From: an uncultured Lentisphaeria bacterium
GTDB lineage: Bacteria > Verrucomicrobiota > Lentisphaeria > Victivallales > UBA1829
Direction: 5' to 3'
Length of the DNA stretch: 35,732 nt
Assembly (NCBI GenBank): GCA_949282305.1
Contig: CASDPB010000023.1
Location: 1-35,732, forward strand
Shown here: piece by piece, positions 1 to 35,732 of the stretch
How positions within the stretch are numbered: position 1 is the first letter of the stretch
Layout of the letters: every line of letters begins with the position of its first letter
Translations under genes and position numbers: made by a program
Notes under the pieces: model-generated
What the model was told of the DNA's origin: nothing
Databases searched by the model: none
The model's input: the letters and a program-made list of their open reading frames with translations, nothing else

Positions 1-112
1 CAAGGAATAGGGAAGTAAGAACAATTGAACAAGGAATAGGGAAGTAAGAACAATTGAACAAGGAATAGGGAAGTAAGAACAATTGAACAAGGAATAGGGA
101 AGTAAGAAGGAT
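1..112. repeat. 29-bp tandem repeat array, 3 full copies plus a partial copy
   Basis: Copies start at 1, 30 and 59 and are identical; a fourth starts at 88 and follows the unit until about 108, then changes to a GGAT ending. Each unit contains the words AAGGAATAGGGAAGTAAGAA and CAATTGAA. The array begins at the window edge, so it may continue upstream. Its last 15 bases (98-112, GGAAGTAAGAAGGAT) recur exactly in inverted orientation at 559-573, beyond the four-helix-bundle gene. The array and that gene therefore appear to form one cassette. Confidence 0.95.
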
Positions 113-126
113 TGCCAGGGAAAATA

Positions 127-501
127 ATGAGTGGACAGGAGAAATTTAATTTACAGGAACGTTTGATTCGGTATTCTGTCCGTGTGATAAATGTGTGCAA
201 TGCTCTGCTTCCGACAGATGCCAGGTCTCATATTTATGACCAATTATTGCGAAGCGGGACAGCTGTTGCTGCCAATTATGCAGAGGCGCAAGGTGCTGAA
301 TCACGAAATGATTTTATTCATAAGGTGAAAATTTCTCTTAAAGAATTACGGGAGACGGAAGTCTGGCTGAAAATTATTATGGAGGCAAAACTGGTAAAAT
401 CCCCGGGGAGTTTAAACACGTTGCTGGATGAGACCGGTGAGTTGATTGCAATTTTTGTCCGTTCAATCCGGACAGCAAAGGAAAATAATTTGAAAAAATG
501 A
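127..501 (+). CDS. four helix bundle protein (23S rRNA IVS-encoded / S23 family)
   Basis: This 124-residue protein matches the PF05635/TIGR02436 family of small four-helix-bundle proteins. Helix one holds ERLIRYSVRVINVCNALL, followed by the typical RSGTAVAANYAEAQGAESRNDFIHK stretch (seen as SGTAVAANYAEAQGA near residues 45-60), then KISLKELRETEVWLKII and a last helix ending in SIRTAKENN. Relatives are encoded in intervening sequences of 23S rRNA genes, and Avd of diversity-generating retroelements shares the fold; the role of free-standing copies is not settled. The ATG at 127 is preferred, with AGGGA five bases upstream; a TTG at 112 in the same frame would add five residues but sits on the repeat boundary. 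The gene is more AT-rich than its neighbours and is enclosed by inverted repeats, which suggests a mobile or duplicated cassette. Confidence 0.85.
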   Translation: MSGQEKFNLQERLIRYSVRVINVCNALLPTDARSHIYDQLLRSGTAVAANYAEAQGAESRNDFIHKVKISLKELRETEVWLKIIMEAKLVKSPGSLNTLLDETGELIAIFVRSIRTAKENNLKK

Positions 502-558
502 GGTATGACCAAATTTTTTCTTGGGTGAACAGGCTGCGACTGAAAACGGAGAGGGAAT

Positions 559-599
559 ATCCTTCTTACTTCCTTGTTTCCTGTTCGATGTTCTTACTT
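559..599 (-). repeat. inverted, diverged copy of the 29-bp repeat
   Basis: Read on the minus strand, this stretch resembles about 1.3 units of the array at 1-112. Positions 559-573 are the exact reverse complement of 98-112 (15 of 15 bases). After a diverged middle, 583-599 again resembles the unit (GTTCGATGTTCTTACTT against GTTCAATTGTTCTTACTT in the complement). It lies 31-70 bases upstream of the glgA start codon, so it forms part of the glgA leader or promoter region. Confidence 0.8.
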
Positions 600-629
600 T
601 TAGATAAAGCATAATTTTGGAGGCTGTAT

Positions 630-2099
630 ATGAATATTGTGTGGGCTGCCAGTGAATCGGTTCCTTACGCGAAGACGGGAGGGCTGGCGGATGTGTCGTC
701 GGCTCTGCCGAAGGCGTTGGCGCGGCGCGGACATTCGATTCATGTCATCATGCCGTATTATCCGCAGCAGATGGCGAAGCTGAACCTGAAATTCGATTCC
801 GTGCATGAGATGCTCGGTGTGCCGTTCGGAGCGGGGAACGAGTGGGCGCAGATCCGGATACTGAAAGTGCAGGAGAACCTTACCTATTGTTTTATCGAGT
901 TCAACCGTTTTTACGACCGCGCGACGCTTTACGACTGGAACGGCTCGGAATACCCGGACAACGCGCAGAGATTCATCTTTTTCTCACGCGCCGTCATGCA
1001 GACGATACTCGCGCTCGGGCTCCAGCCGGATATCCTTCACTTGAACGACTGGCACTGTGCTCTCTGCTCCGTTTATCTGCGCAGCAGTCTGTATTCCGGA
1101 TTCAGGAACTTTGCGAACTGCCGTTCCGTCATGACGATCCACAACATCGGCTATCAGGGGGTCTACGATCAGGGCAACCTGTACTGGACCGGGCTCGGGT
1201 GGGAGTATTTCAATTTCCGGTGTCTGGAGTTTTACAACCGCCTGAACCTGCTCAAAGGCGGCATCATGTGCGCGGATATGGTCAGCACGGTCAGCCCGAC
1301 GTATGCCGAGGAGATTCTGTCACCCGGATTCGGGTTTTCGCTGGATCCCTCTCTCCGGCACTGCGCATATCAGGGCAAGCTGCGCGGCATACTCAACGGA
1401 ATCGACGTTTCCGAATGGGGACCGGAGAACGACTCGCGCCTTCCCGCGATGTTTTCCGCGGACGACATGAGGGGAAAAGCTGTATGCAAGGCGGCGCTTC
1501 AGAAACAGTTCGGACTGCCGGTCCGTGCAGATGTGCCTCTGTTCGGCGTGATTTCGCGTCTCGCCTATCAGAAGGGACTGGATGTTTTTGCCGACGCTCT
1601 GGAGGACATGCTTTACCATAACGATTACCAGTTTGTACTGATCGGCTCCGGTGATCCCGGGCTTCAGGGAAGATTTTCTTATCTCGCCTCAAAATATCCG
1701 GAAAGATTTGCCGCCTACATCGGCTATGCTTCGGATAAGGTTTCGCATCTGCTGGAAGCCGGCTCGGACTTTTTTGTGATGCCGTCACGCTACGAGCCCT
1801 GCGGTTTGAATCAGATGTACAGTATGCGCTACGGAACCTTGCCGATTGTGCGGAACACCGGCGGGCTTGCGGACACGGTCAGGAACTACGATGCGGACGA
1901 TCCTTCCGGCTCGACGGGATTTGTGCTGTGGGATTTGAATCCTGTTTCCCTGCGGAATACGATCCGCTGGGCGGCGGAAGTGTATCTCGAACACCCCGAA
2001 GCGATTGCGCGTCTGCGCCGCAACGGGATGACTGCGGATTTCTCCTGGAACAATACCGCATCGCAATATGAAAAGATGTATGACGATGCACACAAGTGA
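630..2099 (+). CDS. glgA: glycogen synthase (ADP-glucose starch glucosyltransferase), GT5
   Basis: The 489-residue product has the usual GlgA length and order: an N-terminal GT5 domain opening with WAASESVPYAKTGGLADVSSALP, which contains the KTGGL ADP-glucose-binding loop, the VMTIHNIGYQG stretch in the middle, and a C-terminal GT-B half. That half has LFGVISRLAYQKGLD near residue 305 and PSRYEPCGLNQMYSMRYG near residue 387, the E-X7-E region of retaining GT-B enzymes. It transfers glucose from ADP-glucose to the non-reducing end of glycogen in the cytoplasm. The start has a strong GGAGG six bases upstream. Its 3' end overlaps queA, so the two genes are probably cotranscribed; no other glg gene is in the window. 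Confidence 0.96.
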   Translation: MNIVWAASESVPYAKTGGLADVSSALPKALARRGHSIHVIMPYYPQQMAKLNLKFDSVHEMLGVPFGAGNEWAQIRILKVQENLTYCFIEFNRFYDRATLYDWNGSEYPDNAQRFIFFSRAVMQTILALGLQPDILHLNDWHCALCSVYLRSSLYSGFRNFANCRSVMTIHNIGYQGVYDQGNLYWTGLGWEYFNFRCLEFYNRLNLLKGGIMCADMVSTVSPTYAEEILSPGFGFSLDPSLRHCAYQGKLRGILNGIDVSEWGPENDSRLPAMFSADDMRGKAVCKAALQKQFGLPVRADVPLFGVISRLAYQKGLDVFADALEDMLYHNDYQFVLIGSGDPGLQGRFSYLASKYPERFAAYIGYASDKVSHLLEAGSDFFVMPSRYEPCGLNQMYSMRYGTLPIVRNTGGLADTVRNYDADDPSGSTGFVLWDLNPVSLRNTIRWAAEVYLEHPEAIARLRRNGMTADFSWNNTASQYEKMYDDAHK

Positions 2100-3138
2100 T
2101 TTCGACTATGAGCTGCCGGAGGAACTGATCGCGCAGCATCCTCCGGAACATCGCGGCGACTCGCGCATGCTGGTGCTGGACCCTGCGGCAGGTTCGATGA
2201 AGATCGTTCCTTTCCGGGAGTTTCCGGATTATTTCAATGCCGGCGATCTGATCGCGGTCAACAACACGAAAGTCATCAAGGCGCGTCTCTTTGCAAGGAA
2301 AGAGAGCGGGGCGAAGATTGAGATCATGTTGCTTTCGCCTGTCACGGACACCCGCTGGAGCTGTCTGCTGAAACCTGCCAAACGTGTGGCGCCGGGGACG
2401 GTTCTGCGGCTCCTTGAGCCGACGCTCCGTGAATCGGAAAAAAGCGTGCGTCTTGTCTCCAAGGACATCGACGGGAATTGTATCGTCGAGTTCCTGGAAC
2501 ACGATGTGGAACAGACACTTGCACAATGCGGACACATGCCGCTGCCTCCGTATATCCGGCGGACTGCCGATTATGCCCCCGATGCGGAACGTTACCAGAC
2601 CGTCTATGCAAAGACTCCGGGAGCGGTCGCCGCTCCGACTGCCGGACTGCACTTCACGAAAGAGATTCTTGCCGCGCTCGCGGAAAAAGGCGTGAAGGAG
2701 GCGGAACTGACGCTTCACGTGGGACAGGGAACGTTCAAGCCGGTGACGGTGGAGAACATTGAAGAACATCCGATGCACAGCGAGCATTTTATCCTGTCGC
2801 CCTTTACCGCCGGACTGCTGAACGGAACCCGCCGTGCGGGCGGACGCATTGCGGCAGTCGGAACGACTTCGCTCCGCGCGCTGGAATCGTGCGTAGGGGA
2901 GGACGGCTGTTTCGAGGCGGCGGAGAAGGATACTTCCATCTTCATTTATCCCCCTTACAAAGTGAAGTCCATTGACATGCTTCTGACGAACTTCCATCTG
3001 CCGAAAAGCACGCTTCTGATGCTGGTTTCCGCTTTTGCCGGATATGAGCTTGTGATGGAGGCCTATCGTTACGCGGTGAAGGAGCGGATGCGTTTTTTCA
3101 GTTACGGTGACTGCATGTTGATTCTGAATAGGATCTGA
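2086..3138 (+). CDS. queA: S-adenosylmethionine:tRNA ribosyltransferase-isomerase
   Basis: QueA transfers the ribosyl moiety of SAM to preQ1-modified tRNA to make epoxyqueuosine. The protein opens with the family-typical DFDYELPEELIAQHPPE and contains DLIAVNNTKVIKARLFARK, APTAGLHFT and TLHVGQGTFKPV, then ends with LLTNFHLPKSTLLMLVSAFAG. Its length of about 350 residues is normal. Three in-frame ATGs (2068, 2080, 2086) lie inside the end of glgA; 2086 is chosen because family members start only a few residues before DFDYELP, although 2080 is nearly as good. The overlap with glgA is 14 bases, which implies translational coupling between unrelated functions. The SAM-dependent queuosine step is not otherwise represented in the window. 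Confidence 0.95.
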   Translation: MHTSDFDYELPEELIAQHPPEHRGDSRMLVLDPAAGSMKIVPFREFPDYFNAGDLIAVNNTKVIKARLFARKESGAKIEIMLLSPVTDTRWSCLLKPAKRVAPGTVLRLLEPTLRESEKSVRLVSKDIDGNCIVEFLEHDVEQTLAQCGHMPLPPYIRRTADYAPDAERYQTVYAKTPGAVAAPTAGLHFTKEILAALAEKGVKEAELTLHVGQGTFKPVTVENIEEHPMHSEHFILSPFTAGLLNGTRRAGGRIAAVGTTSLRALESCVGEDGCFEAAEKDTSIFIYPPYKVKSIDMLLTNFHLPKSTLLMLVSAFAGYELVMEAYRYAVKERMRFFSYGDCMLILNRI

Positions 3139-3475
3139 TGTCCGGATTCTGTTTTCCTCCCTGGAGTTTTTATACGGGAAACCGTCTGAAGCCGCGAGGC
3201 TTCGCATTGCGGAAAGAGAATCGCGCGGAAATGCTTTCTGCCGCTGACGGAATTTTCCGAACCGCCGTTTTTCCGGGGGAAATTGTTACGTTCCGGATCC
3301 TTCTGCTGTCTGCATGACCGTATTTTTTTCAAAAAAACTTTGTTTTTCTTTTTCCGGGGACTTGAAATAATTTGAAATGGGCTCATGTTAACCCGGAAAC
3401 AGGGAATGCCTTTCATAAATTGGAAAAATCAGCCAAAATCAACTCAACCACAGGATTCTGACGGGATCTGCAATT
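3139..3475. other. 337-bp intergenic region, no gene seen
   Basis: No open frame here looks like a protein. A perfect hairpin lies at 3188-3203 (GAAGCC, GCGA loop, GGCTTC), a GNRA-type tetraloop stem without a following T tract, so it is not a standard terminator. An A/T-rich stretch follows at 3330-3355. TTGAAA words occur at 3362 and 3372, but no good -10 box lies at the proper distance. A promoter for the ABC exporter is expected here but cannot be placed with confidence. Confidence 0.6.
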
Positions 3476-5281
3476 ATGACGGAATTTAAGGTTTCCAGCC
3501 TTATCAGGCAGTATCGCGGACTGATTTTACTATCAGCTCTGACCTCCGTAATGTTCTCCAGTCTGGCACTGACGATGCCGCTGATGTTGAAGCTCGTGAT
3601 CGACCGCGTTCTGCCGTCGCGCGACTGGGCGCTCTTTTTCCTGCTGGCAGCGGTCATGATCGCCATTTACATTCTGCGGTTTACGATGCGCATCATCACC
3701 GGGTATCTCGGCACGTATACCGTGACGCGCATCCTGCTGGATGTCCGGCAGCGTATTTTCAGACATCTGCAGAGCCTTTCCCTGCGGTTTTACGAGGAAT
3801 ACCGCACCGGAAAGCTGATTTCAAACGTCATCAGCGATGTGGCGCTGCTTCAGGGGTTGATTACTCTCTGCATCAGCATGGTGGATCAGTTTTTCACGAT
3901 GGCGTTCATCACTTTTGCGGTGTTTTTCATCAACTGGAAACTTGCCCTGATTGCAATGTGCGCGCTACCGATTCATTTTGTCAATTTTTTCGTGTTCAAT
4001 AAAATAATACGGAAGAACGCATTGCTGATGCAGGAGAAGATGTCCGAAATTTCCGCGAATCTGGCTGAGACGATCAACGGAATCCGTGTTGTGAAATCCT
4101 TTTCCAAAGGGCGCGCGGAAAGTTTGCATTTCTTCAAGAACATGCGTCCGACGCTGGAGCTTGCGATCAAGATGAATCAGGAGGGAAACATCTGTCACGG
4201 CACTTATGAAATGCTGACGCTGTTTACGTATCTGATTGTGATCTGCGGGGGAATTTTTGCTGTCGGAAACGAGTTCTCCATCGGCGACTTTGTGGCGTTT
4301 TATACGTATATCGGTCTGCAGGTCGGGCCGATTGCGGTGCTGGCGTCTCAGATGAACATTTTGTCGCAGGGGCTTGCCGGGGCGCAGCGCATCATGAAAC
4401 TGCTGAAAGTGATTCCCGATATTACGGATGCCCCGGATGCCGTCGATGCGGGGCGGCTGACCGGCAGGATTGAATTCAGTCACGTTTCATTCAAATATGC
4501 GGATACGCCTGTGCTGCGCGATTTTTCACTGAAGATCGAACCCGGCGAGAAGGTCGCTCTGGTGGGGCCCTCCGGCTGCGGAAAATCAACAATCAGCAAT
4601 CTGCTGCTGCGCTTTTATGACGTGTGCGACGGTTCCATCACGGTGGACGGCAAGGACATCCGCACGTTTACGCAGGACTCCTACCGTTCCAACATCGGTG
4701 TGGTTCTTCAGGAACCTTTCCTGTTCAGCGGCACGATCCGCGACAATCTGGCGTATGCCCGTCCCAGCGCCTCCATGGAGGAGATCAGGGAGGCGGCGGA
4801 ACTTGCAAATGTGGCGGAATTTGTGGAGAAGCTGGATAAGAAGTACAATACGGTCGTGGGCGAGAACGGCGCCAGTCTTTCCGGCGGTCAGAAACAGCGG
4901 ATTGCGATTGCGCGCGCCGTCTTGAAGAATCCGGGAATTCTGCTTCTGGACGAGGCGACCAGCGCGCTGGATACGGTTTCGGAGAAACTGGTTCAGCAGT
5001 CGCTGGATACGCTGATGGAGGGGCGGACGACGATCATCATAGCGCATCGTCTTTCCACGATTCGCAACGCGGATAAGATCGTTGTCCTCAAAGGCGGTCA
5101 GATTGAGCAGCTCGGCACGCATGACGAACTGATGGCGCAGGAAGGCACATACCGCAAACTTTACACCACGCAGCAGAAAGCCGCCGCCGAAGACGGTATG
5201 GAAGATCATGACAACATCTTCTACCGGCAGCATCCGAAGGCTCTTGAAATGGAGCGCATTGCCCGGCGGCGCTGGAAATGA
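3476..5281 (+). CDS. ABC transporter, fused permease and ATPase (MsbA/exporter type)
   Basis: This 601-residue half-transporter has an N-terminal six-helix ABC exporter membrane domain (about residues 15-310) and a C-terminal nucleotide-binding domain. The latter shows Walker A GPSGCGKST (about 364), a Q-loop region VVLQEPFLFSGTIRDNLAY, signature LSGGQKQRIAIARA, Walker B ILLLDEATSALD and the H-loop IIAHRLSTIRNADKI. Such proteins act as homodimers in the inner membrane and export lipids, glycolipids or drugs. Resemblance to MsbA makes lipid A-core flipping plausible, but no lipid gene is adjacent and the substrate cannot be read from sequence. The charged tail after residue 560 is not conserved. 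The ribosome-binding site is weak (GGGAT about ten bases upstream). Confidence 0.93.
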   Translation: MTEFKVSSLIRQYRGLILLSALTSVMFSSLALTMPLMLKLVIDRVLPSRDWALFFLLAAVMIAIYILRFTMRIITGYLGTYTVTRILLDVRQRIFRHLQSLSLRFYEEYRTGKLISNVISDVALLQGLITLCISMVDQFFTMAFITFAVFFINWKLALIAMCALPIHFVNFFVFNKIIRKNALLMQEKMSEISANLAETINGIRVVKSFSKGRAESLHFFKNMRPTLELAIKMNQEGNICHGTYEMLTLFTYLIVICGGIFAVGNEFSIGDFVAFYTYIGLQVGPIAVLASQMNILSQGLAGAQRIMKLLKVIPDITDAPDAVDAGRLTGRIEFSHVSFKYADTPVLRDFSLKIEPGEKVALVGPSGCGKSTISNLLLRFYDVCDGSITVDGKDIRTFTQDSYRSNIGVVLQEPFLFSGTIRDNLAYARPSASMEEIREAAELANVAEFVEKLDKKYNTVVGENGASLSGGQKQRIAIARAVLKNPGILLLDEATSALDTVSEKLVQQSLDTLMEGRTTIIIAHRLSTIRNADKIVVLKGGQIEQLGTHDELMAQEGTYRKLYTTQQKAAAEDGMEDHDNIFYRQHPKALEMERIARRRWK

Positions 5282-5454
5282 GAGACGAAGCGCGGACCCG
5301 GAGAAAAGCTGACGGCGGATGAAGGGATTGCGGCAGTGCCGGAAGAAGAGGCGCCGGGCTGTTCCCCGCCGTATGCTTCCGCTCTTTTTTCCATTTCATC
5401 CTGTTTCCCGCCTTCTTCTCCTGCCGATTCCTCTTTTATCGTTTGCTTTGCTCC

Positions 5455-5483
5455 TTGAAACTTGCCGGCAGGGGAGATATATT
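5455..5483 (+). promoter_or_regulatory. sigma-70-type promoter for purO
   Basis: TTGAAA at 5455-5460 and TATATT at 5478-5483 are separated by 17 bases. Transcription would begin near 5490, about 30 bases upstream of the purO ATG. The preceding 170 bases after the ABC gene hold no recognisable gene, only a pyrimidine-rich stretch at about 5375-5450. Confidence 0.55.
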
Positions 5484-5521
5484 TCCTGGTTATTTTCAAC
5501 ATTCAAAGAAAGGACAGACTC

Positions 5522-6163
5522 ATGTATATTGGCAGAATCGTCGCGGCGGGCATGACCCCGAACGGAAATGTAACAGCAGCTTACCGGGTGTCTTCCCGTT
5601 CGTTTCCGAACAGAACGGCACGGCTTGACGGAGAAACCGTTGCTATCATGCCGAGACCCGGATACGAGTCCGATCTTGCCAGAAGTCCTTACATTGCTTA
5701 TAACGCGGTTCGCCTTTCCGGTTCCGTTGCGCTTGCCACGAACGGTTCGCAGACCGATCCCGTGATCGAAAAAATCGCAATGGGAATGCCGGTGCGCGAC
5801 GCCATGACGCTGGTTCTTCTCGCAATGGACTATGAGAAGGATTCGCTCTCCACGCCGCGTGTCTGCGCCGCCGTCGATGCGGTCAGAAAGGTTGCGACTC
5901 TCGGCATTGTCCGCAGGGACGCCGTGCTTGTCCGCGAGTTTGAACTTGCCCCCGGAAAAATGTTCTATGTTTCCACATACGAGAAGAACGCGCCCTGCAA
6001 ACACAATCTCGACGAGGTGTTCAATGCGGAGCACGCCGACGACATCTGCGAATATATGATTTCCGGCGGCGTGTTTGCCGGATTTGAGAAACCCGTCACT
6101 GCGGCGGCGGCTGTCTGGAACGGCAGGAAATATGAACTTGCGACAGCGGATGCCGCGGTCTGA
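5522..6163 (+). CDS. purO: IMP cyclohydrolase, archaeal PurO type
   Basis: The 213-residue protein resembles archaeal PurO (PF07826), which closes FAICAR to IMP in the last step of purine synthesis. Conserved landmarks are MYIGRIVAAG at the N-terminus, AYRVSSRSFPNR (about residues 20-31), SPYIAYNAVRL, ATNGSQTDPV, RDAMTLVLLAMDYEKDSLSTPR, VSTYEK and KPVTAAAAVWNG near the C-terminus. Most bacteria use the bifunctional PurH instead, and PurO is unrelated to it in sequence. The ATG at 5522 is chosen because it follows AAAGAAAGGA and matches the archaeal N-terminus; an upstream in-frame ATG at 5462 would add 20 residues of poor fit. It has its own promoter and lies 20 bases before the helicase gene, so the two may be cotranscribed. 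Confidence 0.88.
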   Translation: MYIGRIVAAGMTPNGNVTAAYRVSSRSFPNRTARLDGETVAIMPRPGYESDLARSPYIAYNAVRLSGSVALATNGSQTDPVIEKIAMGMPVRDAMTLVLLAMDYEKDSLSTPRVCAAVDAVRKVATLGIVRRDAVLVREFELAPGKMFYVSTYEKNAPCKHNLDEVFNAEHADDICEYMISGGVFAGFEKPVTAAAAVWNGRKYELATADAAV

Positions 6164-6183
6164 TTCCGGGCGGACACGCAATT

Positions 6184-8217
6184 ATGTCAGTCATTGATTC
6201 TCTGAATCCGGAGCAGAAGGAAGCGGCTTCGACGATCGAAGGACCGCTGCTGGTGCTTGCCGGTGCGGGGACAGGCAAGACCCGCGTCATCACCTGCCGT
6301 ATCGCCTATATGATCGAACAGGGAGTCGCGCCATCGTCGATTCTCGGTGTGACGTTTACCAACAAGGCGGCACGGGAAATGCGGGAGCGGCTCAACACGC
6401 TTGTCCCTCCGTCGCTTTCCAAACTGGTGACGCTGGGCACGTTCCACTCGTTCTGCGCGCGCGTCCTTCACCGCGACATTCATCTCGCGGGAAATTACAA
6501 CTCGAATTTCAGCATTTCCGATGACGCCGACCAGTCCAGCATGATCCGTCAGGCGGCGGCGGAGCTCGGCTATTCCAAGGATGAGATCAGCACTCCGGAC
6601 GCACTTTCCTATATCGGCAGGATGAAGAACCAGATCAAATGGCCCGCCGACGCGCTTGCCGAGGACGGCGATTCCTACTCGGACCGTGCTGCGTTTGCAA
6701 GGATTTACGAGCGTTACCAGCAGATGCTGGAACTTCAGAATACCCTGGACTTCGACGACATGCTTCTGCTGACGCTCAAAATTTTCGAGGAGCATCCCGA
6801 AGCTCTGAAGCACTATCAGGAGACTTACCGCTATCTGCTGGTGGACGAATATCAGGACACCAATCTTGCGCAGTTCCGCATTCTGCGCCTTCTCGCCGGA
6901 AAGAACAGGAACATCTGCGTGGTCGGCGACGACGACCAGAGCATTTATTCCTGGCGCGGCGCCGTGGTTTCCAACATCCTTGACTTCCCGAATTATTTCC
7001 CCGGAGCGAAGGAGATCAAGCTGGAACAGAACTACCGTTCGACGAACACGATCCTGAATACAGCCAACGCCGTCATCGCCAAAAACGACATGCGCTACGA
7101 GAAGAATCTCTGGTCCGCGAAAGGGCAGGGGGAGATGGTGAAAGTCTTCCGGCTCCGCAACGGCGAGGCGGAAGCGCAGTTCGTCGCGGATGCGATTGAG
7201 GACATGATTGCGCGCAATCCGGACATGAGCTATTCGGACTTTGCAATTCTTTACCGCTCCAATTATCTGTCGCGCCTCTTCGAGCAGGAGTTCCGGCGGC
7301 GCGGCATCCGTCCGAAAATCATCGGCGGACAGGAATTCTTCCAGCGGAAAGAGGTCAAGGATGCGGCGGCGTATCTGAAGCTGATTGTGAATACGCGGGA
7401 CGATCAGAGCCTCCTGCGGGTGCTGTCCGTTCCTCCGCGCGGACTCGGAGACAAGGCGATTCTCACCCTGCGCGATTTGCAGAAGCACAATCACAAGCCG
7501 CTTCTGACGCTGCTCGGCTCGGAGGAATATCTTTCTCGGATTTCCAAAGGCGCCGCCGCGTCCGCCCGCGCCTTTGCCGAATGCGTAAGGCAGTTCAAGG
7601 AGGTGTTCTCCGAAAAGGGAAATCTTGCATTTCATGCGCAGGATTATCTGGACCGGATTGGATATCTGAACGGGCTCCAGAGAATCTATAAAGATATCAA
7701 AGACGCCGAGAAACGCCGTGAAAATATCCTCGAGTTTACGAATTATATGGGATCTTTCGAGGCGTCGCGCGGCGGAGCGTGCACTCTTGCCGAATTCATG
7801 GAGTCCTATTCCCTGATGGACGACAACGACCGGACGGATGACGACGAGGATCGCGATGCGCCGATCATGACAACGGTTCACGCATCGAAGGGACTGGAAT
7901 TTCCCTGCGTGTTTCTGGTCGGCATGGAGCACGGGCTTTTCCCGCACGAGCGTTCGCTCATGGAAAATTCCGAGGATGAGGAGCGCCGCCTCTTTTATGT
8001 GGCGATCACACGTGCGCGCGAATACCTGTTCATGACCTATTCCGCGGAGCGGTTCAAATACCATGAGTTTGTGTTTCAGCTTCCGTCGCCGTTCCTGCGC
8101 GACCTTCCCGATGATTATGTCGAGAAGCCGAAGCTGGATGAATATTTCAAGACCGTTTCGGAGGAGGACATGGCGAATGTCTTTGCCGACATCCTGAAAG
8201 ACTTGAACGACGACTGA
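6184..8217 (+). CDS. UvrD/Rep/PcrA-type superfamily 1A DNA helicase
   Basis: The 677-residue product is an ATP-dependent 3'-5' helicase with all SF1A motifs: Q motif LNPEQKEA, Walker A AGAGTGKTRVI (about 27-37), motif Ia VTFTNKAAREMRER, GTFHSFCARVLHR, motif II LLVDEYQDTN, motif III VVGDDDQSIYSWRGA, motif IV EQNYRSTNTILN, motif V TTVHASKGLEFPCVFLVGMEHGLFPHE and motif VI RRLFYVAITRARE. Such enzymes act in nucleotide excision repair, mismatch repair and replication restart. At 677 residues it is closer to Rep in length than to PcrA or UvrD, and lacks their longer C-terminal tail, so the exact subfamily is left open. It follows purO by 20 bases and is ended by a clear terminator. Confidence 0.95.
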   Translation: MSVIDSLNPEQKEAASTIEGPLLVLAGAGTGKTRVITCRIAYMIEQGVAPSSILGVTFTNKAAREMRERLNTLVPPSLSKLVTLGTFHSFCARVLHRDIHLAGNYNSNFSISDDADQSSMIRQAAAELGYSKDEISTPDALSYIGRMKNQIKWPADALAEDGDSYSDRAAFARIYERYQQMLELQNTLDFDDMLLLTLKIFEEHPEALKHYQETYRYLLVDEYQDTNLAQFRILRLLAGKNRNICVVGDDDQSIYSWRGAVVSNILDFPNYFPGAKEIKLEQNYRSTNTILNTANAVIAKNDMRYEKNLWSAKGQGEMVKVFRLRNGEAEAQFVADAIEDMIARNPDMSYSDFAILYRSNYLSRLFEQEFRRRGIRPKIIGGQEFFQRKEVKDAAAYLKLIVNTRDDQSLLRVLSVPPRGLGDKAILTLRDLQKHNHKPLLTLLGSEEYLSRISKGAAASARAFAECVRQFKEVFSEKGNLAFHAQDYLDRIGYLNGLQRIYKDIKDAEKRRENILEFTNYMGSFEASRGGACTLAEFMESYSLMDDNDRTDDDEDRDAPIMTTVHASKGLEFPCVFLVGMEHGLFPHERSLMENSEDEERRLFYVAITRAREYLFMTYSAERFKYHEFVFQLPSPFLRDLPDDYVEKPKLDEYFKTVSEEDMANVFADILKDLNDD

Positions 8218-8240
8218 GGTGTTTCAGACTGCCGATATCT

Positions 8241-8286
8241 GACGGGTCCGGTCCTGAAAGAGCAGGGCTGAACCCGTCTGTTTTTT
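8241..8286 (+). terminator. Rho-independent terminator after the helicase gene
   Basis: GACGGGT (8241-8247) pairs with ACCCGTC (8272-8278), and an inner CCTG/CAGG stem (8253-8256 with 8263-8266) extends the hairpin. Six T residues follow at 8281-8286. It starts 23 bases after the helicase stop codon and separates the housekeeping block from the LacI cluster. Confidence 0.75.
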
Positions 8287-8403
8287 CTGACGGATGTTTT
8301 GAAAACCCGATTCATATTTTGCAGATGAATTCGTGAAGCATACTTTCCGCCCTGCTTTTTGCTTTCAGATATTGTTTTATGAAAAAAAATTGCGGAAATT
8401 TTA

Positions 8404-8418
8404 TGCAAAACTATTGCA
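8404..8418. promoter_or_regulatory. candidate LacI-family operator
   Basis: TGCAA-N5-TTGCA is a perfect 5-bp inverted repeat that overlaps the -35 box of the following promoter. Another TTGC half-site lies upstream near 8391. LacI-family repressors bind such palindromes and often repress their own gene, so self-control is plausible. No other copy was found before another operon in this window. Confidence 0.4.
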
Positions 8419-8441
8419 ATTTTTTATTTTTCGATTATAAT
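8414..8441 (+). promoter_or_regulatory. sigma-70-type promoter of the LacI-regulated cluster
   Basis: TTGCAA at 8414-8419 and a consensus TATAAT at 8436-8441 are separated by 16 bases. The regulator ATG lies 45 bases downstream. The surrounding 60 bases are strongly AT-rich. Confidence 0.65.
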
Positions 8442-8486
8442 TAAAAGACAGAAGATCAAAGCTGTATCTGAAAAGGAACACGTTTC

Positions 8487-9518
8487 ATGAAGATCAAACT
8501 GAAAGATGTTGCAGAGGCGCTGAATCTTTCTCCGACGACGGTCTCGCGGGCTCTGCGCAGCCATCCGACGATCAGCGAAGAAACACGCGCGGCAGTTTTT
8601 GCAGAGGCGGAAAAGCTGGGGTATCAGGTTTCCTATACGCATAAAGGGCGCAAGCCGCACTCGGGAAAGGCTTCCTTGAATCTGCTTGCACTGGTCAGCG
8701 GCAACGCTTCCAACGACTCCGATCTGCAAAATGCTTCCGGGCTGACGCATGAGACGTTGAAGGGGATCAGCGATGTTGTCAATCATTTCGATGCGCGGCT
8801 CATCATCGACTTCGTGGATTCCGGACACTTGTCGCAGACGGAGTTGAATGAGAAGTGCGCGGCGTTTGACGGAATCATTTTCATTCACCATTTTGAGGAG
8901 GCGCAGGTCAGGGCGGTTTCCCGGAAAAAGCCCTGCGTTTCCGCAGATTATACGTATCCTTCGACAAAGGTGGACGTTGTGTCCGGCGGCGATGTTGACC
9001 AGTTTATCTTTCTGATCCGGCATCTGGGAAAATTGGGACACACCCGGATCGGTTATCTGGATTTTCCCGGCGGTTATCATCCGCGCGGAGTGCGCGGTTA
9101 TCTCGGTTTCCGCGCGGGATTGATGGAGGCGGGGCTTGAAGACAATCCCGCATTTCATCTGCTGAACGGGAATTTCCCCGATGAGAAGGCGAAACTTGCA
9201 AAGGCGGTTGAATTGACGGAGAAAAGAGAGGTCGATGTCTGGGTCTGCGCCAACGATTATGCCGCGATGGATCTTCTGGAACAGCTTTCCCTGCATGGGA
9301 TTTCCGTTCCGGAGGATGTTTCCATCACCGGATTCGGGGGCATTCATTTCCCCGGTACAAACCTGAAACTGTGTTCGTTCCGGACTCCGTTTGAACAGAT
9401 CGGCCAGGAGGCGGCGAAGTTTTTGTTTGACAGAATCCGCTTTCCCGGAATTCCCGCCCGCCATGCTTTCATAGACTGCGTTTTTACAGAAGGGAACAGT
9501 GTGAAATGTCTGAAATGA
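8487..9518 (+). CDS. LacI-family transcriptional regulator
   Basis: The 343-residue protein has an N-terminal LacI helix-turn-helix (KLKDVAEALNLSPTTVSRALRSHPTISEETR, seen as LKDVAEALNLSPTTVSRALR at residues 5-24) and a hinge around residue 50. A periplasmic-binding-protein-like sensor domain follows, with DGIIFIHHFEEAQ, LGHTRIGYLDFPGGYHPRGVRGYLGF and WVCANDYAAMDLLEQLSLHGISVPEDVSITGFG. Members bind a sugar or related ligand and repress nearby catabolic genes. The gene overlaps the oxidoreductase by 13 bases and heads the cluster up to about 16706, so it probably controls it and itself. The ligand cannot be told from sequence. Confidence 0.93.
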   Translation: MKIKLKDVAEALNLSPTTVSRALRSHPTISEETRAAVFAEAEKLGYQVSYTHKGRKPHSGKASLNLLALVSGNASNDSDLQNASGLTHETLKGISDVVNHFDARLIIDFVDSGHLSQTELNEKCAAFDGIIFIHHFEEAQVRAVSRKKPCVSADYTYPSTKVDVVSGGDVDQFIFLIRHLGKLGHTRIGYLDFPGGYHPRGVRGYLGFRAGLMEAGLEDNPAFHLLNGNFPDEKAKLAKAVELTEKREVDVWVCANDYAAMDLLEQLSLHGISVPEDVSITGFGGIHFPGTNLKLCSFRTPFEQIGQEAAKFLFDRIRFPGIPARHAFIDCVFTEGNSVKCLK

Positions 9519-10786
9519 CAGACAGTGATTTCATCGTGGAGCCGGAGCGCCGGATTCCGGTTGCCGGGACTGCCGACGTGATTGTCTGCGGCGGCGGTCC
9601 CGCGGGGGTATGTGCGGCTGTCGCCGCCGCCCGTCTTGGCGCAAGGACTCTGCTTCTGGAGCGGGGAGGCGCGCTGGGCGGTATCATGACGTCCGGCTTG
9701 ATGTCGAACATCATTGACTCGGAAGGGAAAGGTGGACTGCTCCGGGAGATGATCCGTGATCTGACGGCGCTGGGGGCGAAAGGGGATCGCATGGTGTTTG
9801 ATGTCGAAACGGTTAAATGTTATCTGGAGCGTCTCTGTCTTGATGCGGGTGTGAAGATTCGCCTGCATACCGTTGCCGCCGCAGTGCATTGCGACGATGA
9901 AACACGTCTGCGGACGGTTGTCACGGAATCCAAGTCCGGGAGGGAGGCATGGCGCGCAAAGATTTTCATCGACTGTACCGGAGACGGGGATCTTGCGGCT
10001 CTTGCAGGGTGCTCCTGCGAGCTCGGCCGTCCGGAGGACGGCACCCTCCAGGCAATGAGTTTTTGCGCCATGCTTTACGGGGTTGCGGCGGACTCCATCC
10101 CCGAAATGATCCGGATAGAGAATGATGACGGCAAGCGCAATCTGTTCCGTTTTCTGCGTGAACACAACTGCGAGCCTTCTTATGGACAGCCCACGCTGTT
10201 CCGTACCGGACCGGACAGTTATCTGCTGATGTCCAATCATCAATACGGTTTTTCCCCGCTTGATGCGGATGCCGTGACCGGAGCGACGCTGGAAGCGCGG
10301 GCGGAACTCTGCCGTCAGCTTGAATGTCTGCGGACTCATGACCCGCGTTTTGTGAATGCGCGTTTCGGCGCGACTGCGGATTATATCGGCATTCGTGAGG
10401 CGCGGCGGATTTCCGGGCTTTACCGTGTGACACGGGAGGATATCACGTCGGGGCGTCGCCATGCGGATGCGGTCTGCCGGATGCGTTTCGGAGTTGATGT
10501 GCATTCCACCTCGCCGAATGCGCATAAGGGATACAGTTCTGAGGGCTGCAATGTGAAGCCTTATGACATTCCCCTGCGTGCGCTGATCGCCAGGGATGTG
10601 AAAGGACTGATGATGGCGGGGCGCTGCATCAGCGGCGATTTTTACGCCCATGCCAGTTATCGTGTTATCGGAGGAGCCGCGCCGACCGGAGAGGCGGCGG
10701 GAATCTGCGCCGCACTGGCGGCAGGGAGGGACTGTCTGCCGCAGGAGGTGCCGTTTGAAGAGATTGCAACTCAAATTGAATTATAA
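9506..10786 (+). CDS. FAD-dependent oxidoreductase (PF12831 type)
   Basis: The 426-residue protein begins with a Rossmann FAD-binding segment: [20 protein letters not shown] (glycine motif at about residues 29-34) and [20 protein letters not shown]. It continues with [27 protein letters not shown] and a C-terminal [20 protein letters not shown], the second FAD-contact region of the family. Related proteins are common beside glycoside hydrolases in Lentisphaerota, Planctomycetes and Bacteroidota and are presumed to oxidise a carbohydrate-derived substrate; none is defined here. No signal peptide is seen. GAAGGGA about nine bases upstream supports the start, which overlaps the LacI gene by 13 bases and implies coupled translation. 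Confidence 0.88.
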
Positions 10787-10806
10787 AACGAAGAAGGGAT
10801 TTGAAG

Positions 10807-11637
10807 ATGTCTGCGCAAACAAAAATCCGCGGCAAGGGATTCTCTCCCGCATTTTTTGAAGTTTTTAACGGAGCCGGAAAAATGGCGGAGGCGGGAAAAG
10901 AAAATCTCAACCGTCCCCCCGGACAGCTTCCGGCTGATGTTCAGAAGTCTCGCTGTTGTGCAGTAAGGTTTTCCATTAAACAATTCACATTGATAGAGCT
11001 TCTTATCGTAATAGCGATCATCGCGATCCTTGCCGGAATGCTTCTGCCTGCACTGAGCAGTGCGAGAGAAAAAGCCAAGACGATTTCCTGTGCCGGAAAC
11101 TTGAAGCAGATCGGGCTTTATACCGCGACTTATGCCAATGATTACAAAGACTATCTGCCGAAAAAGGAGGATGCTTCAGATTCCTCCACGCGTTATCTCT
11201 GGCATCTTGCGCTGATGGATACGGGCAATGCTCCGATTACGATCAAAACCTTTGACAACGGAGGCATGAAACCGGTATCCATCTTCAAATGTCCCTCCGC
11301 AGCACCGAAGAATATTTACGGAAACGATTGGCCGGGAACTCATTACGGGCAGGATCGGAAAATCAGCATTTCCTATTTGAAAGCAATGGATTATCCAACC
11401 GGATGCCTGCGTCTTTCCTCTTACAGAAAGCCAAGTGCAAAGGCGTGGATCGCGGATGCCGGAAAAGGTCAGGAGGTACACGTGGATACCGCTTGCTATC
11501 CGAGCCTGCGGCACAACAAGCGCTGGAACATTGTCTATATGGACGGGCATGTCGGCGATTTGAATTATGTCCCGCGCTATAGATTTCTCGGCAATGCCGA
11601 TGAAGACGATTTCTGGGATATTCATGAGGTAAAATAG
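10807..11637 (+). CDS. prepilin-type N-terminal domain protein with H-X9-DG motif
   Basis: After a long basic leader, [20 protein letters not shown] begins at about residue 60 and is a class I type IV pilin-like helix. [24 protein letters not shown] follows, as in the large families of G-type pseudopilins of PVC bacteria. Near the C-terminus [16 protein letters not shown] contains the processing-associated H-X9-DG motif. Position -1 is Gln (KQ before FTLIE), not Gly, as often in this group. The ATG at 10807 has GAAGGGA seven bases upstream; a second in-frame ATG at 10882 with GGAG upstream would shorten the leader. Its place between the oxidoreductase and a secreted hydrolase suggests a cell-surface glycan-binding or scaffold role, not pilus assembly; this is inference. 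Confidence 0.85.
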
Positions 11638-11667
11638 GTTGTATGCGGAATGAGAACTGGAGAAAAA

Positions 11668-14600
11668 ATGAAAATCTGTTTGATTTATGCTGTGTTGTTG
11701 TCGGTACTGTCGGCATGGGCGGATGAAAGGCTTGTTTTTTCCTGTGATTTTACAAACGGCTTTCTTCCTCAGGTCTGCATTCAGCCGTGCGATATTTTCC
11801 CGAAAGGGGTGAAAATCGTGGATACGGAGGATGGAAAGGCATTGCGCTTCGGAAAAGGAAAGGACGGCTCAATCAGCTGTCTGACATATCGTTTGAAATC
11901 TTCCGTCAATCCTGAAAAACTGGCGGAAGACGAACTACCGTTTCCTATGCGCTTCGGGCGTCTTGAATTCCGTTTCCGCCCGGTAGACTGGTCGCTTGGA
12001 GATCCGCCGTTCAATATGATGCTGAAACTGGAAGGTCCTCTGCGGACGAATCTGCATCTGACTTATACCCGTCCGCATTCGACGGGAATCGCATCGCTTC
12101 AGGCTGCCTATGGACAATATCAGAATCCCGCCGTCGGAAAAGGGAAACTGCCTGTCATTTTTCCTCTTGTGAAACTCGACGGCAGCAGAAAATGGCATAA
12201 GGCGGTATTTGAATGGAAACCTGACATGGTAAAGCTGACGGCAGACGGGGAAAGCGTCATTCTCGCTACGAAAAACCTGGCATATCCGCGCTCGAAATTC
12301 TATGCGGAACAACTGCAGATCGGTTCTCCGTTTGACGTGCTGCTGCGGGGAGAAACTGAAATTGCGGATATCAGAATCTATTCGACACTGCCGGAGAAAA
12401 AATCCTCCTCCGCCCTGCCGGAGCGTTTTCCCGAGCTGACTGTCAATGCAATGAAAGCGCCTCTGATCGACGGGGAGATCACCGAAGCGGAATGGGGGAA
12501 TGTTTCACGCTATACCGGTTTTTCAAAACTGCCCGGTGCTGCCGTCGGGCATCACCAGCCCGTGGTCCGGATCGGTTATGATGAGCAGGCGGTTTACATC
12601 GCGCTTAAAAGTCCGGGTCATAAAAGACCGCCCGTTGCAGAAAAGGACCGGAGGGACGGCAATCTGTGGGAGGATGACGGCATTGAATTTTATGTCTCTC
12701 CGGATCGGCAGAGGAAAGAGGAGTATTATCAGTTCATTGTGAATTACAGGGGAGCCGTTTTCGATCAGCATTTCCGCGCAGGAGCGTCTCCGGTGGAATG
12801 CCAGTCGTGGAACAGCTCCGGAATCCGTGTCGCATCGAAGACTGCCGGAGATGCCCGGAGCATGGAAATTGCAATCCCGTTTGCCGATTTTGGAAAGACA
12901 ATGCCAGCCGCAGGGGATTGCTGGTATTTCAATTTATGCGAGACTTTGCAGGGAATCGGTTTCTTTTCCATGGCGCCGGTGGCAAACAGTTATGCCGAGC
13001 CGGGCAAGTTCGGCATCCTGAGATTTGCCGGAAAGGATGCGCCGGTGATCGACTTTTCCAGTCTTGGCGGTTTGTCCGGCGGCGCTGCGGAATTCCGGTG
13101 CGGAATCAAGGGCTGTTCACCGGCACAGCTTGAGGTGAATGCCATGCGCTATGATGAGACCGCGCAAACGGAATTTCCGCTGTTCGGAGAAACTGCCGCG
13201 GTGTCTGCCGAACCCCGCATCTGTTTCCGCGCCGGCGAAGATAAACTTGGAAAGACGGGCACACTTTATGCAAATATTCAGCATCGCGGAACCCGCCTTT
13301 ATGCAGGCAGGTTCTCTTATGAAGTACAGCGCGGGGCGGAAGTGGAAACCATGCGGCGGGTGGTGATTCAGGGGAAAAACTTTCTGAAGGTTTCCACAGC
13401 ACATAATCCCGACAACTCAAGCAGACTCCGCCTCACTGTCATAGACAAGTCCGGGAAAACGGTCATAACGAAAACTGTTCCGGTGACGGACATGAAACAG
13501 GATACGCTTCTCCCGCTTTCCGGGGTGCCGGAGGGCGACTATCTGCTTTTTCTCGAACTTCTGGACCGGAACGGACACGTTTACCGGAAGTCGGAGGCAC
13601 GCGCATTTACGGTTTACGGCGCTGTCACTCCGTGGCAGGGATGCGAACTGGTGAAGACCGATCATGTGCCCGCGCCGTGGACTCCTCTGAAAGTGACGGA
13701 AAAAGACGGCAGGCTGTCTGTCTCCTGCTGGAACCGGACTTATGTTTTCGGTCCCCGTTCTTTGTTTGCCGAACAGATTGTTACCGGCGGAATGAACTGT
13801 CTGGCTTCTCCTGTGAGGCTGGATGCTGTAAGGGAAAAGAAAAAACTTGAACTTCGGAACGTTGCGGTGAAAGCCGTGGCGGTGTCGGAGCGCCGGGCGG
13901 TCATTGAGTCCGCCGGAGTGCTGAAAGGGCAGGGGACGGTCAAAGTCCGGGCGGAGATTGATTATGACGGGTTCATCTGGTATCAGATGGAACTGGCTTC
14001 TGGGGAAAACATGTCTTTCGACAGACTGGCTGTCACACTGGAGATGCCGCGTAATTGTTCCACTCTTCTCAATTCCGGCGACCGCAGTCTCCGGAATACG
14101 GGCAGGACTCCGGTAAAATGGAGCAAAATGCTTGACGACACCTTCGGTCCTTTCTGGATTGGCAGTGAAAAGGGCGGCTTGAGCTTCGGCATCGAATCGG
14201 CGGAAAACTGGCGAAACCGTGACCCCGGCAGTCAGGCTGTTGTCAGGAGGGATGCGGGAAACGCGGAAATTTCAATTCAGATCATAGACCGTCCGGCAAA
14301 AATGGCGAAAAACTTGAGTTACGGCTTTTATGTTCATCCGACGCCGGTCCGTCCCCGCCCGGAAAACTATCGCAAGGTTCGAGTTCAATACTGGTTCGCG
14401 CACAATAGAGATCAGCTGGCGGGAAAGGGATACCCGTCCAATCTTTCATGGTGGATGTCGAGCTTCACTTTTCAGGGATATCCTGAATGGGTGACTGACA
14501 GGACAGAGATTGCCGAGATGGACAGGAAACGGGCAAATTTCGGCTATCTTTCCAGGGATTACAATCATTATGACACACTCACGAAAGAGCGGTGCCGCTC

Positions 14601-15657
14601 CGGCTGGTATGCCGCGTATTCCAGCATTGGGCGCAATGCCCCGGAAGTCATCTGGAACGGGGAGATGTGGCGCGCGGGTTCGCAGGATAAACTTTACGGC
14701 AATACACTCTATGATTACAGCATGGACATGATAGAGGTATGCAAGACGAAGGATTATTCCGACTTTTATCTCTGGCGTTTCGACAAAAGCAGAAAAGAGC
14801 ATCCCCGCGTTGACGGGCTTTACTTCGATCTGATGTTCTGGCCGGCATGCACGAGAGAGGATCACGGGCACGGCTATACGGATGAGAACGGAAAACGCAA
14901 GCCGACCTACGCGATCCGGGAACACAGAAAATGGCTTGAACGGCTCTATCTCTATTGCAAGGAGAGGGCGGACGGAGCACCGCTTATCATGCATCTTTCC
15001 GGTGCGACTTCGCGGGTTGCCGGATTCAGTTATGCTGATTATTTTCTCGACGGAGAGCTTTGGCAGGAAAAGCTGGTCAGCGATCGTTCCTATAAGGCGA
15101 TGACGCTGGACTGTCTGCGCGCCGAGATTCTGCCGCATATCTGGGGACCCGGTCTGATCTGGTGCAGCCAGCTTTACCGCATAGCACCTTTCGTGCCCGC
15201 CGGACAGCGGAAAACATGGAAGCTGGAACCGTGGGCGGAACGACATATGGCGGGAATGCTTCTGCTTCATGATGTGATTCCGGACAGAACTTCACAGAAT
15301 GACACGGCATGGAAAATCTGGCTGGCGCTGGACCGTTTCCAGTTGTCGGACAAGGATCTTTTCCTGCCGTATTGGGAAACGTGCGGCATTTCCGGAAATG
15401 CCGATGGCGTGAATACCGCTGTCACTGCCTATCTCAACGCCGGAGAGAAACGCATGCTGATGGTTCTTTTCAACAACAGGGACACGGAATACAGGTTCCG
15501 GATTGCTCCGGATATTCGCAGATTGTTCGGGGCGTCAGGCACCGTTGACGGAGAGGATCTGGAAACCGGCGCGGAGCTGTTCCGGGGGCAGGACGAATTC
15601 ACGCTTGATGTCCCGAAGCGCGACTTCCGGCTGATTGAGCTGAAATTCCGACAGTGA
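11668..15657 (+). CDS. large secreted protein with LamG-like, CBM9-like and DUF6067/GH-like regions
   Basis: The 1329-residue protein starts with a signal peptide (MKICLIYAVLLSVLSAWADE). Residues 20-240 look like a concanavalin/LamG-type sandwich. Residues 256-454 resemble CBM9-type sugar-binding domains: APLIDGEITEAEWGNV, VRIGYDEQAVYIALK, LWEDDGIEFYVSP and YYQFIVNYRGAVFDQ. A beta-rich linker follows. From about 674 to the end the sequence resembles DUF6067-type glycoside-hydrolase-like proteins, with PFWIGSEKGGLSFGIESAENWR, VDGLYFDLMFW near 1050 and YFLDGELWQEKL near 1125, which supply several acidic candidates for catalysis. The catalytic residues and substrate are not established. The start at 11668 is preferred over 11650 because GGAG lies just upstream and the signal peptide then begins the protein. 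The next gene follows 14 bases after its stop. Confidence 0.8.
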   Translation: MKICLIYAVLLSVLSAWADERLVFSCDFTNGFLPQVCIQPCDIFPKGVKIVDTEDGKALRFGKGKDGSISCLTYRLKSSVNPEKLAEDELPFPMRFGRLEFRFRPVDWSLGDPPFNMMLKLEGPLRTNLHLTYTRPHSTGIASLQAAYGQYQNPAVGKGKLPVIFPLVKLDGSRKWHKAVFEWKPDMVKLTADGESVILATKNLAYPRSKFYAEQLQIGSPFDVLLRGETEIADIRIYSTLPEKKSSSALPERFPELTVNAMKAPLIDGEITEAEWGNVSRYTGFSKLPGAAVGHHQPVVRIGYDEQAVYIALKSPGHKRPPVAEKDRRDGNLWEDDGIEFYVSPDRQRKEEYYQFIVNYRGAVFDQHFRAGASPVECQSWNSSGIRVASKTAGDARSMEIAIPFADFGKTMPAAGDCWYFNLCETLQGIGFFSMAPVANSYAEPGKFGILRFAGKDAPVIDFSSLGGLSGGAAEFRCGIKGCSPAQLEVNAMRYDETAQTEFPLFGETAAVSAEPRICFRAGEDKLGKTGTLYANIQHRGTRLYAGRFSYEVQRGAEVETMRRVVIQGKNFLKVSTAHNPDNSSRLRLTVIDKSGKTVITKTVPVTDMKQDTLLPLSGVPEGDYLLFLELLDRNGHVYRKSEARAFTVYGAVTPWQGCELVKTDHVPAPWTPLKVTEKDGRLSVSCWNRTYVFGPRSLFAEQIVTGGMNCLASPVRLDAVREKKKLELRNVAVKAVAVSERRAVIESAGVLKGQGTVKVRAEIDYDGFIWYQMELASGENMSFDRLAVTLEMPRNCSTLLNSGDRSLRNTGRTPVKWSKMLDDTFGPFWIGSEKGGLSFGIESAENWRNRDPGSQAVVRRDAGNAEISIQIIDRPAKMAKNLSYGFYVHPTPVRPRPENYRKVRVQYWFAHNRDQLAGKGYPSNLSWWMSSFTFQGYPEWVTDRTEIAEMDRKRANFGYLSRDYNHYDTLTKERCRSGWYAAYSSIGRNAPEVIWNGEMWRAGSQDKLYGNTLYDYSMDMIEVCKTKDYSDFYLWRFDKSRKEHPRVDGLYFDLMFWPACTREDHGHGYTDENGKRKPTYAIREHRKWLERLYLYCKERADGAPLIMHLSGATSRVAGFSYADYFLDGELWQEKLVSDRSYKAMTLDCLRAEILPHIWGPGLIWCSQLYRIAPFVPAGQRKTWKLEPWAERHMAGMLLLHDVIPDRTSQNDTAWKIWLALDRFQLSDKDLFLPYWETCGISGNADGVNTAVTAYLNAGEKRMLMVLFNNRDTEYRFRIAPDIRRLFGASGTVDGEDLETGAELFRGQDEFTLDVPKRDFRLIELKFRQ

Positions 15658-15671
15658 AAGGGAGGGAATAC

Positions 15672-16706
15672 ATGCTGAACACAGGGCAATGCGGCGAGTT
15701 TAAAATCTTCATGCCGGAAGAAGAAATCATACCGGAATGCAAACTCAGGAACGAAAGAGTTCTCAAAATAAACCGCCGCTTTCTTGAAACATCCGGAACG
15801 GCGGACGGGAAGCGGCTTTCGATTACCGGAACGTTTATTTATGCGCATCCTCCGGATTATGCGGGGACTCCGACTCTGGACTGGGGAAAACGGGAATGGG
15901 GAGAGGCGTTTCAACGCCTGAAAAAGCTGGGAATGGACACCGCGGTGTTTCAGGCGTCGGCATGGAACGAACTGGAAGAAGTTTATTACCGTTCCGCTGT
16001 ATTTCATTCTTTTCGCTCATGGAACGTCGTGGAGCCGATGCTTTATGCCGCCCGCGAGAACGGAATGACTGTCTTTCTCGGCGGATACGGTTCCGTTTCC
16101 GGCTGGAATCTTCCGCCGGACGATTCCGCCATGGCGCGCGAGGTGGAACGGCAGACGGCATGTCTCTCCGAACTGCTGGAATACCGGGAACTTTTCGACG
16201 GGGTCTACTATTCCCCCGAAACGGCATTTCAGGGAAAGCGCGACTTCAAGCGTGAGAAGGGACTGAACAGAATTTACCGGGAGTATTTCGGGCGAGTGAA
16301 AGAGATGATCCCCGGAAAAAAAATCCTGATGTCCCCCGCCAGCATCTGCTATCCCGGCAAGTGCCGGGAGTTCACGGAATCATGGTTGGCGATTCTTGAC
16401 GGGGTGCCGCTGGATATTCTTGCCCCGCAGGATTCCGTCGGCTGTGGCTGCTGCACTTTGGAGGAGCAGCCGGAGATGTGGCGCCTGTGGAGCCGCATCG
16501 CGCGGGAAAAGCGGATTCCTCTGTGGGCGGATATTGAGCTGTTCGAGCGTCGCGATTTCGGCGGTACCGCTCCTTTCACGGCGGCTTCCGCGGAACGTAT
16601 TGCGGCGCAGTGCGGAAATGTTTCGCCTTATGTGGAAAAGTGTATCTGCTGGGAGGCGCTTTCTTTTCCCCTGCAGGTTTCAGGGACGGAAGAGGCGCAG
16701 GAATAA
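15672..16706 (+). CDS. DUF4434-like TIM-barrel protein
   Basis: The 344-residue product resembles DUF4434 proteins, a TIM-barrel group related to glycoside hydrolases. Landmarks are ITGTFIYAHPPDYAG, WGEAFQRLKKLGMDTAVFQASAW, VFLGGYGSVSGWN, LFDGVYYSPETAFQG, LDILAPQDSVGCGCC and RIPLWADIELFERR. The last two contain Asp and Glu residues at barrel-strand ends. No signal peptide is visible, so it is probably cytoplasmic. A strong ribosome-binding site (AAAGGGAGGG) precedes the ATG at 15672; a GTG at 15654 overlapping the previous stop is less likely. It closes the LacI cluster and probably acts on products of the upstream secreted protein, although no activity can be named. Confidence 0.75.
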   Translation: MLNTGQCGEFKIFMPEEEIIPECKLRNERVLKINRRFLETSGTADGKRLSITGTFIYAHPPDYAGTPTLDWGKREWGEAFQRLKKLGMDTAVFQASAWNELEEVYYRSAVFHSFRSWNVVEPMLYAARENGMTVFLGGYGSVSGWNLPPDDSAMAREVERQTACLSELLEYRELFDGVYYSPETAFQGKRDFKREKGLNRIYREYFGRVKEMIPGKKILMSPASICYPGKCREFTESWLAILDGVPLDILAPQDSVGCGCCTLEEQPEMWRLWSRIAREKRIPLWADIELFERRDFGGTAPFTAASAERIAAQCGNVSPYVEKCICWEALSFPLQVSGTEEAQE

Positions 16707-16764
16707 AAGAGTGATTTCATTGTGCTTTTTGAAAGCTGGGTGCGGATTTTTTTTATTTTTCTGC

Positions 16765-16792
16765 TTGTAATCACTTGAACCGTTATTATATT
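16765..16792 (+). promoter_or_regulatory. candidate promoter of the tad operon
   Basis: TTGTAA at 16765-16770 and TATATT at 16787-16792 are 16 bases apart in the AT-rich gap between the glycan cluster and the first pilin gene. Transcription would give a leader of about 70 bases, with a possible short CCTGC/GCAGG stem near 16804-16828. No clear terminator for the upstream cluster was seen. Confidence 0.45.
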
Positions 16793-16870
16793 ACCGGAAA
16801 TTGCCTGCTCCATGATGGGTGTCGCAGGATGGGTTGTAATCATAAATACAGAACAGGGAGACTTGTGGAA

Positions 16871-17065
16871 ATGAGTAGAAAAATGATGCCTCGTCGTAGT
16901 TATGCCACATTCGTCGAATATGCAATGCTTGCAGGTCTGGTTGCGGTGATTGTCGCCGTTGCCGTGATGGTGTTCGGCAAGAACTTGAAAAACATTTTCA
17001 GCGATACTGCCGAAAAAGTGGAGCAGGTGGATACCAAAGTCAAAGGGTCTGACCTGAGCAAATAA
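16871..17065 (+). CDS. flp: Flp-type pilin (major pilin candidate)
   Basis: The 64-residue protein has a basic leader, the Flp motif FVEY with Glu at +5 and Tyr at +6, and a hydrophobic helix (AMLAGLVAVIVAVAVMVFG). A short tail includes NLKNIFSDTAEKVEQV, a common Flp C-terminal pattern. Processing should occur before ATFVEYAM, but position -1 is Tyr (residue 11), where nearly all Flp prepilins have Gly. The ATG at 16871 is chosen because GGGAG lies upstream and the leader then has a normal short length; in-frame upstream starts would add a non-pilin extension. It is the first gene of the tad operon, where the structural pilin usually sits. Confidence 0.85.
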   Translation: MSRKMMPRRSYATFVEYAMLAGLVAVIVAVAVMVFGKNLKNIFSDTAEKVEQVDTKVKGSDLSK

Positions 17066-17078
17066 GAATAAGGTTGAT

Positions 17079-17306
17079 ATGTCCAGGCATACGGGAACCG
17101 GAATCTTCACGAAGACGGTGAGTCTGCTCCGTAAGTGGAGAAGGCATTGCGCCGATGACTGCGGGCTGGCGATGCTGGAATATGCGCTGCTGCTCGCATC
17201 CCTGGTGGTGCTGCTGGGGGCGTTTGCCCCGGGGAGTCATGTTTATCAGGTGCTGAGCAATGACATGCAGTTGCGTTTGTGGCTGATCTCCATGCCGATT
17301 CTCTGA
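17079..17306 (+). CDS. second Flp/TadE-like pilin or pseudopilin
   Basis: The 75-residue protein has a 29-residue basic leader ending in DDCG, then LAMLEYALLLASLVVLLGAF, giving a standard Gly at -1 and Glu-Tyr at +5/+6. Only about 25 residues follow the helix (SHVYQVLSNDMQLRLWLI within them), with no Flp-like tail. It may be a minor pilin or an alternative major pilin. The leader is much longer than in the first pilin and the two mature sequences differ. It lies 13 bases after flp. Confidence 0.75.
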   Translation: MSRHTGTGIFTKTVSLLRKWRRHCADDCGLAMLEYALLLASLVVLLGAFAPGSHVYQVLSNDMQLRLWLISMPIL

Positions 17307-17364
17307 AATATTGATAGGTTTTTCCGGTTCCGGCATTGTGCCCTGGAGGGAGAATCATTGCCTG

Positions 17365-17871
17365 ATGTTAGCGGAATCCTATGTCCTTCTGCCGCCGCTG
17401 TTCTGTCTTGCCGGATATACTGAAATACGGTATAACCGGATTCCAAACTATGCTACGGTGACGGCATTTTTCCTGGCATTGGGATCCGCTTTCTGTTTTC
17501 ACGGTTTCGACGGGCTTTATTCCGCTCTGATCGGAGCCGCCGTCGGCGGAGGCGTAATGCTTCCCTTCTGCCTTGCCGGAGCGCTCGGCGGCGGGGATTT
17601 CAAGCTGATGACGGCTGTCGGCGCGATTGTCGGATGGCCCATGGTTTTCCGGGCTCTTTATTTTTCCGCATTGGCGGGAGGGATCATGGCTCTTCTGCTT
17701 CTGTTGTGGAAAGACCGGTTGTTTTCAGAGCTGGCGCAGATATTCCGGTCATTCTTTTTCAGGAAGGAGCGACGTGAAAACAGCGGTCTGCGGCGCGGGC
17801 TGACCTTGCCTTACGGACTGGCGATTGCCCTGGGGACGGTTTTTTCCATTTTCCGGGAGATGCTTCAATGA
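17365..17871 (+). CDS. tadV: A24-type prepilin peptidase TadV/CpaA
   Basis: The 168-residue polytopic membrane protein has the small TadV/CpaA architecture. The second catalytic motif GGGDFKLMTAVGAIVGW (GxGD type) is intact at about residues 76-92. The first motif reads AGYTEIRYNRIPNYAT, where the usual TD[LI]R has Glu instead of the first catalytic Asp. It should cleave the Flp and TadE-like precursors at the cytoplasmic face of the inner membrane. The ATG at 17365 fits the family N-terminus, although the best Shine-Dalgarno (GGAGGG at 17345-17350) is rather far; a TTG at 17311 in the same frame is the alternative. It overlaps tadE by ATGA. Confidence 0.85.
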   Translation: MLAESYVLLPPLFCLAGYTEIRYNRIPNYATVTAFFLALGSAFCFHGFDGLYSALIGAAVGGGVMLPFCLAGALGGGDFKLMTAVGAIVGWPMVFRALYFSALAGGIMALLLLLWKDRLFSELAQIFRSFFFRKERRENSGLRRGLTLPYGLAIALGTVFSIFREMLQ

Positions 17872-18704
17872 AGATCACTGAAAAGAAATGCAGACGGCGG
17901 CTGGAAAGCCCGCGCGGGACAGTGATGCTGGAGTTTGCACTGATTCTGCCGGTGCTTCTGATGATCGGCATGTTCGTGATTGAAATCCTGCAGTATCATG
18001 ACGCCCAGCTGATGGCGGATCACACCGCATGGCGTCTGGCGCGCATAGCAGCGGTGCGAACTTCCGGAAAAGACGGCAAGGTGACGTTTCCGAAGTGGAA
18101 AGCCATTGCTTCTGAGAAGATCGCCGCTGCTCTCCTGATGTCCACGGCAACAACCGGATGGAGCGGTAAGGGAAACGATTTGATTGCCTCGAAGATTGCG
18201 GAACTGTTCGGCAAGGATTCCTCACTTGTGAAGGAACTGGCGGGGACGATCATAGGACAGCTGGGGCTGGCGTCCATGCTGGAGTCTTTTTTCACCAGGG
18301 AGTTTTCCGGCAGCCGTGGCGGGCGGATTCTGCTTCAACTGGGAATGGCTGGAGAACGGGTCGTCGAGAAGGATGTGATTGACGTAAGCACCGAGTCGAT
18401 CGGCAAACTGGAATATCCCGTAATATCCACGGACAAAAAGAAGATTCCGGAAAAGGTGGATGCTCATCTGATTCAGGTAAAGATAAATTATCCCATGCGC
18501 GGCGGCTGGCTTTATCAGTATTTTGCGCTGGATTCCAAGCCGGAGCAGACACGCCCGCGGGTTCACGGGCGCGCTGTGATGCTGGCGGACCGGAGGATCG
18601 AAGACACTTCGGTATATGCGGTGGACCCGGATAAGATTCCCTCCGACATAGAAGTGATCTGGGGATTTTTCCGCGACAAACTTTTCTCTTTTACAAAATG
18701 GTGA
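17868..18704 (+). CDS. tadE: TadE-like pseudopilin
   Basis: The 278-residue protein carries the TadE N-terminus: leader ending in SPRG (Gly17), then TVMLEFALILPVLLMIGMF with Glu at +5 and Phe at +6. ADHTAWRLARIAAVRT follows, as in TadE proteins. The remainder is a longer extracytoplasmic domain than the usual 150-200 residues, with no recognised fold. TadE proteins are processed by TadV and act in pilus assembly at the inner membrane. It overlaps tadV by four bases and is followed four bases later by the TadG-like gene. Confidence 0.82.
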   Translation: MKITEKKCRRRLESPRGTVMLEFALILPVLLMIGMFVIEILQYHDAQLMADHTAWRLARIAAVRTSGKDGKVTFPKWKAIASEKIAAALLMSTATTGWSGKGNDLIASKIAELFGKDSSLVKELAGTIIGQLGLASMLESFFTREFSGSRGGRILLQLGMAGERVVEKDVIDVSTESIGKLEYPVISTDKKKIPEKVDAHLIQVKINYPMRGGWLYQYFALDSKPEQTRPRVHGRAVMLADRRIEDTSVYAVDPDKIPSDIEVIWGFFRDKLFSFTKW

Positions 18705-18708
18705 CGGA

Positions 18709-19863
18709 ATGACTGAATTTTTATCATTGAGGCTGTGCCGGACGGCGGGGCGTCTGGGAAGGCGTTTCCGGCGTCTGGGGAGCGACGATCGCGGAGTCGT
18801 ATTCGTCTACGGAGCCGTCATCATTTTCATCGCGCTCACCATTTTCGGAATGACGTTTGATACCATGCGCTACATGGAAAAGAAAATGATCTCGCAGAAT
18901 GCCGCCGACGCCGCCGCGCTGGAAATGGCGGCATGGCAGGCGCGCGGGCTGAATGTGGTTCAGGAGATCAATTCCGACATTTACCAGATTGACACGGTGA
19001 TCTGGGAGACCATGAACATCATGTATGTCGTTGCCGAACTTGTTGTCGATGCGGAGATTGCCGCCGGTTTGACGCTGAATATCCCGCTGCTTATCAAGAT
19101 AGACAAGGCCCGCAACAACATTGACAAGGTCTGCGGTCCGATGCTGACCACGTTCAAAACTGTGCGGACGATCACAGTGAACATGCTGATCGGTCTGCGG
19201 GAGGTTTATGTTTACGGCTCGAACGCGGCTGGATTTCTTGGCGCGATTGAGGCCGCGACCGCAAACGGGGCTTCTCCCGTGCTGACAAGTTCCCTGATTT
19301 CCAAGCTGCCTGCGGGGTTCAGCAAACCGGCGGGCAAGCTGACGGCAATCGGGATGCCTCTGAAACTGTCAAATCCTTTCAAGCTTCCCGTGGAGAAGAA
19401 ACAGGACAAGGGTGCCGTGATCGGCGGCAGCAGTCTGAACAGCAAGGACAATGTTTTCTGGGCATATAAGGTGTTCCGCATCAAATGCCTGGGAAGCAAG
19501 AGCCAGAAGGCGCTGAAAGGTGATTGGTCGAAATGGAAGGATTCCTATTATCAGTCCGACTCGATTTCCACGAAAGCGCCGTGTCCGTACCCCGCATGGG
19601 TCTGGATCGCATGTGCCGAAGTCAAACCGGCGTTTCTGATGGATACTTTCTTCTGGGGAGTGAAAACGGGGAAAGCTCCGATTCCGTATTCCTATGCGAT
19701 TGGGCAGCCTGTCGGCGGGAATGTGATGCGTTTTACGAATCAGACGAACCGCAAGCCGGGGCTTGGCGCAGGGATTGAGCCGGCTCTGGTTCCCGTTTCG
19801 GAATTGAAGAACTGGAATTCGACGCTGACTTCGCTACTGGAAAAATTTCTGTTCATGCACTAA
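18709..19863 (+). CDS. TadG-like Flp pilus-assembly protein
   Basis: The 384-residue product has a basic start, SDDRGVVFVYGAVIIFIALTIFGM as one membrane helix, and then MEKKMISQNAADAAALEMAAWQARG, typical of TadG-type proteins after the helix. Unlike the TadE proteins it lacks Glu at +5 after the Gly, so it is not expected to be processed. No von Willebrand factor domain, present in many TadG proteins, is visible. The extracytoplasmic part (GINSDIYQIDTVIWETMN-like helices, later Lys- and Pro-rich) has no recognised domain. It lies between two TadE-like genes. Confidence 0.72.
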   Translation: MTEFLSLRLCRTAGRLGRRFRRLGSDDRGVVFVYGAVIIFIALTIFGMTFDTMRYMEKKMISQNAADAAALEMAAWQARGLNVVQEINSDIYQIDTVIWETMNIMYVVAELVVDAEIAAGLTLNIPLLIKIDKARNNIDKVCGPMLTTFKTVRTITVNMLIGLREVYVYGSNAAGFLGAIEAATANGASPVLTSSLISKLPAGFSKPAGKLTAIGMPLKLSNPFKLPVEKKQDKGAVIGGSSLNSKDNVFWAYKVFRIKCLGSKSQKALKGDWSKWKDSYYQSDSISTKAPCPYPAWVWIACAEVKPAFLMDTFFWGVKTGKAPIPYSYAIGQPVGGNVMRFTNQTNRKPGLGAGIEPALVPVSELKNWNSTLTSLLEKFLFMH

Positions 19864-19874
19864 GGGGAAAGAAG

Positions 19875-20504
19875 ATGGAAAAACAACGTGTCAAAGCGGA
19901 AAAAACAGACAGGACGGTTATTCGTCGTTTGAGACGGGACAGCGGCGTCGTGATGCTGGAATTCGCCTTGATGATGCCTCTGCTTCTGACTCTGATTGCG
20001 GGCGTGGTTGAGGTGCCGCACATGCTGATTTACCGTCCGCGCGCTTTGAACGCCGCGCGGGTGATTGCGGACATTCGCAGTCGCAATAACGATGCGATGC
20101 CGTCCGACTCCAATCTGAAAAAGGTTCAGGAGAAATTGTTCGGCGATCTTTCGGGAAAACCTGTGCTTACGCAGGTCAAGGTGGCGAAGATGAATCCGAC
20201 TGTTACAAAAAAGTTTTCCTCGTTTGTCGATTTCTGCCTGGTCAAAATCATTACCGGAGTCTTGACTTTCGGAGAGGCCGGGCGTCTGCTGAGCACGCCG
20301 CTGGGACTGGATTATTTTTCCGGCGGGCAGGTGAAGGTGGAGACGCGGACAGTGCTTCCAAAAGAATTTCTGTGCTATGCGATTGACTGGAAGGGCGGTG
20401 ACAAAATGCACTTTCAGTCCCGTGTCTGCCGGATGCCGAACCGGAGCGGTTATGTGAAAAGCCACACCACCCTCTGGGAACAGCTGAAAGGACTTTTCAA
20501 ATGA
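19875..20504 (+). CDS. second TadE-like pseudopilin
   Basis: The 209-residue protein has a leader ending in RDSG (Gly24), then VVMLEFALMMPLLLTLIAGVV with Glu at +5. Its mature start nearly matches that of the first TadE-like protein (VMLEFAL), which suggests ancient duplication, but the rest differs. ALNAARVIADIRSR follows the helix, as in the TadE family. GGGGAAAGAAG before the ATG is a good ribosome-binding site. It probably corresponds to TadF or to a second TadE in canonical loci. It overlaps the next gene by four bases. Confidence 0.78.
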   Translation: MEKQRVKAEKTDRTVIRRLRRDSGVVMLEFALMMPLLLTLIAGVVEVPHMLIYRPRALNAARVIADIRSRNNDAMPSDSNLKKVQEKLFGDLSGKPVLTQVKVAKMNPTVTKKFSSFVDFCLVKIITGVLTFGEAGRLLSTPLGLDYFSGGQVKVETRTVLPKEFLCYAIDWKGGDKMHFQSRVCRMPNRSGYVKSHTTLWEQLKGLFK

Positions 20505-21271
20505 AAAAAGAACGGCTTGTCTCCATCGGAAAACTTGGCGCGAAGCTGGCGGGCACCTGCCTGATTCTCGGATTGGGCGCCGTCCTGCTGGATCCGGGAA
20601 TGCTTGCCGTGTTCCGAAGAACTCCGGAAGTGTCAGGCGGGACCGTGACGCCTTCCCCGCCGGTTGCGGCAAAACCTTCCGGGCGTCCGCATACCAGTGA
20701 ATATTGGATGGAGACTCCGGAATCCGGCGTTCATTACCGGTCGGAATTTTTCAGCGGTTCATTGAATGCGGCACGGAATCGGATTGCGCAGGAAATGCGG
20801 GGGAAAGGATTTGTTCCGCTGGAGCTGCCAGCGCGACGGAAGAGCGGATATTCCGTTCTGCTGTTCCGGAAAGAAGACAGTGTGACCGGAGTAATGCTGC
20901 GCAGGGAAGGGCGGGGATGGCGGATTGTCTACGCCGCCGCGGAGCACGGAAACCGCAAACCTGTCTGTCCGGATGCTCTTCGCGGGCTGGAGGTCGGGCG
21001 GATTCTGCTGTGCATATACGGCAAGGGGGGGGCGCCTTTTCTCGTGACCGGCAGTCCCGCCGGAGTCGGAGAGCTGGAAAAACAGTTGTCCGCCCGTCTG
21101 AAACAGCATGGCTGGCTTCAGGAGGAGTCCATGAGCAGAGTTGCCGCGGATTCGGGAATGCGGCTGATGCAGGCGCGGAAAGGACGTTTCTGCTGTGATA
21201 TTTCCATTGCTCCCGGAAGCGGGGAATTGTCCGGAATGAATACTGTAACATATAAATTGACAATGATATAA
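20501..21271 (+). CDS. tad-locus membrane-anchored protein of unknown function
   Basis: The family was not recognised. The 256-residue protein has a short basic start, one N-terminal hydrophobic segment (LAGTCLILGLGAVLL, about residues 16-30), a Pro-rich spacer (TPSPPVAAKPSGRP), and a soluble alpha/beta-looking domain of about 190 residues. Two similar stretches, ARNRIAQEMRGKGFVPLEL and LEKQLSARLKQHGWLQEES, each look like a helix followed by a turn and strand and may mark an internal duplication. The topology suggests an inner-membrane anchor with a periplasmic domain. Its place, coupled by ATGA to the second tadE and just before cpaB, suggests a pilus-assembly role, perhaps that of RcpB/CpaD or TadD, but no homology to either is visible. 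Confidence 0.75.
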   Translation: MKKERLVSIGKLGAKLAGTCLILGLGAVLLDPGMLAVFRRTPEVSGGTVTPSPPVAAKPSGRPHTSEYWMETPESGVHYRSEFFSGSLNAARNRIAQEMRGKGFVPLELPARRKSGYSVLLFRKEDSVTGVMLRREGRGWRIVYAAAEHGNRKPVCPDALRGLEVGRILLCIYGKGGAPFLVTGSPAGVGELEKQLSARLKQHGWLQEESMSRVAADSGMRLMQARKGRFCCDISIAPGSGELSGMNTVTYKLTMI

Positions 21272-21294
21272 CGATGCAGGAGGAAAGAACGAAA

Positions 21295-22209
21295 ATGGCT
21301 GAGAATCAGAAAACTGAAACCGCATGGAAGCGGCGTCTGCCGTGGATTGCGGCGATTGTGCTGGGGACTCTGTCGATTCTGGCGGTGAACAAATATCTGG
21401 CTATTCAACAGCGGGGCAATGAGCAGAAAAAGGTCTTTCTGCTTGCCGCCTCTGCGGACATCAAGCCGGATCAGGAGCTGACCCGCAATGATCTTGAGAT
21501 TCGCAGTTTCCCTGCGGAGTCCGTATCCGAAGTCAGCATCACGGTTCCGGGAACCGGAAGTGCTGCGGCGTCGGAGGAGACCGAACGTAAAATTCTGATG
21601 CTCGTGGGACGCAAGACCACACGCCAGATCGGTGCGGGACAGCAGATTTTCTGGTCCGACCTTGCTTCCCCGGAACGTCCCAGCTTTCAAAGCCGGATTC
21701 CCGCCCACATGCGTGCCGTCACGATTCCGGTCACTCCGGTTTCCTCCGTGAACAACCTGATTCAGCCGGGGGATATGGTCGATGTTCTTTTCACCAGTGC
21801 GGGAGAGGAGAGCGAGGAGATGGACAGCACGTTGCTGCTGCTTGCCGCGGCGAACCGGAACGGAGGGAATGCCGCGGAGACGGTCGCTGCGCCTGTCACG
21901 GCTCCGAAGAAGCCGTCGCGCACCGAGATTCTGCTTTCGCGGATTCCCGTGCTGGCGGTCGGGCAGGATTTCCGCACGGGGAATTCCGATGAGGAGGGCG
22001 CGGAGTCTTATTCCGGTGTGACCCTGATGGTGACACCGCAGGAAGGAGTGCTGCTGACCCATGCGCTGACGATCGGGCAGCTGTCCCTGATGCTGCGTCC
22101 GGTTGCCGATCCTTCCGTATCCGAAGCGGCGGGCGTGGAGGCAGGCAACATGTTTTCGATGAGCCGGGAACTGCGTGCAAAGCGTGCCGCGGAGGTGAAA
22201 CATGAATAA
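21295..22209 (+). CDS. cpaB: Flp pilus assembly protein CpaB/RcpC
   Basis: The 304-residue protein has one N-terminal helix (LPWIAAIVLGTLSILAVNKYL), an SAF domain opening with VFLLAASADIKPDQELTRNDLEIRSFP (seen as VFLLAASADIKPDQELT), and the RcpC-type segment MRAVTIPVTPVSSVNNLIQPGDMVDVLFT. GVTLMVTPQEGVLLTHALTIGQLSLMLRP near the end is also typical. CpaB works with the secretin in the periplasm or outer-membrane complex. AGGAGG at 21278-21283 supports the ATG at 21295; an ATG at 21274 lies before that site. It overlaps the secretin gene by eight bases. Confidence 0.9.
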   Translation: MAENQKTETAWKRRLPWIAAIVLGTLSILAVNKYLAIQQRGNEQKKVFLLAASADIKPDQELTRNDLEIRSFPAESVSEVSITVPGTGSAAASEETERKILMLVGRKTTRQIGAGQQIFWSDLASPERPSFQSRIPAHMRAVTIPVTPVSSVNNLIQPGDMVDVLFTSAGEESEEMDSTLLLLAAANRNGGNAAETVAAPVTAPKKPSRTEILLSRIPVLAVGQDFRTGNSDEEGAESYSGVTLMVTPQEGVLLTHALTIGQLSLMLRPVADPSVSEAAGVEAGNMFSMSRELRAKRAAEVKHE

Positions 22210-23641
22210 ACTTTTCCGCTTGCTCCTGTTGTCGGTGTTTGCCGCCTGCACCGTTGCCGCGGCGGCGGTCGAGCCGAGGACTCTGGAACTGATTCGCGGC
22301 AAACAGATCGAACTGTCTCTTGATTTCATCCCGGAGATTCAGACCGGCGGTAGCGACGCCGTTGCAGTCAAATATGTGCCGGCGAAGAAGAAGCTCGTCA
22401 TTTCCGCTTTGAGTTACGGCAGTGAACGGGTGGTTCTGCGCGACGACGTCACGGTCCGCGACATTCTGGATGTTCAGGTGCGTCCTGTGAACTGGGCGCT
22501 TTTCCGTAAAATACTCCAGGATGCGCCGAATATCCGTTTTGACGTGGGGGAGGGCAAGCTGCTGCTTTCGGGAAAATGCGGGGATGCCGCGACCGTGGAG
22601 CGTATCCGGCGCATTATGGCGCTGTCCGGGACGAAAGGCGATGTCGTGGACAATACGGAACTGGATACGGAGAGAATCCTTGCGGATGCGCAGGAGTTCA
22701 TGCGCCGCCAGAATTTTGAGAACATTTCCCTGCGTCTGCTGAACCGGACGGTATTTGTTTCCGGTGAAGTCTACGACGCCGCGCGGCGCACTCAGCTAAC
22801 GGGGCTCCTGACGGAGTATTTCCGCCAGTTCGACTGCACGGTGAACAGTTCTGCATTGAGCATTACATCGCGCAAAATCGCCATGCGGATCGTATTTCTC
22901 GACGTGGACAAGAACAAATTGCGGCAGTTCGGCATCAAGGTGGATTCGCCGGTGAAGTGGAACTGGGCTTTCGGCGAGATCATGAAGTATTTCAGCATCG
23001 GGGAAACGCGCGGACTCAAGGTGGATGGTTTTTCCGGAACGATTGATCTTCTCCAGCAGAACAATCTCGCCAAGGTCGTTTACGAAGTCCGGCTGTCCAC
23101 GCTGAGCGGCGAGAAAGCGACGTTCCAGCAGGGCGGAGTGCTGAATGTCCGCATTTATTCGCAGTACAACACCGATCTCAAGGAGATAGAATACGGGTTC
23201 CAGGTGAACGCGACGCCGTATACGCTGAATGCCAATACGATCGGGCTTGACTTCGACATGCAGCTTACGCGCCCGAAAAATGAAAACAGCTGGACCAGAA
23301 CCGACGAGGACAAGGATGTGGCGCAGTATATGACGAAGTCCAAATATACCATGGATGCCGGTTCCACGATGGTCATCAGCAGTTTCGGGCATAATGAATA
23401 TTCCGACAAGCAGGAGGGACTGCCGTGGCTTTCGGAGATTCCGGGGATCGGCTCATGGCTTTTCGGCTCCACCAGCGCCGGAGGAACCGACCGGGAAATT
23501 ATTCTGCTTCTGAACGTGGACTGGGAAGACCGGCTCAAGGCGGAGAACTCGCAGACATTGAAACGCAGCGGAGACGAAGTTGAGAAGATCAAGGTGCGCA
23601 GCCGGGACACTGCCGAGACATTGCGGAACGCAAAGGAGTAA
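22202..23641 (+). CDS. cpaC: Flp pilus secretin CpaC/RcpA
   Basis: The 479-residue protein has a signal peptide (MNKLFRLLLLSVFAACTVAA), an N-terminal pilus-formation domain, a BON-like repeat region (ISLRLLNRTVFVSGEVYDA) and a C-terminal secretin domain. The latter includes MRIVFLDVDKNKLRQFGIKV, YEVRLSTLSGEKATFQQGG and the secretin signature GLPWLSEIPGIGSWLFGST followed by EIILLLNVDW. It would form the outer-membrane pore of the Tad pilus. The cysteine in the signal region does not fit a strict lipobox. The start lies inside the end of cpaB, and the ATPase gene follows three bases after the stop. Confidence 0.92.
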   Translation: MNKLFRLLLLSVFAACTVAAAAVEPRTLELIRGKQIELSLDFIPEIQTGGSDAVAVKYVPAKKKLVISALSYGSERVVLRDDVTVRDILDVQVRPVNWALFRKILQDAPNIRFDVGEGKLLLSGKCGDAATVERIRRIMALSGTKGDVVDNTELDTERILADAQEFMRRQNFENISLRLLNRTVFVSGEVYDAARRTQLTGLLTEYFRQFDCTVNSSALSITSRKIAMRIVFLDVDKNKLRQFGIKVDSPVKWNWAFGEIMKYFSIGETRGLKVDGFSGTIDLLQQNNLAKVVYEVRLSTLSGEKATFQQGGVLNVRIYSQYNTDLKEIEYGFQVNATPYTLNANTIGLDFDMQLTRPKNENSWTRTDEDKDVAQYMTKSKYTMDAGSTMVISSFGHNEYSDKQEGLPWLSEIPGIGSWLFGSTSAGGTDREIILLLNVDWEDRLKAENSQTLKRSGDEVEKIKVRSRDTAETLRNAKE

Positions 23642-23644
23642 GCC

Positions 23645-25231
23645 ATGCTCAATGTGTTGAAGCTGTATGAGAAGAACAACCTGCTGGCGCAGTTTACGCC
23701 GGAACCGGATCGTGTCTACACGTTCGGTTCCTCCAAAGAGGCAAGTTGCCTGGACTCCCGGCTGGCTCCCTTCCAGCTCCGGTTCATTTTCACCGGGGGA
23801 AACTGGCATGTGGAGGATGCGTCCGGCAACGGCAGTTCCCTGATCGGAGGTTCGCCTTTCTTCCGCCATCCGGTGCTGACTTCGCTGGACATGGAGCTCT
23901 GCGGCCATCCGTTCCGCATCAGCGCCGCGGGTTCTTTTGTCGGGGCGCGGGAACAGCAGATTCAGCAGCAGATCAGCCGCCGTCTTCTGGAACAGCTCAA
24001 CAAGCGTGAGCTCCAACAGCAGCAGCTTTCCGCCAGACAGCTTGAGGAGTACACGGTCAGAGTTCTGGACGATATTTGCGGTTCCCTGAGCAATGAGCTT
24101 GCGGAATGGGATCCCGAAGTCCTGCGCGAGTTCAAGGAGACGCTGGTTCACGACCTGCTCAAGCTGGGGCCTCTGGAGCCGCTGCTTTCCGATGATTCAA
24201 TTACGGAAATCATGGTGGTCGACGAAAACCGGATTTATGTGGAAAAGAACGGACGGATTTCCCTGAGCGGCTATCAGTTCAAGAGCGTCGATCATCTGAT
24301 GCGGATTATTGAGCGGATCGTTACGCCGCTGGGACGCCGCATTGACACTTCAAGCCCGATGGTGGACGCCCGGCTTGCGGACGGAAGCCGCGTCAATGCG
24401 ATTATTCCTCCGCTGGCGGCGGACGGTCCCTGCCTGACGATCCGCAAGTTCGGGAAAAAGGTCTTCAATTGTGACATGCTGTTGAAATACGGCAGTCTGA
24501 CTCCTGAAATGGCGGGATTCATCCGCGCCTGCGTCATGGCGCGCAAGAATATTGTCGTTTCCGGCGGAACCGGAAGCGGGAAAACCTCTCTTCTGAATGC
24601 CGTGTCCGCATTCATCGGGCATTCCGAGCGGATCATCACGGTGGAGGATTCTCTGGAATTGAAACTCCAGCAGCCGCATGTGATTCGTCTGGAAGCCCGT
24701 CCGCCCAATGCCGAAGGGCAGGGGGCTGTGCCGATACGCCAGCTTGTGATAAACTGTCTGCGAATGCGTCCCGACCGGATCGTGGTCGGAGAGTGCCGCG
24801 GAGGCGAAGCGCTGGATATGCTTCAGGCGATGAATACCGGTCACGACGGCAGCTTGACGACAGTCCATGCGAATTCGGCGGCGGATGCGGTCTCCCGTCT
24901 TGAAACACTGGTGCTGATGTCCGGGATGGAGCTGCCGCTGCTGGCAATCCGCAGTCAGATCGCTTCCGCCGTGGATGTGATAATTCAGACGGCGCGGCAG
25001 AGCGACGGTTCACGCAAGATCATCAGCATCACCGAAGTGCTCGGACTTGACGAGAACGGCAGTCCCGACCTGCGCGAGATTTTCCGTTTCCGCATGACCG
25101 GGCTGGAACCGGAGACGCGCAGGGTTCTCGGCGTATTTGAGCCTGTCGCCGTCCCGTCTTTCCTGCCGCAGCTGAAACTGGCGGGAATCCCCGTCGAGGA
25201 TTCCTGGTTCCGGAGCAAGGAGGCAGAATGA
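23645..25231 (+). CDS. cpaF: CpaF/TadA pilus ATPase with an N-terminal FHA-like domain
   Basis: The 528-residue protein powers pilus assembly as a hexameric cytoplasmic ATPase. The C-terminal two thirds are standard CpaF: LLKLGPLEPLLSDDSITEIMV (about 171-191), Walker A GGTGSGKTS (307-315), ITVEDSLELKL, Walker B region RPDRIVVGECRGGEALDM and GHDGSLTTVHANSA. Before this, residues 22-95 have an FHA-like pattern: YTFGSS, LRFIFTGGNWHVEDASGNG, then alternating strands ending in LDMELCGHPFRI. The canonical phosphothreonine-binding Arg and SxxH are not evident, so binding of phosphate is doubtful. A Gln-rich linker (101-130) connects the two parts. It overlaps tadB by four bases. Confidence 0.92.
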   Translation: MLNVLKLYEKNNLLAQFTPEPDRVYTFGSSKEASCLDSRLAPFQLRFIFTGGNWHVEDASGNGSSLIGGSPFFRHPVLTSLDMELCGHPFRISAAGSFVGAREQQIQQQISRRLLEQLNKRELQQQQLSARQLEEYTVRVLDDICGSLSNELAEWDPEVLREFKETLVHDLLKLGPLEPLLSDDSITEIMVVDENRIYVEKNGRISLSGYQFKSVDHLMRIIERIVTPLGRRIDTSSPMVDARLADGSRVNAIIPPLAADGPCLTIRKFGKKVFNCDMLLKYGSLTPEMAGFIRACVMARKNIVVSGGTGSGKTSLLNAVSAFIGHSERIITVEDSLELKLQQPHVIRLEARPPNAEGQGAVPIRQLVINCLRMRPDRIVVGECRGGEALDMLQAMNTGHDGSLTTVHANSAADAVSRLETLVLMSGMELPLLAIRSQIASAVDVIIQTARQSDGSRKIISITEVLGLDENGSPDLREIFRFRMTGLEPETRRVLGVFEPVAVPSFLPQLKLAGIPVEDSWFRSKEAE

Positions 25232-26103
25232 GCGAAATACTGCGCTGGATGATCTATCTTTATACCGGGCTTGCCGCCGCGGCGTTCGCTTACGGCGTGA
25301 TCCAGATGTTTTTCCTGACTCGCTATGCGGACTATCAGGAGCGGATGTTGCGTTCCTTCGGTGAACGCGGAGGGGGGCTTGCCCTGGTGATTGACCCCCA
25401 GAAACTGCAGCATCTCTCGATTCTGCTGTGCAGCGGGCTGTTCCTGTTCGGCGTTCTGCTCGGTGCGGGGAATCTTTTCGTCGGCATGTTTCTCGGCGGG
25501 ATTCTGGTGATTCCCGGGCTTCTGATGCCCCGTATCGTCTTTTCAATCCTGCTGGCGCGGCGTCTTGCGAGGATTAATGAACAACTGCCGATCGGATTGG
25601 AACTGCTGGTCAATTCGATGCGCGCGGGCTTGACGCTCGGGGTTGCCCTGGAACGCAATCTGGAGCGGATGCCTCCGGATCTCCGGGAGGAACTGAGCGT
25701 TGTCCTGCATGAGTTCCGGCTCGGGACGTCGCTGGCGGATTCCCTGCTTCACTGGAGCAGACGGATTGGTCTGCAGGATGTGCGGCTGGTCGCCAGCGCC
25801 GCCGTTCTGTCTCTCCGCTGCGGCGGCAGTCTGGCTGATTCCTTTCAGACGCTGGACGAGATCATCCGGCAGCGTGCGGACTTCAACAAGGAGGTCAAGG
25901 CGCTGACTGCCGAAGGGCGTTTCCAGGCGCTTCTGATGACGGCGCTTCCGTTCGTGATCATGGTGATTATGACTTTGGTCAATCACGCGACCATGATGGA
26001 GTTTTTCGAGAATCCCGTCGGCAAGGGACTGCTTCTTGCCATGGTCGGAATGCAGGTCGCGGCGTTTTTCTGGATTCGCAAACTGGTTTCATTTGATTTG
26101 TAA
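25228..26103 (+). CDS. tadB: TadB inner-membrane platform protein (T2SSF domain)
   Basis: The 291-residue product has an N-terminal helix, paired central helices (LSILLCSGLFLFGVLL and MFLGGILVIPGLLMPRIVF), a T2SSF cytoplasmic domain and C-terminal helices. The T2SSF part contains LPIGLELLVNSMRAGLTLGVALE, LREELSVVLHEFRLGTSLADSL and VRLVASAAVLSLRCGGSLAD. TadB and TadC form the membrane platform on which the ATPase acts. It overlaps cpaF by ATGA and is followed by tadC after 18 bases. Confidence 0.92.
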   Translation: MSEILRWMIYLYTGLAAAAFAYGVIQMFFLTRYADYQERMLRSFGERGGGLALVIDPQKLQHLSILLCSGLFLFGVLLGAGNLFVGMFLGGILVIPGLLMPRIVFSILLARRLARINEQLPIGLELLVNSMRAGLTLGVALERNLERMPPDLREELSVVLHEFRLGTSLADSLLHWSRRIGLQDVRLVASAAVLSLRCGGSLADSFQTLDEIIRQRADFNKEVKALTAEGRFQALLMTALPFVIMVIMTLVNHATMMEFFENPVGKGLLLAMVGMQVAAFFWIRKLVSFDL

Positions 26104-26121
26104 AGAAGAAGGAGGTTCCGG

Positions 26122-27021
26122 TTGGAAAACCAATATCTGCTGCTTGCTTCCGTTCTCCTTGGGCTGACCGTCGGCGCGGTGGTCTACGGGGTCGCCGCGA
26201 AGATGATCTCCGCATGGAGTGGAGATGCGGAGACGCCGGAGGATTCGCGGAAAGATTCCCTGCTGTTCCAGATTCTGCGTCCGATCGCGAAATGGATCGA
26301 AAAGAACGGCGGACATGCGAAGGATCTTGCCGAATGCCGCCGGCTTCTTGAGGCCGCGGGGCCTTTCTGGGGCGGAATGAGCGCCGCTGAAGTACTTGCC
26401 GTCCGTTATCTGATGCTTCCCCTGGGGGTTCTGTGGGGTGCAGTGATCGGCGGAGCACTGGAGCTGGGCGGACTGGTTATGCTGGCGCTCGGTCTGGCTG
26501 CGGCACTGATTCTGTGGATGCTTCCCCTGGATTCCTTGAAACGGCAGGCGGAACACCGGCGGAAGAATTTTATGAAACAGCTTCCGGGAGCGCTCGACAT
26601 GCTGCTGATTGCGGGGCGTGCCGGAATGGATCTGCGCAACGCGATTCTCTACCTGGCGGATCATTATATCCCCGGAGCGGTTTCGGAGGAGCTGCAGCGG
26701 GTCCGCAGGGAGCTGCTGTTCGGGTCTTCTCTTTCGGATGCCCTGATGAGAATGGCGGAAAGGCTTGAGGTGACTGAGCTGACATCGCTTGCCGTGGCGT
26801 TAACGCAGTCTCTGGAAACCGGGACAAGCATCAGTGATACGTTGTCTGTTTTTACTGCCGATCTGCGCAGGAAGAGGCTGCTTGGCGCGAAAGAGGAGGC
26901 GCAGACCGCAACCGTGAAAATTGCATTTCCGATGCTGCTGCTGATTATTCCCGGCATTTTCATTGTGCTGCTGGGCCCCGTTCTGCTCAAGCTGATTCAC
27001 AGTGTGTTCAGTGGAATGTAA
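26122..27021 (+). CDS. tadC: TadC inner-membrane platform protein (T2SSF domain)
   Basis: The 299-residue protein has the TadC layout: an N-terminal helix (LLLASVLLGLTVGAVVYGV), a soluble part, paired helices around residues 90-135, and a T2SSF domain with LPGALDMLLIAGRAGMDLRNAI, ELLFGSSLSDALMRMAERL and VTELTSLAVALTQSLETGTSI. A C-terminal segment FPMLLLIIPGIFIVLLGPVLL ends the chain. The start is a TTG at 26122, chosen because AAGGAGG lies six bases upstream and no ATG precedes the first helix. It pairs with TadB as the inner-membrane platform. Confidence 0.9.
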   Translation: MENQYLLLASVLLGLTVGAVVYGVAAKMISAWSGDAETPEDSRKDSLLFQILRPIAKWIEKNGGHAKDLAECRRLLEAAGPFWGGMSAAEVLAVRYLMLPLGVLWGAVIGGALELGGLVMLALGLAAALILWMLPLDSLKRQAEHRRKNFMKQLPGALDMLLIAGRAGMDLRNAILYLADHYIPGAVSEELQRVRRELLFGSSLSDALMRMAERLEVTELTSLAVALTQSLETGTSISDTLSVFTADLRRKRLLGAKEEAQTATVKIAFPMLLLIIPGIFIVLLGPVLLKLIHSVFSGM

Positions 27022-27040
27022 ATGAATTTGGAGTCTTTGT

Positions 27041-28060
27041 ATGAAGGAACAGGAAAGTTTTTTTGATCGTTTTTCGCCGGTCTGCCGAATGCAGATTTTT
27101 GCCGGTGTGCTTCTGACCGCCGCCGTAGCCTTGCTGCTGGCCGCATTGGAACGCGAACCGGAGCATGTGCCGGACCGCGTTCACGATATGGCGGGACTTT
27201 ACCGGATTACGGTGCCGGGAAAAATGAACTCTCTGCTGTTTCGGGGAAATGCCATTCTGTTTTCCGGCAGTTATACTGCGCCCGATGTCATGATGATCGT
27301 TGATCCGGAGCAGGAGCCGTCCGGAGAGTTCCTGCCGATTGACAGCAACCGTGCCGAACTCAAATCCATGCTTCAGGAAACTCTGGGGATTGCCGACATC
27401 GCCCCCGAGAATCTGGAAATCGGCAGAGTGGGGGAGTTTGAATTTTCCATGCTTCCGGGAGTGGAGTTCGATTTTTCCTTCAAAGGCTACACCGGCATCG
27501 GCTATCTGTTCTTTGCCCGTGATTATTCGTTTACCAGCGCGATTTTCTGGAAAGAGGAACTGGGCGGTTTCGCCCCGCCGGCTCTTCATAAACTGAACAA
27601 TCTGCAGCTGCTGGGGGATTACCGCAATGCGCTCCTGAAGCGTCCTGTGATCGATTCCGGAAAGATTGCATATTCCGCCGACGAAATCCAGGAAGCGCAT
27701 GAAGAGCTTGCCGCCGCCCGGCGTTTCCATGCCCAGCGCGGTTATGCACCGGAAAATCTCCTGCGCGCCATCCTTTCTTTCCAGAAGGCGTTCCGTCTTC
27801 TGGCGGAAACGGACGAGGTCAACCTGATTAAGCCGGAGGACAGCAAGCTGTTTTTCGACTGTCTTGCCGAACGGAAACAGGTGTTCACCAGTCTGCGCAG
27901 CGAAATTCAGAAGCAGTTCAATCTGAACAATCATGAGCGTGTGCTGGAACTGATCCGGCAGATGATTTCGGAGGCGACTCTGGAGAGCGAGCTGGAATGG
28001 CGCGAATGGGCAAAACGGCAGCTGCAGATACAGCTGCAGATGCAGGCGGAACAGAAATAA
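27041..28060 (+). CDS. tad-locus single-pass membrane protein of unknown function
   Basis: No family was recognised. The 339-residue protein has one N-terminal helix (QIFAGVLLTAAVALLLAAL, about 18-36), a beta-rich middle (residues 50-190, with YRITVPGKMNSLLFRGNAILFSG, seen as LYRITVPGKMNSLLF), and a helical C-terminal part. That part contains EAHEELAAARRFHAQRGYAPENLL and RAILSFQKAFRLLAE, a helix-turn-helix pattern like a TPR. It could replace TadD, the TPR lipoprotein of canonical loci, but it has no lipobox. The N-in orientation would place most of it outside the cytoplasm. It follows tadC by 19 bases and precedes the FHA-like gene by 12. Confidence 0.75.
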   Translation: MKEQESFFDRFSPVCRMQIFAGVLLTAAVALLLAALEREPEHVPDRVHDMAGLYRITVPGKMNSLLFRGNAILFSGSYTAPDVMMIVDPEQEPSGEFLPIDSNRAELKSMLQETLGIADIAPENLEIGRVGEFEFSMLPGVEFDFSFKGYTGIGYLFFARDYSFTSAIFWKEELGGFAPPALHKLNNLQLLGDYRNALLKRPVIDSGKIAYSADEIQEAHEELAAARRFHAQRGYAPENLLRAILSFQKAFRLLAETDEVNLIKPEDSKLFFDCLAERKQVFTSLRSEIQKQFNLNNHERVLELIRQMISEATLESELEWREWAKRQLQIQLQMQAEQK

Positions 28061-28072
28061 GGAAGCAATATC

Positions 28073-30064
28073 ATGTTGAACTGTGTGATACATTATCGTG
28101 ATGAGCAGGTCGCTGTATTTTGTCTGGAGGATTTTCCCGGACTGGATTCGATCAATATCGGCGGAGACGAGCGCTGCGAAGTGCGTCTGACCGGCAGCCG
28201 GAAGGCTCCCCCCGTACTGCTTTCCCTGACCCGGATTGATTCCGAGGCCGTGGCGGTGCCCGGGGGAGAAATGCCGCTGGTGGCGGACGGGAAAACCGTC
28301 TCCTCCGTCCGTGTCGTTCCGGGCACCATCCTGAAGTGCGGTGATTTTTCCCTGGTTTTTTCCGGTGATCTGGTGGACAGCGGCAAGTTGCTGCTTTGGC
28401 GTGTCGGGCATGGGAAGGCACAGTATGCTTCGCTTGGCTACGGAGCAAATCTGATCGGTTCCGGCAGTGAATGCCGCTGTGTGATTGACGCGCCGGAAAT
28501 TCCCGCTCTGCTTGCCCGCTGCTGGATCGGTCAGGATTCCATTTCGCTGGAACCGATGGCGGCGGGATGCGACATCCGTCTGCGGGGACGCAAAACGGCA
28601 GAAGCGGTTTCTTTGGAGGAGGGGGAGGTCGTTGAGCTTGCGCGGGGCGTTCAGGCGGCAGTGCTTGGAAAGAGCCGTCTTGAACGGGCTTTGAAAAGTC
28701 CGAATCCCTTTTACCCGGAGCTTGTCACGTGGCAGCTTGTTGTGCTGGGGGCGATGCTGCTGTTCATCGGCGCGGCATTCTGCTATACCTCGTTCGGAGA
28801 GACGGAGACGCCCGGAAAAGCCTACCGGAGCGTCAATACTCTGCCCCGGTTCAAGGGCGGGGACGATGGCGCGTATCTGAAGGAATTGAACGCAATCTGG
28901 ATTCCTCTGCTGGAGCAGGGCAAATACAAGGCGGTTCAGGCGGATCTGGAACTGCTGCTGGAAAACCCGAAACTGTCGAAAACGCTCCGGGAACATTTCA
29001 CCGCAATGAATCAGAGACTGGACGCCGAACGGCATGGTGTGCGTCTTGCCCGCTACTACCGTTCCAAACTGGAAATTTATTCTCCCCGGGCGATGGCGCG
29101 CCATTATCAGGACATTGAAATCCAGAGTCCGCGCTGGAACAGGGGGGTGGAAAACAATCTTGCCTACTGGAATGCGGCGCATTCGCATTTGAAGGATGCG
29201 ATGAACCGGCGGATAAAAGCGGGAGCTCCCGAGCATTCCCCGTTTCTCAGGGAGTGTGTTTCCCTGCATGGGCAGATCGACGGGATTCTTGCTTTCTACC
29301 GGAAGAACCGGGAGATTGCGGATGCGTATGCGAAAGGGGATTTTTCCCGGGCTCTGGAGTTGGCGGAGGAGCCGAAATTTCAGGAGCGTCTGCGGCTTTA
29401 TCCCGACTGCGGGAGATTTATGGAAGAAACGAGGTTCGGACGTGATCTTCATCGTCTGGAAGCGGTGGCGGACGATCCCGGATTCAAGCCTGCCGGTTTG
29501 CGGAAACTTGCGGAGTCGCTGGAATCCCTGCGGGGGCGTCTCAGGGGAAAGAAAAACTGGGGAAGTTCGTTCAGGGAGCAGGAGGTCCGCCGGCGTATTC
29601 TCATGCTGGAAAAATTCATATCCGGTCTGACTTCCGCCCGGAAGGCGGAGGAGGCGTTTCTGGCGGAAAAGAACAGCAGCACTCTGCTGGCCGCCAGACA
29701 GACTTTCTGGCAGCTGACCTTGTCGCCGCTTTTCTCCAGAAATAAATATGTGCGTGAGAAAGGTAAGATGTTTTCGGAACAGATGCTGCAGGCGATTGAA
29801 GATAAAAAACGTCCCCTGGAAGAGCGCGGACGTCTGCTTGCGGCGGAGCGAACCATGTCTCTGGATCAGGTATCCCGTACCCGGCTGGACGCCATCGGTG
29901 CAGAGCTGGAGGCGGACAGCAATGCGCAATGTGATCAGCTTTACACGGAATGGCGCGAGGCGGATTCCGGACGGCGGAGAGCGCTTGCGGAAGAGATTCA
30001 GCGCAAGGCACTGCCCGGTTCCGCCTATCATGAATGGGCGGAAAAACAGCTTGCCGAACCGTAA
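28073..30064 (+). CDS. tandem FHA-like, single-pass membrane protein with a helical C-terminal domain
   Basis: The 663-residue protein has two N-terminal FHA-like domains. In the first (about 1-98), INIGGDERCEVRL resembles the opening IGR-type turn of FHA domains and ILKCGDFSLVFSG the closing strands. In the second (about 104-198), NLIGSGSECRCVI and the VSLEEGEVVELARG stretch play the same parts. One membrane helix follows at 216-239 (LVTWQLVVLGAMLLFIGAAF). The last 420 residues are charged and mostly helical, with TPR-like pairs such as WIPLLEQGKYKAVQADLELL. The layout recalls YscD/PrgH-type ring proteins, with cytoplasmic FHA fold, one helix and external domain, but no direct homology is claimed. 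As the last gene of the tad operon it may be a scaffold or a partner of the FHA-like ATPase. Confidence 0.78.
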   Translation: MLNCVIHYRDEQVAVFCLEDFPGLDSINIGGDERCEVRLTGSRKAPPVLLSLTRIDSEAVAVPGGEMPLVADGKTVSSVRVVPGTILKCGDFSLVFSGDLVDSGKLLLWRVGHGKAQYASLGYGANLIGSGSECRCVIDAPEIPALLARCWIGQDSISLEPMAAGCDIRLRGRKTAEAVSLEEGEVVELARGVQAAVLGKSRLERALKSPNPFYPELVTWQLVVLGAMLLFIGAAFCYTSFGETETPGKAYRSVNTLPRFKGGDDGAYLKELNAIWIPLLEQGKYKAVQADLELLLENPKLSKTLREHFTAMNQRLDAERHGVRLARYYRSKLEIYSPRAMARHYQDIEIQSPRWNRGVENNLAYWNAAHSHLKDAMNRRIKAGAPEHSPFLRECVSLHGQIDGILAFYRKNREIADAYAKGDFSRALELAEEPKFQERLRLYPDCGRFMEETRFGRDLHRLEAVADDPGFKPAGLRKLAESLESLRGRLRGKKNWGSSFREQEVRRRILMLEKFISGLTSARKAEEAFLAEKNSSTLLAARQTFWQLTLSPLFSRNKYVREKGKMFSEQMLQAIEDKKRPLEERGRLLAAERTMSLDQVSRTRLDAIGAELEADSNAQCDQLYTEWREADSGRRRALAEEIQRKALPGSAYHEWAEKQLAEP

Positions 30065-30105
30065 TTTTTCCTTTTGAAAATGATGATGTCCCCCCGGAAT
30101 CTGTG

Positions 30106-30139
30106 CTGCGGATTCTTTTCCGATTCCGCAGGACTTTTC
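30106..30139 (+). terminator. probable terminator of the tad operon
   Basis: CTGCGGA (30106-30112) pairs with TCCGCAG (30125-30131) around a 12-base loop. A short run GACTTTTCT follows. The T tract is weak, so termination may be incomplete. It lies 41 bases after the last tad gene. Positions 30140-30260 show nothing else recognisable. Confidence 0.45.
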
Positions 30140-30266
30140 TGATCTGCTGTACCATGTCAGCGCAGATGGACTGCCGCGGTCGAGGCGCTGATTCCATGTC
30201 ACAGGAGCATTGCAGCGGCTCATTTCATGAAAAATCCCCGCCTTTTTTATTTTTACCTCTTTAAAA

Positions 30267-30294
30267 TTCACAATTTAAGATTATAATATATAAT
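30267..30294 (+). promoter_or_regulatory. promoter of the IclR sugar-acid cluster
   Basis: TTCACA (30267-30272) and TATAAT (30289-30294) are 16 bases apart. A second TATAAT at 30282-30287 overlaps the spacer. The first codon of the regulator lies about 40 bases downstream. Confidence 0.55.
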
Positions 30295-30307
30295 GTGATA
30301 CATAAAA

Positions 30308-30320
30308 TTCATATTATGAA
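30308..30320. promoter_or_regulatory. candidate IclR operator
   Basis: TTCATA-T-TATGAA is a perfect 6-bp inverted repeat lying between the -10 box and the iclR-type start codon. Its position would let a bound repressor block transcription of the whole cluster. It is AT-rich, so chance occurrence in this AT-rich leader cannot be excluded. Confidence 0.4.
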
Positions 30321-30335
30321 CTTCAGGGTATGATT

Positions 30336-31088
30336 ATGATAAAAGTCCTGGATAAAACATTCGGTATTCTGGAAGAGATTGTCAAAGCCACTCCCCAGCC
30401 GATGGGACCGATGGCGCTTGCGGAGATTCTTGGAATGAACCGCGCAACCTGTTCGCGGATTTTGAAAATGCTTCTGGATTCCGGCTACATCATACAGGTG
30501 TCGCGCCAGGCGGGATATGTCGCGGGACCGCGTATCCTGACGTTGAGCAACATGGCGATGTTTCAGTCAAAACTTCTGAAGAAGGCGCTGCCCGTGATCG
30601 ACCGCGCAGCGGAAGCCGTGCAGGATTCCGTCCTGATCTCGCAGATTTACGCGGGGGAACGCTATGTCCTTTATCTGAAGAACTGCAACCCGGAGCGGAC
30701 GATTCACCTCGGAGCCCCCTCCTACAACGACATCTATGAAACCGCGACCGGTGTCATGGAGATGGCATACCGCACTCCTGCGGAACAGCTGGCGCATTAC
30801 GACGCCGTTCCCCGGAAGAATGCGGTTCTGCCGGAATTCCGGGAGCGTGAACATGTAAACAGCGAACTGGAGAAAATCCGCAGACAGGGCATGTACTGTT
30901 CACCGAAAGGCGATCAGGGCATCTTCGCGTTTCCGGTTTTTTCCAACCGGCGCTTCATCGCCTCCCTTGGCTGTTCCATTCCTTTCAGCAGATATACACC
31001 GGAGCACATCGAAGAGATCAAACGGATCGTCGGCGGCGCGGCGGAGGAGATTTCCGCTTCGCTTACCACGATTGATTCCATAGGGTAA
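30336..31088 (+). CDS. IclR-family transcriptional regulator
   Basis: The 250-residue protein has an N-terminal winged helix (VLDKTFGILEEIVKATPQP, then MALAEILGMNRATCSRILKM and LLDSGYIIQ) and a C-terminal IclR effector domain with VQDSVLISQIYAGERYVLYLK, GVMEMAYRTPAEQL and GDQGIFAFPVFSNRRFIASLG. IclR proteins sense small carboxylic or sugar acids and usually repress adjacent catabolic genes. The ATG at 30336 has AGGG seven bases before it; the ATG at 30330 is possible. It is 23 bases upstream of the hydrolase gene and probably controls the cluster to 35588. Its ligand may be the sugar acid made by the pathway. Confidence 0.92.
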   Translation: MIKVLDKTFGILEEIVKATPQPMGPMALAEILGMNRATCSRILKMLLDSGYIIQVSRQAGYVAGPRILTLSNMAMFQSKLLKKALPVIDRAAEAVQDSVLISQIYAGERYVLYLKNCNPERTIHLGAPSYNDIYETATGVMEMAYRTPAEQLAHYDAVPRKNAVLPEFREREHVNSELEKIRRQGMYCSPKGDQGIFAFPVFSNRRFIASLGCSIPFSRYTPEHIEEIKRIVGGAAEEISASLTTIDSIG

Positions 31089-31111
31089 ACTTAACAGGAG
31101 AACAGATCACG

Positions 31112-32530
31112 ATGGATCGTCTTCAGAAGGTGGGCGCTGTAACAGCAGTGCATTCGTCAGAAGTCGGAACCTCGCCTTTCGGGCTTGGGTTTGAAAAACT
31201 GGATCGCGCGGTCTTCGATCCGGAAAAAGCCTACGACAAAGTAGCGGCGCTTGGCGTCAAATGGATTCGTATCCAGTCCGGCTGGGCGCGCACGGAACAG
31301 AAGAAGGGCGTCTATGATTTTGCATGGCTGGACAGTGTGGTGGACAACCTTCTCCGGCGCGGACTCACTCCCTGGATCTGCCTCTGCTACGGAAACGGCA
31401 TTTACGATGAGGACGCGGCGAAGGCGTTCGGCGCGGTGGGATACCCGCCGGTCAGGAGCGAAGAACAGAAACAGGTATGGCGCAGGTATGTCATCGAAAC
31501 GGTGCGCCGCTACAAAGGGCGGGTCACATGGTTCGAGGTCTGGAATGAGCCGGACTGGTGCTGGAAGCATGGCGTCAGCGGTACGGAATACGGGGAGTTC
31601 GTCAAGGCGACCGCAAAAGCAATCCGCGAGGGCAATCCGGATGCCAAAGTAATCGGCGGCTCTTTCTGCTCCAGTAAATGGGAATGGCTTCATGATGTGT
31701 TTGAAACCGGCGCCGGGATGGAAATGGACGCATTCACCTATCATGGATATACGCCGGATGAACTGATAGGCGCCGGAACACGGATTCAGACGATCCGCGC
31801 ATTCTGCCGCGCATACAATCCGAAAATCAGGCTGATTCAGGGAGAGACCGGAACGCAGTCCCGCCCGGACGGCGCCGGTGCGCTCAAGGGTGCGGCGTGG
31901 ACACCGGAACGTCAGGCGAAGTTTCTTGCCCGTCACATGCTGGCGCATCTTTTCCAGGGGGTCGAGTTCACCTCTTATTTCTCCTGCATGGATATGATTG
32001 AGGCGCTGAACGGAACGGTCGGCGACAAGGCAAGCTATCTGGATTATGGCTATTTCGGTGTTCTCGGCGCCGATTTCGATGAGAACGGAGTCTCGACGGG
32101 TGACTATGAACCGAAACCGTCCTACCGCACGCTTCAGGTGCTTGCGGCGATTTTCCGCGAAGAGTTTTCCATGCAGGATCTGCCGCTGGATTTCATACCG
32201 TCTTATTCCCCTTTGATTTTGCGCGAGGACGACAAAGGCGACGGACTGCTCTTCAAAGGCTTCCGCAAGCCGAACGGAAGTTCGGCATTTGTCTACTGGA
32301 AGCCGTCGGAACTTCTCACGACGAGCTACGAGTCCACCGTTTCGCTGGAGCTGGCGCTGGTTTCCGGGGAATGCCGTCTGATTGACCTGCTGGACGGAAC
32401 CGTCTGCAAACTGCCGGACGGCATGATGGAACAGAGCGGAGGGTGCCTCAAATTCCATCATCTGCCGCTGCGGGATTATCCTCTGCTTCTGACCTTTGGA
32501 GATTTTGCCGGAATATCGGAGAAGGAATAA
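31112..32530 (+). CDS. clan GH-A glycoside hydrolase (GH39/GH5-like), cytoplasmic
   Basis: The 472-residue protein is a TIM-barrel glycoside hydrolase. KWIRIQSGWARTEQKKGVYD lies near residue 50. The clan GH-A acid/base motif WNEPDW follows WFEV (Glu146), and QGETGTQ contains the likely nucleophile (about Glu245) on a later strand. DAFTYHGYTP and the C-terminal beta-rich part (from about 370) also fit. There is no signal peptide, so it would act on imported oligosaccharides or glycosides in the cytoplasm. GH39-like beta-glycosidases are the nearest recognised group, but family and substrate are uncertain. The CAGGAG ribosome-binding site is 11 bases upstream. It is the first catabolic gene after iclR. 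Confidence 0.85.
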   Translation: MDRLQKVGAVTAVHSSEVGTSPFGLGFEKLDRAVFDPEKAYDKVAALGVKWIRIQSGWARTEQKKGVYDFAWLDSVVDNLLRRGLTPWICLCYGNGIYDEDAAKAFGAVGYPPVRSEEQKQVWRRYVIETVRRYKGRVTWFEVWNEPDWCWKHGVSGTEYGEFVKATAKAIREGNPDAKVIGGSFCSSKWEWLHDVFETGAGMEMDAFTYHGYTPDELIGAGTRIQTIRAFCRAYNPKIRLIQGETGTQSRPDGAGALKGAAWTPERQAKFLARHMLAHLFQGVEFTSYFSCMDMIEALNGTVGDKASYLDYGYFGVLGADFDENGVSTGDYEPKPSYRTLQVLAAIFREEFSMQDLPLDFIPSYSPLILREDDKGDGLLFKGFRKPNGSSAFVYWKPSELLTTSYESTVSLELALVSGECRLIDLLDGTVCKLPDGMMEQSGGCLKFHHLPLRDYPLLLTFGDFAGISEKE

Positions 32531-32537
32531 ACTGCAC

Positions 32538-32567
32538 GGACGCAGGCGGCGCTTTGCCGCCGTGTCC
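32538..32567 (+). other. stable intergenic hairpin
   Basis: GGCGGC (32545-32550) pairs with GCCGCC (32556-32561) over a five-base loop, and GGAC (32538-32541) with GTCC (32564-32567) forms an outer stem. No T tract follows, so it is not a normal intrinsic terminator. It may mark an RNA-processing or transcript-stability site between hydrolase and SDR. Confidence 0.4.
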
Positions 32568-32663
32568 CGGCAGGGGGAAAACTTGAATTGAAAAAAATGA
32601 ACAATGCGTGTGATGTGCCGCGGTGCAAGGCGGCGCGGTGTTCCGGGAAAGGAAAATCATGAT

Positions 32664-33404
32664 ATGGACTTGAAAGGAAAAAGAGCGCTTGTGACGGGCG
32701 CCTCTCAGGGACTCGGGCGGGCAATTGCGCTCGAACTCGCGAGAAAAGGGTGCGAGGTGATTGTCAACTGCGCGCATCATCCGGAAAATGCGCGGAAAGT
32801 GGCGGATGAGATCATCGCGTCGGGCGGAGATGCGGAGATTTGCGTTTGCAGCGTTTCCGACGAAACTGCGGTCGGAGCCATGTTTGAAAAACTGGGCAGG
32901 GTTGATATTCTGATCAACAATGCGCGGCTTGACCCGTGGCGGCGGACAAAGGAGATGACGGAGGGGGAATGGTGGTCGTTGGTGATGGATGTCAACCTCA
33001 AAGGGGCGTTTCTCTGCTCCATGGCGTTTTTCAACCGGGCGAAGGAATACGGCTGGGGACGCATCGTCAACATTGCCTCGGTGCGTTCGTTCCGTCCCGC
33101 GGAGATGAATATGATCGCCTATGGAGTTTCCAAACTCGGAATGCACGGGCTGACCCGCGCCTTCGCGGAGAACGGAGCCCCTTTCGGAATCACCGCCAAT
33201 ACGGTGTGCCCGGGAATGGTGGTCACGGAAAATATCAACAAGCGTCTGACGCCTGAAAAATACCGCGAGGAGTCCGCGGCGATTCCGCTGGGACGCGGCG
33301 CAACCTGCGGTGAAATCGCGGATGCAGTTCTGTTCGCGGTCGGAAACGGTTACGTGACGGGGGAAACGATCAACATCAACGGCGGCATGTACTATGCGCC
33401 TTGA
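32664..33404 (+). CDS. short-chain dehydrogenase/reductase (SDR)
   Basis: The 246-residue protein is a classical SDR: LVTGASQGLG at residues 9-18 (TGxxxGxG cofactor motif), VDILINNARLD (NNAG variant with Arg), catalytic-region Ser in IVNIASVRSF, and YGVSKLGMHG (YxxxK) near 152. ANTVCPGMVVTENIN and GYVTGETININGGM at the C-terminus are family-typical. It oxidises or reduces a hydroxyl group with NAD(P). In this cluster the likely substrate is a sugar or aldose, giving a lactone or keto sugar. The ATG at 32664 is preferred because the upstream in-frame starts add an unrelated extension. Confidence 0.92.
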   Translation: MDLKGKRALVTGASQGLGRAIALELARKGCEVIVNCAHHPENARKVADEIIASGGDAEICVCSVSDETAVGAMFEKLGRVDILINNARLDPWRRTKEMTEGEWWSLVMDVNLKGAFLCSMAFFNRAKEYGWGRIVNIASVRSFRPAEMNMIAYGVSKLGMHGLTRAFAENGAPFGITANTVCPGMVVTENINKRLTPEKYREESAAIPLGRGATCGEIADAVLFAVGNGYVTGETININGGMYYAP

Positions 33405-33425
33405 GACAAGGAAAGGATTCTGGCA

Positions 33426-33706
33426 ATGGAAGATGTGAAACGTCTGCTTTCCGCTCCGGAAACGGCACCGTACAGGAGCTGTGCCGGACGGCAGAAGCAA
33501 TCTTCTGTTTGCGGCTCAGGAGAGGAACGGGCAATATGATTCGCCGCATCTTCAGACCGGTTCCAATGATCTGGAATGTCCAGGGGAGGGTTTCTGCCGC
33601 AAACTGCCGGGACGGCGACGAACCGCGCCCGGCACGGAAAGAGGCGGTTCTGCCGGATTATTTTATCGTGGACTATGTCCGCGTTTTCGATGAAGTCAAA
33701 GACTGA
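33426..33706 (+). pseudogene. decayed GH16-like glycan hydrolase gene (remnant)
   Basis: Three reading frames each hold a short piece of one plausible protein. Frame 0 from the ATG at 33426 gives MEDVKRLLSAPETAPYRSC after an AGGAAAGGA site. A +1 frame gives DGRSNLLFAAQERNGQYD followed by SPHLQTG, resembling the early strands of GH16 or related sandwich domains. The next frame ends in LPDYFIVDYVRVFDEVKD, a typical GH16 C-terminus. The middle, where the catalytic ExDxxE motif should lie, is missing. The gene therefore seems to have lost an internal segment and its frame. The family call rests on short motifs only. The next gene starts 11 bases later. Confidence 0.5.
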
Positions 33707-33717
33707 AAGGCTGTAAA

Positions 33718-34416
33718 ATGAAAATCACATGGCTCGGACAGGGTGGTTTTTTACTGGAATCCCAGGGGGGCCGCCTTGTCGTTGACCCCTATATCAGCGA
33801 TTGCGTATTTCAGAAGGAAGGGCTTGCGCGCCTGCATCCTTTTCCCGTTCCCATGCAGGAACTGAAACCGGATCTGGTGCTGGTCACGCATGACCACATG
33901 GATCATCTTGACCCGGAGGGCATACCGCTGATCCGCAAAGCATATCCGGAATGCCGTTATGCGGGACCGCAGCGTTCCTATGAGCATTTTCTCCGGCTCG
34001 GAATTCCGGAAACGTTTGTTACACTGGTGCCGATGAACAGTGTTCACACGTTCGGCGCCTTCCGCGTGACCTCGGTTTTTGCCGCGCACAGCGATCCGAC
34101 GGCATGCGGTTACGTCATGGAAGCGGAGGGGAAGAAAATCTATCTGAGCGGCGACACGAATTTCGATGAACGTCTGCTGACTCCCGCCACAAAGGGCGTG
34201 AACCTGATGCTGATCTGCATCAACGGCAAACTCAACAACATGAACTGCGGCGAGGCGTTGAAGTGTGTCCGCTCGCAGATGCCGGAAACGGCTCTGCCGA
34301 TGCACATCGGACTGTTTGCGGAGAACACCGCCGACTCTGCGCCGTTTGTCGAAGAGTGCCGGAAACTTGGCGTGAAATCCTTTGCGATGACCGCCGGAGA
34401 GGAGTTCAGCTTATGA
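33718..34416 (+). CDS. UlaG-like metallo-beta-lactamase-fold hydrolase
   Basis: The 232-residue protein is an MBL-fold metal hydrolase with LVVDPYISD, the metal-binding THDHMDH (about residues 60-66), VHTFGAFRVTSVFAAHSDP and KIYLSGDTNFD, and a later His in LPMHIGLFAEN. It resembles UlaG, the L-ascorbate-6-phosphate lactonase, although shorter than the usual 350 residues of UlaG itself. In this cluster a lactonase role would fit, opening the lactone made by the SDR to a sugar acid. It overlaps the dehydratase by ATGA, which implies coupling of the two steps. Confidence 0.85.
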   Translation: MKITWLGQGGFLLESQGGRLVVDPYISDCVFQKEGLARLHPFPVPMQELKPDLVLVTHDHMDHLDPEGIPLIRKAYPECRYAGPQRSYEHFLRLGIPETFVTLVPMNSVHTFGAFRVTSVFAAHSDPTACGYVMEAEGKKIYLSGDTNFDERLLTPATKGVNLMLICINGKLNNMNCGEALKCVRSQMPETALPMHIGLFAENTADSAPFVEECRKLGVKSFAMTAGEEFSL

Positions 34417-35588
34417 AAATCACGGGCTTGAAGACTTTTATCTGCAATGCCTTCCGCACCAACTTCGTATTCGTGAAGGTGGAGACGGACAAGGGAATTC
34501 ACGGCTGGGGCGAGGCCACGCTGGAATACAGGGAACTGACGGTTCAGGCGGCGATCCATGATCTGGAGAACTGGCTGATCGGGAAAGACCCGCACAATAT
34601 CGAGGCGTTCCGGCATGACTGCTACCGCGACGCATACTGGCGGGGCGGTCCCGTGCTCATGAGCGCGCTTGCCGGTGTGGAAATGGCGCTCTGGGACATC
34701 AAGGGGAAGGATCTGAATGTTCCTGTGTACCAGCTCCTCGGCGGCAAGGTGCGCGATGCGGTTCCGGTCTATGTCAACGGCTGGTTTTCTCCGGCGAAAA
34801 CTCCCGATGAATTTGCGGAAAAGGCGCGGGAAGTCCGCCGCAACCGCTTTCCCGGCTGCAAGTGGGACCCGTTCGGAAAGGCGTGGCAGCAGATCGGCAG
34901 ACAGGAACTGAATCAGGCAATGGAGTGCATCGCAAAAGTTTCCGAGGCTGTCGGCGACGATGTCCGGCTCCTGATCGAAGGACACGGCAGATTCGATATC
35001 CCGACTGCGGTCAAGATCGGCAAACGGCTGGAGGAGTTCGACATCTTCTGGTTTGAAGAACCGATTCCGCCGGATGACAAAGAGGGAATGCGAGAGGTCA
35101 AGGAGCGGGTGCGCGTCTCCATTGCAGCGGGCGAACGGCTCTACAACCGTTACGAATACCGCCGTTTCTTCGACTTGAACTGTTCCGACTATATCCAGCC
35201 GGATATTTCACACGCGGGCGGAATCATGGAAATGCGGATGCTCGGCGCGGAGGCGGAGTGCCGCCATATCGGGTTCTGCCCGCATAACCCGTCCGGTCCC
35301 GTGGCGAATGCGGCGACGCTTCAGCTTGCGGCGTGCGTCCCGAATTTCATCATGCTTGAAATGATGACGACGGATGTGCCGTGGCGCGCCGACATCTGCG
35401 ACGAGGAACTGACACTGAAAAACGGAGAAATGTTTATCCCGGAGCGTCCGGGGCTCGGCATCGAGCTGAACGAAAAGGAGCTGGCGAAACATCCGTACAT
35501 CCGTACAAATCTTCGCCATTATCGCGGCGACCTGACGAATATCCGTCCGCCGGATGCGGTCATGTACTATCGGCTCGAAAACGAATGA
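34413..35588 (+). CDS. mandelate racemase/enolase superfamily acid-sugar dehydratase (GalD-like)
   Basis: The 391-residue protein resembles D-galactonate dehydratase-type enolase-superfamily enzymes. It opens with MKITGLKTFICNAFRTNFVF and has VKVETDKGIHGWGEATLEYR and ALAGVEMALWDIKGKDLNVP. Metal ligands are Glu189 (IEGHGRF), Glu215 (FEEPI) and Glu241 (AAGERL). Catalytic candidates are Lys150 in CKWDPFG and the His291-Asp264 pair (CPHNPSGP and QPDISHAGG). These enzymes dehydrate aldonates to 2-keto-3-deoxy acids. The KWD segment differs from the KLN-type segment of Escherichia coli DgoD, so the exact sugar acid is uncertain. An IS66-like end begins six bases after its stop codon. Confidence 0.88.
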   Translation: MKITGLKTFICNAFRTNFVFVKVETDKGIHGWGEATLEYRELTVQAAIHDLENWLIGKDPHNIEAFRHDCYRDAYWRGGPVLMSALAGVEMALWDIKGKDLNVPVYQLLGGKVRDAVPVYVNGWFSPAKTPDEFAEKAREVRRNRFPGCKWDPFGKAWQQIGRQELNQAMECIAKVSEAVGDDVRLLIEGHGRFDIPTAVKIGKRLEEFDIFWFEEPIPPDDKEGMREVKERVRVSIAAGERLYNRYEYRRFFDLNCSDYIQPDISHAGGIMEMRMLGAEAECRHIGFCPHNPSGPVANAATLQLAACVPNFIMLEMMTTDVPWRADICDEELTLKNGEMFIPERPGLGIELNEKELAKHPYIRTNLRHYRGDLTNIRPPDAVMYYRLENE

Positions 35589-35593
35589 TGCAA

Positions 35594-35732
35594 GTAAGCG
35601 CCCAGCCAGCCCCATCTGGATTTGAGTCAGACAGTGTGGTATGTTCTTCCACAAACCGTAATAATGGGAGAACGGCATGGGACGCGAAGGACGAGATTAT
35701 TGGGAGGCGCAACTGTCAGAATATTGGGACAG
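35594..35732 (+). mobile_element. left end of an IS66-like insertion sequence, cut by the window edge
   Basis: GTAAGCGCCCAGCCAGCCCC at 35594-35613 looks like an IS66-family terminal inverted repeat, which characteristically begins with GTAAG or GTAA. A short leader and a small gene start follow. IS66 elements make 8-bp target duplications, so the duplicated sequence here should be TGATGCAA (35586-35593), which includes the stop codon of the dehydratase gene. The right end lies outside the window, so the call rests on the left end and the partial gene only. Confidence 0.5.
35677..35732 (+). CDS. partial gene, possible IS66 accessory protein TnpA
   Basis: ATG at 35677 follows GGGAG with a spacing of seven bases, and the frame MGREGRDYWEAQLSEYWD stays open to the window edge. 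The WEAQLSEYW pattern near the start resembles the N-terminus of small IS66 TnpA/OrfA proteins, which precede a SGLS...C helix-turn-helix. Only 18 codons are visible, so the assignment is tentative and leans on the IS66-like end 83 bases upstream. Confidence 0.45.
   Translation, partial: MGREGRDYWEAQLSEYWD

What the first reader, a model, noticed from the sequence alone, without database searches (positions are those of the whole stretch)
1..599. Four-helix-bundle gene enclosed by inverted copies of a 29-bp repeat: candidate mobile cassette
Seen: three identical 29-bp units and a partial one upstream, about 1.3 diverged units inverted downstream, and an exact 15-bp inverted repeat (98-112 with 559-573) at the inner borders. 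The gene between is AT-rich compared with its neighbours. Known: PF05635-type proteins are encoded in 23S rRNA intervening sequences and often occur as scattered genomic copies with no settled function. Inference: gene plus repeats may move or duplicate as one unit, possibly using host machinery, or the repeats may be the protein's binding target.
Basis: partly seen in the sequence, partly recalled or inferred. Interest (0 to 1): 0.7.

Follow-up and report, generated by a model that had tools for sequence, protein, structure and literature searches.

The report
Four-helix gene boxed by inverted heptamer arrays
A tiny gene of the protein family known from 23S rRNA "intervening sequences" sits here between inverted arrays of short, about seven-base repeats; the same boxed unit turns up across many bacterial phyla and was gained here where three sister species have none, so it looks like a widespread, largely overlooked small mobile element.

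Summary
Window 71-112 and 559-599 are inverted copies (alignment score 52; best of 546 other window segments 21). The left copy is amplified into a 29-bp array. The window starts at a contig end inside that array; contig C79 carries the other side, next to a rhomboid-type gene. Three congeners have that gene beside glgA with only a 63-65 bp spacer: an empty site.

The larger result is that this architecture is general. Of 78 PF05635 loci from many phyla, 61 have matching inverted flanks (decoys about 1-2%). The arms are arrays with a strict 7-nt period (a few lineages 8). Each pair of arms shares its own unit, and related proteins carry similar units. The protein is under purifying selection (dN/dS 0.03-0.10). 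In Nostoc plasmids the unit sits inside a methyltransferase gene, replacing 325 bp. In an Akkermansia-like genus, gene plus both arms were swapped together.

Best reading: a free-standing relative of the 23S rRNA intervening sequence, whose Coxiella version is reported to have heptamers and a 28-bp stem. Insertion as a unit is well supported. Mechanism of movement, the RNA hairpin's role and heptamer binding are inferred. No paper found links these arrays to S23 genes generally.

The parts
1..108 (+). Left arm: 29-bp minisatellite (three full units 13-41, 42-70, 71-99 plus partial ends), cut off by the contig end; continues on contig C79:15251-15385
71..112 (+). Innermost left arm unit AAGTAAGAACAATTGAACAAGGAATAGGGAAGTAAGAAGGAT, one half of the terminal inverted repeat
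   Evidence: aligns to the reverse complement of 559-599, score 52 vs null max 21-26
127..501 (+). PF05635 (23S rRNA intervening-sequence / S23) four-helix-bundle gene, 124 aa, intact
   Evidence: 62.8 bits, cut-off 33.8; AF2 four helices, pLDDT 90; closest fold 2rld BT_0352, S23 family
559..599 (-). Right arm: about 1.4 diverged units in inverted orientation; outer border at AAGTAAGAAC (reverse strand)
68..601 (+). Predicted long RNA stem closing over the gene (about 68-112 pairing with 559-601)
   Evidence: MFE -168.5 kcal/mol, z = -4.2 against 20 dinucleotide shuffles; prediction only
630..2099 (+). glgA (glycogen synthase), right-hand host gene; in three congeners it directly follows the rhomboid-type gene that here ends contig C79

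Best explanation
This is a free-standing IVS-type (S23) element: a 0.5-0.7 kb unit made of one PF05635 gene and two arms, each an array of degenerate ~7-nt repeats, in inverted orientation. It was gained between a rhomboid-type gene and glgA in this lineage. Shown: arms and gene form one insertion unit; the arms share a unit sequence that travels with the gene lineage; arrays grow and shrink by one unit; the protein is under purifying selection (in relatives); the same architecture recurs across phyla. Inferred: the unit persists as a selfish or semi-selfish element; its transcript folds into a hairpin that RNase III trims, as shown for 23S IVSs, which limits damage where it lands; the four-helix protein binds the heptamer arms as RNA or DNA; and movement uses host recombination or repair rather than a transposase of its own, leaving target deletions instead of target duplications.
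For: Empty site in all three congeners. Inverted arms at 61/78 PF05635 loci, shifted-window decoys 1%, gene-centred decoys 2/89; replicate 19/30 vs 2/60. Best period 7 or 14 in 56/57 upstream and 55/57 downstream arrays. Own partner arm is best match in 35/55, chance 1/55; protein identity vs arm similarity Mantel r=0.41, p=0.0002. 8/8 inspected plasmid records show it, so it is not a MAG artefact. Nostoc: unit inside a methyltransferase gene, 325 bp replaced, element 98-99.8% vs flanks 88-95% identical, one plasmid one 7-mer shorter in each arm. Akkermansia-like site 2: gene plus both arms differ as a block between genomes with 95-98% identical flanks. dN/dS 0.03-0.10. G023: 15 PF05635 matches and 190 array 21-mer matches, congener G008 none. 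Literature: Coxiella IVS has a 28-bp stem, GACAGAT heptamers and RNase III cleavage (PMC4990558).
Against: No movement was observed directly, and no enzyme is known. At the window site the ancestral spacer is too diverged to define exact junctions or a target duplication, and the joining of C79 to C23 is inferred. The PF05635 copy on C40 could not be tested, and the frameshifted C13 copy lies at a synteny breakpoint, so rearrangement could explain it. 17/78 loci lack clear arms. The 29-bp unit fits a strict heptamer only loosely (7+8+7+7). RNA hairpin processing and protein-repeat binding are not tested. Survey loci were chosen by similarity and are not phylogenetically independent.
Confidence: 0.65

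Rival explanations
1. Ordinary minisatellite slippage: the genome is rich in 7-mer simple repeats and the PF05635 gene merely happens to lie between two of them.
For: Heptanucleotide arrays are the most abundant simple repeats in most prokaryote genomes studied (Mrazek et al. 2007 as cited in PMC4679880); solo arrays occur in G000 and G023 away from PF05635 genes.
Against: Inverted matching arms at 78% of PF05635 loci against 1-2% of decoys; inverted 4-mer overlap 0.66 vs 0.19 direct or cross-locus; empty sites lack both arms and gene together.
Confidence: 0.06
2. Non-autonomous transposon (MITE-like) moved by a transposase in trans, the PF05635 gene being cargo.
For: Terminal inverted repeats, small size, multi-copy spread in G023 at a preferred target, the prepilin leader, with an apparent ~20-25 bp duplication.
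Against: Arm sequences differ completely between lineages, which a sequence-specific transposase would hardly tolerate; the Nostoc insertion has no target duplication and a 325-bp loss; gene under strong purifying selection, unlike dispensable cargo.
Confidence: 0.12
3. Retroelement: hairpin RNA of the unit is reverse-transcribed and integrated, the S23 protein acting like Avd in diversity-generating retroelements.
For: Fold resembles Avd (4dwl, TM 0.73/0.81) and Avd chains in DGR reverse-transcriptase complexes (8ub7); the RNA hairpin form is plausible.
Against: No RVT_1 reverse transcriptase in G000, G011, G045 (13 PF05635 matches), G069, G072, G133 (single contig, 6 matches), G067, G143.
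Confidence: 0.08
4. Arms are regulatory or RNA-binding sites of a stable autoregulated chromosomal gene, not ends of a mobile element.
For: Arm unit correlates with protein lineage; strong purifying selection and an occupied site shared by several Akkermansia-like species.
Against: Insertion inside other genes (Nostoc methyltransferase, prepilins), sporadic presence, multi-copy expansion in G023, element more conserved than its flanks.
Confidence: 0.09

Closest known systems
23S rRNA intervening sequence (IVS) with S23p ORF, e.g. Coxiella burnetii (PMC4990558)
   Same: Homologous protein family; ~430-nt unit; terminal complementary arms; heptameric repeats of variable number in the 5' arm (GACAGAT); low GC; sporadic distribution
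   Different: Lies between protein genes, not in rRNA; arms are lineage-specific arrays; protein in relatives clearly under purifying selection, whereas the Coxiella ORF is described as undergoing reductive evolution
PF05635 free-standing four helix bundle proteins / S23 family (PDB 2rld BT_0352, 2gsc XCC0516)
   Same: Same Pfam family and fold
   Different: I found no description of flanking repeats or element context for the free-standing members
Heptamer arrays (TAACTGA) of Beggiatoaceae, cyanobacteria and Bacteroidetes (PMC4679880)
   Same: Same 7-nt period, mostly intergenic, lineage-specific, suspected of spreading by an unknown mobile element
   Different: That paper makes no link to PF05635 genes or to inverted arm pairs
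Avd of diversity-generating retroelements (PDB 4dwl, 8ub7)
   Same: Similar four-helix fold
   Different: No reverse transcriptase in the genome
Drosophila Foldback (FB) elements (from memory, not tested)
   Same: Inverted termini built of short tandem repeats, associated with rearrangements
   Different: Eukaryotic, different coding content; analogy only

Membership tests
PF05635 / S23 protein family | Match above the curated cut-off | tested here: met
   62.8 bits vs 33.8
PF05635 / S23 protein family | Four-helix-bundle fold | tested here: met
   AF2 pLDDT 90; Foldseek top hits 2rld, 2gsc
23S rRNA IVS element | Located inside a 23S rRNA gene | tested here: not met
   Flanked by rhomboid-type gene and glgA; no Rfam match in window 1-6000; no 23S motif in any locus fetched by then
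23S rRNA IVS element | Complementary termini that can form a stem around the ORF | tested here: met
   Inverted arms; predicted stem, z = -4.2
23S rRNA IVS element | Heptameric repeats in the arm (reported for Coxiella; not known to be universal) | tested here: inconclusive
   7-nt period general in the free-standing family; in the window the unit is 29 bp = 7+8+7+7; rRNA members were not surveyed here
23S rRNA IVS element | Excision from transcript by RNase III | not testable with these tools
   Needs RNA from the organism
DNA transposon / IS / MITE | Transposase in the element or identified in trans | tested here: inconclusive
   No other ORF of 80 aa or more between the arms; no transposase with matching ends was searched for in the genome
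DNA transposon / IS / MITE | Target site duplication | tested here: inconclusive
   None in Nostoc, 325 bp replaced; window spacer too diverged; apparent ~20-25 bp duplication with mismatches at prepilin targets
Diversity-generating retroelement | Reverse transcriptase | tested here: not met
   No RVT_1 in the genome (96% complete)

The most novel reading that the evidence does not exclude
S23/IVP genes define a phylum-crossing class of miniature bacterial mobile elements with foldback-type ends: inverted arrays of lineage-specific heptamers recognised by the element's only, non-catalytic four-helix protein. rRNA intervening sequences and many orphan heptamer arrays in bacterial genomes are members or relics of this class.
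Probability: 0.4. Interest if true: 0.9.

Novelty: new variant of a known kind. Interest (0 to 1): 0.78.

Why it matters
The origin and function of 23S rRNA intervening sequences were still called unclear 25 years after their discovery (PMC4990558), and PF05635 orphan genes are very common. A shared heptamer-arm architecture, demonstrable empty sites, unit exchange and selection on the protein turn this into a testable mobile-element question. They also offer an explanation for at least some scattered heptamer arrays in bacterial genomes and for places where assemblies break.

Tried and rejected
Deep mixed alignment A1 as a search query: no conserved stretch; a closer subset A2 worked. 'Relatives of' a named locus: not accepted, so Bacteroides empty sites were not tested. 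C40 flanks: absent from congeners, uninformative. First Akkermansia-like alignments had mixed orientation; site 2 was redone. Phage collection: only two unannotated hits. Literature searches for PF05635 or four-helix proteins with arrays, and for AATTACG arrays, found nothing linking them; only open-licence PMC papers are held. Considered and rejected: CRISPR-like array (no spacers), DGR (no RT), chance repeats, assembly artefact as the source of the arms (finished plasmids show them).

Full report
WHAT IS THERE. Window 1-108 is a 29-bp tandem array, 127-501 an intact PF05635 gene, 559-599 an inverted diverged arm, 630-2099 glgA. The best inverted pair is 42 nt, 71-112 with 559-599, score 52; 546 other segments of the window reach at most 21 and 2000 shuffles at most 26. 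The window is the whole contig C23 (35,732 bp) and starts inside the array. Contig C79 ends at 15385 inside the same array, which there starts at 15251 directly on the stop codon of a rhomboid-type gene (gene name from its C-terminus, my reading). Copy number is therefore unknown.

EMPTY SITE. The genus has four held genomes. In the other three, glgA (89-90% identical) follows the same rhomboid-type gene with a spacer of 63-65 bp and no insert, and these genomes have no PF05635 match. The joining of C79 to C23 is inferred from the shared array plus this conserved gene order. The old spacer is not recognisable in G000 apart from the glgA ribosome-binding region, so exact junctions cannot be given.

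OTHER COPIES IN THE GENOME. C40:63937 has AATGAGT/C arms on the left and AATGAGA inverted on the right. C13:86440-86746 is frameshifted and has GCAAGATT/GCGAAGTT-type arms, inverted on the right. Each copy thus has its own repeat. The C13 copy lies where its two flanks are on different contigs, mid-contig, in all congeners: a synteny breakpoint. C40 was not testable.

SURVEY. The 80 best relatives of an eight-member profile were fetched from one-genome-per-species contigs; 78 had usable flanks. Local alignment of 300 bp upstream with the reverse complement of 300 bp downstream gives >=30 in 61/78, median 42. Windows shifted by 1.5-1.9 kb give >=30 in 1% of 281; same-orientation comparison and cross-locus pairs each give about 18%, as related loci share units. 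Gene-centred decoys: 2 of 89. A second set of 30 loci of all subfamilies from the host phylum: 19/30 against 2/60 decoys. Arrays with a clear period: 56/57 upstream and 55/57 downstream have best period 7 or 14 in the first set; some lineages of the second set have 8. In 55 loci with arrays on both sides the own partner is the best match in 35 (chance 1/55), and arm similarity rises with protein identity (Mantel r=0.41, p=0.0002). These loci are not phylogenetically independent and were picked by similarity. Eight PF05635 loci on plasmid records, most of them finished sequences, all show inverted arms with scores 38-63.

MOBILITY AND EXCHANGE. Nostoc plasmids: the unit (462 letters) lies inside a DNA cytosine methyltransferase gene in three plasmids; four others carry the uninterrupted gene. 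325 bp of target are missing in the occupied alleles and no duplication is seen. The unit is 98.0-99.8% identical where flanks are 88-95%; one plasmid is one 7-mer shorter in each arm. Akkermansia-like genus (name is my inference): at a sugar-kinase/fucose-isomerase junction, G143 carries a different element lineage from G067 although flanks are 95-98% identical, with both arms changed as well; at a second junction two genomes keep arms but lack the gene. dN/dS is 0.03-0.10 in five comparisons. G023 has 15 PF05635 matches and 190 matches to its AGGTATG array; its congener G008 has none. Of 48 sampled array sites in G023, 35 lie within 140 bp of a prepilin leader sequence. MAG assembly can be chimeric in such repeats.

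MECHANISM. Shown: a unit of gene plus arms is gained, lost, swapped and multiplied. Predicted only: a hairpin of about 45 pairs around the gene in RNA. RNase III processing is known for IVSs (PMC4990558), not tested here. Reverse transcription by a resident enzyme is unlikely, since element-rich genomes lack RVT_1. No enzyme for movement is identified; repair-type insertion with deletion fits Nostoc and perhaps the window, while the prepilin insertions look site-preferring.

KNOWN AND NEW. Warrier et al. 2016 (PMC4990558) report a 28-bp stem and variable GACAGAT heptamers in the Coxiella 23S IVS and call IVS origin and function unclear; MacGregor 2015 (PMC4679880) describes TAACTGA arrays without a link to S23 genes. 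I found no paper joining the two in the open-licence PMC library. The protein's fold matches S23 proteins 2rld and 2gsc and, more distantly, Avd. The element works like an IVS but fails the defining location test, so it is filed as a variant, not a member.

Noticed in passing
L068, L070-L073, L108, L110, L112, L118, L121, L122, L124 (G023); L033, L038 (G005); L052, L054 (G000): Array elements, with or without PF05635, repeatedly sit at the leader codons (FTLIELLV) of prepilin-type genes, with an apparent 20-25 bp duplication, and supply a new start codon for the downstream prepilin.
   Followed up: partly
L052 (G000:C101, around 2296 and 2506): Two tandem copies of a 210-bp gene-less element, each followed by a copied prepilin leader.
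   Followed up: no
L207, L211, L212, L214 (plasmids): PF05635 elements inside defence or restriction loci: between DISARM drmD and PglX, between cas2 and cas1, between hsdS and hsdR, next to a helicase/methyltransferase pair.
   Followed up: no
L051 (G000:C55:94343): A solo copy of the window's arm unit lies inside what looks like a phage-type open reading frame.
   Followed up: no
L022 (G019:C47): The array is read through in frame, giving the four-helix protein a repetitive PNTQHPT tail.
   Followed up: no
L178, flanks of 2501-2848: Both arms carry the same composite higher-order repeat over about 150 nt, suggesting homogenisation between the two arms.
   Followed up: no
L033 and L108, left element end (ATTCTGCTTGC... 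/ CACTACTTGC...): The sequence left of the arm in the prepilin-targeted elements may form a small hairpin that differs between genera but seems to keep its pairing.
   Followed up: no
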